A stretch of DNA of 64,000 nt from Micromonospora sp. NBC_01699 (GTDB lineage Bacteria > Actinomycetota > Actinomycetes > Mycobacteriales > Micromonosporaceae): assembly GCF_036250065.1 (NCBI RefSeq), contig NZ_CP109199.1, positions 1,426,001-1,490,000 on the forward strand, written 5' to 3'. How positions within the stretch are numbered: the stretch's first letter is position 1; each line of letters opens with the position of its first letter. This document shows, one piece after another, positions 1-64,000 of the stretch. Made by a program: the position numbers and the translations under genes. The notes under the pieces are model-generated. The model was not told the DNA's origin. It ran no database searches and saw nothing but the letters and a program-made list of their open reading frames with translations.

Positions 1-1589
1 ACCCGCGCCCAGCCGATGTTGGCCACCTCGTCGAACCGGGCCTTCACCTCGACCAGCACCACCACCTGCTTGCCGGCGGCGGCGGCGTCGATCAGGGCGT
101 CCACGATCGGGGAGTCGCCGCTGGTCCGGTAGAGGGTCTGCTTGATCGCGAGCACGTTCGGGTCGGCGGCGGCCTGCTCGATGAAGCGCTGCACGCTGGT
201 CGCGAACGAGTGGTACGGGTGGTGCACCAGGATGTCGCCGTCGCGCAGGGTGGCGAAGACGCTGCGCGGCACCTCGCCCTCGACCAGGCGCGGGTGGGTC
301 GCCGGGACGAACGGGCGTTCCTTGAGATCGGGCCGGTCGCACTCGTTGTAGACCTGCCAGAGCGAGGAGAGGTCGAGCAGCCCCGGCACCCGCAGCACGT
401 CCTGGTCGTCCATGTCGAGTTCCCGGACCAGCAGGTCGAGCACGTGGTCGGAGATGGAGGAGGCGACCTCCAGGCGTACCGGCGGGCCGAAGCGGCGCCG
501 GGCCAGTTCGCGTTCCAGCGCCTGGAGCAGGTCCTCGTCGCGGTCCTCGTCGACCTCCACCTCGGCGTTGCGGGTGATCCGGAACAGGTGGCACTCGGCC
601 ACCGTCATGCCGGGGAAGAGCTGGTTGAGGTGGGCCGCGATCAGGTCTTCCAGCGGCAGGAAGCGCATGCCGGGGGTGTCCCGTTCGACCCGGACGAAGC
701 GGGGCACGTTGTTCGGCACCTTCACCCGGGCGAACAGCTCCGGCCCACCGTCCGGGTCGCGTACGGCCACCGCCAGGTTCAGCGACCGGCTGGAGATGTA
801 CGGGAACGGGTGCGCCGGGTCGACCGCGAGCGGGGTGAGCACCGGGAAGATGTGTTCCCGGAAGTACGTACGCAACCGTTCCCGCTCCGGGGCGGGCAGT
901 TCGGCCCAGCGGATCAGGTGGATGTTCGCGGCGGCGAGCCGGGGCACCACGTCCTCGACGAAGCAGCCGGCGTGCCGGGCGACCAGGTCGGCCGTCTTCT
1001 CCGAGATCAGTTCGAGCTGGGTACGCAGCGGCAGCCGGTCGCCGCCGCGTAGCGGCAGTCCGGCCTGTAGCCGGCGCTTCAGGCCGGCGATCCGGACCAT
1101 GTAGAACTCGTCCAGGTTGCTGGCGAAGATGGCCAGGAACTTGGCGCGTTCGAGCAGTGGGGTGGTCGGGTCCTCGGCCAGGGCGAGGACCCGGGCGTTG
1201 AAGTCCAGCCAGGAGAGCTCCCGGTTGAGGAACCGGTCCTCGGGCAGCGGCTCGGCGGCGGGCGGCGGGTCGTCGGCCGGCGGTGGGGTGCCACCGGCGC
1301 CCTGCTCCGCGCCGTTGCCGTCGGACCGGACGAATCGCCCGTTCGGCCCCCGGTGCGGGGTACCGGTCGGAACGAGTGGTTCGGAGCCGGGCAGCGCGGC
1401 GCGAGCAGAATCGGGCAGCGCGACGCGGGGAGAATCCGGCAGCGCGACGCGAGCAGAGTCCGGCAGCGCGACGCGGCCGGCGTCCGGTAGCGCGGGACGG
1501 GGAGAGTCCGGTAGCGCGGCGCGGGGGGCGGTGGTGGCCAGGGCGCGACCGGTCGACTGGGGGCGAGGGTGGGCGGGCGGGGTGCTCAC
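1..1589 (-). CDS. ppk: Polyphosphate kinase PPK1 (N-terminal part, runs off window)
   Basis: Makes polyphosphate from ATP. The first 529 residues are present; the C-terminal part lies beyond position 1. After a divergent N-terminal tail (residues 1 to about 115) the PPK1 N-domain begins at [13 protein letters not shown] and continues through [12 protein letters not shown] and the head domain, ending in [18 protein letters not shown]. The usual catalytic histidine of the LKIHAK region would lie outside the window, so activity cannot be judged. I chose GTG at 1589 ([11 protein letters not shown]) because it is the only good start upstream of the conserved domain; no strong ribosome binding site is visible. 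The tail carries an eight-residue tandem repeat. A PHO-box-like direct repeat sits just upstream. Confidence 0.93.
1389..1532 (-). repeat. 24-bp tandem repeat inside ppk
   Basis: Six 24-bp units (1389-1412, 1413-1436, 1437-1460, 1461-1484, 1485-1508, 1509-1532; the last is diverged) encode repeats of the form RVALPDSP or RVALPDSA near the PPK1 N-terminus. The units keep the reading frame. The segment lies before the conserved N-domain and is probably a flexible linker that changes copy number. Confidence 0.85.
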
Positions 1590-1607
1590 CGCTTCATCAT
1601 TGCCCGA

Positions 1608-1629
1608 ACCTCGTGAACGTAAAATGAAC
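1608..1629 (-). promoter_or_regulatory. PHO-box-like direct repeat upstream of ppk
   Basis: On the minus strand two adjacent 11-nt units read GTTCATTTTAC and GTTCACGAGGT, matching the GTTCA-type direct repeat bound by PhoP in Streptomyces. They end about 18 nt before the ppk GTG. Phosphate control of ppk by PhoP is established in Streptomyces; control here is inferred. Confidence 0.55.
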
Positions 1630-1653
1630 TTGCCGTCTTCGGATCACGGCAAG
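1629..1653. promoter_or_regulatory. Hairpin upstream of ppk
   Basis: Perfect 8-bp inverted repeat CTTGCCGT / ACGGCAAG (1629-1636 and 1646-1653) with a 9-nt loop, abutting the PHO-box-like repeat. It may be the terminator of the upstream minus-strand gene or an operator. Confidence 0.4.
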
Positions 1654-1749
1654 TCGGACAATGTGCTCGCCCGGCCCCAGTTGATCCGGCCATCCGCCGC
1701 CAAAACAGGGCAACTTCGGGATGATTTCTCCCGGTTGGTCCGCTGATGA

Positions 1750-1953
1750 TTACACCAGGCCGGGGATCGTGATCCGGGTTACGTCACCGTCGCCGGAGCC
1801 GCCGTACTCGATCCGCACCCGCTGGCCGAGGCGGAGCAGCCGCAGCCCCGAGGCGTCGAACGCCGCGGCGGGAAAGACGACCTCGGTGCCGTCGTCCAGC
1901 AACAGCGTGCCGGACCGGGTCTGCGGGTCGTACGTCGCCACGGTGCCCTGCAT
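1750..1953 (-). CDS. Small cold-shock-domain-like protein
   Basis: A 67-residue protein starting MQGTVATYDPQTRSG and rich in beta-strand pattern. The order, a short strand, then DDGTEVVFPAAAF, then GQRVRIEY, resembles the oligonucleotide-binding fold of cold-shock proteins, although the usual aromatic RNP motifs are weak. It probably binds single-stranded nucleic acid. The gene is 80 bp downstream of cofC on the same strand. A start at GTG 1962 (three residues longer) is also possible. Confidence 0.65.
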   Translation of the reverse strand: MQGTVATYDPQTRSGTLLLDDGTEVVFPAAAFDASGLRLLRLGQRVRIEYGGSGDGDVTRITIPGLV

Positions 1954-2042
1954 GCTCAGCACCGTACACCGGGGGTGGTGGCCCCGGACGGCCCGCCGGC
2001 TCGGGTCGAGGGCTCGCAGCGCGACGCGGCCGGCCGGGTCGG

Positions 2043-2663
2043 TCAGGGGAGCAGGGCGGCGGTGTGCCGGCCGAGGCCGAGTGCCGCCGCCACCAGCAGG
2101 TCGGCGCGGGTGTCGACGTCCCGGCGCAGGGTCGGCCCGGCCCCGGTGAGCGCGAGCGCCCCGGACGCCGCGTGCGCCGCCGCCGACGCCCCACCGAAGC
2201 GCGGATCGAGCGGTACGCCGGCCGGCGCCGCCAGCAGCACCGTACCGGTGCCCGGGGCGTCCGGGGCGAACCATCGCCGCCGGGGCGGACCGGCCGCGGC
2301 GGCGGCCAGTGCGGCGGTCAGCTCGGCCGACCGCAGGGCCGGCAGGTCGGCGGTGAGCGCGGCCACCGCCACCGGGCCGACCAGGGCCGCGCCGGAGGTG
2401 AACGCGCTGTTCAGCCCGCCGGTCGGCGGGTCCGGGGTGATCCGGGCGCCGAGTGCGCGCAACGCCCGGCCGGCGGCTATGTCGTCGGTCACGACCAGCA
2501 CCTCGACGACCGCCGGACTGGCCAGCGCGGCGCTCACCGTGTCCAGCGCCAGGGCCAGTGCCAGCGACTCGTGCGTTACCCCCGGCAGCGCGCCACGCAG
2601 CCGACTCTTGGCCGCGCGCAGCCGCTTGACCGGCACCACCACGGTCCAGCTCGGTTCGGTCAC
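2043..2663 (-). CDS. cofC: 2-phospho-L-lactate / phosphoenolpyruvate guanylyltransferase
   Basis: Activates 2-phospholactate or phosphoenolpyruvate with GTP in coenzyme F420 synthesis (CofC, called FbiD in mycobacteria). The 206 residues start MTEPSWTVVVPVKRLRAAKS, a typical nucleotidyltransferase N-terminus with the VPVKRL..AKSRL signature. GGLNSAF near residue 85 and ALTADLPALR follow, the latter fitting the metal-binding acidic position. GTG 2663 was chosen because it directly precedes the conserved VVPVK strand. In actinobacteria this gene lies near ppk and gpsA, as here. No other F420 genes are in the window. Confidence 0.9.
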   Translation of the reverse strand: MTEPSWTVVVPVKRLRAAKSRLRGALPGVTHESLALALALDTVSAALASPAVVEVLVVTDDIAAGRALRALGARITPDPPTGGLNSAFTSGAALVGPVAVAALTADLPALRSAELTAALAAAAAGPPRRRWFAPDAPGTGTVLLAAPAGVPLDPRFGGASAAAHAASGALALTGAGPTLRRDVDTRADLLVAAALGLGRHTAALLP

Positions 2664-2806
2664 CCGATCATCCTGCCAGTCGTGGGCACCGGCCCCTCGC
2701 TGGCCGTACAGGGGGCGAGCAGGCATGATTTCGCTGCGGGCCGGGGTGGTTGGGCGGCGCCGGGGCGGCCGGGGCCCCCGGTCCGGGTAGACCGAGGAGG
2801 GGCATA

Positions 2807-3553
2807 GTGGCAGGGCGCAGGCTGGGGTTCTGGCGGCGGTTCGCCATCGTTGCGGTGAAGCCCGCACTGCGGGTCTGGACCCGGCGGACCTGGGCCGGCA
2901 TGGAACACCTACCGGCCTCGGGTGGCGTCATCGTCGTGCCGAACCACATCTCGCACGCCGACCCGCTGGTGGTCGCGCACTACATCAACGACGCCGGACG
3001 GTGGCCGCAGTTCCTCGGCAAGGCCAGCATCTTCCGGGTTCCGGTGGTCGGCTACATCCTGCTCCGGTGCCGGCAGATCCCGGTCGAGCGGGGCACCGTC
3101 GACGCCGCCCGGTCGCTGGAGACCCTGGTCGCCGCGGTCAGGGACGGCGGCGCGGTGGTGATCTACCCGGAGGGCACCACCACCCGCGAGCCCGACCTCT
3201 GGCCGATGCGGGGCAAGACCGGTGCGGCGCGGCTGGCGCTGGCCACCGGAGCCCCGGTCGTCCCGATCGCCATGTGGGGCGCGCAGAAGATGTTCGACCC
3301 GCGCAACTCCAAACTCAGCCTGCGCCCCCGGATCCCGGTCACCGTTGTCGCCGGAGCACCGGTCGACCTCGGCCGGTGGGCCGGCGCGGCACCGACGAAG
3401 CAGGTACTGGACGAGATGACCAACGAGATCATGCTGCGGCTGCGCGACCAACTCGCCGAGATCCGGGGCGGCACACCACCGCCGATCTGGGCGCCGACCG
3501 GCCAGCACCGGGCCGTGGGCGAGTCCGAGCACCACGCCGGGGACGCCGCGTGA
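2807..3553 (+). CDS. plsC: 1-acylglycerol-3-phosphate O-acyltransferase (PlsC family)
   Basis: Acylates lysophosphatidic acid to phosphatidic acid at the inner face of the membrane. The 248 residues carry the acyltransferase motifs NHISHAD (NHxxxxD, about residue 44), [20 protein letters not shown], and [20 protein letters not shown]. The GTG start has a strong GAGGAGG site at 2794-2800. The stop overlaps the gpsA start by 4 bp, so the two are translationally coupled. Joint placement with gpsA makes sense because GpsA supplies glycerol-3-phosphate for the same pathway. The C-terminal 30 residues are a variable polar tail. Confidence 0.92.
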
Positions 3554-4548
3554 CCGGCCACGCCGTCGTCCTCGGTGCCGGTTCCTGGGGTACGGCCTTC
3601 GCCAAGGTGCTCGCCGACGCGGGCCGGGACGTGACCATCTGGGCCCGTCGCGAGTCAGTGGTCGAGACGATCCGGACCGCCCGCCACAACTCCGAATACC
3701 TGCCCGGCATGCGGTTGCCGCAGCGGGTGACGGCCACCACCGACGCCGCCGCCGCGATCGCCGGTGCCGATCTGGTGGTGCTCGCCGTACCGTCGCAGAC
3801 GCTGCGCGGGAACCTGGCCGACTGGGCCGCGTTCATCGAGCCCGACTCGACGCTGGTCTCCCTGATGAAGGGGATCGAGCTGGGCACCACCAAGCGGATG
3901 AGCCAGGTGATCATGGAAACGGCCGGGGTGTCGGAGGACCGGGTGGCGGTCGTCTCCGGCCCCAACCTGGCCCCCGAGATCGCCCTCGAACAACCGGCCG
4001 CCACCGTGGTCGCCTGCACCGACATGGACCGGGCCACCCTGGTGCAGGGCTCGATCACCACGCCCTACTTCCGCCCGTACACCAACGACGACGTGATCGG
4101 CTGTGAACTCGGCGGCGCGGTGAAGAACGTCATCGCGCTCGCGTACGGCATGGCGACCGCGATGGGACTGGGCGACAACACCAAGGCCACCCTGATCACC
4201 CGTGGGCTGGCCGAGACCGCCCGGCTCGGCGTGGCGCTCGGCGCCGACCCGCTCACCTTCGCCGGCCTCGCCGGCATGGGGGACCTGGTCGCCTCCTGCT
4301 CGTCCCCGCTGTCGCGCAACCGGACCTTCGGCGAGCATCTCGGCCGGGGCGAGACCCTCGAACAGGCCCAGGTGGCGACCCGGCAGACCGCCGAGGGCGT
4401 CAAGAGCTGCCTGGCGATCCGGGACCTGTCCCGCGCCCACGGGGTGGAGATGCCGATCACCGAGCAGGTCGAGCTGGTCTGCCACGAGGGCGCGAACCCG
4501 CGGCTGGCGATGGCGGTGCTGATGAGCCGCAAGCCGAGACCGGAATGA
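3550..4548 (+). CDS. gpsA: Glycerol-3-phosphate dehydrogenase [NAD(P)+]
   Basis: Reduces dihydroxyacetone phosphate to sn-glycerol-3-phosphate for phospholipid synthesis. The 332 residues are the normal length. The Rossmann motif [20 protein letters not shown] (GxGxxGT) is at residues 5-25, [11 protein letters not shown] near 138, and the catalytic-lysine segment [13 protein letters not shown] near 195. The GTG start overlaps the plsC stop (GTGA). Confidence 0.97.
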
Positions 4549-4579
4549 CCACCGAACCGCCGTACGAGCTGGAGAAACA

Positions 4580-5710
4580 ATGATCGACGAGCAGGACCCG
4601 CGCGGCTACGGCGACGGCACCCGGTGTGTGCACGCCGGACTCCCCGAGCCGGAGCCGGGACAGCCGTTCCTGCCCGGTCCGGTGTTCGCCGCGCCGTACC
4701 ACCTCGACCCGGCGGCCGGACCCTCGGCGAGCCCGAACGGCTACGGTCGGCCGGACAACCCCACCCGACGGTCGCTGGAGGCGGCGATCGGGGAACTGGA
4801 GGGGGGCGACTGCCTCGCCTTCGCCAGCGGGCAGGCGGCGATCAGTGCGGTGCTGCTGGCGCTGCTCAAGCCCGGTGACGGCGTGGTGCTGCCGACCGAC
4901 GGCTACTTCCCGGTACGGGCCTTCGCCAGCTCCACCCTGGCCACCATGGGCGTACGGGTCGAGTTCGCGCCGACGGTCGGGCCGTACCCGTCGTTCGAGG
5001 GGGTCCGGCTGCTGCTGCTGGAGACGCCGGCCAACCCCGGTCTGGACGTCTGCGACGTGGCCGAACTGACCGACCGGGCGCACGCCGCCGGGGCGCTGGT
5101 AGTGGTCGACAACACCACCGCCACCCCGCTCGGCCAGCGCCCGCTCGACCTCGGCGCGGACCTCGTCGTCGCCTCCGGCACCAAGGCGTTGACCGGTCAC
5201 TCCGACCTGCTGCTCGGTTACGTCGCGACCCGGTCGGCCGAGCTGCTGGAGCCGCTGCGGGCCTGGCGGGCCACCACCGGCTCGGTTCCCGGCGCGTTCG
5301 ACTCCTGGCTGGCACACCGGTCGCTGGCCACCCTCGACCTGCGGCTGGCCCGGCAGAGCGCCAACGCGGCGGCGGTGGCGGTGGCGTTGCACGAGCGGGC
5401 CGACGTGACCGGTCTGCGCTGGCCGGGGCTTGCCGGGGACCCGTCGTACCCGGTGGCGAGCCGGCAGATGCGTCGGGTGCCGGGCGTACTCGCGTTCGAC
5501 CTCGGCGACGCCGACCGGGTGACCCGGTTCCTGCACGCCGCCAAGCTGGTCTTCGCCGCGACCTCGTTCGGTGGCCTGCACACCAGCGCCGACCGCCGGG
5601 CACAGTGGGGCGACGACACCCCGCCCGGCTTCGTCCGGCTCTCCTGTGGCGTGGAGGACACCGCCGACCTGGTCGCGGACATCACCACGGCGCTCGACGC
5701 GGCCGGCTGA
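4580..5710 (+). CDS. Cystathionine gamma-lyase / gamma-synthase family PLP enzyme
   Basis: A fold-type I PLP enzyme of the Cys/Met metabolism family, 376 residues. It shows TRCVHAGLPEP at the N-terminus, YGRPDNPTRRSLE, FASGQAAISA in the cofactor-binding region, LLLETPANPGLD, VVVDNTTATP, and the Schiff-base lysine segment ASGTKALTGHSD. The C-terminal FVRLSCGVEDTADL closes the family pattern. Best guess is cystathionine gamma-lyase; lyase and synthase activities cannot be separated from sequence. It lies 31 bp after gpsA and is followed by a strong terminator. Confidence 0.88.
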   Translation: MIDEQDPRGYGDGTRCVHAGLPEPEPGQPFLPGPVFAAPYHLDPAAGPSASPNGYGRPDNPTRRSLEAAIGELEGGDCLAFASGQAAISAVLLALLKPGDGVVLPTDGYFPVRAFASSTLATMGVRVEFAPTVGPYPSFEGVRLLLLETPANPGLDVCDVAELTDRAHAAGALVVVDNTTATPLGQRPLDLGADLVVASGTKALTGHSDLLLGYVATRSAELLEPLRAWRATTGSVPGAFDSWLAHRSLATLDLRLARQSANAAAVAVALHERADVTGLRWPGLAGDPSYPVASRQMRRVPGVLAFDLGDADRVTRFLHAAKLVFAATSFGGLHTSADRRAQWGDDTPPGFVRLSCGVEDTADLVADITTALDAAG

Positions 5711-5740
5711 GGTCGGGCGACCCACGCGTACGTGAACGGC

Positions 5741-5771
5741 GGAAGCCCCGATCGAGGTGATCGGGGCTTCC
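5741..5771. terminator. Bidirectional terminator hairpin
   Basis: Perfect 13-bp inverted repeat GGAAGCCCCGATC / GATCGGGGCTTCC with a 5-nt loop, between the convergent PLP lyase (+) and the DUF397 gene (-). Confidence 0.85.
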
Positions 5772-5861
5772 GGTGTTGCTGGTCGCGCTCGTCGGTCGGG
5801 GCCGCCGAAATCCCCCAAGGGACCGTACGGGCGCTCGCGGATCAGGTGCGGGTGCCGCCGG

Positions 5862-6083
5862 TCAGTCGATGATCCGACCGGTCGGTACGGCACCGGCGAA
5901 GGCCGACCAGGCGGTGGCGGGGAAGGTCAGGATCGGGCCGCCGGGATCCTTGGAGTCCCGGACGCCGATCGCCTCGGTGGTGACGGCGAACTCCACGCAG
6001 GCGCCCTGGTCGCCACTGCGGCTGCTCTTGCGCCAGGCGGCGGTCGCGAACGCGGCCATCGTGGTGGTGGTTGGAGCGGACAT
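5862..6083 (-). CDS. DUF397 domain small protein
   Basis: A 73-residue protein with the DUF397 signature WRKSSRSGDQGACVEFA, then VRDSKDPGGPILTFPATAW. Proteins of this type are usually encoded beside an XRE regulator in actinomycetes (the BldB/WhiJ-like pairing), as here, 2 bp downstream of its partner. An AAGGGAC site precedes the ATG. ATG 6059 (MAAFATAAW) is a possible shorter start. Partnership with the upstream regulator is inferred from adjacency. Confidence 0.93.
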   Translation of the reverse strand: MSAPTTTTMAAFATAAWRKSSRSGDQGACVEFAVTTEAIGVRDSKDPGGPILTFPATAWSAFAGAVPTGRIID

Positions 6084-6085
6084 GT

Positions 6086-6931
6086 CTACTGTCCCTTCAG
6101 GAGGTTGGAGATCAGCTTGTTGCTCTCCTCCGGGCTCAGGGCCACGGTGCGGAGATGCTGCATGATCTTCGTGCAGGTGTCCAACTCGGTTGTGGTGTCG
6201 AAGGAGAGCTGTCCCGCGACGGTCTCGACCGAGGCCAAGGGTTGATCATCTGGGCCGAATTCGAGGATGTGCAGTGATCCCCTGGTGCCGCGGTGGTAGC
6301 CGGCGGAGATCGGGATCACCCCGATGGTGACGTGCGGTATCTCGGAGAGCTTGATCAGGTGTTCCAGTTGCTCCGCCCAGACGTCGTCGCCGCCGACCTT
6401 GCGCAGCAGCGCCACCTCGTCGATCACCGCGTCGAGAACCAGCGGATCGGGGGTGGCGGTCAGCCGCTTCTGGCGGTTGAGGCGGAACTGGACCCGCCCC
6501 TCGATCTCGTCGTCGCCGAGGGTGTGCGGGCCGCCGCGCATGATCGCCCGGATGTAGTCCGGCGTCTGCAACAGTCCCGGCACCAGGGACGGTTCGAACG
6601 ACTGGATGGCGGTCGCCTCGGACTCCAACGCGATGAAGTCGGCGGTCTTGCGGTCCAGCAGGTACGAGTACGACACCCACCAGCCTGGCTTCTTGGCTTC
6701 CTTCGCCAGCTCGATCGTGTTCTTCAGCTCGTCACCGTCCACGTTGTAGTGCATGAGCAGGGCGCGGACGGTCGCCGGGCTGGGCAGGCTGAGGGCGTTC
6801 TCGTATCTGGACAGGGTGCTGCGGGTGCTGTTGATCTCCTCGGCCGCGCGTTCGAGGGTCAGTCCGGCAGCCTCGCGAAAGGACCTGAGGGCGATGCCGA
6901 GGCGGCGGGCGCGGGCGGTCTTCGGTGCCAT
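6086..6931 (-). CDS. XRE-family regulator with DUF5753 sensor domain
   Basis: A 281-residue transcription factor. Residues 1-65 form a helix-turn-helix domain (LGIALRSFREAAGLTLERAA, then TRSTLSRYENA). The rest is the actinomycete DUF5753 domain, with SFEPSLVPGLLQTPDYIRAI and VDEVALLRKVGG-like blocks and HVTIGVIP. ATG 6931 (MAPKTARARRLG) is the likeliest start; 6994 would add 21 residues that do not resemble the family. It forms an operon with the DUF397 gene and is transcribed away from the small genes at 7157 and 7358, so 6932-7156 probably holds divergent promoters. Confidence 0.93.
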   Translation of the reverse strand: MAPKTARARRLGIALRSFREAAGLTLERAAEEINSTRSTLSRYENALSLPSPATVRALLMHYNVDGDELKNTIELAKEAKKPGWWVSYSYLLDRKTADFIALESEATAIQSFEPSLVPGLLQTPDYIRAIMRGGPHTLGDDEIEGRVQFRLNRQKRLTATPDPLVLDAVIDEVALLRKVGGDDVWAEQLEHLIKLSEIPHVTIGVIPISAGYHRGTRGSLHILEFGPDDQPLASVETVAGQLSFDTTTELDTCTKIMQHLRTVALSPEESNKLISNLLKGQ

Positions 6932-7156
6932 GAAGCGAGTTTGACACACCTCGGCGAGAAAGTGTGCATGAGAGATCTCCCGTGAGAGTTGCATTCACGC
7001 TTTCACGGATGGCAACCTGTGTTGGCGTCCTCGCTGCCGGTGGTCGTGTCGACGGTGGCGGCGAGTGACGGAAAGGGGAATGAGGCGCACGGTGGTCGGG
7101 GACTCCCCCGTACCCGGCCGCCGTGTGCCCCACCGCCGCGGACCCGGAGGTGTCGG

Positions 7157-7336
7157 ATGACAGCGACCCCCTGTTGGCCTCGTGTTTCACGGTGCCGATG
7201 GTGTACGCGACCGGTGCTGCGCGACAACGACGGCGCGTGGATCCACGCCGACCTGGCGTACGTCTGCCGGGACCGCTCCGGCGGCCTGGCCGGCACCACG
7301 GCCGAACCCGAGGCGGTGGCCCGCCATGCCGGCTGA
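7157..7336 (+). CDS. Small cysteine-containing protein, function unknown
   Basis: A 59-residue ORF, MTATPCWPRVSRCRWCTRPV..., with GGAGG at 7146-7150, six bases before the ATG. Cysteines in C(x6)CxxC spacing, a histidine in WIHAD and a fourth cysteine in YVCRDRSGG suggest a small metal-binding fold. I recognise no family. It is divergent from the XRE/DUF397 pair and may be one of its targets. The gene at 7358 follows 21 bp later in the same direction. Confidence 0.6.
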   Translation: MTATPCWPRVSRCRWCTRPVLRDNDGAWIHADLAYVCRDRSGGLAGTTAEPEAVARHAG

Positions 7337-7357
7337 CCAGGACGAGGAGCAGGACCA

Positions 7358-7774
7358 GTGCCCGCAGTCGCGCCCGCAACCGAGCCCGCAACAGCACCTG
7401 TGTCGGCCCCGGTGCCCACAACCACAGCCATCCCCGCATCCACGGTCACGCCGGCAGGCACGGTCACGCCGGCAGGCACGGTCACGCCGGCACCTGCCGC
7501 GGCCCGGCGGTGCCGCCTGGTCCGCTCGATCAGCGCCGGTAGGCCGCCCGTGGTGACCCGCTACCTCGTCGTCCTCACCGACGTCCGCCCGCTGAGCGTC
7601 GAGGGGCGCAACGAGCGGGTGGAGCCGGAGCGGCGCCGCCAGGTGGTCGGTGCCACCAGCCGCGACGCCGCCGACCGGATCGCCGGCGCGTTCGCCGCGC
7701 TCGGCATGGTCCGGGCCGGACGGCAACGAGTCAAAGTCATCGCCGTCGGACGGCGATGTCCCGAACCGCACTGA
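7358..7774 (+). CDS. Hypothetical protein with TVTPAG repeats
   Basis: 138 residues from GTG 7358, preceded by a GAGGAG site. The first 60 residues are Ala/Pro/Thr-rich and contain three 6-residue repeats (TVTPAG). The conserved-looking part is the last 74 residues, starting VTRYLVVLTDVRPLSVEG, with a strand-helix pattern ending RVKVIAVGRR. A start at GTG 7552 giving only that domain is a real alternative. No known family recognised. A hairpin terminator follows at 7788. Confidence 0.5.
   Translation: MPAVAPATEPATAPVSAPVPTTTAIPASTVTPAGTVTPAGTVTPAPAAARRCRLVRSISAGRPPVVTRYLVVLTDVRPLSVEGRNERVEPERRRQVVGATSRDAADRIAGAFAALGMVRAGRQRVKVIAVGRRCPEPH
7441..7492 (+). repeat. 18-bp perfect tandem repeat
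   Basis: Unit CACGGTCACGCCGGCAGG at 7441-7458 and 7459-7476 plus 16 bases of a third copy. It encodes TVTPAG in the gene at 7358 and keeps frame. The copies are identical, so it is recent or unstable. Confidence 0.9.
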
Positions 7775-7787
7775 ACGCCGGGGTCCC

Positions 7788-7812
7788 CGGTGGTCGAGGT
7801 CCCCGACCACCG
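7788..7812. terminator. Terminator hairpin
   Basis: 9-bp inverted repeat CGGTGGTCG / CGACCACCG with a 7-nt loop, 13 bp after the stop of the gene at 7358. No T-run follows, as is common in high-GC actinobacteria. Confidence 0.6.
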
Positions 7813-7994
7813 TGACCCTGGCCCGCGCCGCCCCGGGGCACCGGCTGGTGCCCGCCCGGCCGAGAGCCCCGGGGCGGTCCGCGGAACCGCACGTGCGCCA
7901 CCGCTCCATACCATCGGCCGGGGTGAGCCTGCTCCTTGATCGAACTCCCGGCCTATCGACCCGCACGGCAGCCACGCAGAGTAGGGTCACCCGC

Positions 7995-9095
7995 GTGACA
8001 AGCCCACGGAAGACCCGCATCGCAGTCGTCTTCGGCGGTCGTAGCACGGAGCATGCGATCTCCTGCGTGAGCGCCGGCAGCATCATCAGCGCCTTGGATC
8101 CGGACGAATACGAGGTGGTGCCCGTGGGCATCACCAAAGCCGGCGAATGGGTGCTGACCAGTGGTGACCCACAGCAATTGGTCATTACTGAACGTAATCT
8201 TCCGGAGATCACCGCGAATTCCGGTTCCTCCGTCGTGCTGCCGGCCGACCCGACCGGCCACGGCCTGATGGTGCTCGACCCCACCGAGGGACCGGCCGCG
8301 CTCGGCGACATCGACCTCGTCTTCCCCGCCCTGCACGGCGCGTACGGGGAGGACGGCACCATCCAGGGGCTGCTGGAGATGGCCGGCATTCCGTACGTCG
8401 GGTCCGGGGTCTTCGCCTCCGCCGCCGCCATGGACAAGGAGTTCACCAAGAAGCTCGCCGTCGCCGAGGGCATCCCCACCGGCCCGTACGTGGTGCTGCG
8501 CAGCGGGATGACGCTCACCGAGCAGGACAAGGAACGGCTCGGTCTGCCGGTCTTCGTCAAGCCCTCCCGCGCCGGATCGTCGTACGGCATCACCAAGGTC
8601 TCGGACTGGGCCGACCTGGAGGCGGCGATCGTCACCGCCCGCCAGATCGACGCGAAGGTGCTGGTCGAGGCGGCGATCGTCGGCCGGGAGATCGAGTGCG
8701 GGGTGCTGGAGGGCGAGGCCGGCGGCGGCCCGGAGGCATCCGTACTGGCCGAGGTCCGGGTGGCGAACGACCGGGAGTTCTACGACTTCGAGGCCAAGTA
8801 CCTCGGCGACGCCTGCGAGTACGACATCCCGGCCGTACTGCCCGAGCGGATCACCCGGCAGGTCCAGGAGTACGCCTGCCGTACCTTCACCGCGCTGGAC
8901 TGCGCCGGCCTGGCCCGGGTCGACTTCTTCGTCACGCCCGACCTGGACATCTACCTCAACGAGATCAACACCATGCCGGGCTTCACCTCGACCTCGATGT
9001 TCCCGCAGATGTGGGCGGCGGCCGGGTTGGAGTACCCGAAGCTGGTCGACCGGTTGATCCGCACCGGCCTGCGCCGCGGCACCGGCCTCCGCTGA
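7995..9095 (+). CDS. ddl: D-alanine--D-alanine ligase
   Basis: Joins two D-Ala for the peptidoglycan precursor, in the cytoplasm, using ATP. 366 residues, normal length. Visible are IAVVFGGRSTEHAISCVSAG at the N-terminus, HGAYGEDGTIQGLLEMAGIP, the ATP-grasp segments VFVKPSRAGSSYGITKV and LVEAAIVGREIECGVLEG, and the metal/substrate loop DIYLNEINTMPGFTSTSMFP. GTG 7995 directly precedes the conserved first strand. The gene stands alone on the plus strand before the convergent DUF3515 gene. Confidence 0.97.
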   Translation: MTSPRKTRIAVVFGGRSTEHAISCVSAGSIISALDPDEYEVVPVGITKAGEWVLTSGDPQQLVITERNLPEITANSGSSVVLPADPTGHGLMVLDPTEGPAALGDIDLVFPALHGAYGEDGTIQGLLEMAGIPYVGSGVFASAAAMDKEFTKKLAVAEGIPTGPYVVLRSGMTLTEQDKERLGLPVFVKPSRAGSSYGITKVSDWADLEAAIVTARQIDAKVLVEAAIVGREIECGVLEGEAGGGPEASVLAEVRVANDREFYDFEAKYLGDACEYDIPAVLPERITRQVQEYACRTFTALDCAGLARVDFFVTPDLDIYLNEINTMPGFTSTSMFPQMWAAAGLEYPKLVDRLIRTGLRRGTGLR

Positions 9096-9154
9096 CCCGC
9101 GTGGCCGGGCAGCCGGGTCCGGCTTTCGCTCGGGCGGTTCGGGCGGCTTTCCGT

Positions 9155-9865
9155 TCAGGCGGTGCAGCCGGTGGGCTTGGTCATCGCGGACGGCACGGCG
9201 GCGACCACCGGATCGGCGACCGGGGCGATCCACTGCAACGGCGGGTCGTAGCCACGGGGCACGGTGACCTGCACCGGCACCTCGCGGTCCACCGTCACGA
9301 ACACCGTCGCGTCCGTCTGCTGCTGCGCGTGCCAGCAGACCTTGTTCACCACCCAGACCTGGTCGGTCGGCGGGAACGAGGGGAGCGGGCGGCCGCAGGC
9401 CACGGTGACCGCCGGATCGCCGTACGCGGCGTTCTGTTCCGGGCCGACGGTGACCGGACGCTGCGCCAACTCGCCGAGGCTCGCCGGGAGCCGGGAGAGC
9501 AACGCCCGGCAGACCGTCGCCGCCCGGTCACCGAGCGGTTCGGCGGTCACCGGGACCGGGGCGGTGGACTGCGCCCGTGGCGCCGCCGAGGTGGCCGAGG
9601 GTGTCGGATTGGCGGTGGCCTCCGAGGCGGGGGCCAGCCGACCGAAGGCGAACAGCGCCACCAGCACGGTCAGCGGCAGGGCCACCACGGTCGCCCAGAT
9701 CGCGGCCTGCCGCATCGACCGGTCCGGTGCACCCGCCCCGATCGACGCGTCGCCGCCGGTAGTCGCCCCGGCACCGGTCGGTCCGTCGGCCCCGGTAGTC
9801 ACGTCGGCTCCGGTCGACGTGTCGGTCCCGGTGGGGTCGCTCGGCTCGGGGACGGGCTGTGTCAT
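9155..9865 (-). CDS. DUF3515 family membrane-anchored protein
   Basis: 236 residues: a Thr/Gly/Asp-rich cytoplasmic N-terminus with repeated short TGAD-like units (residues 12-48), one transmembrane helix (AAIWATVVALPLTVLVALFA, about 54-73), then an extracytoplasmic domain with several cysteines (CRALLSRLP, VACGRPLP, NKVCWH, PTGC). This matches the DUF3515 family, which in actinobacteria lies next to an Lrp-type ligand-binding gene and thiL, exactly as here. Function unknown. It starts directly after the stop codon of the gene at 9866. Confidence 0.85.
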   Translation of the reverse strand: MTQPVPEPSDPTGTDTSTGADVTTGADGPTGAGATTGGDASIGAGAPDRSMRQAAIWATVVALPLTVLVALFAFGRLAPASEATANPTPSATSAAPRAQSTAPVPVTAEPLGDRAATVCRALLSRLPASLGELAQRPVTVGPEQNAAYGDPAVTVACGRPLPSFPPTDQVWVVNKVCWHAQQQTDATVFVTVDREVPVQVTVPRGYDPPLQWIAPVADPVVAAVPSAMTKPTGCTA

Positions 9866-10099
9866 CTAGAGCCGCACCACCGAGCAGGTCAGCGTACGGG
9901 TGATGCCCGGCACCAACTGGACCTTGCTGACGATCATTTTGCCCAACTCGTCGACCGTGTGTGCCTCGGTGAGAACGACCACGTCGTACGGCCCGGTCAC
10001 GGCATCGACCCGGACCACACCGGAGATATCCGTGATCTGCGCGGCCACGTCACGCGCCCTTCCGACCTCGGTCTGGATGAGGATGTACGCCTGGACCAC
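9866..10099 (-). CDS. Stand-alone Lrp/AsnC ligand-binding (RAM) domain protein
   Basis: 77 residues, VVQAYILIQTEVGRA... with GVVRVDAVTGPYDVVVL, the alpha-beta sandwich that binds amino acids in Lrp/AsnC regulators, but no DNA-binding helix-turn-helix. GTG 10099 has a GGAGGT site six bases upstream. Stand-alone domains of this sort probably form oligomers and sense a small ligand. The stop codon abuts the start of the DUF3515 gene, so the two are co-translated. Confidence 0.9.
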   Translation of the reverse strand: MVQAYILIQTEVGRARDVAAQITDISGVVRVDAVTGPYDVVVLTEAHTVDELGKMIVSKVQLVPGITRTLTCSVVRL

Positions 10100-10190
10100 G
10101 ACCCGACCTCCGTCCGCCGCCAAGCGGCTCGACCGTGAAAATACCGTACGGAGTGGGTCGGTTCCCCACCGGTGGTCAAGGGAGGCGCAA

Positions 10191-10295
10191 GTGAGCGTGC
10201 GGAGCGAGCGGATCGGTTGGTGCGGCGTGACGGCGTACCGGCCGGCGTCGGACGATGCCCGGGTGACGGACAGTGGCGCCGGGGCCGGCGCGTGA
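10191..10295 (+). CDS. Candidate 34-residue leader ORF before thiL
   Basis: GTG at 10191 has a GGGAGG site five bases upstream and opens a 34-codon frame (starts MSVRSERIGWCGVTAYRP) whose TGA overlaps the thiL GTG start by 4 bp (GTGA). Overlap and a good ribosome binding site suggest translational coupling. The beginning, GTGAGCGTGCGGAGCGAGC, is low-complexity and may be a repeated actinomycete motif, so the peptide itself may not matter. Confidence 0.35.
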   Translation: MSVRSERIGWCGVTAYRPASDDARVTDSGAGAGA

Positions 10296-11230
10296 GCGTG
10301 GCCCGGACCGGCGAGTTCGGTCTGATCGCGCGGGTCACCGCCCGGCTGGCCAGCGGCCCGTCGGTGCTGCTCGGGCCCGGCGACGACGCCGCGGTGGTGA
10401 GCGCACCGGACGGGCGGGTGGCCGCCTCGACGGACGTGCTGGTCGAGGGGCGACACTTCCGGCGGGACTGGTCCTCGGCGGTCGACGTCGGGCACCGGGC
10501 CGCCGCCGCGAACCTGGCCGACATCGCCGCGATGGGAGCCCTGCCGACCGCGTTGCTGGTGGCCCTCTGCATCCCGGCCGACCTGGAGGTGCGCTGGGCC
10601 GAGGAACTCGCCGACGGGCTCGGCGCGGAGGCGGCGCTGGTCGGGGCGAGTGTGGTCGGCGGCGACATGTCGGCCAGTCCGACGCTGACCATCGCGGTCA
10701 CCGCCCTCGGCGACCTGGGCGGCCGGGCGCCCGTCGTCCGCAGCGGTGCGCGGCCCGGCGACGTGGTCGCCCTCGCCGGCCGGGTCGGGTACGCCGCCGC
10801 CGGCTACACCGTGCTCTCACGCGGATTCCGTACGCCGAAACTGCTGGTGGAGGCGTACCGGCGGCCGGAGGTGCCGTACCGGGCCGGACCGCAGGCGGCA
10901 CGACTCGGCGCCACCTCGATGATCGACGTGTCGGACGGGCTGCTCGCCGATCTCGGCCACGTGGCCACCGCCAGCGCGGTCGGCATCGACCTGCGCACCG
11001 CCGCCTTCGAACTCCCGGCACAGATGCGGGACGCGGCGCACGCCCTGGGCGTCGACCCGTACGCCTGGGTCCTGGGCGGTGGGGACGACCACGCCCTGGC
11101 CGCCACGTTCCCGGCGCACCTGGCCCTGCCGGACGACTGGCGGGTGATCGGGCGGGTGGTCGACGGGAGCGGGCTGACCGTCGACGGCAAGCCCTACAAG
11201 GGCCCGACCGGCTGGGACCACTTCCGGTAG
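10292..11230 (+). CDS. thiL: Thiamine-monophosphate kinase
   Basis: Phosphorylates thiamine monophosphate to the cofactor thiamine diphosphate. 312 residues. Motifs of the AIR-synthase-like family are present: GEFGLIARV, LLGPGDDAAVV (metal-binding Asp pair), STDVLVEGRHF, ANLADIAAMGA, VGGDMSASPTL, MIDVSDGLLADLGHV and LGGGDDHALAATF. The start at 10292 (VSVARTGEF) is inferred from domain position; it overlaps the stop of the short ORF at 10191. Confidence 0.95.
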   Translation: MSVARTGEFGLIARVTARLASGPSVLLGPGDDAAVVSAPDGRVAASTDVLVEGRHFRRDWSSAVDVGHRAAAANLADIAAMGALPTALLVALCIPADLEVRWAEELADGLGAEAALVGASVVGGDMSASPTLTIAVTALGDLGGRAPVVRSGARPGDVVALAGRVGYAAAGYTVLSRGFRTPKLLVEAYRRPEVPYRAGPQAARLGATSMIDVSDGLLADLGHVATASAVGIDLRTAAFELPAQMRDAAHALGVDPYAWVLGGGDDHALAATFPAHLALPDDWRVIGRVVDGSGLTVDGKPYKGPTGWDHFR

Positions 11231-11367
11231 CCCCCGTAGACCCCTCGCGCGCTGGCCGGGTTTGGCCTGGTCAACGCCGTTCTCTCGCGGATAACCCGTA
11301 TTCCGGTGAGATCTTCCTGACCGCGAACTTGATCAGTAAGGGCCGGCTGCGGCCGTACCCTTTACGA

Positions 11368-11835
11368 GTGAGTGAGATCGAGATCCGCGCGGTGCGCTAC
11401 GACTCCCTGGTGGCCCAGCAACTCGTCGCCGACGCCCTGGCCGACCTCGGCCTGCGGTACGGCGGCAGCGGCGACGAGACGCCGGTCGAGGCGGGCGATT
11501 TCGAGTCGCCGTCCGGGGCGTTCCTGGTCGCGTACCGGGGTGGTGAGCCGGTCGGTTGCGGTGGCTGGCGCAGTCACGGCGACGCGGGCGAGACGGCCGA
11601 GCTGAAGCGGATGTACACCACACCGGCGGCCCGGGGACGCGGCGTGGCCCGCGCGGTGCTGACCGCGGTCGAGCGTTCCGCCCGCGAGCACGGCCGCAAA
11701 CGGCTCATCCTGGAATGCGGCGACCAGCAACCCGAAGCGATCGCCATGTACCAAGCCTGCGGCTACGTCCAAATCGAAAACTTCGGCTACTACCGCGACT
11801 CCCCCACCTGCCTCTCCTTCGGCCGCCCCCTCTAA
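11368..11835 (+). CDS. GNAT-family N-acetyltransferase
   Basis: 155 residues with the acetyl-CoA-binding core: GCGGWRSH, ELKRMYTTPAARGRGVARAV (R/Q-x-x-G-x-G/A pattern), and CGYVQIENFGYYRDSPTCLS at the C-terminus. Substrate unknown. GTG 11368 gives VSEIEIRAVRYDS. It is 137 bp after thiL; the gap shows no gene. A long palindrome region follows. Confidence 0.9.
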   Translation: MSEIEIRAVRYDSLVAQQLVADALADLGLRYGGSGDETPVEAGDFESPSGAFLVAYRGGEPVGCGGWRSHGDAGETAELKRMYTTPAARGRGVARAVLTAVERSAREHGRKRLILECGDQQPEAIAMYQACGYVQIENFGYYRDSPTCLSFGRPL

Positions 11836-11836
11836 C

Positions 11837-11885
11837 TCCCCCTCCCTCCCTCCCCCCCTCCCTCCCTCCCTCCCCACCCACCTGC
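11837..11885 (+). repeat. Pyrimidine tract (CCT)n/(TCCC)n
   Basis: About 48 bases of nearly pure C and T with short repeats directly after the acetyltransferase stop. A purine tract of opposite composition lies at 11949-11988 on the other side of the palindrome at 11889-11948, so the two could extend its stem imperfectly. Confidence 0.7.
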
Positions 11886-11888
11886 TCG

Positions 11889-11948
11889 GCGATCTAGGGC
11901 AAATACGTGTGCATGGAGATCAACAAGCACGTATTTGCCCTAGATCGC
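11889..11948. repeat. Long perfect intergenic palindrome (21-bp arms)
   Basis: Arms 11889-11909 and 11928-11948 pair perfectly; the core is GATCTAGGGCAAATACGTG and its complement. The loop is 18 nt. It lies between the convergent acetyltransferase and rpmB genes and is AT-richer than its surroundings. It may act as a bidirectional terminator or as a repeated protein-binding element. Confidence 0.85.
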
Positions 11949-11993
11949 GGAAGAGAGGGGGAGGGGGGGAGGGAGGAGGAGGGGGACGCAAGT

Positions 11994-12022
11994 AGCCGTC
12001 GGGTCCTGGGGACCCGACGGCT
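11994..12022 (-). terminator. rpmB terminator hairpin
   Basis: 12-bp perfect inverted repeat AGCCGTCGGGTC / GACCCGACGGCT with a 5-nt loop, 43 bp past the rpmB stop on the minus strand. Confidence 0.8.
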
Positions 12023-12065
12023 GGTGCGTGGGGGTGGGCGGTGGTCCGGGGACGCGGGGGACGCG

Positions 12066-12257
12066 TCAGGCGCGGACGATCTTGCCGGCCTTGATGCAGG
12101 AGGTGCAGACCTGCATCTTGCGGGTGTTGCCGCCACCGGCCGGGGTGCGCACGGTCTGGATGTTCGGGTTCCAGCGGCGGTTGGTCCGCCGGTGCGAGTG
12201 GGAAACGTTGTGGCCGAAGCCCGGCCCCTTGCCACAGACGTCGCACACGCTAGCCAC
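12066..12257 (-). CDS. rpmB: 50S ribosomal protein L28, zinc-binding type
   Basis: 63-residue ribosomal protein of the large subunit: [20 protein letters not shown], then [10 protein letters not shown], ending [13 protein letters not shown]. Two CxxC pairs (CDVC, CTSC) make it the zinc-ribbon (C+) form. GTG 12257 has an AGGAG site. The gene is divergent from the DAK2 gene; the 199-bp gap holds both promoters. Confidence 0.97.
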
Positions 12258-12456
12258 GGGATACTCCTGGGATTGATCGTTCATGAAGTCGCCGGCAGGG
12301 TGCTGTCCGGGCAACCTCGTCAGGCTACCCGATGCCCTGAGCGGCCGGCGAATCGGCTCCACCCGCCCCGACCGGCCGGCCGGGCCGGGCGTCGGCGGGC
12401 CGGGCGGCCGTCGCGGCGACGGGCCGGCGTCGGTGCCCACCAGTAGGCTTCACGCC

Positions 12457-14202
12457 GTGCTGGAGACCCTCGACGCAGCCGCCGTCCGGCGGTGGTGCGC
12501 GGGCGGGCTGGCGGCACTCAAACGGCACCAGTCGGAGATCGACGAGCTGAACGTCTACCCGGTGCCCGACGGCGACACCGGCACCAACCTGGTGCTCACC
12601 CTCACCTCGGCCCAGCAGGCACTGGCACTCGACCTCGACAACTCGGCGGAGCAGGCACGGACCGGCCCACCCGGGGAGACGGCGGCGGGCGGGCAGAGCC
12701 CGCACGGGCGGGTGCTGCGGCTGATGGCGCGGGGGGCGCTGCTCGGCGCGCGGGGCAACTCCGGCGTGATCGTCTCGCAGATTCTGCACGGCCTGGCCGA
12801 CACGCTCGCCACCACGCCGGCCGTACGGGGGCGGGACCTGGCGCGTGCGCTGGGGGCGGCCAGCGCGGCGGCGTACGCGGCGGTGGCGGTGCCGGTCGAG
12901 GGGACCGTACTGACAGTTGTCGCGGCAGCGGCCGACGCGGCGGTTCGGGCCGACACCGACGAGCTGGGCGCGGTGGCCCGGGCAGCCGCCGACGGCGGCG
13001 CGGACGCGCTGGCGCGTACCCCCGAGCAGTTGCCGGTGCTGGCCCGCGCCGGGGTCGTCGACGCCGGTGGGCGCGGCCTCTGCGTGCTGCTCGACGCGCT
13101 GGTCGAGGTGATCACCGGGGCGGCCCCGCGACGCCCGTCGGCCACCGTCGCGGCACCCGCGCCGGCACCGCCGGTCACCGCCGTCCGGGAGACCGGCGCC
13201 GAGACGTACGCCTACGAGGTGCAGTTCCTGCTCGACGCCGAGCCGGCGGCGGTGCGGCGGCTGCGCACGGCCCTCGCCGGGCTCGGCGACTCGCTGGTGG
13301 TGGTGGGCGACGAGGCGACGCCCGAGCAGGTCACCACCTGGAACGTGCACGTCCACGTCAACGACGTCGGTGCGGCGGTGGAGGCCGGGGTGAGCGCCGG
13401 CCGGCCGTACCACATCTCGGTCGTACGCTTCGCCGACCCGGAGGCCGGTGCCGGGGCACGGGAAGCCGACCGGGACGTACCGGCGGAGGGATCGCCCCTG
13501 GACACCGGTGTGCCGGTGGCGGAACCGGCACCGGTGGAGCCGACCCGACCGTCCGGGCGGTCGGCGGTGGTGATGGCGCACGGGGCGGGGCTGGCCGAAC
13601 TGCTCGCCGCCGAGGGCGCGACCGTGGTCGGGGGCAACCCGTCCACCGGCGAACTGCTCGCCGCCATCAGGTCCACCGGCGCCGCCCAGGTGGTGGTCCT
13701 GCCCAACGACCCGAACACGCAGGCGGTGGCGAACGCCGCGGCCAAGGAGGCGCACGGCCACGGGGTGAAGGTCAGCGTGGTGCCGACCCGGTCACCGGTG
13801 CAGGCCCTGGCCGCGCTCGCCGTACGCGACCCGGGGCGCCGGTTCGAGGACGACGTCATCGCGATGGCCGAGGCGGCCGGGGCGTGCCGGTACGGCGAGG
13901 TCTGCCACGCCAGCCGGGAGGCGCTGACGGTGGCCGGCCGGTGCCAGCCCGGTGACGTACTGGCCCTGGTGGAGGGCGAGGTGCACCTGATCGGCACCGA
14001 GCTGGTGTCGACCTGCGCCGGGTTGCTCGACCGGATGCTCGGCGGTGGCGGTGAACTGGTCACCCTGCTGCTCGGTGCCGACGCGCCGACCGGCCTCGCC
14101 GACTCCGTACGGGCCCACGTATCGCGCCGCTGGCCGTTCGTGGAGGTGCACGATTATCCCGGCGGGCAGCCGTTCTACCCGCTGCTGGTGGGGATCGAAT
14201 GA
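12457..14202 (+). CDS. DAK2 domain protein (FakA/YloV-like)
   Basis: 581 residues. The N-terminal DAK2 domain (about 10-215) shows the ATP/metal loop VYPVPDGDTGTNLVLT, then ARGALLGARGNSGVIVSQIL and GVVDAGGRGLCVLLDALVEV. The C-terminal half (GETYAYEVQF-like start, then VMAHGAGLAELLAAEGA, EVCHASREALTVAGRC) matches FakA/YloV proteins. FakA phosphorylates fatty acids held by a FakB partner; whether that is the role here is inferred. Residues 350-370 are a variable linker. It sits 13 bp before recG, the usual arrangement. Confidence 0.9.
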   Translation: MLETLDAAAVRRWCAGGLAALKRHQSEIDELNVYPVPDGDTGTNLVLTLTSAQQALALDLDNSAEQARTGPPGETAAGGQSPHGRVLRLMARGALLGARGNSGVIVSQILHGLADTLATTPAVRGRDLARALGAASAAAYAAVAVPVEGTVLTVVAAAADAAVRADTDELGAVARAAADGGADALARTPEQLPVLARAGVVDAGGRGLCVLLDALVEVITGAAPRRPSATVAAPAPAPPVTAVRETGAETYAYEVQFLLDAEPAAVRRLRTALAGLGDSLVVVGDEATPEQVTTWNVHVHVNDVGAAVEAGVSAGRPYHISVVRFADPEAGAGAREADRDVPAEGSPLDTGVPVAEPAPVEPTRPSGRSAVVMAHGAGLAELLAAEGATVVGGNPSTGELLAAIRSTGAAQVVVLPNDPNTQAVANAAAKEAHGHGVKVSVVPTRSPVQALAALAVRDPGRRFEDDVIAMAEAAGACRYGEVCHASREALTVAGRCQPGDVLALVEGEVHLIGTELVSTCAGLLDRMLGGGGELVTLLLGADAPTGLADSVRAHVSRRWPFVEVHDYPGGQPFYPLLVGIE

Positions 14203-14215
14203 GCGGGGGGAAGGC

Positions 14216-16462
14216 ATGACCGAGCCGTCGGCACCCGAGACGCCACAGACGCTGACGCCCGACACAGCGCTGACGCTGACGCCCGACACGCCGCTGAAGA
14301 CACCGCTCGGCGACAAGACGGCCAAGGCACTCGCCAGTCATCTCGACCTGCACACGGTCGGTGATCTGCTCTACCACTTCCCCCGCCGGTACGACGAGCG
14401 CGGCGAGCACACCGACATCCGGTCGTTGGAGATCGGCGAGCAGGTGACCGTACTCGGCCAGGTGCAGCGGACCACGGTCCGGCCGATGCGGCAGCGGCGC
14501 GGCAACCTGCTGGAGGTGATCGTCGGCGACTCCTCCGGCGGCACCCTGACCCTGACCTTCTTCGGCAACCAGGCGTGGCGGGAGCGGGAGCTGCGCTCCG
14601 GCCGGTGGGGACTGTTCGCCGGCAAGGTGACCGAGTTCCGGGGCAAGCGGCAGCTCAACGGCCCCGAGTACGTACTGCTCGGCGAGGGTGCGGCCGACGG
14701 CGAGGTGGCGGCTGCCGAGGAGGTCGAGGAGTTCGCCGGTGCGCTGATCCCGGTGTACCCGGCCGCGGCGGCGGTGCCGACCTGGGTGATCGCCCGGTGC
14801 GTCCGGGTGGTGCTGGACACCGTGACGATGCCCGAGGACCCGCTACCGGGGACGATGCGGGCCAGCCGGAAGCTGGTCGGGCTGGGCATTGCGCTGCGGG
14901 AGATCCACCGGCCGGCCACCAAGGAGGACCTGTACCGGGCCCGGCACCGGCTCAAGTGGGACGAGGCGTTCGCCGTACAGCTGACGTTGGTGCAGCGCAA
15001 GCATCGCGCGGCGGCGTGGCCGGCGCGACCCCGACCGCCCCGCGACGCCGGCCTGCTGGCCGCCTTCGACGCGCGCCTGCCCTACGAGCTGACCGAGGGT
15101 CAGCGTGCGGTCGGCGAGGAGATCGCCACCGACCTGGCCACCGCCCACCCGATGCACCGGTTGTTGCAGGGCGAGGTCGGCTCGGGCAAGACCGTCTGCG
15201 CGCTGCGGGCGATGCTCCAGGTGGTGGACGACGGGGGACAGGCGGCGCTGCTGGCACCGACCGAGGTGCTCGCCGCCCAGCATTTCCGGGGCATGCTCGA
15301 TCTGCTCGGTCCGCTCGGCCGGGCCGGTGAACTGGACGGCGACCCGGCCGGGACGCGGGTCGCGCTGGTCACCGGGTCGCTCGGCGCGGCGGCCCGGCGG
15401 GCCGCGCTGGAAGAGGTGGCCGCCGGCCGCGCCGGCATCGTGCTGGGCACGCACGCCCTGCTGTACGAGGGGGTCGACTTCGCCGACCTGGGGTTGGTGG
15501 TGGTCGACGAGCAGCACCGGTTCGGGGTGGAGCAGCGGGACGCGTTGCGGGCCAAGGCGGAGCAGCCCCCGCACGTGCTGGTGATGACCGCGACCCCGAT
15601 CCCGCGCACGGTGGCGATGACCGTCTACGGCGACCTGGAGATCTCCACCCTGGCCCAGTTGCCGCGCGGGCGGTCGCCGATCGCCTCGCACGTGGTGCCG
15701 GCGTCGGAGAAGCCGGCGTTCCTGGATCGCGCCTGGCGCCGTCTGCGGGAGGAGGTCAACGCCGGACACCAGGCGTACGTGGTCTGCCCGCGCATCGGTG
15801 ACGGGCCGGCGTCGGCGGAGGAGGCACCGGCGGACGAGTCCGCGAAGCGGCCCCCGCTGGCGGTGACCGAGGTGGCGCCGTTGCTGGCCGAGGGGCCGTT
15901 GCACGGCTTGCGGATCGGGGTGCTGCACGGGCGGCTGCCGGCGGACGAGAAGGACTCGGTGATGCGGTCCTTCGCCGCCGGGGACCTGGACGTGCTGGTG
16001 GCGACGACGGTGGTCGAGGTCGGGGTGGACGTACCGAACGCCACCGTGATGATCGTGCTTGACGCGGACCGGTTCGGCGTCTCCCAGTTGCACCAGCTCC
16101 GGGGCCGGGTGGGCCGGGGTTCGGCGGCCGGTCTCTGCCTGCTGGTCTCGGAGGCGCTGGAGGGTACGCCGGCCCGCGAGCGGCTGGACGCGGTCGCCTC
16201 CACCTCGGACGGTTTCCGGCTGGCGGAGCTGGACCTGGAACAGCGTCGTGAGGGTGACGTGCTCGGTGCCACCCAGTCCGGTCGCCGCTCCCACCTGCGG
16301 CTGCTCTCCCTGCTGCGCGACAGCGACCTGATCCGGGACGCGCGGGTCGAGGCGATCACCCTGGTCGAGCAGGACCCGGAGTTGGCCGGTCAGCCGGCGT
16401 TGGCCGCCTCGGTGGCCGCCCTGGTCGACGAGGAACGCGCGGAGTACCTGGAGAAGGGCTGA
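14216..16462 (+). CDS. recG: ATP-dependent DNA helicase RecG
   Basis: Branch-migration helicase that remodels stalled replication forks and Holliday junctions. 748 residues. The N-terminal wedge/OB domain spans about 25-170 (LYHFPRRYDERGE, TVLGQVQRTTVRP). Helicase motifs follow: QGEVGSGKTVCALRA (Walker A), LAPTEVLAAQHF, VVDEQHRFGVEQR (DEQH box), VMTATPIPRTVAMT, TTVVEVGVDVPNATVM, and QLHQLRGRVGRG. Residues 10-30 repeat TPDT-like units. The ATG follows a GGGGGAAGG site. Confidence 0.97.
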   Translation: MTEPSAPETPQTLTPDTALTLTPDTPLKTPLGDKTAKALASHLDLHTVGDLLYHFPRRYDERGEHTDIRSLEIGEQVTVLGQVQRTTVRPMRQRRGNLLEVIVGDSSGGTLTLTFFGNQAWRERELRSGRWGLFAGKVTEFRGKRQLNGPEYVLLGEGAADGEVAAAEEVEEFAGALIPVYPAAAAVPTWVIARCVRVVLDTVTMPEDPLPGTMRASRKLVGLGIALREIHRPATKEDLYRARHRLKWDEAFAVQLTLVQRKHRAAAWPARPRPPRDAGLLAAFDARLPYELTEGQRAVGEEIATDLATAHPMHRLLQGEVGSGKTVCALRAMLQVVDDGGQAALLAPTEVLAAQHFRGMLDLLGPLGRAGELDGDPAGTRVALVTGSLGAAARRAALEEVAAGRAGIVLGTHALLYEGVDFADLGLVVVDEQHRFGVEQRDALRAKAEQPPHVLVMTATPIPRTVAMTVYGDLEISTLAQLPRGRSPIASHVVPASEKPAFLDRAWRRLREEVNAGHQAYVVCPRIGDGPASAEEAPADESAKRPPLAVTEVAPLLAEGPLHGLRIGVLHGRLPADEKDSVMRSFAAGDLDVLVATTVVEVGVDVPNATVMIVLDADRFGVSQLHQLRGRVGRGSAAGLCLLVSEALEGTPARERLDAVASTSDGFRLAELDLEQRREGDVLGATQSGRRSHLRLLSLLRDSDLIRDARVEAITLVEQDPELAGQPALAASVAALVDEERAEYLEKG

Positions 16463-16472
16463 CGGCAAAGCA

Positions 16473-16512
16473 CTCGCGGGCGCACCGACCGGATGGTCGG
16501 TACGCCCGCGAG
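16473..16512. terminator. Terminator between recG and surface-protein gene
   Basis: 10-bp stem CTCGCGGGCG / CGCCCGCGAG extended inward by ACCGACC / GGTCGGT after one mismatch. It serves convergent recG (+) and the gene at 16604 (-). Confidence 0.85.
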
Positions 16513-16517
16513 CGTTG

Positions 16518-16580
16518 GTTCAGTTCAGTTCAGTTCGGGTCGTTCAGTGCGGTGCCGGTGCCGGTGCCGGTGCTGGTGCT
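16518..16580. repeat. Short tandem repeats (GTTCA)n and (GGTGCC)n
   Basis: About three and a half GTTCA units at 16518-16536 and about five GGTGCC-type units at 16551-16580, downstream of the LPVTG protein gene. Non-coding microsatellite-like sequence. Confidence 0.6.
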
Positions 16581-16603
16581 CCTGCGACGAAGGTCGCCGG
16601 TGC

Positions 16604-17743
16604 TCAGGCGGTGAAGGTCAGCCGGCGACGGCGGGCCACCACGAAGAGCGTGATGCCGATGGCGAGCAGGACCAGGGCCCCACCGGCGATGCCGCCGGCC
16701 GCGGCACCGGTGACCGGCAGGCCGCCGCCTTCGCCGCCGCAGTCCGCCGGCTTCTCCCAGGCGATCGGCTCGGCGTCTTCGAGGCCGTCGGCGCTCGGGG
16801 TGACGGTCAGGCCCTCGGAGGCCGGGAACTTCGCGGTCTCGGTGGTGCCCGGCGCCACGGTCAGGGTCTTCGGCTCGCCCGTGCTCGGGGTGAGGGTCAG
16901 GGTGACCGGCTCGCCGTCCTCCGGGTTGCTGATCATGAAGATGAGTTCGTCGCAGGTGGACTCGTAGCCGCCCACCGGCTCGCCCGGCTCGACGCAGTTC
17001 TCCGGCTCGGCCCAGGTGACGGTGCTGCCGACCTGCTGCTCACCCTCGGTGATCTTGATCTCGCCGGCCTCGGCCGGTACGACGATGTCGTCCTTGCTGG
17101 CGCCGGGCGCCAGCGTGTACGTCTTGTCGAAGCCGGTGGCCCTGACCCGCAGTACGGCGTCCGCGGTGGCGTCCTCACCGTTGCTGAGGGTCACCTGGAC
17201 CGTGCCGTCGCAGGCGGACGAGGTGGAGGCGTTCGGGCTGCTCACCTTGGCCGGCGGGGTGGCCGGCGTCTCGGTCGGCGTGGCGCTGGGCGTCGCCGAG
17301 GGGGTGGCCTCCGGGCTCTTCTTCTCGCAGGTCCCCTCCAGGGTCACGTTGCCCTCGCGGAGATCCTGCTCGCGGAAGCCGTCGCTCCAGGTGGCCTTCA
17401 CGTCGAGTTCGGCCTTGACCGTGGTGCCGGGAACCCGCTGGGTGCCGACGATCGGCGTGTCGACCGGGTAGTCCTTGTTGCGGACGATGCCGTCGATCGG
17501 GATGTCCCGCGGGGTGGTGCGGATGTAGTGCAGCTTGAACTTGTCGGAGTCGAAGTGCAGGGTGCTCTCGACCTTCCAGGTGACCACCCACTCGCCGGCA
17601 TCGGTGTCGCAGACGGCGCTACCGGACGGTACGGAGATGTGGGCACTGGCGGGCGCGGCCACGGCGACGGCGGCGGCGAGACCCACGAAGGTGGCCCCGA
17701 GTACGGCGAGCGGTCGCCGGAGCGACAGCTTGGGACGAATCAC
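16604..17743 (-). CDS. Sortase-anchored surface protein (LPVTG), paralogue 1
   Basis: 379 residues. The signal peptide (LSLRRPLAVLGATFVGLAAA, cleaved after APASA near residue 33) is followed by a beta-rich ectodomain, a Thr/Pro linker at about 160-185, two related modules (each with CDGTVQVTLSNG- or CDELIFMISNP-like starts), and the cell-wall sorting signal LPVTG, a hydrophobic helix and RRRR. Sortase should link it to peptidoglycan. GTG 17743 has an AGGAG site. It is a paralogue of the gene at 18178, with nearly identical signal peptide and leader. No sortase gene is in the window. Function unknown; the ectodomain resembles actinomycete wall-anchored proteins. Confidence 0.88.
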   Translation of the reverse strand: MIRPKLSLRRPLAVLGATFVGLAAAVAVAAPASAHISVPSGSAVCDTDAGEWVVTWKVESTLHFDSDKFKLHYIRTTPRDIPIDGIVRNKDYPVDTPIVGTQRVPGTTVKAELDVKATWSDGFREQDLREGNVTLEGTCEKKSPEATPSATPSATPTETPATPPAKVSSPNASTSSACDGTVQVTLSNGEDATADAVLRVRATGFDKTYTLAPGASKDDIVVPAEAGEIKITEGEQQVGSTVTWAEPENCVEPGEPVGGYESTCDELIFMISNPEDGEPVTLTLTPSTGEPKTLTVAPGTTETAKFPASEGLTVTPSADGLEDAEPIAWEKPADCGGEGGGLPVTGAAAGGIAGGALVLLAIGITLFVVARRRRLTFTA

Positions 17744-17825
17744 AGGTACTCCTGAAGGGTGAAAGCCTTTGGGGCACGACGGGGGTGGCGAGAATGGCCG
17801 CCGCCGGAATGGGCGCGGCGCACGT

Positions 17826-17876
17826 GGACGCCTCCCCGACGTCGTAAACCGGTCTTGTCCTACCGGCACAGCGCCC
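17826..17876 (-). ncRNA. Structured leader element, copy 1
   Basis: On the transcript, outer stem GGGCGC / GCGTCC (17871-17876, 17826-17831) encloses hairpin CCGGT / ACCGG (17862-17866, 17849-17853) with an 8-nt loop, followed by a conserved CG[A/G]CGTnGGGGAG strand. The same layout is at 19429-19480 with base changes that keep both stems paired. It ends 83 nt before the start codon, so it lies in the likely 5' leader. It could be a cis-regulatory RNA; no known riboswitch class is assigned. Confidence 0.5.
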
Positions 17877-18101
17877 GACCCTAGCGACGCCGACGGCGCA
17901 GGGACAGCCTTGAGCGGCAGTTAAGGATTCTGTTATCCATTCGAGATAGTCGGCGTGGCGCAAAGTTCGACCGGATTTTGCATCCGGCCACGTGCGCCAT
18001 ATTTTGTATTGGCTCGACTGCGCAGAGCGACCATTGTCGATCGGTCGATCCGGATCGGAAATTTCGGCCGACCCGGATCGGGAAGATTCATGACGCAAAT
18101 G
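17877..18101. other. Intergenic region between the two surface-protein genes
   Basis: No gene seen. It should hold the promoter of the gene at 16604. It is AT-richer than average (for example 17985-18010) and contains the palindrome-like CGATCGGTCGATC near 18038. No confident -35/-10 pair is assigned. Confidence 0.5.
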
Positions 18102-18139
18102 CCGAGGGCGCGCCGACCGGGTGGTCGACGCGCCCTCGG
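18102..18139. terminator. Terminator after surface-protein paralogue 2
   Basis: 11-bp stem CCGAGGGCGCG / CGCGCCCTCGG with a partly paired inner part (CGACC / GGTCG), 39 bp past the stop of the minus-strand gene at 18178. Confidence 0.85.
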
Positions 18140-18177
18140 ACTACTGGTTCAGGTGCTGGGTGGAGCGGTCAGTCGGG

Positions 18178-19341
18178 TCAGGCGGTGAAGCGGACCCGGC
18201 GGCGACGGAACACCACGAACAGCACGGCACCCGCGGCCAGCAGTACGGCGGCGGCGGCCGCGATGCCACCGGCGGCGGCACCGGTCAGCGGCAGGGTGGG
18301 GCCGTCGTCGCCGGCACCCGCGCCACCCTCGGCGCAGTCGGCGGGCTTCTCCCAGGCGATCGGCCCGCTCTCCTCCATGCCCTCGCTGCTCGGGGTGACG
18401 GTCAGGCCCTCCTCGGCGGGGAACTTCGCCGTCTCGGTCTTGCCCGGCTCGACGGTGATCGTCTTGGGCTCGCCCTTGTTCGGGGTGAAGGTGATCGTCA
18501 CGGTCTTGCCGTTCTCCGGGTTGGTGACCTCGAAGAGCAGCTCGTCACAGGTGGACCCGTAGTTGCCGGTCGGCTCGCCCGGCGGGACGCAGTCCTCGGA
18601 CTTGGTCCAGGTGTACGAGTCCCCGACGGCCTTGTCGCCCTCGGTGATCTTGATGGTGCCGGCACCGGCGGGCACCACGATCGGCTCACTGCTGCCGTTC
18701 GGCGCGACGGTTACCTTCTTGTTGAACTCCTTGGCCGAGACCACCAGCTCGACGTCGTCGGTGGCGTCCTTGCCGTTGCTCAGGATGACCGTCACGGTGC
18801 CGTCGCAGTCCGACGAGAAGCTCGCGGTCGGCTTGGTCACCTTGGCCGGCGGCGTCGGGTTGGTCGGCGTGGTCGGGGTGGTCGGCGGGGTCGGCTTCGC
18901 ACAGGTCCCCTCGAAGGTGATGGTCTTCGAGTAGACGGGCTTTCCGGAGAACTGCGGCCACTTGAGTTCGACCGACAGGCTCGCCGAACTGGCGCTGGCG
19001 GGCACCCGCTGTTCGCCGGTCAGCTTGCCCCAGCTGTCCTGGTTCGACATTGCGCCGTTGCGCTTCGGCACCTCGGCGCCGACGGTGATCCCGGTGAGGT
19101 TGGTGCCCGCCGGAGTCAGCGAGATCACCTTCTCGATCTTGGCGACCTTGGAGTCCATGTCGTTGAGCACGGTCCAGTCGACGACCCATTCACCGGTCAC
19201 GGTGTCACAGCGGTGGGTGCCTTTCAGGTCGCCGGCATGTGCGCTCGCGGGGGCGGCGACGGCCAGCGTCGCGGCGAGGCCGACAAAGGTGGCCCCGAGG
19301 ATGGCGAGCGGCCGCCGCAGCGACAGCTTGGGATGGGTCAC
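18178..19341 (-). CDS. Sortase-anchored surface protein (LPLTG), paralogue 2
   Basis: 387 residues with the same plan as its neighbour: signal peptide KLSLRRPLAILGATFVGLAA ending APASA, ectodomain, Thr/Pro linker (TPPTTPTTPTNPTPP), two related beta modules starting CDGTVTVILSNG and CDELLFEVTNP, then LPLTG, a hydrophobic helix and RRRRVRF. The tandem pair probably arose by duplication: the signal-peptide DNA is nearly identical while the ectodomains have diverged. GTG 19341 has an AGGAG site. Sorted to the cell wall by a sortase encoded elsewhere (inferred). Confidence 0.88.
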   Translation of the reverse strand: MTHPKLSLRRPLAILGATFVGLAATLAVAAPASAHAGDLKGTHRCDTVTGEWVVDWTVLNDMDSKVAKIEKVISLTPAGTNLTGITVGAEVPKRNGAMSNQDSWGKLTGEQRVPASASSASLSVELKWPQFSGKPVYSKTITFEGTCAKPTPPTTPTTPTNPTPPAKVTKPTASFSSDCDGTVTVILSNGKDATDDVELVVSAKEFNKKVTVAPNGSSEPIVVPAGAGTIKITEGDKAVGDSYTWTKSEDCVPPGEPTGNYGSTCDELLFEVTNPENGKTVTITFTPNKGEPKTITVEPGKTETAKFPAEEGLTVTPSSEGMEESGPIAWEKPADCAEGGAGAGDDGPTLPLTGAAAGGIAAAAAVLLAAGAVLFVVFRRRRVRFTA

Positions 19342-19428
19342 GCGTACTCCTGAGGGGGTTAAAAAGCGTCAGGCACGACGTGAGGGAAGGCATGGGCGAT
19401 CGCTGCCGCGAAGTGGCGCGACCCGCAG

Positions 19429-19480
19429 TGGCGCCTCCCCAAACGCCGCACACCGGCCAGGCAGAGCCGGCACAGCGCCA
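19429..19480 (-). ncRNA. Structured leader element, copy 2
   Basis: Outer stem TGGCGC / GCGCCA (19475-19480, 19429-19434) and inner hairpin CCGGC / GCCGG (19466-19470, 19453-19457), 8-nt loop, plus the GGGGAG strand. Compared with copy 1, a T:A pair becomes C:G in the hairpin, and G:C becomes T:A and G:U becomes G:C in the outer stem, so pairing is kept. It ends 88 nt before the start codon. Confidence 0.5.
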
Positions 19481-19660
19481 GACACTACCGATTACGGGCG
19501 TATTGAGACAGTCTTGAGATCATCGGACTAATCCTGTGGCTGATTTGAGACATTTGGTCGACAAAGCGTGTTCGGAGCCTCCCCGACGGTCGACGGGTGG
19601 CGCGGCTGTCCGGTCGCGGTCGTCGGCGTACCGTTCTGGGGTGCAGAGCGGGAGTTCACA
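19481..19660. other. Divergent promoter region, surface protein / rsmD
   Basis: No gene seen. It must carry the minus-strand promoter for the gene at 18178 and the plus-strand promoter for rsmD. The stretch 19490-19570 is AT-richer than its surroundings. A GGGAG site for rsmD ends the region. Confidence 0.5.
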
Positions 19661-20220
19661 GTGACCCGGATCGTTGCCGGCACCTTCGGCGGAAGGCGCA
19701 TCGTCGCCCCGTCGGGCGCCTCCACCCGACCCACCTCGGACCGCGTACGCGAGGCGCTGTTCAGTGCGCTCGACAGTCAGCTCGACCTGAACGGCGCCCG
19801 CTTCGCCGACCTGTACGCCGGCTCCGGCGCGGTCGGCCTGGAGGCGCTCTCCCGAGGGGCGGTGCACGTGCTGCTGGTCGAGGGCGACCCGAGGGCGGCC
19901 AGGATCGCCCGGGACAACCTCGCCACCCTGCGGGCCACCCCGGCGGCGCGACTGGTCACCGGGAAGGTCGCCCAGGTGCTCGCGAGCGGCCCGGATGGCG
20001 GCCCGTACGACGTGATCTTCGCCGACCCGCCGTACGCGGTGCCGAACGAGGAGATCGCCGCGATGCTGACCGCCCTGGTCGAGCGGGGCTGGCTGGCCCC
20101 GGACGGGGTGGTGGTGGTCGAGCGGTCGACCCGTACCGGGCCACTGGACGAGGTGCAGGGAATCACTGTCGAGCGCGGCCGGCGTTACGGAGAGACCACT
20201 CTTTGGTACGGTCGCGGATC

Positions 20221-20224
<4 letters not shown>
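19661..20224 (+). CDS. rsmD: 16S rRNA (guanine966-N2)-methyltransferase
   Basis: Methylates G966 of 16S rRNA using S-adenosylmethionine. 187 residues with VTRIVAGTFGGRRI at the N-terminus, RPTSDRVREALFSAL, the SAM-binding FADLYAGSGAVGLEALSRGA, and the catalytic FADPPYAVP (DPPY). GTG 19661 follows a GGGAG site. The stop overlaps the coaD ATG by 4 bp, the common rsmD-coaD pairing. Confidence 0.96.
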
Positions 20225-20703
<479 letters not shown>

Positions 20704-20709
<6 letters not shown>

Positions 20710-20743
20710 TCCCGAGTCGGTCCGGCCCGAGCCGGGATCAGGC
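20704..20743 (+). terminator. Terminator overlapping coaD stop
   Basis: 11-bp perfect inverted repeat GCCTGATCCCG / CGGGATCAGGC; the left arm contains the coaD TGA. The following 225 bases to the next gene show no coding sequence. Confidence 0.8.
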
Positions 20744-20968
20744 GGAGTCGGCGGCAACGGCCGACGGTGGGCGTCGATCCCCCGGTGCGGACGGGCGGTC
20801 CGGCGCGACAGTCGAGCGCGTGTACCGCACCGGGTGCGGGTGTGCGACGCGCCACGCCGGGCAGTTTGGTCCCCTTGTCCCTCGGGCACCGCATCATTGG
20901 TTGAGCAGCAACCCGGTGGGACGCCGCATCATGTAGGTCGGCAGACGAACGACAGGAGTGAGGTACCG

Positions 20969-21466
20969 GTGGACCCGCTCGACCGCATCGACGAACTCAT
21001 CAGCATCGTGGAGACGGCCCGTTCCGTCCCGATGTCGCGCACCAACTGCATGGTCGACCGGGCGGACTTCATCGCGGCCCTCGACGAGCTCCGTGGCGAG
21101 CTGCCGATCGACCTGCGCCGAGCGGTCGCGCTGCTCGACGAGCGGGACAAGATCATGGATGCCGGTCGACGCGAGGCGGACCGGATCATCAGCGAGGGTG
21201 AGGCGGAACACGCCCGGCTGGTGTCCGTGAACGAGATCACCGTCTCGGCCGAGCACGAGGGGGCCCGGATCATCGCCGAGGCGCGGGCCGAGTCGCAGCG
21301 GCTGCGCGCGGAGGTGGACGATTACGTCGACACGGCGCTGGCAAACTTCGAACAGTTCCTCACCCGCGCGCTCGCCTCGATCGAGCGGGGCCGGGACAAG
21401 ATGCACGCGTTGCGCGAGATCGGCACTTTCGCCGGCGAAGAGAGCGAACGCCCACTGCCGTTCTGA
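20969..21466 (+). CDS. DivIVA-like coiled-coil protein (SepIVA-like)
   Basis: 165 residues, mostly charged coiled coil (DERDKIMDAGRREADRIISE, AEHEGARIIAEARAESQRLR), with a DPLDRIDELISIVETARSVP N-terminus. It sits where mycobacteria carry sepIVA, upstream of DUF177, rnc and mutM; SepIVA is a septum and growth-pole factor. The role here is inferred from gene position and coiled-coil character. GTG 20969 is preceded by AGGAGTGAGG. Older annotations often call such proteins ATP synthase b-like, which I think is wrong. Confidence 0.8.
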   Translation: MDPLDRIDELISIVETARSVPMSRTNCMVDRADFIAALDELRGELPIDLRRAVALLDERDKIMDAGRREADRIISEGEAEHARLVSVNEITVSAEHEGARIIAEARAESQRLRAEVDDYVDTALANFEQFLTRALASIERGRDKMHALREIGTFAGEESERPLPF

Positions 21467-21621
21467 TCGTCACCATCACCGACCGACGAACGGGCGGCGG
21501 GTCCGCCGGGCGACTGCGGCCCGGGGTACGGGGGAGTGCGCTTCCCGGTGCCCCGGTTCGACGCCCGGCCCGCTGCCCAGGTAACCTGTTTCGTCGGCCT
21601 CCAACAGGCCGGAGTCTGATT

Positions 21622-22185
21622 ATGCCCAAACACACGCCACGCCAACTCGATCCCAGGTCGCCGCTGGTCCTCGACACGAGGGAACTGCCGCGTCGGCCTG
21701 GTGCGTTGCGTACGGTCACGCGGGTGGTACAGGCGCCGGCGGACCTCGGCCTGGAGATGGTCGGCGTGCCGGAGGGCACGGACCTGAGTCTCGACCTGAG
21801 TCTCCAGTCGGTGTCCGAGGGCGTTTACGTCTCCGGGACCGTCTCCGGGGCCGTGCAGGGCGAGTGTGGTCGCTGCCTGCGCCAGATCGACGACTCCGTG
21901 GTCGTCACGATCCAGGAGCTGTACGCGTACGCGAACAGCACCACGGACGAGACGACCGAGGAGGACGAGGTGGGCCGCATGCAGGGCGACCTGATCGACC
22001 TGGAGCCGGCGCTACGGGACGCGGTGGTGCTCGCACTGCCGACCAACCCGTTGTGCCGAGAGGACTGCCCGGGACTGTGCACCGATTGTGGGGTGCACTG
22101 GGACGAGCTGCCGGCTGACCACAGCCACCAGCAGATCGACCCGCGCTGGGCGGGCCTGACGCAACTGACCCGTAAAGAGGAGTAG
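21622..22185 (+). CDS. DUF177 / YceD family protein
   Basis: 187 residues. The family pattern [12 protein letters not shown], then [19 protein letters not shown] is clear; the four C-terminal cysteines could bind zinc. YceD proteins are encoded just before rpmF in most bacteria and act in 23S rRNA maturation. The stop is 5 bp before rpmF. Likely first gene of the DUF177-rpmF-plsX-rnc-mutM operon. Confidence 0.95.
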
Positions 22186-22190
22186 GAACC

Positions 22191-22364
22191 GTGGCCGTCC
22201 CGAAGCGCAAGATGTCGCGCAGCAACACCCGGTCCCGCCGGGCTAACTGGAAGGCCACGGTGGTCGCGACCGTGGCGTGCCCGCAGTGCAAGTCGCCGAA
22301 GCTGCCGCACACCGCGTGCAGCGTGTGTGGCACCTACAACGGCCGCCAGGTCCTAGAGGTCTGA
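22191..22364 (+). CDS. rpmF: 50S ribosomal protein L32
   Basis: 57 residues: [20 protein letters not shown], then [18 protein letters not shown], a four-cysteine zinc ribbon (CxxC...CxxC) as in zinc-binding L32. GTG start with AAAGAGGAG upstream. It lies between DUF177 and plsX as in most bacteria. Confidence 0.98.
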
Positions 22365-22375
22365 CGCAGGAACTC

Positions 22376-23500
22376 GTGACGCTCCCGACTCCGGGTCGGG
22401 TCGCGCCCACGCCCTGGCGACTGCCCGGTGCACCGGCTCCCGCCGACGCCAGCCGCAACCTGACGGCCGGCGTCCCAGTGGAGCCGGGCACCGTGCGGAT
22501 CGCCGTCGACCTCCTCGGCGGGGACGGAGCTCCCGCCGTCGTGGTTGACGGCGCTCTGCGGGCGTTCGGCGCCGACCCCGACCTGCACCTGCTGCTCGTC
22601 GGCCCGCCCGAGGCGGCCGACGAGCTGTTGGGCGTTCTGCACCCGGCCGATCGGGACCGGATCTCCGTCCGGCCGGTCCGGCACGGGGTGTCGATGACCG
22701 ACGACCCGAGGCGGGTCAGCCGGGCCGACACCACCGTCCGGGCGGCGGTCGCCGCGGTGGTCGAGGGGATCGCCGACGCGGTCGTCTCCGCCGGGGCGAC
22801 CGGTGCCACGGTCACCGCCGCCGTACTCGGGTTCGGGCGCTGGCCCGAGGTCCGCCGACCGGCCCTGGTCGCCACCATGCCGGCACTGCACGGTCCGGTC
22901 GTGCTGCTCGACGTCGGTGGCTCGCTGGAGGCCCGACCGGGCACCCTGGCCCGGCACGCCGTGCTCGGCGCCGCCTACGCCACGGTGGTGCACGGGGTGG
23001 CCGAGCCCCGGATCGGGCTGCTCTCGGTCGGCACGGAGGCGGGCAAGGGAGACCGGGCCCGCCGGGCCGCCGACCCCGTGCTCACCCTCGCCGCGCTGCC
23101 GCCGGGCGCGCGCTACGTCGGCCTGGTCGAGGGGTACGACGTTGCCGTCGGCAGCCGCGCGGACGTGGTCGTCACCGACGGATTCACCGGCAACATCCTG
23201 CTCAAGGGGATCGAAGGCGCGTACGCCATGGCGGGTGGGCCACCGGCCAGCGGAGGGGCGCCCCGGGCCGCCGCCCTGCTCGGCGTGGCCGGTACGGTCG
23301 TCGTCTGCCATGGCGCGGCACGCGACGATGATCTAGCCTCCGGGATCGCGCTCGCCGCCCACCTGCACCGCCGCGGTGCGACCGTGGCGATCTCCGGGCT
23401 GCTCGCCGACCACGCCCGGGACGGCCGCACCACCGAGCGGAGTACGGCCACCGGCCGACCGGGTCATGGCGCCGACGAGCGGACCGAGGAGACTTCATGA
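22376..23500 (+). CDS. plsX: Phosphate acyltransferase PlsX
   Basis: Makes acyl phosphate from acyl-ACP at the start of phospholipid synthesis. The core begins [20 protein letters not shown] near residue 39 and continues through [45 protein letters not shown] and [18 protein letters not shown]. 374 residues from GTG 22376; the first 38 are non-conserved, so GTG 22479 is an alternative start. The C-terminal end is polar and variable. The stop overlaps a short reading frame leading into rnc. Confidence 0.92.
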
Positions 23501-23523
23501 CCAACACCGAGGTAACCGGATGA
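23497..23523 (+). CDS. Candidate 8-residue linker peptide plsX-rnc
   Basis: ATG ACC AAC ACC GAG GTA ACC GGA TGA. The ATG overlaps the plsX stop and the TGA overlaps the rnc ATG (ATGA at both ends). It may allow translational re-initiation between plsX and rnc. It also partly repeats the rnc start (ATGACCAAC), so it could be a start-site duplication. Confidence 0.3.
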
Positions 23524-24455
23524 CCAACGACAAGCGCCGTCGCGCCCCGATCGGGTACCTGGAGGCCGCCTTCGGCGTCAGCCTCGACCCGGAGCTGCTG
23601 GAGCGGGCGCTGACCCACCGCTCGTTCGCGTACGAGAACGGTGGGCTGCCGACCAACGAGCGCCTGGAGTTCCTGGGTGACTCGGTGCTCGGTGTGGTCA
23701 TCACCGCGGCGCTCTTCCACAACCACCCGGACCTGCCCGAGGGGCAGCTCGCCAAGCTTCGGGCCAGCGTGGTGAACATGCGGGCGCTGGCCGACGTGGC
23801 CCGTGGCCTCGGCCCGGATGGGCTCGGTCCCTACCTGCTGCTGGGCAAGGGCGAGGAGACGACCGGTGGCCGGGACAAGGCGAGCATCCTGGCCGACACG
23901 CTGGAGGCCCTGCTCGGCGCGATCTACCTCCAGTACGGCCTGGACACGGCCGGGATCGTGATCCACCGCCTGTTCGACCCGCTGATGGCGGAGTCGGCCG
24001 GTCGCGGGGCCGCCCTGGACTGGAAGACCAGTCTCCAGGAGCTGACCGCGGCGCTCGGTCTCGGGGTGCCGGAGTACCGGATCGACGACACCGGTCCGGA
24101 CCACGCGAAGACGTTCACCGCCTGGGTGGTCGTCGCCGGCCGGCGGTACGGCGGCGCGGACGGCCGCAGCAAGAAGGAAGCCGAGCAGCGGGCCGCCGAG
24201 GCAGCCTGGCGAATCCTGTCCGAACCGGCCGAGCCCGCCGAGCCGGCCGACTCGGCCGTGCCCGCCGCCGGGCCGACCGAGCAGGTCGAGTCCGCCGCCG
24301 AGCCGACCGAGCAGGTCGAACCGGCCGAACCGGTGGCCGACGTCGCCGGGGAACCGGTCACACAACCGGCCGCGCTCGACGCGCCGGACGCGGAGCCGGA
24401 CAGCGCGGAGCCGGACAGCGCCGGGCGGACCGTCGGCACCGCCGACAACCGCTGA
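23520..24455 (+). CDS. rnc: Ribonuclease III with acidic C-terminal extension
   Basis: Cleaves double-stranded RNA in rRNA and mRNA processing. The endonuclease domain (about 10-150) shows [12 protein letters not shown], the signature [13 protein letters not shown], and [16 protein letters not shown] double-stranded-RNA-binding domain follows (about 160-232: [30 protein letters not shown]). Residues 235-311 are an extra Glu/Ala/Pro-rich tail with repeated EPAEP and PTEQVE units, absent from the E. coli enzyme. ATG 23520 has GAGGT six bases upstream. Confidence 0.96.
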
Positions 24456-24515
24456 GTACGCTCGATCCACGTGCCGTACCGGACGGTTCCCGCGTACCCG
24501 GAGTGAGGTAACGAA

Positions 24516-25370
24516 GTGCCTGAGCTGCCCGAGGTGGAGACGGTCCGGCAGGGCCTCGCCAAGTGGGTCACCGGTCGACGGATCACCGGCGTCGAGGTCC
24601 ACCACCCGCGTGCCGTACGCCGGCACGTGGCCGGTGACGTGCACTTCGCGGCCGTACTCGCCGGGCGGACGGTGGTCGACGCCTGCCGTCGGGGAAAGTA
24701 CCTGTGGCTGCCGCTGGACAGCGGCGACGCGGTGGTCGGACATCTGGGCATGTCCGGGCAGTTGTTGCTGCAACCGGCGCAGGCACCGGACGAGACGCAC
24801 CTGCGGATCCGGTTCGGTTTCGACGACGACGGGCCGGAACTGCGCTTCGTCGACCAGCGTACGTTCGGCGGCCTGTCGGTCTCGGAGGGCGGCGCGAGCC
24901 TGCCGGCGGAGATCGCGCACATCGCCCGCGACCCGATCGACCCGGCCTTCTCCGACGAGGGGTTCGTGGCCGCGCTGCGGCGCAAGCGGACCGAGGTCAA
25001 ACGGGCCCTGCTGGACCAGACGCTGATCTCCGGGGTCGGCAACATCTACGCCGACGAGGCGCTCTGGCGGGCGAAGCTGCACGGCACCCGACCGGCGGAC
25101 GGGCTCACCGCGCCCGCCGCGCGCCGGCTGCTGGGACACATCCGGGACGTTCTCGGTGAGGCCCTGACGGCGGGCGGGACCAGCTTCGACGCGCTCTACG
25201 TCAACGTCAACGGGGAGAGCGGCTACTTCGACCGATCGCTGAACGCGTACGGGCGGGAGGGGTTGCCGTGCCTGCGGTGCGGTGCGGCGATCCGGCGGGA
25301 GTCGTTCATGAACCGCTCGTCGTTCAGCTGCCCGCGCTGCCAGCCCCGTCCCCGTACCGTCGCCGGCTGA
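24516..25370 (+). CDS. mutM: Formamidopyrimidine-DNA glycosylase
   Basis: Removes oxidised purines such as 8-oxoguanine and nicks the DNA. 284 residues. The N-terminal [13 protein letters not shown] carries the catalytic Pro and Glu; [31 protein letters not shown] (helix-two-turn-helix) and the zinc finger CLRCG...CPRC close the pattern. The GTG start precedes the processed proline as usual. 60 bp after rnc. Confidence 0.97.
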
Positions 25371-25406
25371 GCCTCGCCGCCGGCCGGGTCTGCGGCAGCG
25401 GGGTCT

Positions 25407-26309
25407 TCACCGGGCGGGCGGGACGGGCGGGCAGAGTTCGCGCCAGGCGCCGAGGTCGCGTTCCTTGCGAATGGTGGCGAAGCCGTAGCCCTGGGCCGCC
25501 GTGCAGAAGTCGTCGGCCAGCGCGTCGTACTCGACCTGGAAGACCGGTTTGCGGTTCTCGACGAACGGCAGCAACTGGTCGCACTCGGCCCGCTGGAAGC
25601 ACTCCTCGTTGACCGCGAAGTCGAAGTACGGCTCCAGCGCCACCACCTGTTCGAGATCGTTGGTCAGCCCCGGCGACAGCTTCTGCGAGCGGGCCAGCGC
25701 GGCCAGCCGACGGTTGAACACGAGCTGGTCGTCGAAGGTGAGCGGGAAACCGGACTCTCGGGCGTACCCGTCCATGTTCGCCGGCATGACCGCGGTGAAG
25801 CCCTTGCCGTAGCAGAGCCGGAACCGGTCGGTGATGACCGGCTCCAACGCCGACCACTGCCGGATGTCGAGCCAGCGTTCGCCGTCGACGTCGGCGGGTG
25901 CCCCGATCAGGGTCTCCGGGAACCGGTCCGCGTCCGGCCGCTGCGGCTCGTACGTCCCGACGTTGACGTGGCAGACCGCCCGGCGGTCGCGTTCGCGCAG
26001 CCGGCGGACGTCCTCGACCGGCGTACGGAACGCGTCGAGCACGAACACCTCGGCGTCGACGTTCGGGTCGAACTCGCCCCGCAACTGCCACTGCCAGGTG
26101 GGCGTGGGTCCGAACGGCCAGGGCGGGATGGGCAGCGGCCGGGCCCACTGCGGTACGCACCCGGCCAGCACCGCCAGGACCACCAGCAGCAGTACGGCGC
26201 GACCCGACCGGGAGCCGTCGGTCGGGATCGGGGGTGGGTGGGCCGCGCGGGGTCCGGTTCCGGCCGGTTGTCGCGCTCGGAACCGGGGTCCGGGTGCCCG
26301 CCCGGGCAT
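25407..26309 (-). CDS. GH114-type lipoprotein (endo-alpha-1,4-polygalactosaminidase-like)
   Basis: 300 residues. The N-terminal region ends in a hydrophobic stretch and lipobox (LLLVVLAVLAGC), so it is probably a lipoprotein. The rest matches the GH114 TIM-barrel family: TWQWQLRGEFDPNVDAEVFV, VCHVNVGTYEPQRPDADRFP, ERWLDIRQWSALEPVITDR, GFTAVMPANMDGYARESGF and NEECFQRAECDQL. Such enzymes cut alpha-1,4-linked galactosamine polymers; the substrate here is unknown. Convergent with mutM (36-bp gap). Confidence 0.85.
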   Translation of the reverse strand: MPGRAPGPRFRARQPAGTGPRAAHPPPIPTDGSRSGRAVLLLVVLAVLAGCVPQWARPLPIPPWPFGPTPTWQWQLRGEFDPNVDAEVFVLDAFRTPVEDVRRLRERDRRAVCHVNVGTYEPQRPDADRFPETLIGAPADVDGERWLDIRQWSALEPVITDRFRLCYGKGFTAVMPANMDGYARESGFPLTFDDQLVFNRRLAALARSQKLSPGLTNDLEQVVALEPYFDFAVNEECFQRAECDQLLPFVENRKPVFQVEYDALADDFCTAAQGYGFATIRKERDLGAWRELCPPVPPAR

Positions 26310-26414
26310 GGATCAGTGGGCCGCGGTTGTCAAGAGCAGCACACCCCCTCGTTGTCTACCAACGAGCCGGCCGCCGCTACGGCACGGGCAATCGCCCGCT
26401 CACCGCGATCGGGG

Positions 26415-27182
26415 TCAGACCGCCGTGCCGAACACCTGGGTCCAGTAGAGCCGACCGGCGGAGTTGGCCGCGATCCCGACCCCGATCGCCTTCGCGCCGC
26501 AGTTGAGGATGTTCGTCCGGTGGCCCTGGCTGTTCATCCAGCCGTCCATCACCGCCGTCGGGGAGGCGTAGCCCATCGCCACGTTCTCGCTCATCGGGCT
26601 GGTGTATCCGGCCCTGCGGGCGCGGTCGACGAACGAGCTGCCGTCGCTGCCGTCGTGCGACATCTTGTCGTGGACGGCCTGGTCCTCGCTGTGCAGCCGG
26701 GCGGCCTCGGCCAGCCTGCTGTTGATCGAGACGGAACCGCAGCCGTTGGCCGCCCGCTCCCGATTGACGATCTCGACCACCTGCGCCTCCCGGCTGTCGG
26801 CACCCGCACCGGTCACCTTCGGCGCCCGGCTCGGCGTACGGGACGGCGTCGGGCGGGCGGCCGGGGTGGTCGGTCGGGCGACGGGCGACGGGCTGGCACT
26901 GGTCGGGGCGGCGCTCGGGGTGGGGGCCGCGCCGAGGATCCCGACGCCGGCCGGGTCGCCCACCGGGTCGGCGACCGGGGCCGGCTCGGCCGCGCCGGGG
27001 ACGCCGGTCGGCATCAGCGCGGCACCGACCCCGAACAGAACCAGCAGCAGGGTGACCGAGGTGGCCAGGCCGACCGGTCCGGCCAGCCGACGCGGGCCCC
27101 GGTGCCGACCGGCGAGGTTTTCCGGTGCCGCGTGCCGCTGCGCCCCGTCGTCGTGGGCTCTCCGCTCGGTTCGCCCGTGCAC
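26415..27182 (-). CDS. CAP/SCP-domain secreted protein
   Basis: 255 residues. A basic cytoplasmic segment, one hydrophobic helix (about 38-58), a Pro/Thr/Ser linker with repeats, then a C-terminal CAP domain: REAQVVEIVNRERAANGCGS, AARLHSEDQAVHDKMSHDGS, SENVAMGYASPTAVMDGWMN, SQGHRTNILNCGAKAIGVGI. Bacterial CAP proteins are extracellular, with roles in wall or lipid interactions; function unknown. Same direction as the GH114 gene, 105 bp upstream of it. Confidence 0.88.
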   Translation of the reverse strand: MHGRTERRAHDDGAQRHAAPENLAGRHRGPRRLAGPVGLATSVTLLLVLFGVGAALMPTGVPGAAEPAPVADPVGDPAGVGILGAAPTPSAAPTSASPSPVARPTTPAARPTPSRTPSRAPKVTGAGADSREAQVVEIVNRERAANGCGSVSINSRLAEAARLHSEDQAVHDKMSHDGSDGSSFVDRARRAGYTSPMSENVAMGYASPTAVMDGWMNSQGHRTNILNCGAKAIGVGIAANSAGRLYWTQVFGTAV

Positions 27183-27405
27183 GCGCGTGCCTCCGGCTGG
27201 GTTTCGGGGGTGGGCCGGTGCGGACGCTACGCGGGGCGGCTCGGGCGGGCAACGTCGCTAAGGAAGATCTAAGACAGCGGGGGGTAGCCGGATGACCGAG
27301 CAGAGTTAAACTTCAGGAGTCCGAACAGCGATCTTTGTTCGTGCCTCGCGGCGACCTTCGGCTGACAAACCGGTTGACATGAGAGTGATCTGCGCCCGTT
27401 CCAAC
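27183..27405. other. Intergenic region upstream of the CAP protein
   Basis: No gene seen. It carries the minus-strand promoter for the CAP gene and leads into the plus-strand promoter at 27406. The segment 27300-27400 is AT-richer than average. Confidence 0.5.
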
Positions 27406-27437
27406 TTGACGAAGCGCGGACATCGGCACACTATATA
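27406..27437 (+). promoter_or_regulatory. Candidate sigma-70-type promoter
   Basis: TTGACG at 27406-27411 and ACTATA at 27430-27435 are 18 bp apart; overlapping TATATA (27432-27437) is an alternative -10. It would start transcription about 110 nt before the small coiled-coil gene. An earlier TTGACA (27374) has no good partner. Confidence 0.5.
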
Positions 27438-27552
27438 GGTGTCGCCAGTCGCGCCCAGTCATGCCCGCGTGTTCCTGCGGGCAGGTAGTCGCGAACGAGT
27501 TGGGCGCGCGTTGGCCGGCCTTTCCGGCAGCGCATTACAAGGAGACGCAATT

Positions 27553-27747
27553 ATGGCGAAGGCCCTCTACGGCCACGTTGGTGCGGCGCCCGACCGGCGC
27601 CTGCTCGACGAGGTCACCCGACTGCGTTCCAGGGTTCAGGCACTTGAGTTCGAGATCACCCGGTTGCGGGCCGACAACGATCGGCTCGAAGCGGCGGTGG
27701 CCGAGGCAGACGACCTGCTGCGGCTCGCCGAACCGGCACTGACCTGA
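27553..27747 (+). CDS. Small coiled-coil protein
   Basis: 64 residues, MAKALYGHVGAAPDRRLLDEV..., with heptad leucines (VTRLRSRVQALEFEITRLRA, then LEAAVAEADDLLRLAE). AAGGAG site eight bases before the ATG; a classic terminator follows, so it is a monocistronic gene. It resembles small coiled-coil proteins conserved in actinomycetes near smc; function unknown. Confidence 0.85.
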   Translation: MAKALYGHVGAAPDRRLLDEVTRLRSRVQALEFEITRLRADNDRLEAAVAEADDLLRLAEPALT

Positions 27748-27809
27748 GCGCGAGGGCGCCGGGGACCGGCGCCAACCGCCCGTACCTCTGAAACGCACCA
27801 GCACCGACC

Positions 27810-27846
27810 GCGCGCCGACACATTTGTGGCGGCGCGCAGCTTTTTG
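27810..27846 (+). terminator. Intrinsic terminator with T-run
   Basis: 8-bp stem GCGCGCCG / CGGCGCGC with an inner CAC / GTG part, followed by AGCTTTTTG. It ends the small coiled-coil gene. Confidence 0.9.
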
Positions 27847-28163
27847 TCCGGAACAGTACGTCCGGATGTCGCGGGCTCCAGTCACCCTGAGTGGCCGGAT
27901 CGCCCGCTCGAACCCCCGGTGCCCCGTCCCGCCGCCGTCGAACCGGCGCCGACGAGGCCGCTGCCAGGCATCCGACCCACCTCCCGGTGTGTGCCGCGCC
28001 GGCTGGCCGACCAGTTCGGGTTACGCTGCGAGTTGACCAGGTCCCCGCAGCCGGGAGCGGCCGGCCGGCCCCGACGACCGCGGTGGCGACGAGTCCCGGC
28101 GGCCGGATGCCCGGTACGGCCGCCCGACAGCACCGGCGCTGACGTCGGACGAGGATCGGCAAC
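27847..28163. other. Intergenic region before smc
   Basis: About 315 bases with no convincing gene. The site GACGAGGATCGG just before 28164 serves smc. In some actinobacteria a small acylphosphatase or OsmC gene lies in this position; none is present here. Confidence 0.5.
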
Positions 28164-31100
28164 GTGTATCTGAAAAGCCTGACGGTGAAGGGTTTCAAGT
28201 CCTTCGCCTCCGCGACGACGCTCCGGCTGGAGCCGGGCATCACCTGCGTGGTGGGTCCGAACGGCTCCGGCAAGTCGAACGTCGTCGACGCCATCGCCTG
28301 GGTGCTCGGCGAGCACAGCGCCAAGGCGCTCCGCGGCGGCAAGATGGAGGACGTCATCTTCGCCGGCACCGCCGGCCGGGCGCCGCTGGGCCGGGCCGAG
28401 GTGACACTCACCATCGACAATACCGACGGTGCCCTGCCGATCGACTACACCGAGGTTTCGATCACCCGCCGGATGTTCCGCTCCGGCGAGAGCGAGTACG
28501 AGATCAACGGCAACTCCTGCCGGTTGCTCGACATCCAGGAACTCCTCTCCGACTCCGGCATCGGGCGAGAGATGCACGTCATCGTCGGGCAGGGGCAGTT
28601 GGACGCCGTACTGCACGCCAAGCCGGAGGACCGGCGCGCGTTCATCGAGGAGGCGGCCGGCGTACTGAAGCATCGCAAGCGCAAGGAGAAGGCGCTGCGC
28701 AAGCTGGACGCGATGCAGACCAACCTCAACCGGCTCAACGACCTGACCGCCGAACTGCGCCGCCAGCTCAAGCCGCTGGGCCGGCAGGCCGAGGTGGCCC
28801 GCCGAGCCGCCGCGATCCAGTCCAACCTGCGCGACGCCCGGCTGCGGCTGCTCGCCGACGACCTCGCCAACCTGCGTACCACCCTGGACAAGGAGATCGC
28901 CGACGAGGCCGCCCTGCGCGACCGGCGCGAGCAGGTCGAGGCGGAACACACCGAGGTACAGCGGCGGCTGACCGAACTGGAGGAGGCGCTGGCCGAGGAC
29001 GCACCGCTGCTCACCCGGGCCCAGGAGACCTGGTACCGGCTCTCCGCGTTGCAGGAGCGGTTCCGGTCCACCGAACAGCTCGCCCGGGAACGGCTGCGGC
29101 ACCTCAGCGCCACCCCCGACGACGAGCGACCCGGCCGCGACCCGGAACAGCTCGCCGCCGAGGCCGAGTCGGTCCGCGCGCACGAAGCCGAACTGCGGGC
29201 CGCCCTCACCGACGACCAGGTACGCCTCGCCGAGGCGGTGGAGAACCGCCAGCAGCTCGAACGGCAGCTCGCCGAGGCCGAACGGGCACTGGTCACCGCG
29301 GCCAAGGCGATCGCCGACCGGCGCGAGGGACTGGCCCGGCTCACCGGGCAGGTCAACTCCGCTCGGGCGCGTACCGGCAGTGCGGCGGAGGAGATCGCCC
29401 GGTTGGCCGCCGCGCACAACGACGCCCAGGGGCGGGCCGAACGGGCGCAGGCCGAGGTGGACACGGTAGCCGCCCAGTCGACCGAGGCCGAACGGGACAA
29501 CGCCGACCTGGACGCCCGGCACGCCGAGGCGCAGGCCGCGCACGAGGCCGCGAACGCAGGCGTACGGGCGCTGTCGGACGCCGAGCGCCGGGCGGAGAAG
29601 GACGCGGCCACCTGGAAGGCGCGCGAAGAGGCGCTGGCCATGGGGCTGCGCCGCAAGGACGGTGCCGGGGCGCTGCTGGCCCGCGCCGACCAGGTGCCGG
29701 GGCTACTCGGCGGGCTGGCCGGGATGCTGACCGTCGCGCCCGGCAACGAGGCCGCGTTGGCCGCCGCACTCGGTGCGCTCGCCGACGCGGTGGCGGTCAG
29801 CGGCGTCGACGAGGCCGCCGAGGCGATGCGACTGCTCAAGATCCAGGACGCCGGTCGGGCCAGCCTGCTGGTCGGCGGTGCCGCCGGACCCGGCATGATC
29901 GGCTCGCTGGACGCACTGCGCCCCGCCCTACCCGACGGCGCACGCTGGGCGCCGGACCTGGTCGGCTGCCCCGACGACATCCGCCCGGCGGTGCACCGGG
30001 CGCTGCGCGACGTCGTACTCGTGAACGACCTTGAGGCGGCGACCCGGCTGGTCGGGGACAACCCGGAGCTGCGCGCGGTCACCCCGGACGGGGACGTCGT
30101 CGGCGCCTACGCCGCCGCCGGTGGCTCGGCGAAGGCGCCGAGCTTCATCGAGGTGCAGGCCGCCGTCGAGGAGGCCCGGACCAACCGGCTCACCGCCGAG
30201 GCGACCATCGCCGAACTCACCGGACAGCTCGCCGACGCCCGCGCCGAGGTCGCCGAACGCAAGGACGCCGTCACCGCCGCCGCCGCGGTCAAACGGGATG
30301 CCGAGGGGCAGCGCAACGCCGCCGCCCGCCGGCTCGCCGAACTCGGCGCCGCCGCCCGCTCGGCCAAGGCCGAGACCGACCGGCTCGGCCAGTCCCGGGC
30401 CAAGGCCGAGGAGGCCCGCGACCGCGACCTCGCCGGACTGACCGAGCTGGAGGAGCGGCTGCGGCTGGCCGAGGCGACCCCGATCGACGCCGAACCGTCC
30501 ACCGAGGAACGCGACGAACTCGCCCGCTACCTGCCGCCGGCGCGGCAGAACGAGATGGAGGTCCGGCTCGCCGTCCGTACCGCCGAGGAACGCGTCGCCG
30601 CCATCGCCGGCCGGGCCGACTCGCTGATCCGGCAGGCGAACGCCGAACGGGCCGCCCGCGAGCGCGCCGCCGCCCGCCGGGCCGCCCGTACCCGAGGCGC
30701 CGCGATCGCCCGCGCCGTCGAGTACGGCGCCCGCGAGGCGCTCACCCGGGTGGTGGCGTCGCTCAGCGCCGCCGAGCGGACCCGCGACGAGGTGGCCCGC
30801 GCCCGCGCCTCCCGCGAAGCCGAACTCCAGGAGGCACGCGGCGCCGCCAAGCGGCTCGGCGCCGACCTGGAGCGGCTCACCAGCGCGGTGCACCGCGACG
30901 AGGTCGCCCGCGCCGAACAGCGGATGCGGATCGAGCAACTGGAGATCAAGGCCGCCGAGGACTTCGCCCTCGACGTGGAGACGCTGATCAGCGAGTACGG
31001 CCCACAGCAGCTCGTACCGCCGACCCCGGCGGACGTGGCCATGGCCGAGCGGGACGGTACGCCGGTCCCCGAACCGATCCCGTTCGAGCGCCCGGTGCAG

Positions 31101-31742
31101 GAGAAACGGGCCGCCAAGGCGGAACGGGAACTCGCCCTGCTGGGCAAGGTCAACCCGCTCGCGCTGGAGGAGTTCGCCGCCCTCGAAGAGCGGTTCAAGT
31201 TCCTCTCCGAACAGCTCGAAGACCTCAAGGCCACCCGCCGTGACCTGCTCACCGTGGTCAAGGACGTGGACGAACGGATCCTGGAGGTCTTCGCCAGCGC
31301 GTTCGCCGACACCGCCCGCGAGTTCGAGCAGGTGTTCACCGTGCTCTTCCCCGGCGGCGAGGGGCGGCTGATCCTCACCGAGCCGGACGACCTGCTCACC
31401 ACCGGCGTCGAGGTCGAGGCCCGCCCACCCGGCAAGAAGATCAAGCGGCTGTCGCTGCTCTCCGGCGGCGAGCGGTCGCTGACCGCGGTCGCCATGCTGG
31501 TGGCGATCTTCCGCGCCCGGCCCAGCCCGTTCTACATCATGGACGAGGTGGAAGCGGCGCTCGACGACGTCAACCTCGGTCGTCTGATCACCCTGATGGC
31601 GCAGCTCAGGGAGAAGAGCCAGCTCATTATCATCACCCACCAGAAGCGCACCATGGAAGTGGCCGACGCGCTGTACGGCGTCACCATGCGCAACGGGGTC
31701 ACCGAGGTGATCAGCCAGCGGCTCAGCAGGGAAGAGGACTGA
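28164..31742 (+). CDS. smc: Chromosome segregation protein SMC
   Basis: Structural maintenance of chromosomes ATPase that organises and compacts the nucleoid with ScpA and ScpB. 1192 residues: N-terminal ATPase with Walker A GPNGSGKSNVVDA (31-43) and VIVGQGQLDAVLHAKPE, long coiled coils, a hinge near 500-665 (LLVGGAAGPGMIGSLDALRP, VTPDGDVVGAYAAAGGSAKA), then signature LLSGGERSLTAVAMLVAIF and Walker B SPFYIMDEVEAALDDVN at the end. The stop overlaps the HAD gene by one base. Confidence 0.98.
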   Translation: MYLKSLTVKGFKSFASATTLRLEPGITCVVGPNGSGKSNVVDAIAWVLGEHSAKALRGGKMEDVIFAGTAGRAPLGRAEVTLTIDNTDGALPIDYTEVSITRRMFRSGESEYEINGNSCRLLDIQELLSDSGIGREMHVIVGQGQLDAVLHAKPEDRRAFIEEAAGVLKHRKRKEKALRKLDAMQTNLNRLNDLTAELRRQLKPLGRQAEVARRAAAIQSNLRDARLRLLADDLANLRTTLDKEIADEAALRDRREQVEAEHTEVQRRLTELEEALAEDAPLLTRAQETWYRLSALQERFRSTEQLARERLRHLSATPDDERPGRDPEQLAAEAESVRAHEAELRAALTDDQVRLAEAVENRQQLERQLAEAERALVTAAKAIADRREGLARLTGQVNSARARTGSAAEEIARLAAAHNDAQGRAERAQAEVDTVAAQSTEAERDNADLDARHAEAQAAHEAANAGVRALSDAERRAEKDAATWKAREEALAMGLRRKDGAGALLARADQVPGLLGGLAGMLTVAPGNEAALAAALGALADAVAVSGVDEAAEAMRLLKIQDAGRASLLVGGAAGPGMIGSLDALRPALPDGARWAPDLVGCPDDIRPAVHRALRDVVLVNDLEAATRLVGDNPELRAVTPDGDVVGAYAAAGGSAKAPSFIEVQAAVEEARTNRLTAEATIAELTGQLADARAEVAERKDAVTAAAAVKRDAEGQRNAAARRLAELGAAARSAKAETDRLGQSRAKAEEARDRDLAGLTELEERLRLAEATPIDAEPSTEERDELARYLPPARQNEMEVRLAVRTAEERVAAIAGRADSLIRQANAERAARERAAARRAARTRGAAIARAVEYGAREALTRVVASLSAAERTRDEVARARASREAELQEARGAAKRLGADLERLTSAVHRDEVARAEQRMRIEQLEIKAAEDFALDVETLISEYGPQQLVPPTPADVAMAERDGTPVPEPIPFERPVQEKRAAKAERELALLGKVNPLALEEFAALEERFKFLSEQLEDLKATRRDLLTVVKDVDERILEVFASAFADTAREFEQVFTVLFPGGEGRLILTEPDDLLTTGVEVEARPPGKKIKRLSLLSGGERSLTAVAMLVAIFRARPSPFYIMDEVEAALDDVNLGRLITLMAQLREKSQLIIITHQKRTMEVADALYGVTMRNGVTEVISQRLSREED

Positions 31743-32362
31743 TGGCTCGGGAAAAGGCCACCGCACTGCTCGTCGACCTCGACGGGGTACTGCGCCAGTG
31801 GGATCCGGCGGTCAACGAGGCGGTGGAGCGGGAGTTCGGCCTGCCGGCCGGGGCGCTGCTCGACACCGCGATGCGCTGGTCACTGCTGCAACCGGCGGTC
31901 ACCGGCCAGATCAGTCACCTCGACTGGATGGCCGGCGTCGCGGACGCGCTGGCGGAGGCGGCCGGCAGCCGCGAACGGGCACTGGCCGCCGTCGACCAGT
32001 GGCAGGCGTACCGGGGCGAGGTCGACCAGGAGGTGCTCGGCTTCGTCCGGGAGGTACGCGCGGGCGGCGTACGGGTCGGGCTGGCCACCAACGCCACCGA
32101 CCGGCTCGACACCGACCTGGCCGAGTTGGGGCTGCTGGACGAGGTCGACCTGGTGCTCAACTCGTCCGTACTCGGGGTGCACAAGCCGGCGAAGGAATAC
32201 TTCCAGACCGCCTGCCAGGCACTGGCAACCCCACCCGCGCGCGTCCTCTTCGTCGACGACGACGACCGCGCGATCCGCGGCGCCCGCACCGCCGGCCTCT
32301 CAGCCCACCGCTGGACCGCCCCCACCGACCTCCCCTACCTCCGCGCCGCCCTAACCCCGTAA
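31742..32362 (+). CDS. HAD-superfamily phosphatase
   Basis: 206 residues. HAD motif I LLVDLDGVLRQWDPA, motif II GLATNATDRLDTD, lysine LGVHKPAKEYFQTA, and motif IV VLFVDDDDRAIRGART are all present. Substrate unknown. ATG 31742 overlaps the smc stop (TGATG), so it is translationally coupled to smc. A long palindrome region follows. Confidence 0.92.
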   Translation: MAREKATALLVDLDGVLRQWDPAVNEAVEREFGLPAGALLDTAMRWSLLQPAVTGQISHLDWMAGVADALAEAAGSRERALAAVDQWQAYRGEVDQEVLGFVREVRAGGVRVGLATNATDRLDTDLAELGLLDEVDLVLNSSVLGVHKPAKEYFQTACQALATPPARVLFVDDDDRAIRGARTAGLSAHRWTAPTDLPYLRAALTP

Positions 32363-32401
32363 CCCCCCCCGGCTCCCCGCCCCCGCCCCTTCCGCCGCGT
32401 T

Positions 32402-32469
32402 GATCTTGCAGTTGTGGTCGTGGACATAACGCCCAAAAGGGTTTAATCCATAGCCACAACTGCAAGATC
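32402..32469. repeat. Intergenic palindrome (16-bp arms)
   Basis: Arms 32402-32417 (GATCTTGCAGTTGTGG) and 32454-32469 pair perfectly around a 36-nt segment that contains its own small hairpin (CCC-AAAA-GGG near 32432). A C-rich stretch lies to the left (32362-32395) and a G-rich stretch to the right (32473-32537), which also overlaps the end of the next gene. It lies between convergent genes. Confidence 0.85.
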
Positions 32470-32537
32470 GACGGGGCTGGGGGTGGGGTGGGGCGGCGGG
32501 GTGGGGTGGGGGGCGGGCGGGGTGGGAGCGGGGGTGG

Positions 32538-33071
32538 TTAGGGGACGACTGTTACGGGCCAGTGGCCGGACTTGACCAGGCGGGTGGCTATGGAGCCGAT
32601 CAGGCGGTGGCCGGCTTGGGTGGAGGCGCCGACGACGACCATGTCGGCGCGCATCTCGTCGGCGACCGTACGGAGTTCGGTGAAGGGGTCGCCGCGGCGG
32701 CCGAGGAAGGTCAGCGGTACGCCCAGTTCCTCGGCGGCGCTGCCGATCTCGTGCCGCAGCTCGGCGCCCAGCTCGTCCAGGGCGTCCTGGACCTGGCTGC
32801 CCACCCCCGGCGTCAGTCCGGCCAGTACGGGCGGCGCGGCCACGAACACCACCACGAGTTCGCTGCGCTGGCGGCGGGCCAGGCCGGCGGCGTACGCGAC
32901 CGCCCGCATCGAGGTGACGGAGCCGTCGACCCCGGCGAGTACCACCTTGGGGCCGTCCGTACCGCGTTCGAACGGCGACGGGGAGGTCGCCGGGCCGTAC
33001 CGGACGCGGTCGGGTTGCGGTTCGGCACGGGTCGGGTCGTACGCCGGTTGGTCTGTGGGTTCGACGGTCAT
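32538..33071 (-). CDS. Universal stress protein (UspA family)
   Basis: 177 residues from ATG 33071 (MTVEPTDQPAYDPT). An N-terminal variable tail of about 45 residues is followed by VVLAGVDGSVTSMRAVAYAA (ATP-binding start), and the C-terminal VVVGASTQAGHRLIGSIATR, which fits the G-x2-G-x9-G(S) nucleotide-binding pattern of ATP-binding USPs only loosely. It probably binds ATP and acts in stress survival. GTG 33134 would give a longer form. Confidence 0.88.
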   Translation of the reverse strand: MTVEPTDQPAYDPTRAEPQPDRVRYGPATSPSPFERGTDGPKVVLAGVDGSVTSMRAVAYAAGLARRQRSELVVVFVAAPPVLAGLTPGVGSQVQDALDELGAELRHEIGSAAEELGVPLTFLGRRGDPFTELRTVADEMRADMVVVGASTQAGHRLIGSIATRLVKSGHWPVTVVP

Positions 33072-33233
33072 CGGACCGCTCCCGGCCCCGCGGCGGTGAC
33101 CGGCCTCGGACGTGGCCGGGCGCCGGAACCACACGTTCCCGCGTCCGACAACCGGCTGTCGCTGTGTTGGCGCAACGAGACCTCCCTGATCGAGACACGA
33201 CCGCCATCGGGCGACGGACCACCCATCGTCAGC

Positions 33234-35057
33234 CTACGACCGTGGCAGGGGACGGGCAGGTAGCGGTCGCGTCTGGGGAGTGAGGTGCTGGTGGCCGACC
33301 ACCCGCAGCACACCGTCCTTGCCGGTGCCCTCGATCACCACCTCGGCCGCCCGGCCGGTGTGTCGCAGGCTGCTGATCGCGTTACCGAAGTACGGGCCGG
33401 TCAGCCGCCGCCAGCGCAGTCCGGGGCGGCGTACGCCGGCGGAGCGGGCCAGGGCGCGGGCGGCCCCGCTCGGCCCGGCCCACCAGCCGAGTTTCAGCAG
33501 CGGGCGCATGAAGGCGGGCACCTGGTTGTGGATCGGCGAACAGGTCAACTGGTGTACGGGGGTCGCCACCTCGTCGGCGAACCGCGCCCGCGCGACGTAG
33601 GAGTGGTGCACGTCGCCGGAGAGGACGCTGATCGACGCCGGTGCCGGGTACGCCGGACCCGCCCCGACCAGCGCCGGAGTGTCGCCACCCTCGCCACCCT
33701 CGCCACCCTCGCCACCACCGGCGCCGTTGGTGCGGGCGGTGCCGATCCGGGCGAAGAGGGCGGCCAGGGACTCGAACGAACGGTCGAAGGCGGCCCAGTG
33801 TTCCAGGTCGAAGGCCCGGCGCAGCCGCTCGGCGAGGGCGGCCACCCGGGGGCGGCGCGAGTCGGCCAGCCGTTCGTTCCACGACTCGACATGGTGTACG
33901 GCCGGCGGCAGCAGCCAGGGCAGCGACGACCCGACCACCAGGTGGTCGTACCGGCCGTGCGCCCGGTCGACGAACCAGGCCCACTCCTGCGGCGAGAGCA
34001 TCGAGCGGCGGGACCGGTCCAGCACCCGCCCGCACCGGTTGTCCAGCATCACCAGCCGGGTCCGGCCGATGTCCAGGCCGTAGCTCCACTGGTAGCGCTC
34101 GACCCGGACCGGCCCGCCCAGCGGGTCGCCGCCGGCCACGCCCGGCGTGCCCGGGTCACCGGCGGCCTCGGAGACGTGCGCGTCCACCTGCGCGCCGAAT
34201 TCCCGCAGCACCGAGGTGGCGTCCCGGGCGGCGACGACCCGGGCGTAGATCGGGTCGGCGGCCACCTCGTCCGGGTCCAGGTTGCCCAGGTGCTGGTAGA
34301 CCCAGTAGGAGGCGATCCCGCTGGCGATCCGCTCGTCCCACCACGGCTGTTCCTTGACCTCCGCACGCCAGCGCGCCGAGGTGTTCCAGTCGTCGATGAT
34401 CTCGTGGTCGTCGAACATCATCACGCTCGGCACGGTCGCCAGCAGCCAGCGGATCTCCGGATCGCGCCACGACTCCAGATACAGCTTGGTGTACTCGTCG
34501 AAGCTGACCACCTGGTCGGCCGGGGCGCCGTGCGGGCGGTGCCGGCGCCGGCTGAGCAGCTTGCGGACCGTCGGCGAGGTCTGGTCGGCGTACACCTGGT
34601 CGCCGAGCAGCACCATCAGGTCGGGCAGCTCGGCCGCCGCGTCACCGCTGGCCATCAACCGCCGGGCGTACGCGTCGAGCGCGTCCGGCGGCAGTCGGCG
34701 GGCGGTCGCGTGCTGGGTGGTCTCCCGGCACGAGCCGAAGATCAGGTGGACCGGTTCGGAGTCGTCGTCGGCCCTGGTCCGGACCAGGGTCGGCGGGTAC
34801 TTCGAATCGGGCTGCGGCCAGACCCGCTCGTCGTCGAGCCACACCTCGTACGGCTCGGCGGTGCCGGGGGTCAGCCCCTCCACCACCACCAGGGCGTAGT
34901 GGTGGTCGAAGGCGGTGAAGGTGGCGGCCGTACCGCCGGCGCCGGACGCGGTCGTGACCCGGGCCACGGCCGGTGAGCTCGTCTCCACCCAGACCGTCGC
35001 CCGGGTGCCGACGACGCGGCGTAACAGTGGACCGATCAGCAACCGGCTTTCCGGCAT
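33234..35057 (-). CDS. PhoD-like phosphodiesterase / alkaline phosphatase D
   Basis: 607 residues from ATG 35057, which has a GGAGG site. The N-terminal fibronectin-like region (about 1-105) and the metallophosphatase domain are visible: LIFGSCRETTQHATAR, LMVLLGDQVYADQTS, VMMFDDHEIIDDWNTSARW, LVMLDNRCGRVLDRS and ISVLSGDVHHSYVARAR, which supply metal-binding Asp and His residues. A Gly/Glu repeat (GGEGGEGGEGG, about residue 455) lies in a loop. No signal peptide is seen, so it may be cytoplasmic, unlike classical secreted PhoD. Confidence 0.85.
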   Translation of the reverse strand: MPESRLLIGPLLRRVVGTRATVWVETSSPAVARVTTASGAGGTAATFTAFDHHYALVVVEGLTPGTAEPYEVWLDDERVWPQPDSKYPPTLVRTRADDDSEPVHLIFGSCRETTQHATARRLPPDALDAYARRLMASGDAAAELPDLMVLLGDQVYADQTSPTVRKLLSRRRHRPHGAPADQVVSFDEYTKLYLESWRDPEIRWLLATVPSVMMFDDHEIIDDWNTSARWRAEVKEQPWWDERIASGIASYWVYQHLGNLDPDEVAADPIYARVVAARDATSVLREFGAQVDAHVSEAAGDPGTPGVAGGDPLGGPVRVERYQWSYGLDIGRTRLVMLDNRCGRVLDRSRRSMLSPQEWAWFVDRAHGRYDHLVVGSSLPWLLPPAVHHVESWNERLADSRRPRVAALAERLRRAFDLEHWAAFDRSFESLAALFARIGTARTNGAGGGEGGEGGEGGDTPALVGAGPAYPAPASISVLSGDVHHSYVARARFADEVATPVHQLTCSPIHNQVPAFMRPLLKLGWWAGPSGAARALARSAGVRRPGLRWRRLTGPYFGNAISSLRHTGRAAEVVIEGTGKDGVLRVVGHQHLTPQTRPLPARPLPRS

Positions 35058-35209
35058 CGTGGAACCTCCGAGGGGTGGGTGGGCCAATCCTTCCTACCCG
35101 GCGGGTCCGACCGCCAGCCGGGTTTCGCCGGAGGGTAGCGGTGATCTCCGTCGCCCCCGTCGGGAGCGGCGGCTGGGCCGGCGTCGCCGGCATCTGTCAG
35201 GATTCCCGC

Positions 35210-36412
35210 ATGGAATACCTCGTTCTCGCGCTGATCCTGCTGGGTGTGCTGCTGCTCGGCACGGTCGGCCTGGTGGTCCCGCGACTGCGTCGGCGACCCG
35301 AGCCGCCGCTGCCGCCCGAGACGAGCGTGTCTACCCGCCCGACCGGGGTGATCACCCCGCCGGAAGCCCCGGAAGCCCCGGAACAGCAGGTCACCGACAC
35401 GGTGACCGCGCCACCGCCGGCGCCGGTGTCGCCGCACGCCGAGCCGGCACCGACGCTGGAGCGCCCCGAGCCGACCGCCGGCCGGCTGGTCCGGCTGCGG
35501 GCCCGGCTGGCCCGGTCGCAGAACGTGTTCGGCAAGAGCCTGCTCGGCCTGCTCAGCCGGGACCACCTCGACGAGGAGGTCTGGGAGGAGATCGAGGATG
35601 CCCTGATCACCGCCGATGTCGGGGTGGACGCCACCCGCGAGATCGTCGACCGGTTGCGGGAGCGCACCGCGGTGCTCGGCACCCGTACGGCGCGGGAGCT
35701 GCGCACCCTGCTCGCGGTCGAACTGGTCAACGCGCTCGATCCGGGGATGGACCGGTCACTGCGGGCCACCGCGCACGACGGCACCCCCGGTGTGGTGCTG
35801 GTGGTCGGGGTCAACGGCGCCGGCAAGACCACCACCTGCGGCAAGATCGCCCGGGTGCTGGTCGCGGACGGCCGTACGGTGCTGCTCGGTGCCGCCGACA
35901 CGTTCCGGGCCGCCGCCGCCGAACAGCTCACCACCTGGGGCGGCCGGGTGGGTGCCGAGGTGGTCCGGGGACCGGAGGGCGCCGACCCGGCGAGTGTGGC
36001 GTTCGACGCGGTCCGCCGGGGTATCGAACTCGGTGTGGACACCGTGCTGATCGACACCGCCGGGCGGTTGCAGAACAAGGTCGGCCTGATGGACGAGCTG
36101 GGCAAGGTCAAGCGGGTGGTGGAGAAGCACGGCCCGGTGGACGAGACGCTGCTCGTACTGGACGCCACCACCGGGCAGAACGGGTTGGAGCAGGCCCGGG
36201 TGTTCATGGAGGTGGTCGACGTGACCGGGGTGGTGCTGACCAAGCTCGACGGCACCGCCAAGGGCGGGATCGTGATCGCCGTACAGCGCAAGCTCGGCCT
36301 GCCGGTGAAGCTGGTCGGCCTCGGCGAGGGCCCGGACGACCTGGCCCCGTTCGACCCGGCGCAGTTCGTCGACGCGTTGATCGGCGCCGATCCGCTGGGC
36401 GCCGAGGCGTAA
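35210..36412 (+). CDS. ftsY: Signal recognition particle receptor FtsY
   Basis: GTPase that docks SRP at the membrane. 400 residues with an N-terminal transmembrane helix (YLVLALILLGVLLLGTVGLV), a Pro/Ala/Glu-rich spacer (25-85), the N-domain (LLGLLSRDHLDEEVWEEIED), then VVGVNGAGKTTTCGKIARVL (G1), LGAADTFRAAAAEQL (G2), LIDTAGRLQNK (G3), VVLTKLDGTAKGG (G4) and GLGEGPDDLAPFDP (G5). GTG 35141, in frame with a GGAGGG site, would add 23 residues and is a possible start. Together with ffh it completes SRP targeting in this window. Confidence 0.95.
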   Translation: MEYLVLALILLGVLLLGTVGLVVPRLRRRPEPPLPPETSVSTRPTGVITPPEAPEAPEQQVTDTVTAPPPAPVSPHAEPAPTLERPEPTAGRLVRLRARLARSQNVFGKSLLGLLSRDHLDEEVWEEIEDALITADVGVDATREIVDRLRERTAVLGTRTARELRTLLAVELVNALDPGMDRSLRATAHDGTPGVVLVVGVNGAGKTTTCGKIARVLVADGRTVLLGAADTFRAAAAEQLTTWGGRVGAEVVRGPEGADPASVAFDAVRRGIELGVDTVLIDTAGRLQNKVGLMDELGKVKRVVEKHGPVDETLLVLDATTGQNGLEQARVFMEVVDVTGVVLTKLDGTAKGGIVIAVQRKLGLPVKLVGLGEGPDDLAPFDPAQFVDALIGADPLGAEA

Positions 36413-36417
36413 CCTCG

Positions 36418-37248
36418 GTGGCCTACCGTGAACCGCCGCCGCGCATCGGGAGCCCGTACGTGACTTCGCAGGAGATCCCACTGCACGGTGGCAACGTGAG
36501 CACCGTCGTACGGGTCGGTGACACCGTCCGGCGCAACGCCGGTCCGTGGACCCCGTCGGTGCACGCCCTGCTCCGGCACCTGGAATACGTCGGCTTCACC
36601 GGCTCGCCGCGCGCGCTCGGGATGGACGAGCGCAACCGGGAGGTGCTGTCGTACCTGGAGGGGGAGTGCGGCGAGTACCCGCTGGCCCCGCACTGGGTGA
36701 CCGACGAGGCGCTGGTCACCGTCGCCACGATGCTGCGGATGTTCCACGACGCGCAGTACGGCTTCGCCCCGGTCACCGGTGCGGTCTGGCGCTCGTTCGG
36801 GCCGCCGCCGCCGGACACCGAGGTGATCTGCCACCACGACGCCGCCCCGCACAACGTGATCTGGCGGCCGGACGGCACCCTCGCGCTGATCGACTTCGAC
36901 CTGGCCTCACCGGGTGCCCGGATCTACGACGTGGCGTACGCGGCCTGGACCTGGGTGCCGCTCTTCTCCGACCGGGACTCGTACACGCTGGGCTGGAAGC
37001 GGCCGAACCGGCCCCGCCGGCTGCGGCTGTTCGCCGACGCGTACGGTCTGATCCCACGGGACCGGCACCGGTTGGTGCGGACCATCCGCAAGCGGATCGT
37101 CGACCACGTCGAGGGGATTCGCCGGATGGCGGCGGCGGGTGAGCCGGCGTTCGTGCGAATTGTTCACAAGGGGCACCTGCGGCGTCCCATGCGTGATCTT
37201 CGGCTGCTCGACTACGAGCGACACACGCTGGAGTACGCCCTCCGCTGA
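36418..37248 (+). CDS. Aminoglycoside-phosphotransferase-like kinase
   Basis: 276 residues with the APH fold signature HHDAAPHNVIW (Brenner motif, HxDxxxxN) and ALIDFDLASPGARIYDVAYA (metal-binding Asp). Upstream is HGGNVSTVVRVGDTVRRNAG, the nucleotide-binding start. Substrate unknown; resistance is not implied. GTG 36418 gives the longest plausible form; GTG 36460 (VTSQEIPLHGG) is also reasonable. It follows ftsY by 5 bp. Confidence 0.85.
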   Translation: MAYREPPPRIGSPYVTSQEIPLHGGNVSTVVRVGDTVRRNAGPWTPSVHALLRHLEYVGFTGSPRALGMDERNREVLSYLEGECGEYPLAPHWVTDEALVTVATMLRMFHDAQYGFAPVTGAVWRSFGPPPPDTEVICHHDAAPHNVIWRPDGTLALIDFDLASPGARIYDVAYAAWTWVPLFSDRDSYTLGWKRPNRPRRLRLFADAYGLIPRDRHRLVRTIRKRIVDHVEGIRRMAAAGEPAFVRIVHKGHLRRPMRDLRLLDYERHTLEYALR

Positions 37249-37327
37249 CCCGCGTCGCTTTCCGTATACCTCCGGCGCGCCTTTCGGCTGATATGCCCCC
37301 ACCCGTTCTATCGACTGTGAGACTTTC

Positions 37328-37364
37328 TTCACACGTACGAAACAACTGGTCACGCCCCGGAAAC
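37328..37364 (+). promoter_or_regulatory. Tandem GlnR-box-like sites upstream of amtB
   Basis: Two sites of the gTnAC-n6-GaAAC form: TTCAC (37328-37332) with GAAAC (37339-37343), and GTCAC (37349-37353) with GAAAC (37360-37364). This is the known binding pattern of the actinomycete nitrogen regulator GlnR, which controls amtB-glnK-glnD in Streptomyces. Spacing between the sites is 5 rather than 6 nt. Regulation here is inferred. Confidence 0.7.
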
Positions 37365-37539
37365 GCGGTGGAGACCCTGGGTGAAACAGCCGGCCGGGAA
37401 GCTTCCGCCCAACCGGCGCACGGGCGGCGCTGCCCCTGGGTCGGTGGAAGTTTCGGCTCGGGCGGCGAGGGCAGCGGGGCAGGGCCCAGGCACGAATCGG
37501 AGCTTTCGAGGGGAGGAAACTCACTTTTAGGAGGCCAGC

Positions 37540-39298
<1,759 letters not shown>

Positions 39299-39302
39299 GC
39301 AT

Positions 39303-41582
39303 ATGGCGATGACCAGGGGAACACCGCCGGCAGTCGGACTGACCGACGACGGAACACCACTGCTCACCGCCGGGATCGGCGCCGCCGCACGGGAACAGCG
39401 TGCGGCGGCGCTCGACGCCTGGCTGGTGACGTTGATGCCGGCCGTACCGGCCGGGGTGGCGCTGGTCGCCGTCGGTGGCCTCGGCCGCCGGCAGCTCTCG
39501 CCGTACAGCGATCTCGACCTGGTGCTGGTGCACGACGGCGTGCCCGGCATGGACGGCATCGCCGCCGCGCTCTGGTACCCGATCTGGGACGCCCGGCTCG
39601 GCCTGGACCACTCGGTCCGCACCATCCCCGAGGCGCTGTCCGTGGCGCACGACGACGTCAAGGTCGCCCAGGGGCTGCTCGACGCCCGGCACATCGCCGG
39701 TGACGAGGACCTCGCCAACCAGCTCATCGTCGCCGCCGGAGACCAGTGGCGGCGGACCGCCGTCCGACAGCTGCCGATCCTGCACGAGGTGACCACCGCC
39801 CGCTGGAAGGCACACGGCGAGCTCGCCTTCCTGCTCGAAGGCGACCTCAAGGAGGCCGCCGGCGGGTTGCGCGACGTGGGCCTGCTGCGCGCCATCGCGT
39901 ACGCCGGGATCAGCGACGCCCTGCGACCCGCCGTATGCGCCGCCCACCTGCGGCTGCTCGACACCCGCGACGCGCTGCACGTGTCCCGTGGCCGGCGGGT
40001 CGACCGCCTGGTCGCGCAGGAGCGGGCCGCCGTCGCCACCCTGCTCGGGCTCGACGACGGCGACGCGGTGCTGCGCCGGGTGGCCGGCGACGCCCGTACG
40101 ATCAGCCACGCCCTCGCCGACGCCTTCCGGGCCGCCGACCGCCTGCGCAGCGGCCGGATGCGCGGCTCCGACAACCGGGGCGCCGACGGCCGGCTACTGC
40201 GCCGCCCGGTCGCCCGTGACGTGGTCGAACACGACGGCGAACTGGTCCTGGCCCGGACCGCGATCGGCGCCCGACCCGACCCCAGCCTGTCGCTGCGGGT
40301 CGCCGCCGCGGCCGCCAGCACCGGCCTGCCGATCGCCCGCGCCACCTGCGAGTGGCTCGCCGCCTACTGCCCGCCGCTGCCGACCCCGTGGCCGACCTCG
40401 GCCCGCGCCGCCCTGATCACCCTGCTCGGTGCCGGCGCCGGCCTCGTGCCCACCTGGGAAACCTGCGACCGGTACGGCCTGATCGACGGCTGGCTGCCCG
40501 AATGGCCCCGACTGCGCAGCCTGCCGCAGCACAACCCGGTGCACCGGTTCACCCTCGACCGGCACCTGGTGCAGGCCGCCGCCGAGGCCACCGCGTACGC
40601 CCGCGAGGTGGATCGGCCCGACCTGCTGCTGCTCGCGGCGTTCCTGCACGACGTCGGCAAGGGCCTGCCCGGCGACCACAGCACCGTCGGCGCCCCGATC
40701 GCCGCGACGATCGCCGCCCGGATCGGCCTGCCGCCGGCCGAGGTCGACCTGATCGAGAAACTGGTCCGGCTGCACCTGCTGCTGCCCGAGGTGGCCACCC
40801 GCCGGGACCTGCGCGACCCGGTGACCATCTCGAAGGTCGCCGAGGCGGTCGGCGACAGCCACACGCTCAGCCTGCTGCACGGGCTCGCCCGCGCCGACGC
40901 CCAGGCCACCGGCCCGGCCGCCTGGTCGGAGTGGAAGGCCCGGCTGATCGCCGAACTGGTCGGCAGGGTGCACACCGCGCTGGACACCGGCGAGCTGCCC
41001 GACCCGCCGACCCCGGATCCGGCGCTGCTGGACGGGCCGCTGCCGGCCGTACACCTGGATGGGTCACGGGTCGCGGTGGCCGCCGCCGACCGGCGCGGCC
41101 TGCTCGCCGCGGTCGCCGGTTGCCTGGCCCTGCACCGGCTCGAAGTGCTCTCCGCCGACGCCAGCACGGTCGCCGACCGGGGACTGGTCGAGTTCCAGGT
41201 CCAGCCCCGGTACGGCACCCCGCCGGACCCGATCGCGCTCAGCGCCGACCTGCGCCGCGCGGTCACCGGCGACGTGTCGGTGATCCAACGGCTGCGCGGC
41301 CGGGCCCTGGCCAGCCGGGGCGGCGGTGCGGCCCCGAAGGTGGTCTGGCACCGGGCCGCCGCCACCGACGCCGTGGTGCTGGAACTGCGCGCCGCCGACT
41401 CCGGCGGCCTCCTCTACCGTGTGACAAGCGCCCTGGACGAAGCCGGCGCCCTGGTCCGCGCCGCCAGGATCAGCACCCTGGGCGGCGACGTAGTAGACGC
41501 CTTCTACCTGGTAGGCGACTACTCCGACGAGCTAGAACGCACCCGGGTAGAAACCGCCGTCCTCACCGCCGTAACCCCGTGA
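39303..41582 (+). CDS. glnD: [Protein-PII] nucleotidyltransferase/removing enzyme
   Basis: Modifies and demodifies PII according to glutamine; in actinobacteria it adenylylates. 759 residues: nucleotidyltransferase GGLGRRQLSPYSDLDLVLVH (SDxDL), FLLEGDLKEAAGGLRDVG, an HD domain (LLLAAFLHDVGKGLPGDHS), and two ACT domains (VAVAADRRGLLAAVAGCLAL, then VVLELRAADSGGLLYRVTSA). ATG 39303 or 39309 is the start. Last gene of the amtB operon. Confidence 0.96.
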   Translation: MAMTRGTPPAVGLTDDGTPLLTAGIGAAAREQRAAALDAWLVTLMPAVPAGVALVAVGGLGRRQLSPYSDLDLVLVHDGVPGMDGIAAALWYPIWDARLGLDHSVRTIPEALSVAHDDVKVAQGLLDARHIAGDEDLANQLIVAAGDQWRRTAVRQLPILHEVTTARWKAHGELAFLLEGDLKEAAGGLRDVGLLRAIAYAGISDALRPAVCAAHLRLLDTRDALHVSRGRRVDRLVAQERAAVATLLGLDDGDAVLRRVAGDARTISHALADAFRAADRLRSGRMRGSDNRGADGRLLRRPVARDVVEHDGELVLARTAIGARPDPSLSLRVAAAAASTGLPIARATCEWLAAYCPPLPTPWPTSARAALITLLGAGAGLVPTWETCDRYGLIDGWLPEWPRLRSLPQHNPVHRFTLDRHLVQAAAEATAYAREVDRPDLLLLAAFLHDVGKGLPGDHSTVGAPIAATIAARIGLPPAEVDLIEKLVRLHLLLPEVATRRDLRDPVTISKVAEAVGDSHTLSLLHGLARADAQATGPAAWSEWKARLIAELVGRVHTALDTGELPDPPTPDPALLDGPLPAVHLDGSRVAVAAADRRGLLAAVAGCLALHRLEVLSADASTVADRGLVEFQVQPRYGTPPDPIALSADLRRAVTGDVSVIQRLRGRALASRGGGAAPKVVWHRAAATDAVVLELRAADSGGLLYRVTSALDEAGALVRAARISTLGGDVVDAFYLVGDYSDELERTRVETAVLTAVTP

Positions 41583-41604
41583 CCTCCGGGCGCCCCGGCT
41601 GGAA

Positions 41605-41640
41605 AAAGAGTGGTTGTTCGCGCGTCGATAGCCACTCTTT
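41605..41640. repeat. Intergenic inverted repeat (9-bp arms) after glnD
   Basis: AAAGAGTGG (41605-41613) and CCACTCTTT (41632-41640) with an 18-nt loop. A G-rich tract follows. It may terminate the nitrogen operon; it resembles the palindromes at 11889 and 32402 in loop size and flanks. Confidence 0.65.
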
Positions 41641-41661
41641 CGCTACCCGAGGCGGCCCCTC

Positions 41662-41715
41662 GGGGGGTGGGGGGTGGGGTGGGGGCAGCGACGGGGCGGG
41701 TGGGGGGTTGGGCGG
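41662..41715 (+). repeat. G-rich tract, quadruplex-capable
   Basis: Five or more runs of three to six G separated by one to a few bases between glnD and ffh. It could form a G-quadruplex in single-stranded DNA or RNA; it may also act in transcription of ffh. Confidence 0.55.
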
Positions 41716-41793
41716 TTACCCTAGCGGGGGCCGGGAGTGTCGCTGTCGGTCCGAGTCCTGCTCGCGGAAACTAGACAAACGGGATGTTGCGCC

Positions 41794-43347
41794 GTGTTTG
41801 ACACCTTGAGTGACCGCCTCTCCGGGATCTTCACCAAGCTCCGTGGAAAGGGCCGGCTCACCGACGCCGACATCGACGCCACCGCCAGGGAGATCCGGCT
41901 GGCGTTGCTGGAGGCCGACGTCGCGCTGCCCGTCGTCAAGTCCTTCATCGCGAACCTCAAGGAACGGGCCCGCGGCGCCGAGGTCTCCCAGGCGCTCAAC
42001 CCCGCCCAGCAGGTCATCAAGATCGTGCACGAGGAGCTGGTGGCGGTCCTCGGCGGCGAGGGCCGGCGGCTCCAGTTCGCCAAGAACCCGCCGACCGTGA
42101 TCATGCTGGCCGGTCTCCAGGGTTCCGGTAAGACCACGCTCGCCGGCAAGCTCGCCCGCTGGCTCAAGGCCCAGGGCCACCAGCCGATGCTGGTTGCCGC
42201 CGACCTCCAGCGGCCGAACGCGGTCGGCCAGTTGCAGGTGCTCGGCGGACGGGCCGGCGTCGAGGTCTACGCCCCGGAGCCGGGCAACGGTGTCGGCGAC
42301 CCGGTGCAGGTGGCCAAGGCGTCGATCGAGCACGCCAAGCGCGCCGCCCGCGACATCGTCATCGTTGACACCGCCGGCCGACTCGGCATCGACGCCGAGA
42401 TGATGGCGCAGGCCGCCTCGATCCGGGACGCGGTGAACCCGGACGAGGTCATCTTCGTGATCGACGCCATGGTGGGTCAGGACGCCGTACGGACCGCCGA
42501 GGCGTTCCGCGACGGTGTCGGCATCACCGGTGTGGTCCTCTCCAAGCTCGACGGTGACGCCCGCGGTGGTGCGGCTCTGTCCGTACGCGAGGTCACCGGG
42601 CAGCCGATCCTGTTCGCGTCCACCGGCGAGAAGCTGGAGGACTTCGACGTCTTCCACCCGGACCGGATGGCGAGCCGGATCCTCGGCATGGGCGACATGC
42701 TCACTCTGATCGAGCAGGCCGAGCAGGCCTTCGACTCCGATCAGAAGGAGAAGATGACCGCCAAGCTGATGGGCGGCGAGCAGTTCACCCTGGAGGACTT
42801 CCTCGACCAGCTCATCGCCGTACGGCGGATGGGTCCGATCGCCAACGTGCTGGCCATGATGCCCGGCATGGGGCAGATGAAGGACCAGCTGGCCGACCTC
42901 GACGACAGCCACTTCGACCGGGTCACCGCGATCATCCGGGGCATGACGCCGGGCGAGCGCAGCAACCCGAAGATCATCAACGGCTCCCGTCGGCTCCGCA
43001 TCGCCAACGGCTCCGGGGTCACCGTGATGGACGTCAACCAGCTGCTCAACCGCTTCACCGAAGCGCAGAAGATGATGAAGCAGATGGGCGGCATGATGGG
43101 CCTGCCCGGCGGCCGGCGCAAGGCGACCAAGTCGCCGAAGAACAAGCGCAAGGGCACCAAGGGCGGCAACCGGCCCCGCGTCGGCGGCCCCGCCGGTGGC
43201 TTCCCCGGTGGCGGCGCCGGCTTCCCCGGCATGCCGCAGCTCCCGCCGGGCATGGACCCGGGCGCCGGACAGGGCCTGCCGCCCGGCTTCAAGCTGCCGA
43301 AACTCGACTTCAACAAGCTCACCAAGCGGCCCGACGACAACAAGTGA
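41794..43347 (+). CDS. ffh: Signal recognition particle protein (SRP54)
   Basis: Binds signal peptides on the ribosome and delivers them to FtsY. 517 residues: N-domain (VFDTLSDRLSGIFTKLRGKG), G-domain with MLAGLQGSGKTTLAGKLARW, VDTAGRLGIDAEMMAQ and GVVLSKLDGDARGGAALSV, and the methionine-rich M-domain (MGPIANVLAMMPGMGQM, QKMMKQMGGMMGLPGG). A Gly/Pro tail (GGPAGGFPGGGAGFPGMPQL) extends past the M-domain. GTG 41794 (VFDTLSD) is the start. Stop overlaps the amidohydrolase by 4 bp. Confidence 0.97.
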   Translation: MFDTLSDRLSGIFTKLRGKGRLTDADIDATAREIRLALLEADVALPVVKSFIANLKERARGAEVSQALNPAQQVIKIVHEELVAVLGGEGRRLQFAKNPPTVIMLAGLQGSGKTTLAGKLARWLKAQGHQPMLVAADLQRPNAVGQLQVLGGRAGVEVYAPEPGNGVGDPVQVAKASIEHAKRAARDIVIVDTAGRLGIDAEMMAQAASIRDAVNPDEVIFVIDAMVGQDAVRTAEAFRDGVGITGVVLSKLDGDARGGAALSVREVTGQPILFASTGEKLEDFDVFHPDRMASRILGMGDMLTLIEQAEQAFDSDQKEKMTAKLMGGEQFTLEDFLDQLIAVRRMGPIANVLAMMPGMGQMKDQLADLDDSHFDRVTAIIRGMTPGERSNPKIINGSRRLRIANGSGVTVMDVNQLLNRFTEAQKMMKQMGGMMGLPGGRRKATKSPKNKRKGTKGGNRPRVGGPAGGFPGGGAGFPGMPQLPPGMDPGAGQGLPPGFKLPKLDFNKLTKRPDDNK

Positions 43348-44447
43348 GCCCGGCCGGGGCACCGGGGGAAGCCCTGCACGTACGCGGGGTGCTGCTCCCC
43401 GACGACGAGGTACGTGACCTCTGGCTGGTCGGCGACCGGGTCACGTACGAGCCGGTGGCCGGGGCGATGACGATCAACGAGGGCGGCTTCGTGCTGCCCG
43501 GACTGGTCGACGCGCACTGCCACATCGGCATCGCCCCGACCGGGCGGCCGATCAGCGGGCTGGACGAGGCCCGCGCGCTCGCCGTACCGGACCGGGAGGC
43601 GGGGGTGCTGGCGATCCGCGACGCCGGTTCGCCGTACCCGTATCCGGAGTTGGACGACGAACCGGGACTGCCGCGACTGGCCCGCGCGGGCCGGCACATC
43701 GCGCCGCCGAGGCGCTACCTGCGCGACATCGGGGTCGAGGTCCCGGCGAGCGAGCTGCGGGCGGCCGTGGCCGAGCAGGCGCGGGCCGGCAACGGCTGGG
43801 TCAAGCTGGTCGGCGACTGGATCGACCGGGACGCCGGGGACCTGGCGCCGACCTGGGACGCGGCCAGCCTGACCGGCGCGGTCGAGGCCGCACACGCCGC
43901 CGGGGTACGCGCGGCGGTGCACACCTTCTCCGAGTCCGCCGTCGAGATCATGGTGCGGGCCGGGGTGGACTCGGTCGAGCACGGCACCGGGCTCAGCGTG
44001 GACCTGGTCGACGAGATGGCCCGCCGGGGCACCGCACTCGTCCCCACGATGATCAACATCGATACCTTCGGTGACATCGCCGAGCTGGCCGCCGAGCGCT
44101 TCCCCGGCTACGCCAAGCACATGCTCGCCCTGCGTGACGGCTTCCCCGAGGTGGTCCGGGCGGCATACCAGGCCGGGGTACCGATCTTCGTCGGGACGGA
44201 TGCCGGTGGCGGCATCGGGCACGGGCTCGCCGCCGAGGAGATGCTGCTGCTGCACGAACGGGCCGGCATGTCCACCCTGGACGTCCTGGCCGCCGGTTCC
44301 TGGGCCGCCAGGGCGTGGCTCGGCTTCCCCGGCCTGGTCGAGGGCGGCCTGGCCGACCTGGTGGTCTACGACACCGATCCCCGAGCCGACCTGCGGGTCC
44401 TGCGCGCCCCGAGCCGCATAGTCCTACGCGGCCGGGTCATCCGCTGA
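43344..44447 (+). CDS. Amidohydrolase-family metal enzyme
   Basis: 367 residues. The urease-like amidohydrolase fold shows FVLPGLVDAHCHIGIAP (HxH), the lysine WVKLVGDWIDRD, AAVHTFSESAVEIMVRAG, SVEHGTGLS and FVGTDAGGGIGHG (metal Asp). Substrate unknown. The GTG overlaps the ffh stop (GTGA). The same amidohydrolase follows ffh in mycobacteria, so the pairing is conserved. Confidence 0.9.
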   Translation: MSPAGAPGEALHVRGVLLPDDEVRDLWLVGDRVTYEPVAGAMTINEGGFVLPGLVDAHCHIGIAPTGRPISGLDEARALAVPDREAGVLAIRDAGSPYPYPELDDEPGLPRLARAGRHIAPPRRYLRDIGVEVPASELRAAVAEQARAGNGWVKLVGDWIDRDAGDLAPTWDAASLTGAVEAAHAAGVRAAVHTFSESAVEIMVRAGVDSVEHGTGLSVDLVDEMARRGTALVPTMINIDTFGDIAELAAERFPGYAKHMLALRDGFPEVVRAAYQAGVPIFVGTDAGGGIGHGLAAEEMLLLHERAGMSTLDVLAAGSWAARAWLGFPGLVEGGLADLVVYDTDPRADLRVLRAPSRIVLRGRVIR

Positions 44448-44557
44448 CCCGTACCACTCCTACGCGGCAGCTCAACACGAGTAGATCAAGGCAATGCGCC
44501 GGTGGGGTGGGTGGGGGTGCGTGGGGCGGGTGGGAGGGGCGCATAGGATATGCGGTC
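44448..44557. other. Intergenic region with G-rich tract
   Basis: No gene. 44471-44500 (GCAGCTCAACACGAGTAGATC...) looks like one arm of a palindrome without its partner. 44501-44540 is a run of four to six G-tracts. The proS start follows. Confidence 0.5.
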
Positions 44558-45964
44558 ATGGCACGCGTGCTCACTCCCCGTGCGGAGGATTTCCCCCGCT
44601 GGTACCAGGACCTGATCGCCAAAGCTCAGCTCGCCGACAACGGGCCGGTACGCGGGACGATGGTCATCCGACCAGCGGGCTACGCCATCTGGGAACGCAT
44701 GCAGGCCGAGATGGACAACCGGATCAAGGCGACCGGGGCGGAGAACGCCTACTTCCCGCTCTTCATCCCGGAGTCCTACCTCAAGCGCGAGGCCGAGCAC
44801 GTCGAGGGCTTCTCCCCGGAACTGGCCGTGGTCACCCACGGTGGCGGCAAGCCGCTGGCCGAGCCGATCGTGGTGCGCCCCACCAGCGAGACCGTCATCG
44901 GCGAGTTCATGGCCAAGTGGATCGACTCGTACCGGGACCTGCCGCTGCTGCTCAACCAGTGGGCGAACGTGGTCCGCTGGGAGCTGCGTCCGCGGATCTT
45001 CCTGCGGACCAGTGAGTTCCTCTGGCAGGAGGGGCACACCGCGCACGTCGACGAGGCGGACGCGCGGGCCTACGCCCGCCGCATCCTGCACGAGGTGTAC
45101 GAGGACATGATGGTCAACGTACTGGCGATTCCGGTGGTGGTGGGGCGCAAGACCGCCCGGGAGCGGTTCGCCGGTGCGACCAGCACGTACACGCTCGAAG
45201 GCATGATGGGCGACGGCAAGGCGCTGCAACTGGGCACCAGCCACGAGCTGGGGCAGAACTTCGCCAGGGCGTTCGACATCACGTACTCGGCGGCGACCGG
45301 TGGGACGCAGCACGCCTGGACCACGTCCTGGGGCACCTCGACCCGGATGCTCGGTGGCCTGATCATGACTCACGGTGACGACAACGGGCTGCGGGTGCCG
45401 CCCCGGCTCGCCCCGATCCAGGCGTACGTGATGGTGGTCAAGGCCGGTGACGGGGTGGTCGAGGCGGCGGTGAAGCTGCGCGACGCGCTGCGTGACGCCG
45501 GGGTCCGGGTCGCCCTCGACGAGCGGGTGGACACCCCGTTCGGCCGCCGGGCCGTCGACGCCGAGCTCAAGGGCTATCCGGTACGGGTCGAGGTCGGCCC
45601 GCGCGACCTGGCCGCCGGTAATGCGGTGGTGGTTCGGCGTACGGACGGATCGAAGACTCCGGTGCCGGTGGCCGACGCGGTTTCGGCGGTGCTCGCCGCG
45701 CTCGACGCCGACCAGCGGGCCCTGCACGACGAGGCGCTCGCCCTGCGCGAGTCCCGCACCTTCGAGGTGAACACGCTCGCCGAGGCGATCGAGGCGGCGG
45801 CCACCGGCTGGGCCCGGTTGCCGTGGTCGGCGGTCGGTGTCGCGGGCGAGGCCGAGGCGAACGGGCAGGGCGTCACCGTACGCTGCCTGGTCCGGGCGGA
45901 CGGTTCGGTGCCGGACTCGGAGGACGAGCCCGACCTGGTCGCCATCCTGGCCCGCTCCTACTGA
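44558..45964 (+). CDS. proS: Prolyl-tRNA synthetase, archaeal/eukaryal-like short form
   Basis: Charges tRNA-Pro. 468 residues, without the insertion domain of the long bacterial enzyme. It shows FPRWYQDLIAKAQLADNGPV, RGTMVIRPAGYAIWERMQ, the class II motif 2 NVVRWELRPRIFLRTSEFLW, TAHVDEADARAYARRILHEV, and motif 3 STRMLGGLIMTHGDDNGLRV. A C-terminal zinc-like domain typical of the longer archaeal enzyme is present only as a reduced end. Actinobacteria commonly carry this type. Confidence 0.92.
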   Translation: MARVLTPRAEDFPRWYQDLIAKAQLADNGPVRGTMVIRPAGYAIWERMQAEMDNRIKATGAENAYFPLFIPESYLKREAEHVEGFSPELAVVTHGGGKPLAEPIVVRPTSETVIGEFMAKWIDSYRDLPLLLNQWANVVRWELRPRIFLRTSEFLWQEGHTAHVDEADARAYARRILHEVYEDMMVNVLAIPVVVGRKTARERFAGATSTYTLEGMMGDGKALQLGTSHELGQNFARAFDITYSAATGGTQHAWTTSWGTSTRMLGGLIMTHGDDNGLRVPPRLAPIQAYVMVVKAGDGVVEAAVKLRDALRDAGVRVALDERVDTPFGRRAVDAELKGYPVRVEVGPRDLAAGNAVVVRRTDGSKTPVPVADAVSAVLAALDADQRALHDEALALRESRTFEVNTLAEAIEAAATGWARLPWSAVGVAGEAEANGQGVTVRCLVRADGSVPDSEDEPDLVAILARSY

Positions 45965-45982
45965 CGCCCGCCGCCACCGACG

Positions 45983-46675
45983 GTGTCCGCCGATACCCGC
46001 GCCGACCTGCCAACCGGGGCATCCGTGCCCCGGTTCGCCCCCGGCCGGCTGATCGTGCACCGCAACGTACGCCGGGGCCGGATCGGTTGGGCCAGGACGG
46101 CGCGGGTGGTCAGCGACGACGAGCGGGGTCTGCTGGTCTGGATCGCCCGCAACTCCCCGGTGGCCAGCGAGGTCACCGCCGACGGCCGGGGCATGCGGGC
46201 GATGCCGTTCACCGAGTGGCTGGCGAACCCGTACCGGCTGGCCACCGGTGTCTGGGCGGGCCCACCGCTGTTGAAGTTCCTGCCCGCCGGCGCCGACCAC
46301 TCGGTGTGGTGGTTCCGGGACACCACCGACCGGTTCGCGTACTGGTACGTCAACCTCGAAGAGCACGGTGTGCGCTGGGACGACGGTGACCTGGCCGGGG
46401 TGGACGTGGTCGACCAGGATCTCGACATCCTGGTCGAGCCGGACCTGAGCTGGCACTGGAAGGACGAGGAGGAGTTCGTCGAGCGCCTCGCCCACCCGGA
46501 CGGCTACTGGGTGCCGGACGAGGCGGCGGTCCGCGCCGAGGGTCTGCGGGTGGTACGAATGATCGAGGCCGGTGAGTTCCCGTTCGACGGAACCTGGCGC
46601 CACTTCGTACCCGATCCGGGGTGGACCGTGCCGGCGTCGCTGCCGGCGGGTTGGGATCGAACCCCGGTCCGCTGA
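45983..46675 (+). CDS. DUF402 family protein
   Basis: 230 residues. DUF402 features: FAPGRLIVHRNVRRGRIGWA, YWYVNLEEHGVRWDDGDLAG, VDVVDQDLDILVEPDLSWHW and DEEEFVERLAHPDGYW. Relatives include nucleoside di/triphosphatases (NtdP-like) and FomD. It could be a phosphohydrolase; substrate unknown. 18 bp after proS, so likely co-transcribed. Confidence 0.85.
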   Translation: MSADTRADLPTGASVPRFAPGRLIVHRNVRRGRIGWARTARVVSDDERGLLVWIARNSPVASEVTADGRGMRAMPFTEWLANPYRLATGVWAGPPLLKFLPAGADHSVWWFRDTTDRFAYWYVNLEEHGVRWDDGDLAGVDVVDQDLDILVEPDLSWHWKDEEEFVERLAHPDGYWVPDEAAVRAEGLRVVRMIEAGEFPFDGTWRHFVPDPGWTVPASLPAGWDRTPVR

Positions 46676-46759
46676 GCCCGGCCCTCGACCGACGGGCGGG
46701 CCCGCCCCGAACCGACCGGCGAGTCCGGACAAAATGGCACTACCAAGAGTGTCGTGCTC

Positions 46760-46788
46760 CTGACAGAAGCGGTAAAACCGCAGGTCAG
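46760..46788. promoter_or_regulatory. Nested palindrome upstream of the accessory operon
   Basis: CTGAC (46760-46764) / GTCAG (46784-46788) surrounds a perfect hairpin GCGGT-AAA-ACCGC (46769-46781). It is 45 bases before the operon's first GTG and could be an operator, or a terminator for the DUF402 gene. Confidence 0.4.
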
Positions 46789-46833
46789 AGCCCCTAGGCT
46801 CCGTGCAAGTCGTCCCCCTGGTGGGAGGTCCCC

Positions 46834-47400
46834 GTGGCCGACCAGATCACCTCCTGGGCAGACCTGCGGGCGAGAGCGCCCGACATCCTCGCCCGGGTAA
46901 ATGCCAACGCCCGGCTGGGCCGCGCCGCCGCGGTCAACCCGCTGCTCGCCATCGAGCGGTTGGACTACACCATCGACCCGGAGATCAGGCCGGCCCTCGC
47001 CGACCAACTGAGACTGGGCCCCGGCCCCGCCGGCCGCCTCGCCGACCTGCGCCGGGAGGTCGCCGGCCTGGCCGGTCGGACGGTCGACCCGGACGACGCC
47101 GAGGACGTCGGGCGACTCCTGGTCGAACTCGGGATCGTCGCCGTGGCACCGGGGCCGGTGCTGGACACCCGACCGCCGCGCTGGCACCCCGGCGGTCCCG
47201 GCCCGGACCCGTTGCGTCGCCTGCGCGACCAGCATCCGGTGCTGGCACCGCTGCTGGACTACCGGTGGATCTCGGCCGCCCGGCCCCGGTTCGCACCCGT
47301 TCGGACCTTCGACGCGCTGCTCGACGGCGAGCGGATACCGCCGGTGACCGCCGTGGTCGCCCGGCTGCGCCGCACTACGCCACCGGTCGCCGAACTGTAG
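46834..47400 (+). CDS. Accessory operon protein 1, helical, function unknown
   Basis: 188 residues from GTG 46834 with GGGAGG upstream. No family recognised. The first 110 residues look alpha-helical with regular leucines (WADLRARAPDILARVNANAR, AVNPLLAIERLDYTIDPEIR, LADLRREVAGLAGRTVDPDD); the rest is Pro/Arg-rich. No signal peptide or membrane segment. The next gene starts 16 bp later, so it is the likely first gene of the operon at 46834-54689. Confidence 0.65.
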   Translation: MADQITSWADLRARAPDILARVNANARLGRAAAVNPLLAIERLDYTIDPEIRPALADQLRLGPGPAGRLADLRREVAGLAGRTVDPDDAEDVGRLLVELGIVAVAPGPVLDTRPPRWHPGGPGPDPLRRLRDQHPVLAPLLDYRWISAARPRFAPVRTFDALLDGERIPPVTAVVARLRRTTPPVAEL

Positions 47401-47415
47401 TGCGGAAGGAGGACC

Positions 47416-50400
47416 ATGGTCGACACACACGGGTACGACGTGGTGGTGGTGACGGCACCGGCGGTCCTGCGCAAGGCGCTGCGGGCGGCCTGGAAGTCGG
47501 CCGGCTGCGGTGGCACCGACACCGGCGGGGTGCCCGCGTACCTGGCGATTCCGGCCGGGCTCGACCTCGGTGGCCGGACCACCTCCGGCGGGCAACTGGA
47601 GATCCCCCAGGACCGGCTCGACGCCCAACTGGTGCCCGCGATCGACGGCTGCCGGCTCGTCTTCGGGCTGATCGTGCAGGTGACCCTCGCCGACCCGCCG
47701 GTCCCGTCCGCCCGGTTGCTCGACCTGACCGCGACCGTACGGGCGGAGGTGCCGATCGGGCTGCTGCCGGGCTCCCTCGACGTCGGGATCCGGCTCGACG
47801 GGCTGCCCCGAAGCGCGGTCGACGCGGGCGTCAGCGGCGGTGATCCGATCGCCGGCAAGCTCGACCAGATCCTCGCCGAGTACGTCCACCTCGGGTACGA
47901 GAACGGCGGACCGGCCGGGCCCGTCCACGCCGGTGTGCCGACGATCCCGCACCAGCGGGACGAGTCCGAGCAGGCGCTCTCCGTCGGCGGCAACGGCTAC
48001 CTGCTCGACACCCACCTGGAGTGGTACGACGACCAGAGCCAGCCCGGCTACCGGATCGAGGTGAGCCGACCCGACGCCGGACACGTGCTGATCAGCCTCC
48101 CGGGCTACCTGCGGATGTTCCGCATAACCGGATCCGGCGGCGGTGGCGGGGCGGGGTCCGGTGGCGGGGCGGGATCCGGATCGGGGTTCGGTGCGGGGGC
48201 GGGAGCCGGGAACGGGAGCGCGGCGGGGCCGGTGTTGGCCGATCCGATGGGGGTCGAGGCGCGGTTGGAGATCCTTGCCGGGGTGGAGGCGCCGCCGGGG
48301 GCGTACACGATCCGGTTCGACACCGCCGTGGTGACCGCCGGTCCGATCCGGCCGGCGCCGGGGCTGGAGGGCACCAACTACACGCTCAACAACGGTGCCC
48401 TGTTCGGACTCCTCGAAGCCGCCCTGCGTACCCGGCTCGGTCAGCAGGGGCGGGACCTGGTCCAGGGCTTCGGGCCGCGTACCGTGCCGGTGCCGACCGC
48501 CGACCAGGTCGCCACGCTGATCGGTGACCTGGTCCACGCCGACCTGGCCGCCCGGGGCCCGCTGGCGCTGTGGACCCCGCAGGCCGGTGGGGAGCGCTTC
48601 GAGGCGCACGACGTGGCCACCCGGGTCCGGGCCGACGCACTCGTCATCGCGGTCAACGCCGCCGACGACGCGGACATCACCGCGATCGGCCACCCGGTGC
48701 CGGCCGGGCGGGACTTCGCCATCATGCTGGCCGCCCCGATCGTCCGGGCCGGCATCGAGGCCGCCCGCGCCGCCAACGGCTGGGCCGACGCCGACCTGCC
48801 CCGCCGGGTCGAGCGCGACGACATCCGGGCCGACGTACGCGACCTCGACGTCGAACCGGTGGACGGGGCGATCCGGATGACCGGGGCGCTGACCGTGGTC
48901 GACGCGGTCCTCGGCAGCATCGACGTGGACGCCACCTTCCGGGCCGAGGTCGGGCTGCGCTGGAATCCCGATGGCGCGCTCGACCCCGACGGGATGCAGG
49001 CGATGGAGAACCAGGTGATCGGCGACCCGGACGTCGACTCGGCGGAGTCGACCGCGTTCTGGCTGGTCGCGCTCATTCTCGCGGTGGTGAGCTGGGGAGC
49101 GGGCAGCATCCTGGTCGGGATCGTCATCGTGGTGGTGGCCGCCGTGGTCACCGGGATCGCCGCCGGGATCGGCAGCTCGACCCGGGTCGACCCGGTCACC
49201 GGCGCGGTTCGCGGCCTCACCGGCTGGCCCCCGGAGCTGGCCCGGATCGGCCGGGTCCGGCCGGTCTTCCACAACCCGATCACCATCGCTCCGGGCGGGC
49301 TGGTCCTCGCCGGCACCCTGGAGGTGGTCAGCTCCCGCGCCCAGACCCCGGTGCTCGCCGCCCGGGGCGGCGGCTCCTACACCGGCACCGCCGGAACGGC
49401 GCTCACCCTGACCGCCGGGCACACCGCCCCGGCCGCCGTCTACTCCTGGCGAGCCGGCGACGGCAGCCCGGCGGTGGCGACCCGCGACCTCACCCACACG
49501 TACGCCGCCGGCGGCGTCTATCTGGCCGCGCACTCGCTCACCGTCACCGAGCCGGGCGGCGCCACCAGCCACAGCTTCGCCCTGGTGCACGTGGCGAACG
49601 CGCCGCCGACCGTGGACGCCGGCCCCGACCTGGTGGTCGACGAGGGCGAACTGGTCACACTCGTCGGCCGGTTCACCGACCCGGACTGGACCGACACGCA
49701 CGAGACCACCTGGAACTTCGGCGACGCGTCCGCGACCGAGCCGGGCACGGTGGCGCAGACGAACAAACCGCCCCGGTGCGAGGGGACCAGCACCGTCCGG
49801 CACGCCTGGTGCGACAACGGGATCTACGAGGTCACCCTGCGGGTCCGGGACCGCAACGGCGGCATGGCCACCGACAGCCGGCTGGTCACCGTACGGAACG
49901 TGCCGCCGACCGTGGACGCCGGACCGGAGCTGTTCACGTACCCGAGCACGGTGTTGACCCTGACCGCCACCTTCAGCGATCCGGGCTGGTCCGACACCCA
50001 CACCGCGACCTGGGCGTTCGGCGACTGCTCGGCGCCGATCCCGGCGGTGGTGACCGAGGTGCACCAGGCACCCGCGAGCCGGGGCAGCGCGGTCGCCGCG
50101 CACCGGTACCCGGACCGGGGCACCTTCCTGGCCCGCTGCACCGTCGCCGACGACGACGGCGGGGTGGGCGGTGACGAGGTGGTGATCCGGGCGGTCGACG
50201 TGGTCAACCGGCACTTCGAGGACGGCTTCGCCCAGCGCAGTACCGGCGCGGTGGCGATCGGCTGGGAGCCGTACCTGCGGACGCCGACGGTGGCGAACAC
50301 CGCCCCCCGGCACACCGCGAGCAACTTCGTCGTACACGGTGGACGGCGGGCCCAGGGCCTCCAGGTCGGCGCCCGCGAACGGGTCGGGGTGTACCAGCGG

Positions 50401-51234
50401 ATCGGTGCCAACCCGGACTGGTCCTACCAGGTCACCGCCTGGTACGACCTGGACCAGGCCAGGCCGGGAACGGCCCGGCTCGGCGTCGACCCGGCCGGCG
50501 GCGACGACCCGGCCGCCGACACCATCGTGTGGAGCGACGGTACGGCGTCGCAGCGCTGGAGCCCGCTGACCGTACGGGTCACCGCCCGGTCGGCCGCGGT
50601 CACGGTCTTCCTGGAGGCGTACCGCCCGGACGGGCGGGACCCGAGTCCGGGGGCCGAACGGGTCTGGTTCGACGACGTCGAACTGCTCGCCGCGCAGCCG
50701 TACTGCCCGCCGGCCCCGCCGCCGCTGACCGAGCTCACGCTCGACTTCGGGGACCGGGAGCGGGGCAGCCAGTATCCGCCGCAGTGGACCGAGCAGGGCT
50801 TCGCTCTGCGTACGCCCGATGGTGGTGGTCGGGCGGTGGTGGCGCTGGACCCGCCGGCCGGCGGCAACGCGTTGCGGCTCGGTCTCGGCCTGGTGCTCCG
50901 GCTGCCGCGTCCGGCCGAGCGGATCGCCGTCACCCTGCTCAACATCGGTGGCCGCCCGCTGTCGCTGGTCGCGGTCGACGCGGCCGGCAACATCCGGGAC
51001 CGGGCCCAGGTGCCGCCGGCCACCCCGGCGCTGCCGACCGCCGCCGTGCTGACCGGGCCGGGGATCGTCGCGGTCCGGATCGACGGCCGTGGGGTGGAGG
51101 CGTTCCTGGTTCGCTGCCACGTCGTACTGGAGACACCCGTGCCGCCCGGCCCCCGACCGCCGCCGGGTCCCGCCGGGTACGCCGGACCCGACCGGAAGGG
51201 GCCGGCGTGGCTGAGTCGAGGAGGTTCACCATGA
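47416..51234 (+). CDS. Large protein with TULIP/P47-like front half, three PKD-like domains and C-terminal beta modules
   Basis: 1272 residues, no signal peptide. The start TYGYD-like sequence MVDTHGYDVVVV resembles the opening of clostridial P47/OrfX proteins; residues 1-240 and 275-640 have a strand-rich pattern fitting two TULIP (lipid-binding) modules joined by a Gly/Ser linker (239-272). A hydrophobic stretch at 546-590 (LVALILAVVSWGAGSILVGI) is like the one in P47 proteins. Three PKD-like domains follow (about 643-730, 731-830, 831-928, with NAPPTVDAGPD and NVPPTVDAGPE starts), then a jelly-roll carbohydrate-binding-like domain (930-1094) and one more beta module (1104-1242). The TULIP call is tentative. 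ATG start has AAGGAGGA upstream; the stop overlaps the next ORF (ATGA). Confidence 0.7.
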   Translation: MVDTHGYDVVVVTAPAVLRKALRAAWKSAGCGGTDTGGVPAYLAIPAGLDLGGRTTSGGQLEIPQDRLDAQLVPAIDGCRLVFGLIVQVTLADPPVPSARLLDLTATVRAEVPIGLLPGSLDVGIRLDGLPRSAVDAGVSGGDPIAGKLDQILAEYVHLGYENGGPAGPVHAGVPTIPHQRDESEQALSVGGNGYLLDTHLEWYDDQSQPGYRIEVSRPDAGHVLISLPGYLRMFRITGSGGGGGAGSGGGAGSGSGFGAGAGAGNGSAAGPVLADPMGVEARLEILAGVEAPPGAYTIRFDTAVVTAGPIRPAPGLEGTNYTLNNGALFGLLEAALRTRLGQQGRDLVQGFGPRTVPVPTADQVATLIGDLVHADLAARGPLALWTPQAGGERFEAHDVATRVRADALVIAVNAADDADITAIGHPVPAGRDFAIMLAAPIVRAGIEAARAANGWADADLPRRVERDDIRADVRDLDVEPVDGAIRMTGALTVVDAVLGSIDVDATFRAEVGLRWNPDGALDPDGMQAMENQVIGDPDVDSAESTAFWLVALILAVVSWGAGSILVGIVIVVVAAVVTGIAAGIGSSTRVDPVTGAVRGLTGWPPELARIGRVRPVFHNPITIAPGGLVLAGTLEVVSSRAQTPVLAARGGGSYTGTAGTALTLTAGHTAPAAVYSWRAGDGSPAVATRDLTHTYAAGGVYLAAHSLTVTEPGGATSHSFALVHVANAPPTVDAGPDLVVDEGELVTLVGRFTDPDWTDTHETTWNFGDASATEPGTVAQTNKPPRCEGTSTVRHAWCDNGIYEVTLRVRDRNGGMATDSRLVTVRNVPPTVDAGPELFTYPSTVLTLTATFSDPGWSDTHTATWAFGDCSAPIPAVVTEVHQAPASRGSAVAAHRYPDRGTFLARCTVADDDGGVGGDEVVIRAVDVVNRHFEDGFAQRSTGAVAIGWEPYLRTPTVANTAPRHTASNFVVHGGRRAQGLQVGARERVGVYQRIGANPDWSYQVTAWYDLDQARPGTARLGVDPAGGDDPAADTIVWSDGTASQRWSPLTVRVTARSAAVTVFLEAYRPDGRDPSPGAERVWFDDVELLAAQPYCPPAPPPLTELTLDFGDRERGSQYPPQWTEQGFALRTPDGGGRAVVALDPPAGGNALRLGLGLVLRLPRPAERIAVTLLNIGGRPLSLVAVDAAGNIRDRAQVPPATPALPTAAVLTGPGIVAVRIDGRGVEAFLVRCHVVLETPVPPGPRPPPGPAGYAGPDRKGPAWLSRGGSP

Positions 51235-51317
51235 CCGACACTTCGTTCCCGCCGACGGCGACCCCGTCGACGCCGACCCCGAGGATGCCGACTCCACGGA
51301 CGGGGGTGCCGCGATGA
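51231..51317 (+). CDS. 28-residue Pro/Thr-rich peptide
   Basis: MTDTSFPPTATPSTPTPR... encoded by 28 codons with a strong AGGAGG site seven bases upstream. Its ATG overlaps the stop of the large protein and its TGA overlaps the start of the prenyl synthase (ATGA at both ends). It could be a real small protein or a coupling device; the Thr-Pro pattern has no known function. Confidence 0.55.
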   Translation: MTDTSFPPTATPSTPTPRMPTPRTGVPR

Positions 51318-52309
51318 CGGTGATCGGCGCGGCGACGGTGGACGACCGGTGGCTGACCAGCGTGCGTACCCGTACCGCGCTGGCCGACCTGGACCGGCGG
51401 ATGAAGGACGCGGTGGCGTCCCGCGACCCCGGACTGTGGACCATGGCCACCGCCCTGCTGGACCGGGGCGGCAAACGGATCCGGCCGGCGTTGCTGCTGG
51501 TCGCGGGGGAGTTCGGCACGTTCCGACCGGACCGGTTACTGGACGCGGCCGCCGCCCTGGAACTGCTGCACCTGGCCACGCTCTACCACGACGACGTGCT
51601 GGACCGGGCCGTCACCCGCCGGCACGGGCCGACCGCCAACGCCCAGTGGGGCGACTCGGCCGCCCTGGTCACCGGCACGTTCCTGGTGGCGCGGGCGAGC
51701 GCGCTGATCGCCACCTTCGACGACGGGTACGGCCGGGAGGCCGCGCGGGCACTGGTGGAACTCTGCACCGGCCAGCTCCGGGAGACCGAGAACGCCTTCC
51801 ACACCGGCCTGACCGAGGCCGAGTACATGGAGATCATCGCCGGCAAGACGGCCACCCTGTTCGAGCTGCCGTGCCGGTTGGGTGCCCGGCTGGCCGGCGC
51901 ACCGGACCGGATCGTCACCGCCCTGTCCCGGTACGGCCACGACCTGGGCATCGCGTTCCAGCTCGCCGACGACGCGCTGGACGTGTGGGGCAGCGCCGAG
52001 CGGCTGGGCAAGTACCCGCTCGGTGACGTCCGGGAGGGCGTCTACACGCTGTCCGTACTCCGGTTGCTGGCCCGTGGCACACCGGCCGCGCAACGGGTAC
52101 GGGAGCTGCTGCGGGTCCTCGAACCCGGTGCCACCGAACTGGCCGAGGTACGCAGCCTGGTGCTCCGCTCCGGGGTGGTGGACCAGGTCCTCGGCGAGGC
52201 CCGGGAACTCGCCACCCGCGCCCGTGGCCACCTCGCCGCCCTGCCCGCCGGACCGGCCCGCGAGTCGCTGTGGCGGCTGGCCGACCACGCCATCGCCCGG
52301 GCCGGTTGA
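51314..52309 (+). CDS. Polyprenyl diphosphate synthase
   Basis: Condenses isopentenyl diphosphate with allylic primers into a longer prenyl diphosphate. 331 residues, normal length, both aspartate-rich motifs intact: YHDDVLDRA (first motif, residues 91-99) and FQLADDALD (second motif, about 215-223), with GGKRIRPALLL and [14 protein letters not shown] between. Chain length cannot be read from sequence. ATG overlaps the 28-residue ORF, and the reductase starts 1 bp after the stop. Confidence 0.9.
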   Translation: MTVIGAATVDDRWLTSVRTRTALADLDRRMKDAVASRDPGLWTMATALLDRGGKRIRPALLLVAGEFGTFRPDRLLDAAAALELLHLATLYHDDVLDRAVTRRHGPTANAQWGDSAALVTGTFLVARASALIATFDDGYGREAARALVELCTGQLRETENAFHTGLTEAEYMEIIAGKTATLFELPCRLGARLAGAPDRIVTALSRYGHDLGIAFQLADDALDVWGSAERLGKYPLGDVREGVYTLSVLRLLARGTPAAQRVRELLRVLEPGATELAEVRSLVLRSGVVDQVLGEARELATRARGHLAALPAGPARESLWRLADHAIARAG

Positions 52310-52310
52310 G

Positions 52311-54689
52311 ATGGCCGGGGAGACCGGCCCGGAACGACTCGACGCGGTGGTGGTGGGCGCCGGACCGGCGGGGTCGGCGGCCGCGTACCACCTGGCCCGG
52401 CGGGGGCGGCGGGTGCTGCTGGTCGACCGGCGGGACTTCCCCCGGGAGAAGAGCTGCGGGGACGGGCTGACCCGGGACGCGGTGCGGCTGCTGGCCGACA
52501 TGGGCGTACTGGAGGAACTGACCGGGGCGGCGCGGGTCGCCGGGGTCCGGGTCCGGATGCGCGGGCGGGGCACCCGCGACTTCCGGTACGACGGGGACGG
52601 GCCGCTGTCGTACGGGATGGTGGTGCCCCGGCTGGAACTCGACGCGAAGCTCTGCCACCGGGCGGTCCGGGCCGGTGCGACCCTCTGGCCCGATGCCCGC
52701 GCCACCTACCTGCTCGGCGAGCCCGGTGCGGTACGGGGCGTGGAGATCGAGCGGGAGGGGCGGCGGGTGGCGGTCCGCGCCCCGGTGGTGGTCGCCGCCG
52801 ACGGGGCCGCGTCCGGGCTGGGCCGGCAGGCCGGACTCCGTACCGGTGTCCGGGAGCAGACCGGTTTCGCCGCCCGTGGCTACTTCGCCGACGTGGCGGA
52901 CCTCGACCCACTGCTGGAGATCCACCTGCCGCTGTTCGACGTGACCGAACGGCACCTGCTGCCCTCGTACGGCTGGGTCTTCCCGGTCGGCGGCGGCGTG
53001 GTGAACGTCGGTGTCGGCCTGTTCGACCCGGCCCACCGGGACAGCGTCCGCAGCCTGTACGACCGGTTCGTGACCGACCTGATCGCCACCGATCGCAGGT
53101 TCCGCCGGGCCCGCCCGGTGGGCCGGATGAGCGGGGCGCCGCTGCGGCTCGACTTCGACCCGTCCCGGTGCGGGGTGCCGGGGTTGCTGCTGGTCGGCGA
53201 CGCCGCCGGGCTGGCGAGCCCGTTCACCGGCGAGGGAATCAGCTTCGCCCTGGAGTCCGGCACCCTGGCCGCCACCACTATCGACGCCGCGCTGCACGAG
53301 TCCGCCGACGACCCGATCGACCCCATCCCGTACGCCCGCGAGCTGGGCGCCCGGCACGCCGGCCAGTTCGAGACCGGCCGGCACGCGGCCCGCCGTTACC
53401 TGCTCGCCTGGCGGGTGCTGGAGTCGACCTTCGACGACGACCGGCCGATCTTCACCCTGTGCCGGCGGTTGGCGCTGCATCCCGACGGGGCCCGAGCCGA
53501 ACGGATCCTCGCACCGTTGCCGCCGCTGGACCCCGGCATCGGTCGGGCACTGCGCCGGGACCTGCTCGCCGTGGCCGACCTGCTCGCCGGCTGCGTACGC
53601 GACGACTGGCCGATGTTCGTCCGGCTGTTCGCGGTCGACCGTGACCCGGACACGGTTCCGCTGCGCCCGGCGGTGCTCCTGCTCGCCGCCGGGTACGTCG
53701 GCGGCCGCCGCAACCCGGTCAGCCACGCGCTGGCGGCAGCGATGGACCTGGGCCTGCTCGCCGGCCTGGCGATGGACGGTGCCGGCCCCCCGCCACCGAC
53801 CCGCCCGACCCTCCCCGCCCCGCGCTCCGCCGCCGAACGCCTACCCGGTCGCCGGGGTGGTGAGGCCACCGCGGTGCCCTGGGGGAGCCGGTTCGCCGTA
53901 CTGCTCGCCGACTACCTGCTCGCCCGCGCGTACGAACTGGCCGCGCGGGGCGGGGCGGCGGTGGTGACGGAGTTCGCCGACGCACTGACCGCGAGCTGCG
54001 AGGGTCGGGCCCGGGAGCTGCGCGCCGAGCACGGCGGCGGCGTGGGTCTGCGCGGTGGGACGGTCGCCGCCGGTCCGCGCCGGCGGGGCGGACCACCACC
54101 CGGTACGGCCGACGACCGGCCCGCCACCGGTGTACCTCCCGGCGCGGCGACGGCGGCGGTCGGGACCGACTGGGCGATGCGGGTGGAACAGCTCAGCGCC
54201 CGGATGGCGACCTCCTTCGAGTTGCCCTGCCGGCTCGGCGGGCGGCTCGGCGGGGCGAGCCCGGCGGTGGTGAACGCGCTGGCCGCCTTCGGGCGCCACC
54301 TGGGGGTGAGCTACGCGCTGGCCGACGAGCTGTGGGCGGCGGACGCCGGCCGTCCCGGTTCGTCCGGCTTTCCGGGCCTGCCCGGCCTGCTACCGGGCTT
54401 CCAAGATCTTCACAGCCGACCGCAGGGCGACGGCCGGCAGTATCCCCACGGCCAGGAGCAGGTCGACGGCCGCCAGCATCTTCACGGCCGGCAGCGTCCG
54501 CACGGTCAGGAGGGTCTGCCGGGCCGGCAGCGTCCTCCGGAGGACTCGCTCGCGGAGCTGGCCCGGCTGGTCGACGAGCACGCCGAGCGGGCCCGCGAGG
54601 CGCTCGCCCGGGTGCCCGACGGCCCGGCCCGGGACCTGCTGTACCGACTCGCCGAACGGCCGGTACCCGGCCCGGCCGACGGCTCGTGA
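52311..54689 (+). CDS. Geranylgeranyl-reductase-like flavoprotein fused to a degenerate prenyl-synthase domain
   Basis: 792 residues. The N-terminal part (1-430) is an FAD-dependent reductase: [20 protein letters not shown] (GxGxxG), [35 protein letters not shown] and [20 protein letters not shown], as in enzymes that reduce prenyl double bonds. The rest resembles the synthase at 51314: [18 protein letters not shown] (about 528), [19 protein letters not shown] (630) and [18 protein letters not shown] at the end. It lacks the first aspartate motif; the second reads ADELW instead of ADDALD, so it should not be a synthase. Residues 681-743 hold a Gln/Gly/His-rich repeat in place of catalytic sequence. 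Confidence 0.88.
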
Positions 54690-54961
54690 CGGTCGGTGGC
54701 GAAGCGGGACGCCGGGCGGGTCGAGCGCGACGAATGGGACAATCTGGGTGGTTGGCCTGGTTGACCGGGTCCGAGGTGAGATATGCGTACCGGGTCTGGC
54801 ACAATGGGTCGCTGGTATCCGGCACGTGTTCGGCGCCCTCTAACCCGGACGCATTGCCAGTCCACCGAGTTGTCTCCGGCCCAAACCCCACTGTGCCGTT
54901 GGCGCTCACCCGCCCACCGCCCTTCCGGGCCGGTGAGAATCGCAACAGGAGCGAACAGACT
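54690..54961 (+). promoter_or_regulatory. rpsP leader and promoter region
   Basis: 272 bases without a gene between the accessory operon and rpsP. A possible -35 TTGACC (54761-54766) has only a short spacing to TATGCG (54782), and CACAAT (54800-54805) is another -10 candidate. The AGGAGCG site before rpsP is clear. A leader or promoter is expected; the assignment is weak. Confidence 0.4.
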
Positions 54962-55435
54962 GTGGCCGTAAAGATCCGGCTCCTGCGGATGGGTAAGATC
55001 CGCAACCCGCAATACCGCATCGTCGTCGCCGACTCGCGTACCAAGCGTGACGGCCGTGCGATCGAGTTCGTCGGCATCTACCAGCCGAAGGAACACCCGT
55101 CGATCATCCAGGTCAAGTCGGAACGGGTCCAGTACTGGCTGTCCGTCGGCGCGCAGCCGAGCGAGGCGGTCCAGCGTCTGCTGGAGAAGACCGGCGACTG
55201 GCAGCAGTTCAAGGGCCTGCCGGCGCCGCCGCCGCTGCTGGTGAAGGACGCGCCGGCCGACCGTCTCGCGATCTACGAGGCCGAGTCCAAGGCCGCGGCC
55301 GGGGTTGCCGACGCGCCGGCCGCCAAGCCGGCCAAGAAGGCTGCCAAGGCGGCTGCGCCGGCCGAGGCCGCGCCGGCCGAGGAGCCGGTGAAGACCGAGG
55401 AGCAAGCCGGTGCCGCCTCCGGCGAGCAGGCCTGA
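54962..55435 (+). CDS. rpsP: 30S ribosomal protein S16 with long tail
   Basis: 157 residues, about twice the minimal S16. The core [20 protein letters not shown], then [20 protein letters not shown] and [20 protein letters not shown] is conserved; the last 50 residues are an Ala/Pro/Lys/Glu-rich extension ([20 protein letters not shown]). Such tails are common in actinobacteria. GTG 54962, first gene of the rpsP-khpA-rimM-trmD-rplS cluster. Confidence 0.97.
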
Positions 55436-55436
55436 C

Positions 55437-55670
55437 GTGGCTATCCGGCCGGCACTGGAGCACCTGGTCAAGGGCATCGTCGACCACCCGGACGACGTAC
55501 GCGTCCGGCTGGTCGACTCGCGCCGGGGTAAGCGCCTTGAGGTGCGGGTGCACCCCGAGGACCTCGGCACGGTGATCGGCCGATCCGGGCGTACCGCCAA
55601 GGCGCTGCGCCAGGTGATCGGCTCGATCGGTGGTCGTGGGATCCGGGTCGACATCGTCGACTCGTACTGA
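55437..55670 (+). CDS. khpA: KH-domain RNA-binding protein KhpA (YlqC)
   Basis: 77 residues. KH domain with VHPEDLGTVIGRSGRTAKAL (GxxG loop) and VIGSIGGRGIRVDIVDS. It binds RNA as a partner of KhpB/Jag in other bacteria. GTG 55437 is 1 bp after the rpsP stop; the TGA overlaps the rimM ATG. Conserved position between rpsP and rimM. Confidence 0.95.
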   Translation: MAIRPALEHLVKGIVDHPDDVRVRLVDSRRGKRLEVRVHPEDLGTVIGRSGRTAKALRQVIGSIGGRGIRVDIVDSY

Positions 55671-56245
55671 TGCTCCTGATCGTCGGCCGGATCGGACGGC
55701 CGCACGGTGTCCACGGTGAGGTGACCGTGGAGGTGCGGACCGACGAACCCGAGGCACGGTTCGCCGTCGGGTCGGTGTTTCGCGCCGACCCGACGGCGCC
55801 CGCCAACGCACCCGCCCCCGTCGGCCCGGCACCGGTGACCGACCAGGGCGAGCCGGTACGGGTGCCGGAGCAGCTGACCATCGAGACGGTCCGCTGGCAC
55901 CAGGGCCGTCCGCTGGTGCTCTTCGAGGGCTTCTACGACCGGGATCTCGCCGAGGTGCTGCGCGGCACCCTGCTCTGGGTGGACAGCGCCGACGTACCCC
56001 CGCCGAGCGACCCGGACGAGTTCAACGACCACCAGCTGGTCGGCCTCGCCGCGGTCAGCCCGACCGGTGAGCCGCTCGGCGAGGTGACCCGGATCGACCA
56101 CGCGCCCGCCTCCGACCTGCTGGTGCTGCGCCGACCCGAGGGCGGGGTCGCGCTGGTGCCGTTCGTCAAGGCGATCGTGCCCGAGGTGGACCTGGCCGCC
56201 GGCCGGGTGGTGGTCGACGCTCCCGCTGGCCTCTTCGACCTCTGA
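55670..56245 (+). CDS. rimM: 16S rRNA processing protein RimM
   Basis: Ribosome maturation factor for the 30S head, binding S19. 191 residues: LLIVGRIGRPHGVHGEVTVE at the N-terminus (RimM domain), an Ala/Pro insertion at about 45-60, FYDRDLAEVLRGTLLWVDS, and the PRC-barrel part LVGLAAVSPTGEPLGEVTRI and VPFVKAIVPEVDLAAGRVVV. The ATG overlaps the khpA stop. Confidence 0.95.
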   Translation: MLLIVGRIGRPHGVHGEVTVEVRTDEPEARFAVGSVFRADPTAPANAPAPVGPAPVTDQGEPVRVPEQLTIETVRWHQGRPLVLFEGFYDRDLAEVLRGTLLWVDSADVPPPSDPDEFNDHQLVGLAAVSPTGEPLGEVTRIDHAPASDLLVLRRPEGGVALVPFVKAIVPEVDLAAGRVVVDAPAGLFDL

Positions 56246-56304
56246 CCGGCCGGTTCACGCGATCTTTCCGACCGGCCGGTCCCGCGAGTTGAGGTGTGAG
56301 TGGC

Positions 56305-57081
56305 ATGCGCGTTGACGTGGTTTCCATCTTTCCCGAGTACTTCTCGCCGCTCGACCTCTCCCTGATCGGCAAGGCGAGGGCGAGCGGCGTGCTCGACCTG
56401 GGCGTACACGATCTGCGGACCTGGACGCACGACGTGCACCGCACCGTCGACGACAGCCCCTACGGCGGGGGTCCGGGCATGGTGATGCGACCGGAGCCGT
56501 GGGGTGAGGCGCTCGACGCCCTGGTCCCGGCGGGTGTGACAGCACCGCCCCGGCTGCTGGTGCCGAGCCCGGCCGGGGTGCGGTTCACCCAGGCGCTGGC
56601 CCACGAGCTGGCCGCCGAACCGCACCTGATCTTCGCCTGTGGCCGGTACGAGGGCATCGACCAGCGCGTCCTGGCGTACGCCGAGACCCGGATGCCGGTG
56701 ACCGAGGTCTCGCTCGGCGACTACGTGCTGTTCGGCGGCGAGGTGGCGGTGATCGTGATGCTGGAGGCGATCACCCGGTTGCTGCCCGGCGTGCTCGGCA
56801 ACGCGAACTCGCTGGACGAGGAGTCGCACGCGCACGGGCTGCTGGAGGCGCCGGTCTACACCAAGCCGCCGAGCTGGCGGGAGCAGGACGTGCCGGAGAT
56901 CCTGCGCTCCGGTGACCACGGCCGGATCGCCCGTTGGCGGCGCGACGAGGCACTGTTGCGTACGGCCCGGCGCCGGCCGGACATGCTGGCCGGATTGCCG
57001 CCCGAGCAACTGGACAAACGTGACGTCGCCACCCTGCGCGGAGCCGGATTTCAGGTGCCGCCCGCCGATATGGCAAAGTAG
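56305..57081 (+). CDS. trmD: tRNA (guanine37-N1)-methyltransferase
   Basis: Methylates G37 of tRNAs, preventing frameshifts. 258 residues. The SPOUT trefoil knot motifs are present: [60 protein letters not shown] and [21 protein letters not shown] 56305 has GAGG about ten bases upstream; GTG 56296 would add three residues. Confidence 0.97.
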
Positions 57082-57121
57082 GGAGGTTGCCGTGGTTGCC
57101 CGCGCCGCGGGCGGCTACGAG

Positions 57122-57144
57122 GATCCCCGGTTCCTGCGGGGATC
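57122..57144 (+). promoter_or_regulatory. Hairpin in the trmD-rplS gap
   Basis: 8-bp perfect stem GATCCCCG / CGGGGATC with a 7-nt loop in the 123-bp space before rplS. It could attenuate or stabilise the rplS message; L19 leader structures exist in other phyla but no match is claimed. Confidence 0.45.
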
Positions 57145-57204
57145 AGTATCACCCAGTCCGCGCGCCGACGCCCGGTGCGCCGTGAGCATTACGAGGATGC
57201 AGCG

Positions 57205-57561
57205 ATGAACACCCTGGACGCGCTTGACGCCCAGTCGCAGCGGACCGACACCCCGGCCTTCCGGGCCGGTGACACCGTCAAGGTGCACGCCCGAGTCATC
57301 GAGGGTAACCGTTCCCGGGTCCAGATCTTCCAGGGCGTGGTCATCCGCCGTCAGGGCGGTGGCCTTCAGGAGACCTTCTCCGTCCGCAAGGTCAGCTTCG
57401 GTGTCGGTGTGGAGCGGACCTACCCGATCAACAGCCCGGCGCTCGACCGGATCGAGGTCGTGACCCGCGGTGACGTCCGTCGGGCCAAGCTCTACTACCT
57501 CCGTGAGCTTCGCGGCAAGAAGGCGAAGATCAAGGAGAAGCGCGAGAAGCAGGTCGGCTGA
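57205..57561 (+). CDS. rplS: 50S ribosomal protein L19
   Basis: 118 residues: [60 protein letters not shown] and [23 protein letters not shown] 57205 has an ACGAGGA site. Last gene of the rpsP cluster, followed by a terminator. Confidence 0.98.
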
Positions 57562-57568
57562 CCCGGTC

Positions 57569-57599
57569 CGGCATCGCCCCCGGTCGTGGGGGCGTGCCG
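57569..57599 (+). terminator. Terminator after rplS
   Basis: Nearly perfect 12-bp stem (57569-57581 with 57588-57599, one bulged T) with GCCCCC / GGGGGC at its top and a 6-nt loop, starting 8 bp after the rplS stop. Confidence 0.85.
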
Positions 57600-57687
57600 T
57601 CCTGGCCGGCGGAGGCTACGCTGGCCGCACGGGCAGAAGCGGAACGTCTCAGCGCGACGGTGTCGCAGGTGACGGAACGCGTCCGCG

Positions 57688-57726
57688 CTACCGCCCGGAG
57701 CCGATGTCGGCTCGACCGGGCGGTAG
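57688..57726 (+). promoter_or_regulatory. Strong leader hairpin before lepB
   Basis: 11-bp outer stem CTACCGCCCGG / CCGGGCGGTAG continued by a 6-bp inner stem AGCCGA / TCGGCT with a 3-nt bulge on the right side and a 2-nt loop. It ends 27 bases before the lepB GTG. It could be an attenuator, an operator or an mRNA stabiliser. Confidence 0.55.
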
Positions 57727-57753
57727 TGCTGTATCTCGGGACCGGGGAGATGC

Positions 57754-58638
57754 GTGGTACGCAGCGTGGATGAACAGGACGACGTCGAGCCCTGGCGCCG
57801 ACGGGTCCGACGTGCCCGTAAGCAGATGCCGCTCTGGCAGGAGCTGCCACTGCTGCTCGTGGTCGCGTTCTGCCTGGCCGTACTGATCCGCAGTTTCCTG
57901 CTCCAGGCGTTCTTCATCCCCTCGGGGTCCATGGAGGACACCCTGTTGATCGGCGACCGGGTGCTGGTCAACAAGGTCGTCTACGACATGCGTGACCCGG
58001 TCCGCGGCGAGGTTGTCGTGTTCCGGGGCACCGACCGCTGGGCGCCGCAGCAGAGCGACGAGCCCGAGCCCGGTTTCGTCGGCAAGCTCGGCCGGACCGT
58101 GGGCGACCTGGTCGGGGTCAGCCGACCCGGCGAGAAGGACTTCATCAAACGCGTGGTCGGGGTCCCCGGCGATCGGGTGAAGTGCTGTGACGAGCAGGGA
58201 CGGGTCACCGTCAACGACGTCCCGCTCGACGAGACGTACGTGTTGCAGGACTCGCCGCTGGACATCCCACCGGACCCGAAGGAGTGCCGCTCCCGACGGT
58301 TCGACGAGGTGGTGGTCCCGTCGGGCCAGCTGTTCGTGATGGGTGACCATCGACTCGTCTCACAGGACGCCCGGTGCCAGGGCCCGGTGCCGATCGAGAA
58401 CGTGATCGGCCGGGCCTTCGTCGTCGTCTGGCCGTACAGCCGGTGGGACTCGCTGTCGGTTCCGGAGACCTTCGAGAAGCTGCCCGAGGTGGTCGCCGCA
58501 CCGGCCGGGACCCACCCGCCGGTCACATCGGACGGCGGCGCCGGACTCGCGGTCGTACTGCCGATTCTGGGGCCGCTGTTCATTTCCGCGCGTTCCCGGC
58601 GTTGGCTCCCAGCTCGGCATCGTAGGCTCCACCCGTGA
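57754..58638 (+). CDS. lepB: Signal peptidase I, copy 1
   Basis: Cleaves signal peptides of exported proteins at the membrane. 294 residues. An N-terminal basic segment leads to a transmembrane helix (LPLLLVVAFCLAVLIRSFLL). Catalytic Ser59 lies in IPSGSMEDTLLIGDRVLVN and Lys132 in DFIKRVVGVPGDRV; MGDHRLVSQDARCQGPV fits the conserved GDNR-type box. A second hydrophobic helix is near the C-terminus (about 265-280). A GGAGATGC site lies near the GTG. Followed by a second, overlapping signal peptidase. Confidence 0.95.
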   Translation: MVRSVDEQDDVEPWRRRVRRARKQMPLWQELPLLLVVAFCLAVLIRSFLLQAFFIPSGSMEDTLLIGDRVLVNKVVYDMRDPVRGEVVVFRGTDRWAPQQSDEPEPGFVGKLGRTVGDLVGVSRPGEKDFIKRVVGVPGDRVKCCDEQGRVTVNDVPLDETYVLQDSPLDIPPDPKECRSRRFDEVVVPSGQLFVMGDHRLVSQDARCQGPVPIENVIGRAFVVVWPYSRWDSLSVPETFEKLPEVVAAPAGTHPPVTSDGGAGLAVVLPILGPLFISARSRRWLPARHRRLHP

Positions 58639-59291
58639 TTGACGAGCAGACCGACAAGCCGAAGCCGCGTAACTCCTTCTGGCGGGAACTTCCGATCCTG
58701 CTGGGCGTGGCCGTGCTGGTCGCGGTCCTGGTCCGGGCGTTCGTGCTACAGACCTTCTACATCCCCTCACCGTCGATGCAACACACGCTGGACATCAACG
58801 ACCGGGTTCTCGTCAACAAGCTGGTCTACGACTTCCGCGAGCCCGACCGGGGCGAGGTAGTGGTCTTCAAGGCGCCGTTCGAGTGGAGCAACAACCCCGA
58901 CGGCGAGGACTTCATCAAGCGGGTGATCGGCGTCGGCGGTGACCACATCGTCTGCTGCGACCCGCAGGACCGGCTGATGATCAACGGGCACTCGCTGGAC
59001 GAGCCGTACATCTTCAGTGAGAACGGGGTCCGGGACCGGCCCGCCGACGAGGAGTTCGACATCACCGTGCCGAAGGACCGGCTCTGGGTGATGGGCGACC
59101 ACCGGTCGGCCTCCGGTGACTCGTTGGAGCACTGGGAGCAGTCGAAGTCCGCCAATCCCGACGGGGACATCAATCTCGCCACGATCCCGGTGGACTCGGT
59201 GGTCGGGCGGGCCTTCACCGTCTTCTGGCCGCTGGACCGGGCCAAGTGGTTGTCCGTGCCCGAGTCGTACGACGGGGTTCCCAATCCGTAA
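58635..59291 (+). CDS. lepB: Signal peptidase I, copy 2
   Basis: 218 residues, shorter than copy 1 and without a C-terminal membrane helix. One N-terminal transmembrane helix (about 20-41), catalytic Ser47 in IPSPSMQHTLDINDRVLVN, Lys95 in DFIKRVIGVGGDHIVCCD, and MGDHRSASGDSLEHWE. GTG 58635 overlaps the stop of copy 1 by 4 bp (GTGA). Tandem signal peptidases in this position occur in actinomycetes; the division of labour is unknown. Confidence 0.95.
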   Translation: MIDEQTDKPKPRNSFWRELPILLGVAVLVAVLVRAFVLQTFYIPSPSMQHTLDINDRVLVNKLVYDFREPDRGEVVVFKAPFEWSNNPDGEDFIKRVIGVGGDHIVCCDPQDRLMINGHSLDEPYIFSENGVRDRPADEEFDITVPKDRLWVMGDHRSASGDSLEHWEQSKSANPDGDINLATIPVDSVVGRAFTVFWPLDRAKWLSVPESYDGVPNP

Positions 59292-59333
59292 CACCGGACC
59301 GTGCGGTTCCCGATCGGTCGCGCGCCGTGCCGG

Positions 59334-59351
59334 CCGCCCGTCTTCGGGCGG
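59334..59351 (+). terminator. Short stable hairpin after lepB copy 2
   Basis: 7-bp stem CCGCCCG / CGGGCGG around a TCTT loop, between lepB and the Nudix gene. Confidence 0.6.
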
Positions 59352-59375
59352 ACCGGGCGCGTCTAGGCTGAGCCG

Positions 59376-59849
59376 GTGACCGTCTTCACCCCTCGCCGGG
59401 CCGCCCGGGTGCTGCTGCTCGACGGCGCCGACCGGGTGTTGCTGTTCCACGGCTGGGACCCGGCACGGCCCGAGCACCGGTACTGGTTCACCCCCGGTGG
59501 CGGCCTGGACCCCGATGAGTCCCCGACCGAGGGCGCCGTCCGCGAGCTGGCCGAGGAGACCGGGCTGCGACTGACCCCGGACCAGATCGGCCAGGCGGTC
59601 TGGCAGGAGGTCACCGAGTTTCCGTTCGACGGCCGGTGGTACCGCCAGGAGCAGGACTTCTTCCTGGTCCGGGTGCCGGCCGAGCGGCCCGCCTTCGAGG
59701 TCGACACGGCCGGCTTCGACCAGATCGAGCGGGACAGCATCGACGAGCACCGCTGGTGGTCGGTGGCCGACATCGAGCGTACCGACGACCGGGTCTATCC
59801 GACCGAGCTGCCGGCCCTGCTGCGCCGCCTGCTGGGCGGTGAGCGCTAG
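59376..59849 (+). CDS. Nudix hydrolase
   Basis: 157 residues with a complete Nudix box GGGLDPDESPTEGAVRELAE-ETGL. It hydrolyses a nucleoside-diphosphate-linked compound; the substrate cannot be told. GTG 59376 start. The stop overlaps the rnhB GTG by 1 base (TAGTG). Confidence 0.95.
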   Translation: MTVFTPRRAARVLLLDGADRVLLFHGWDPARPEHRYWFTPGGGLDPDESPTEGAVRELAEETGLRLTPDQIGQAVWQEVTEFPFDGRWYRQEQDFFLVRVPAERPAFEVDTAGFDQIERDSIDEHRWWSVADIERTDDRVYPTELPALLRRLLGGER

Positions 59850-60661
59850 TGCTGACCCCGCCGCGCACCGTGGTCCGCCGGGAGGGCGGCCTGTACGCAC
59901 TGGAGCGCGCCCTGCAACGGCGCGGCTTCCGCTATGTCGCCGGTGCGGACGAGGCCGGCCGGGGCGCCTGCGCGGGCCCGCTGGTGGCCGCTGCGGCGGT
60001 GCTGCCCGAGGGCCGGCGCGGCGAGATCGACGAGCTGGCCGACTCGAAGCTGCTGACCCCGGCCGCCCGCGAACGGGTCTACCGGGCCGTGGTCGACCAG
60101 GCGCTGGCGTACGCCGTGGTGGTCATCCCTGCCGACGAGGTGGACTCGCGCGGGCTGCACGTGTGCAACCTCGCGGCGATGCGTCGGGCGCTCGCGTCGC
60201 TGTCCACCCGACCGGAGTACGTGCTCACCGACGGCTTCGGGGTGGACGGGCTCGGCGTGCCGGGTCTCGCCGTGTGGAAGGGTGACCAGGTCGCCGCGTG
60301 TGTCGCCGCCGCCAGTGTGCTGGCCAAGGTGACCCGTGACCGGATCATGGTCGAGCTCGACGGCCGGTACCCCGATTACGGGTTCGCCGAGCACAAGGGT
60401 TACATCACGGCGGAGCACACGGCCGCGTTGGAGCGTCACGGAGCGTGCGAGGAGCACCGCTTCTCGTACGTGAACGTGGCATCGATCTCCGGTCGGGCCG
60501 AGCGCCCGCCACGGTCGCGGAGGCCGGTGCGGGTCGGTGGGGATGAGCCGAGGAAGCGGACAACCCCGCCAGGGGGTACCGTCGGCGTGGCGTTGGGGGA
60601 GCAGCCTCGGCCGCCAGCGTTGGTGGGGGAAGATGTGGCCATGGAAGGCGGAGTGCGATGA
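59849..60661 (+). CDS. rnhB: Ribonuclease HII
   Basis: Removes ribonucleotides from RNA/DNA hybrids and DNA. 270 residues: VAGADEAGRGACAGPLVAAA (catalytic Asp-Glu), LADSKLLTPAARERVYRAV, CVAAASVLAKVTRDRIMVEL (catalytic Asp) and GYITAEHTAALERHGACEEH. The last 60 residues after SYVNVAS are a Pro/Arg/Gly-rich extension. The stop overlaps the DUF2469 ATG by 4 bp. Confidence 0.96.
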   Translation: MLTPPRTVVRREGGLYALERALQRRGFRYVAGADEAGRGACAGPLVAAAAVLPEGRRGEIDELADSKLLTPAARERVYRAVVDQALAYAVVVIPADEVDSRGLHVCNLAAMRRALASLSTRPEYVLTDGFGVDGLGVPGLAVWKGDQVAACVAAASVLAKVTRDRIMVELDGRYPDYGFAEHKGYITAEHTAALERHGACEEHRFSYVNVASISGRAERPPRSRRPVRVGGDEPRKRTTPPGGTVGVALGEQPRPPALVGEDVAMEGGVR

Positions 60662-60981
60662 GCGCGGAAGATCTCGAAAAGTACGAGACCGAGATGGAAC
60701 TGCAGCTCTACCGGGAGTACCGCGATATCGTCCGCCAGTTCTCCTACGTGGTCGAGACCGAGCGTCGGTTCTATCTTGCCAATCAGGTCGACCTGCACGT
60801 GCGGAACTCGGACGGCGAGGTCTACTTCGAGGTGGAGATGCACGACGCGTGGGTCTGGGATATGTACCGTCCCGCGCGATTCGTGAAGAATGTCCGGGTC
60901 ATGACGTTCAAGGACGTCAACGTGGAAGAGCTAGAAAAGCCGGAGATCTCCCTTCCGGCGGATTCCGGCTTCGGTAACTGA
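60658..60981 (+). CDS. DUF2469 family protein
   Basis: 107 residues, MSAEDLEKYETEMELQLYRE..., with RRFYLANQVDLHVRNSDGEV and WVWDMYRPARFVKNVRVMTF. This is the conserved actinobacterial DUF2469 protein (Rv2901c-like) that follows rnhB. Function unknown. A GGAGTGCG-type site lies within the end of rnhB. Convergent with the gene at 61076. Confidence 0.95.
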   Translation: MSAEDLEKYETEMELQLYREYRDIVRQFSYVVETERRFYLANQVDLHVRNSDGEVYFEVEMHDAWVWDMYRPARFVKNVRVMTFKDVNVEELEKPEISLPADSGFGN

Positions 60982-61033
60982 GCAACCTCGGCGACTCTGA
61001 GCAACCCGAGCAACTGAGCGCTGAGCTACCGGC

Positions 61034-61063
61034 GGGGGCCGGCGGTACGGCCGGCCGACCCCC
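61034..61063. terminator. GC hairpin between convergent genes
   Basis: CCGGC / GCCGG stem with flanking GGGGG and CCCCC runs, between DUF2469 (+) and the molybdopterin oxidoreductase (-). Confidence 0.6.
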
Positions 61064-61075
61064 GAGCACGGCCAC

Positions 61076-62206
61076 TCACGCGTCGAGGACGGCGACCTCG
61101 ACCCGCTGCACCAGGTTGTTGGCGAACCCGCCCCGGTTCCACGGCTGCTCCACCGGCTGCGTACGCCCCGACGCGTCCGTCGCCCGAGCGCTCAGGGTGT
61201 AGCGGCCGGGCGTGGCGACCCAGTCGTACCGCCAGCCGCGCCAGGCCCACTGGGTGCCGATCGACCCCTTCCCGGCCTGCCCGGTGGCCGGATCGAGGGT
61301 GGCCGGAGCCCAGGTGAGGCCACCGTCGACGGTCACCTCCACGCCGGTCACCGGGGCGTGGCCGGACCAGGCCCGACCGGTCAGCGGGACCGTACCGGGT
61401 CGCAGGGCCCGGGCCCGGGACATGAAGTCGGGGAAGCCGGGTGGCTGGACCAACGCTCTCGGCTCGATCCGGGTCACCGGCACGCCCGGATCGTCGGCGT
61501 GCTGGCGTACCCGGTAGGCGACCGCGTTCTGGTAGCCGGTGAACTCCCGGTCGAGCGCCTCGATCCGGTGCAGCCACTTGACGTGCGCCATGCCGTACCA
61601 GCCCGGCACGACCAGGCGCAGCGGGGCACCGTGTTGCGGCAGCAGCGGGGCACCGTTCATCTCGTACGCCAACAGCACGTCCTCGCGCAGTGCCTCGGGC
61701 ACCGGCAGCGACCGCTGGTAGTCCTGCTCCACCCCGCGCTCCACCCCGTGGTCGGCACCGGTGAAGAGGACCTCGATCGCGTCTGGCGCCAGCCCAGCGT
61801 CGCGCAGCAGCGGCGCCAGCGGGGTGCCGGTCCAGTCCGCCGTGCCCACCGCCTCGACCAGCCACGGCTGGCTCACCGGGCGGGGCTCCAGCAGTGCCCG
61901 ACCGTTGCCGGCGCATTCCAGCGTGACCCGGTGGGTGACCCGGGGGCGGCGCTTCAACTCGGCCAGGTCCAGAACCAGCGGCCGGTCCACCCGACCGTCG
62001 ATCGTGAGCGTGTGGCTCTCGGCACTTGTGTCCGGAATGTCATAGTGGGTGAGCAGGTAGTGCAGGCCGACCGGCGTGACGTCGTACCGCAGTGCCTCCA
62101 GCGGCAGCCCGTGGTTCCGGGCGGCCAGTTGAAGCTCCTCGGGGCTGATCCCCTCGCCCGGCTCCGCCAGCCGCGACGGGCCGCTCACCTCGTCCACCGT
62201 CGTCAT
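61076..62206 (-). CDS. Sulfite-oxidase-like molybdopterin oxidoreductase
   Basis: 376 residues. The molybdenum-cofactor domain (about 30-245) contains VTHRVTLECAGNGRALLEPR, in which Cys is the molybdenum ligand, PLVLDLAELKRRP, PWLVEAVGTADWTGTPLAPL and PLRLVVPGWYGMAHVKWLHR. A Mo-co dimerisation domain follows (VTGVEVTVDGGLTWAPATLD, TLSARATDASGRTQPVEQPW). ATG 62206 has a GGGAGG site. No signal peptide, so it appears cytoplasmic; the substrate need not be sulfite. Confidence 0.92.
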   Translation of the reverse strand: MTTVDEVSGPSRLAEPGEGISPEELQLAARNHGLPLEALRYDVTPVGLHYLLTHYDIPDTSAESHTLTIDGRVDRPLVLDLAELKRRPRVTHRVTLECAGNGRALLEPRPVSQPWLVEAVGTADWTGTPLAPLLRDAGLAPDAIEVLFTGADHGVERGVEQDYQRSLPVPEALREDVLLAYEMNGAPLLPQHGAPLRLVVPGWYGMAHVKWLHRIEALDREFTGYQNAVAYRVRQHADDPGVPVTRIEPRALVQPPGFPDFMSRARALRPGTVPLTGRAWSGHAPVTGVEVTVDGGLTWAPATLDPATGQAGKGSIGTQWAWRGWRYDWVATPGRYTLSARATDASGRTQPVEQPWNRGGFANNLVQRVEVAVLDA

Positions 62207-62298
62207 CAGTCGGCCTCCCCGGCTCGGGCCCATGATCGGGCGCACCGCACCAGCCTAGGTTCTGCCCGGCGTACGCCTCCGGGGTGGTCCGGTGCTGG

Positions 62299-62430
62299 TC
62301 AGCGCGGGTGGCGGAGGACGTACGGGGCGTGCGGGTCGGGCACGACGAGGAAGGCCGTGACGATGGCGACGACCGTCAGGGGCCGCAGGTCCCGAACTGC
62401 CGGGCCGCCCGCACCGGCCACGCCGTACAT
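62299..62430 (-). CDS. Candidate 43-residue protein with short hydrophobic segment
   Basis: ATG 62430 opens 43 codons (starts MYGVAGAGGPAVRDLRPLTV) with about nine in ten codons ending in G or C, a strong coding sign in this genome. It carries a hydrophobic segment, LTVVAIVTAFLVV, then DPHAPYVLRHPR. The ribosome binding site is weak. It lies 92 bp upstream of the molybdopterin oxidoreductase on the same strand. Confidence 0.45.
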   Translation of the reverse strand: MYGVAGAGGPAVRDLRPLTVVAIVTAFLVVPDPHAPYVLRHPR

Positions 62431-62536
62431 AGCAGATCAACCGCCTCGGCGGGCGTTTTCCACAGCCGGTCCCGGCTGTCCACAGACCGCCTCGGATCGG
62501 TTGCGTCGCCGGACGCCAGCGGCCACGCTCGCGGCC

Positions 62537-63226
62537 ATGAGGACGTACCGTGCCCCGACCTTCCCGGCCCCGGCCCTGCCGCTGATCCTGTTGACAGCGC
62601 TGCTACCGGCGACGCCGGCGGCACCCGCACCCGCATCGGCCGTCGGGTCGCAGGTTGGGTCGATGGTCGGGTCGCAGCTCGGGTCGATGGTCTGGTCGGC
62701 CGCGGTTCAGCGGGTGCCGCTCGGGTCGATGGTCTGGTCGGCGGCGGTCCAGCGGGTAGCGGTCGAAGTGGTAGCGGCCGAGGTGGTGCCGGTCGAGGCG
62801 GGGTGGCGGTGGCCGTTGGCGGGCGTACCCCGGGTGGCCCGCCGGTTCGACCCGCCGCCGCTGCCGTGGCAGCCCGGCCATCGCGGCGTCGACCTCGAAG
62901 GCGAGGCCGGTGCGTCGGTCCGCGCGGCCGGCCCCGGCGTGGTGCTCTACGCCGGCCGGGTCGCCGGCACGCCGGTGGTGAGTGTCTCCCACGTGGACGG
63001 CCTGCGGACCACCTACCAACCCGTCGAACCCGCCGTACGCGTCGGTGATCGGATCGCCGCCGGGGACCCGATCGGAACCCTGCTCCCCGGCCATCCCGGC
63101 TGTCTCGCCGGAGTCTGCCTGCACTGGGGCCTGCGCCGGGCCGAGCACTACCTCGACCCCCTGGCGCTGCTCAACCTGGCCCGGGTCCGGCTGCTACCAC
63201 TGACCGCCCGACACCAACCGCCCTGA
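62537..63226 (+). CDS. M23-family peptidase-like protein
   Basis: 229 residues. A signal peptide (ALPLILLTALLPATPAAPAP) is followed by a repeat-containing spacer (about 37-75) and an M23 domain: WRWPLAGVPRVARRFDPPPL, GHRGVDLEGEAGASVRAAGP (HxxxD), VSVSHVDGLRTTYQPVEPAV and LHWGLRRAEHYLDPLALL (HxG in place of HxH). Zinc-binding His and Asp appear present, but the second motif is unusual, so activity is uncertain. Probably acts on peptidoglycan outside the cell. Confidence 0.88.
   Translation: MRTYRAPTFPAPALPLILLTALLPATPAAPAPASAVGSQVGSMVGSQLGSMVWSAAVQRVPLGSMVWSAAVQRVAVEVVAAEVVPVEAGWRWPLAGVPRVARRFDPPPLPWQPGHRGVDLEGEAGASVRAAGPGVVLYAGRVAGTPVVSVSHVDGLRTTYQPVEPAVRVGDRIAAGDPIGTLLPGHPGCLAGVCLHWGLRRAEHYLDPLALLNLARVRLLPLTARHQPP
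62678..62758 (+). repeat. 42-bp tandem repeat in the M23 gene
   Basis: Two near-identical copies encode LGSMVWSAAVQRV (62678-62719 and 62720-62758), preceded by shorter GSQVGSMVGSQ-like repeats. The segment sits in the spacer between signal peptide and catalytic domain. Confidence 0.85.
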
Positions 63227-63254
63227 CGCCGACCGCCGCCGACCGGCAGCGCGC

Positions 63255-64000
63255 TCAGCGGGCGGCGGCGAGCAGGCCGGGCAGGGCCTCGGCGAGCCGG
63301 TCGTACTCCTCGGCCCGGTTGTAGACCTGCGCGCTGAGTCGCAGCCAGCCCCGGCCGCCCCACGGGCCGAGGAAGACGTCGGTGGCGAGCGTGTCGGCGA
63401 CCCGCTGCCGCAACGCGATCGCGTCGGGAAAGGTGGTGGCCACGCCGTCCGGCAGCGGGACGAGGCGCATGGCGATCGTCGGTCCGCCGGGGTCCGGCAG
63501 ATCGGCCGCTCCCAGACCGAGCGCCGCACCCACCACCCGCTGACCGTACGCGGCGAGCGCGGCGTTGTGCGCCCTGACCCGGTCGACGCCGAGGCTGCGC
63601 AGGGTGAACAGACCCACCGGCGCGGCCAGCCAACTGGAGTAGTCGAGGGTCGCCTGGAACTCGACGTTGAGCGGGAACCCGGTTTCCTGCTCCCAGGAGA
63701 CGACCAGCGGTTCGATCCGGGCCCGCCAGCGGGGCGCCACCACCAGCGCGGCGGTGCCCCGAGGGGCGTACGCCCACTTGTGGAAGTTGCCGGTCCAGAA
63801 GTCGGCGCCGATCCGGTCCACCTCGACCGGCAGCATGCCGGGGGCGTGCGCCGCATCGACCAGCACCGGCACGCCGAGCTCACGGGCCACGGCGACGATC
63901 GCGGCGACCGGGAAGAGGCGGGCGGTGGGCGAGGTGATCTGATCCACGATCAGCAGCTTGGTCCGTCCCGGCCGTAGACCGGATCGGATGATCTCCACTA
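63255..64000 (-). CDS. Class V aminotransferase-like PLP enzyme (3' part, start beyond window)
   Basis: The last 248 residues are present. Features of the isopenicillin-N-epimerase/cysteine-desulfurase-like group: KLLIVDQITSPTARLFPVAA, VPVLVDAAHAPGMLPVEVDR, and the cofactor lysine in FWTGNFHKWAYAPRGTAAL. The C-terminal part ends with VYNRAEEYDRLAEALPGLLA. Substrate unknown. Convergent with the M23 gene, 28 bp apart. Confidence 0.9.
   Translation of the reverse strand, partial: VEIIRSGLRPGRTKLLIVDQITSPTARLFPVAAIVAVARELGVPVLVDAAHAPGMLPVEVDRIGADFWTGNFHKWAYAPRGTAALVVAPRWRARIEPLVVSWEQETGFPLNVEFQATLDYSSWLAAPVGLFTLRSLGVDRVRAHNAALAAYGQRVVGAALGLGAADLPDPGGPTIAMRLVPLPDGVATTFPDAIALRQRVADTLATDVFLGPWGGRGWLRLSAQVYNRAEEYDRLAEALPGLLAAAR

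Follow-up and report, generated by a model that had tools for sequence, protein, structure and literature searches.

The window, a 64,000-nucleotide stretch (G000:C1:1426001-1490000) of a single-contig 8.28-Mb genome whose family also includes Micromonospora, carries a real and accessory operon of four genes, which encode a 188-aa orphan protein, a 1272-aa orphan protein with PKD stretches, an intact polyprenyl diphosphate synthase of 331 aa, and a 792-aa fusion of a reductase flavoprotein to a degenerate prenyl synthase. Judged by the families of the two enzymes, production of a reduced isoprenoid lipid by this operon is well grounded. Our working interpretation, held tentatively and at somewhat less than an even chance, is that the synthase and the fusion would form a tethered enzyme pair for such a lipid, with the large protein as the carrier of the product.

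Layout of the locus

To the left of the operon are ffh, a gene for a class-II tRNA synthetase that was taken to be proS, and a DUF402 gene (45983..46675), and to the right are rpsP (54962..55435, PF00886 E 1.8e-24), rimM and trmD; all genes and domains given here with coordinates are on the + strand. The DUF402 gene and rpsP were taken as the left and right borders of the accessory block. Between them, the genes for the orphan (46834..47400), the large protein (47416..51234), the synthase (51314..52309) and the fusion (52311..54689) follow one another on the same strand with intergenic gaps of 15, 79 and 1 bases. The open frame of the fusion begins at 51882, and the start at 52311, which the other two genomes of this genus share, was taken as the start of the gene.

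The second gap is filled by a 28-codon frame (51231..51317), the start of which overlaps the stop of the large-protein gene and the stop of which overlaps the start of the synthase gene. A first-pass annotation, made from the sequence of the window, had described a five-gene operon between an ffh/proS block and rpsP and counted this 28-residue peptide as one of the five. The other four genes stand, but the peptide does not: there is no room for it in genome G048, and an unrelated 22-residue frame occupies the equivalent position in genome G010, so that the frame probably does not encode a conserved peptide. Rfam models gave no match over 46400-47000. No promoter-like site was found between 46500 and 55000, and both terminator-like sites in this interval were on the opposite strand. 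The PADLOC defence models had no match when run against five proteins.

The product of the first gene generated no match in Pfam (E up to 10), NCBIfam or PADLOC, and nothing was found in phages. Its orthologue is present in the seven other operon loci, with 53-87% identity.

Distribution of the operon

Residues 1-640 of the large protein were searched against 300 genomes of the family at a threshold of E 0.001. Sixteen genomes passed, and eight of these were counted as real (main piece E <=1e-147). The other eight matches, with E 6.5e-7 to 9.9e-4, were discarded: seven were over a Gly-rich stretch and one (G025) was at residues 428-512. The Gly-rich stretch, at about residues 239-270 of the window's large protein, is missing from the seven other members aligned. 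The large protein was present in three of three genomes of the window's genus. In all eight genomes with the large protein, seven of which were read in addition to the window, the four conserved genes occupy one site, from the DUF402 gene to rpsP. The first-pass annotation had put forward co-occurrence of the genes as a check of its proposal, and the synthase and fusion genes indeed adjoin the large-protein gene in every genome having it (8/8); the outcome it had named as refuting, relatives in which the two are never found together, was thus not observed. A probe for near-identical DNA from 53434-53814 of the fusion gene matched 11 of the 300 family genomes: the same eight, and three weakly (G235, G015 and G267), in whose loci none of 12 queries had a match.

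We also read the region at rpsP in 12 chosen family genomes without the large protein. None of the 12 had a match to the operon proteins at the rpsP site. The nearest flank gene before rpsP was the DUF402 gene in nine of them and the tRNA-synthetase gene in three, and in 10 of the 12 this gene was no more than 300 bases from rpsP. The exceptions were G009, with a gap of about 1.05 kb, and G008, with a gap of about 1.8 kb filled by other frames. When the N-terminal profile of the large protein was run against 394 genomes of the class, the window's own genome was the sole match; the seven other positive genomes are not among these matches, the sample either being without them or the search having missed them. 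A plasmid search with the same profile yielded nothing.

The synthase and the reductase-pseudosynthase fusion

The 331-aa synthase scored 190.8 bits against PF00348 (cut-off 27, E 3.1e-56), and it carries both DDxxD motifs and GGKR, as do the corresponding proteins in all nine loci compared (the eight operons and a Rhodococcus locus described below); it is thus the intact prenyl synthase that the first-pass annotation had recognised. In PDB, a nonaprenyl diphosphate synthase comes closest to it (E 1.2e-51). The predicted product is an all-trans polyprenyl diphosphate, probably a long-chain one in view of this solved relative, and the profile neighbours were also drawn on for the chain length. 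The residue five positions before the first DDxxD serves as a rule for chain length and was used in the same prediction; in the window's synthase it is an alanine. The best NCBIfam match of the synthase was the family 2 encapsulin cargo model (NF041169), but it reached 209 bits against a cut-off of 450, and membership of this cargo family (PMC8346489) was rejected on that score. A search with the encapsulin 2A model returned one gene, below the cut-off and about 690 kb away, and the flank genes scanned at the operon included no encapsulins.

Residues 11-324 of the fusion matched TIGR02032 with 196.1 bits, above the curated cut-off of 158.8. The nearest PDB match of the reductase half, which extends from residue 1 to around residue 403 (52311..53520) and has the FAD and family motifs, is the digeranylgeranylglycerophospholipid reductase 3oz2 (E 1.7e-32). 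The reductase motifs looked for were retained in nine of nine loci, with SFGWIH for SYGWVF and GAAAG for GDAAG in Rhodococcus. The C-terminal half generated an above-cut-off hit on PF00348 (E 4.8e-9, best stretch 514-573), and alignment with the neighbouring synthase, using six of the eight operon loci, indicated that residues of about 405-792 (53523..54686, start set by eye) correspond to a whole degenerate synthase in which the C-terminal region is retained. This half, hereafter the pseudosynthase, lacks the DDxxD pair and GGKR and has FELPCR in all nine loci, Rhodococcus included. Loss of the catalytic motifs from a synthase homologue, the mark of the inactive-partner class, is therefore found in the pseudosynthase half. 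In a tree of pseudosynthase halves from seven of the nine loci, these formed one clade (100/99). Duplication of the adjacent synthase gene is one candidate origin of this half; with Rhodococcus added, however, the seven intact synthases grouped only at 55/29, and long branches were flagged.

The fusion had been annotated in the first pass as a prenyl-reductase-like flavoprotein. This is correct for the reductase half, with TIGR02032 above its cut-off, but the degenerate synthase half had been overlooked, as had the linked peptidase genes of the related loci. The accompanying proposal, that the operon makes a reduced isoprenoid lipid, agrees with the enzyme families (TIGR02032, PF00348 and their motifs), from which the product itself is predicted.

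dN/dS was estimated for the window paired with G048, with G010 and with M. lupini; the values are rough, and the pseudosynthase half is gap-rich. They were 0.10-0.29 for the synthase, 0.21-0.35 for the reductase half, 0.37-0.57 for the pseudosynthase half (0.22-0.57 over four pairs), 0.37-0.44 for the large protein and 0.30-0.64 for the orphan, with 0.07-0.26 for rpsP as a comparison. Against G048, the pseudosynthase half (0.57) was faster-evolving than the reductase half (0.22). All values are below 1, so this half of the fusion appears to be retained, albeit loosely. A decaying and functionless remnant, which would leave the fusion simply a reductase, might be expected to have lost its catalytic motifs, to sit on a long branch and to give dN/dS up to 0.57, all of which are seen here. 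We nevertheless consider a remnant very improbable, as the half is retained in two families with FELPCR in 9/9 loci, its C-terminal region is recognisable in the rows aligned, and dN/dS stays under 1 in four pairs.

The large protein

Three PKD stretches were recognised in the large protein by Pfam (PKD_4 E 2.4e-29), an assignment that we regard as certain; the best of them covers residues 728-824 (49597..49887), and the C-terminal region received no domain assignment. The protein has one strong hydrophobic stretch, at residues of about 542-585 (49039..49170, limits set by eye), possibly a hairpin, in which the best 19-residue window begins at residue 565 (Kyte-Doolittle 3.0) and the best windows start at 560-567. 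No N-terminal signal peptide was seen by eye. Hydropathy, PKD_4 and inspection by eye thus bear out three features given in the first-pass annotation, namely an internal hydrophobic stretch, a PKD-like module and the lack of a signal peptide.

The same annotation had ascribed to this protein a P47-like opening, of which a weak profile similarity was recovered and a Pfam family match was not. Neither PF06597 nor any other Pfam family matched the front 640-660 residues at E up to 10 in any of the eight members, a PDB profile search with the front of the large protein gave no match, and a PF06597 search in G000 gave none either. For profile-profile comparison we used nine P47 proteins of actinobacteria, taken from four genomes, to which residues 1-640 (47416..49335) show a weak, colinear similarity. 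The full-length comparison was not significant (P 0.13), shuffles scoring as high in 4 of 60 cases in local mode and 22 of 60 in global mode. For the N-terminal 100 columns, the score was reached by none of 60 column shuffles in global mode and by one of 60 in local mode.

When 93 windows of 100 columns from three proteins were compared with P47, the highest global-mode score, 21.2 (mean 4.2, sd 3.9), was that of the large protein's first window, which aligned with the P47 N-terminus. Columns 441-540 of the large protein came second globally with 16.3, aligned with P47 columns 274-386. With the P47 alignment reversed, none of the large protein's 58 windows scored above 11.0, against 21.2. The top local score of all, 22.9, belonged to a window in the PKD region (621-720), which was fourth in global mode with 14.4. 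When the P47 subgroups were used singly, the N-terminal window came first with one and fell outside the top six with the other. In a joint MAFFT alignment, the hydrophobic stretch coincided with that of some P47 proteins, and the last strand coincided as well. AlphaFold runs on the N-terminal region, one on that of the window with 8 orthologous rows (itself included) and one on that of M. lupini with 8 P47 proteins, gave mean pLDDT values of 30.5 and 34.9, respectively. Weighing these profile comparisons together, we lean slightly towards a true relationship between the large protein and P47/TULIP. P47 is described in PMC6791001 as one of the TULIP families, and its homologues as spread over bacterial phyla. 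The main text of PMC7020563 makes no mention of Streptomyces, Actinobacteria, prenyl, PKD or terpen.

Related loci in Rhodococcus and Micromonospora

A search of a plasmid collection with the fusion at E 1e-10 produced one match, on plasmid pRB98 of Rhodococcus oxybenzonivorans, spanning residues 26-440. The gene order on pRB98 is a 108-aa protein, an S8 peptidase (subtilase), a 150-aa protein, the synthase and a 712-aa fusion, the last two genes overlapping. The Rhodococcus fusion aligns with that of the window along nearly all of its length at 38% identity (E 6.7e-128); the synthase is 45% identical. The pRB98 operon thus has the same synthase and fusion pair as the window in the same order, but it is without the large PKD protein and carries a subtilase where the Micromonospora loci have a NAL1-like peptidase. 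The pair therefore does not need the large protein everywhere, and this protein was observed only in two Micromonosporaceae genera. A likeness of the 150-aa protein to SCP2 sterol carriers was considered but not borne out, Pfam (E up to 10) and PDB (E up to 1) both being without a match. A search of viral contigs for relatives of the Rhodococcus fusion gave none.

The five Micromonospora loci contain two extra genes between the large protein and the synthase, one for a small protein and one for a peptidase of 530 aa, which were present in 5/5 Micromonospora loci, 0/3 loci of the window's genus and 0/12 empty sites. The peptidase has a NAL1-type N-terminal domain (PF25608 E 1.2e-7; NARROW LEAF 1 in PDB, E 3.5e-6), and, judged by eye, the motifs at its His, Asp and Ser sites appear intact. 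Serine peptidases thus accompany the pair in two settings, but from different families, NAL1-like in Micromonospora and S8 in Rhodococcus.

These peptidases bear on the possibility of a specialised-metabolite or surface-protein operon, in which the PKD protein would be an adhesin-like surface or released product matured by the peptidase, and the prenyl pair would give a lipid anchor or a small molecule. The PKD modules of the large protein, together with the NAL1-like peptidase and small protein of all five Micromonospora loci and the S8 peptidase of Rhodococcus, are in keeping with such an operon. We regard it as distinctly unlikely, however, since the large protein has no signal peptide by eye and the peptidase is missing in all three loci of the window's genus.

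The Rhodococcus pair also bears on a role in quinone tailoring, in which the pair would alter the side-chain length or saturation of menaquinone and the large protein would be an unrelated neighbour with its own function. Besides the existence of a pair without the large protein, this agrees with the position of the synthase near nonaprenyl diphosphate synthases and with the match of the reductase half to the menaquinone reductase MenJ model (E 3.3e-52), which at 177.8 bits is far under the cut-off of 700. Nevertheless, the large protein and the pair are found together in 8/8 operon loci from two genera, and the large protein is missing in 292 of 300 family genomes, so the whole operon is not a general quinone pathway. 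We therefore rate quinone tailoring as unlikely, though as an alternative to be taken seriously.

A possible mechanism

Under our preferred reading, that of a tethered enzyme pair with a carrier, the intact synthase would make an all-trans and probably long-chain polyprenyl diphosphate, a step for which the enzyme family is seen and the chain length is predicted. The dead synthase half of the fusion would then act as a non-catalytic subunit partnering the intact synthase, an idea that comes from the two-component (heptaprenyl/hexaprenyl) synthases. Such pairing would keep the reductase half where the chain originates, and the product would be partly saturated during or soon after its synthesis. 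Holding the reductase at the synthase exit is the simplest function that can be proposed for the pseudosynthase. In the third and weakest step, the large protein may bind or escort the hydrophobic product via its P47/TULIP-like front half, with the PKD and C-terminal modules as putative anchoring or interaction parts. In the relatives, such a partner may be processed by the serine peptidase of the gene row, an enzyme that is missing from all three loci of the window's own genus. No prenyltransferase to use the product was among the domains recognised in the operon by Pfam.

If the pseudosynthase tethers the reductase to the synthase, then bacteria, with a fusion, and plants, with a separate recruiting protein, would share a way of steering isoprenoid flux, and the bacterial form, with its two genes, would offer a compact model in which to study channelling. 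Few genomes of the family would be able to produce the resulting lipid by this route; a candidate carrier is encoded adjacently, and a bacterial TULIP-like protein would gain a predicted ligand.

Comparison with known systems

The reductase half of the fusion resembles the geranylgeranyl reductase family (TIGR02032), which includes MenJ and the archaeal digeranylgeranylglycerophospholipid reductase. The fusion differs from this family in its C-terminal pseudosynthase, and it is under the cut-offs of the specific equivalog models compared. A literature search over titles and abstract openings, in which subscription journals were thinly covered, returned no described reductase-pseudosynthase fusion, and the main text of PMC10821996 makes no mention of fusion, fused or polyprenyl synth. 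Unlike the family 2 encapsulin cargo polyprenyl transferase, the window's synthase is without a long N-terminal extension. The large protein is weakly colinear with the Clostridium P47 family (PF06597) and has a similarly placed hydrophobic stretch, but it is about 170 residues longer, with extra PKD and C-terminal modules, and has no Pfam match to that family.

Like the long-chain and two-component polyprenyl diphosphate synthases, the window has an intact synthase; unlike in the two-component enzymes, the putative partner is a degenerate homologue of the synthase, joined in one chain with a reductase. The closest parallel to such an arrangement is in plants. In rice, an inactive recruiting protein heterodimerizes with a synthase, raises its efficiency and brings it into a complex with geranylgeranyl reductase, according to a review (PMC9399743). 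A more speculative reading, rather improbable at present, is that the operon is a bacterial hard-wired counterpart of the plant recruiting complex, in which the fusion would capture the synthase, channel its chain to saturation and pass it to a carrier of the P47/TULIP type, with the peptidase as an exchangeable fourth part. The plant GGPPS recruiting protein and small-subunit systems, as described in that review, and the operon have in common the combination of a dead synthase homologue, an active synthase and a geranylgeranyl reductase, while in the operon a single polypeptide contains both the dead synthase and the reductase, the setting is actinobacterial, and the pairing with the active synthase is putative.

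Features of the operon site and of related loci

In G008, a genome of the family that lacks the operon, the gap between the DUF402 gene and rpsP (L087:1600-3408) is occupied by other frames, one of which appeared by eye to be transcription-regulator-like and one isochorismatase-like. Because this gap carries other frames, the DUF402-rpsP site may be a general spot for gene gain.

The large protein of the window contains a Gly-rich stretch of about 30 residues (window 48130-48225), which was missing from all seven of the other aligned copies. P47-family genes placed side by side, two or three together, were found in 4 of 200 genomes, all from one actinobacterial family (G386, G733, G777, and G790; loci L056-L065). 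An encapsulin family 2A-like gene (G000:C1:2166238-2167593), whose best piece scored 328 bits, under the cut-off of 380, is located about 690 kb from the operon in the same genome.

The Micromonospora loci carry a NAL1-type serine peptidase gene with a small protein encoded upstream (L034:10809-12683 and the corresponding positions in L008, L009, L035, and L036), and this small protein, as judged by eye, resembles the N-terminal region of the peptidase. On Rhodococcus oxybenzonivorans plasmid pRB98, genes for a small protein, an S8 peptidase, a 150-aa protein, a prenyl synthase, and a reductase-pseudosynthase are arranged in a row (L093:8795-14076), flanked on either side, at a distance of several kb, by transposase genes.
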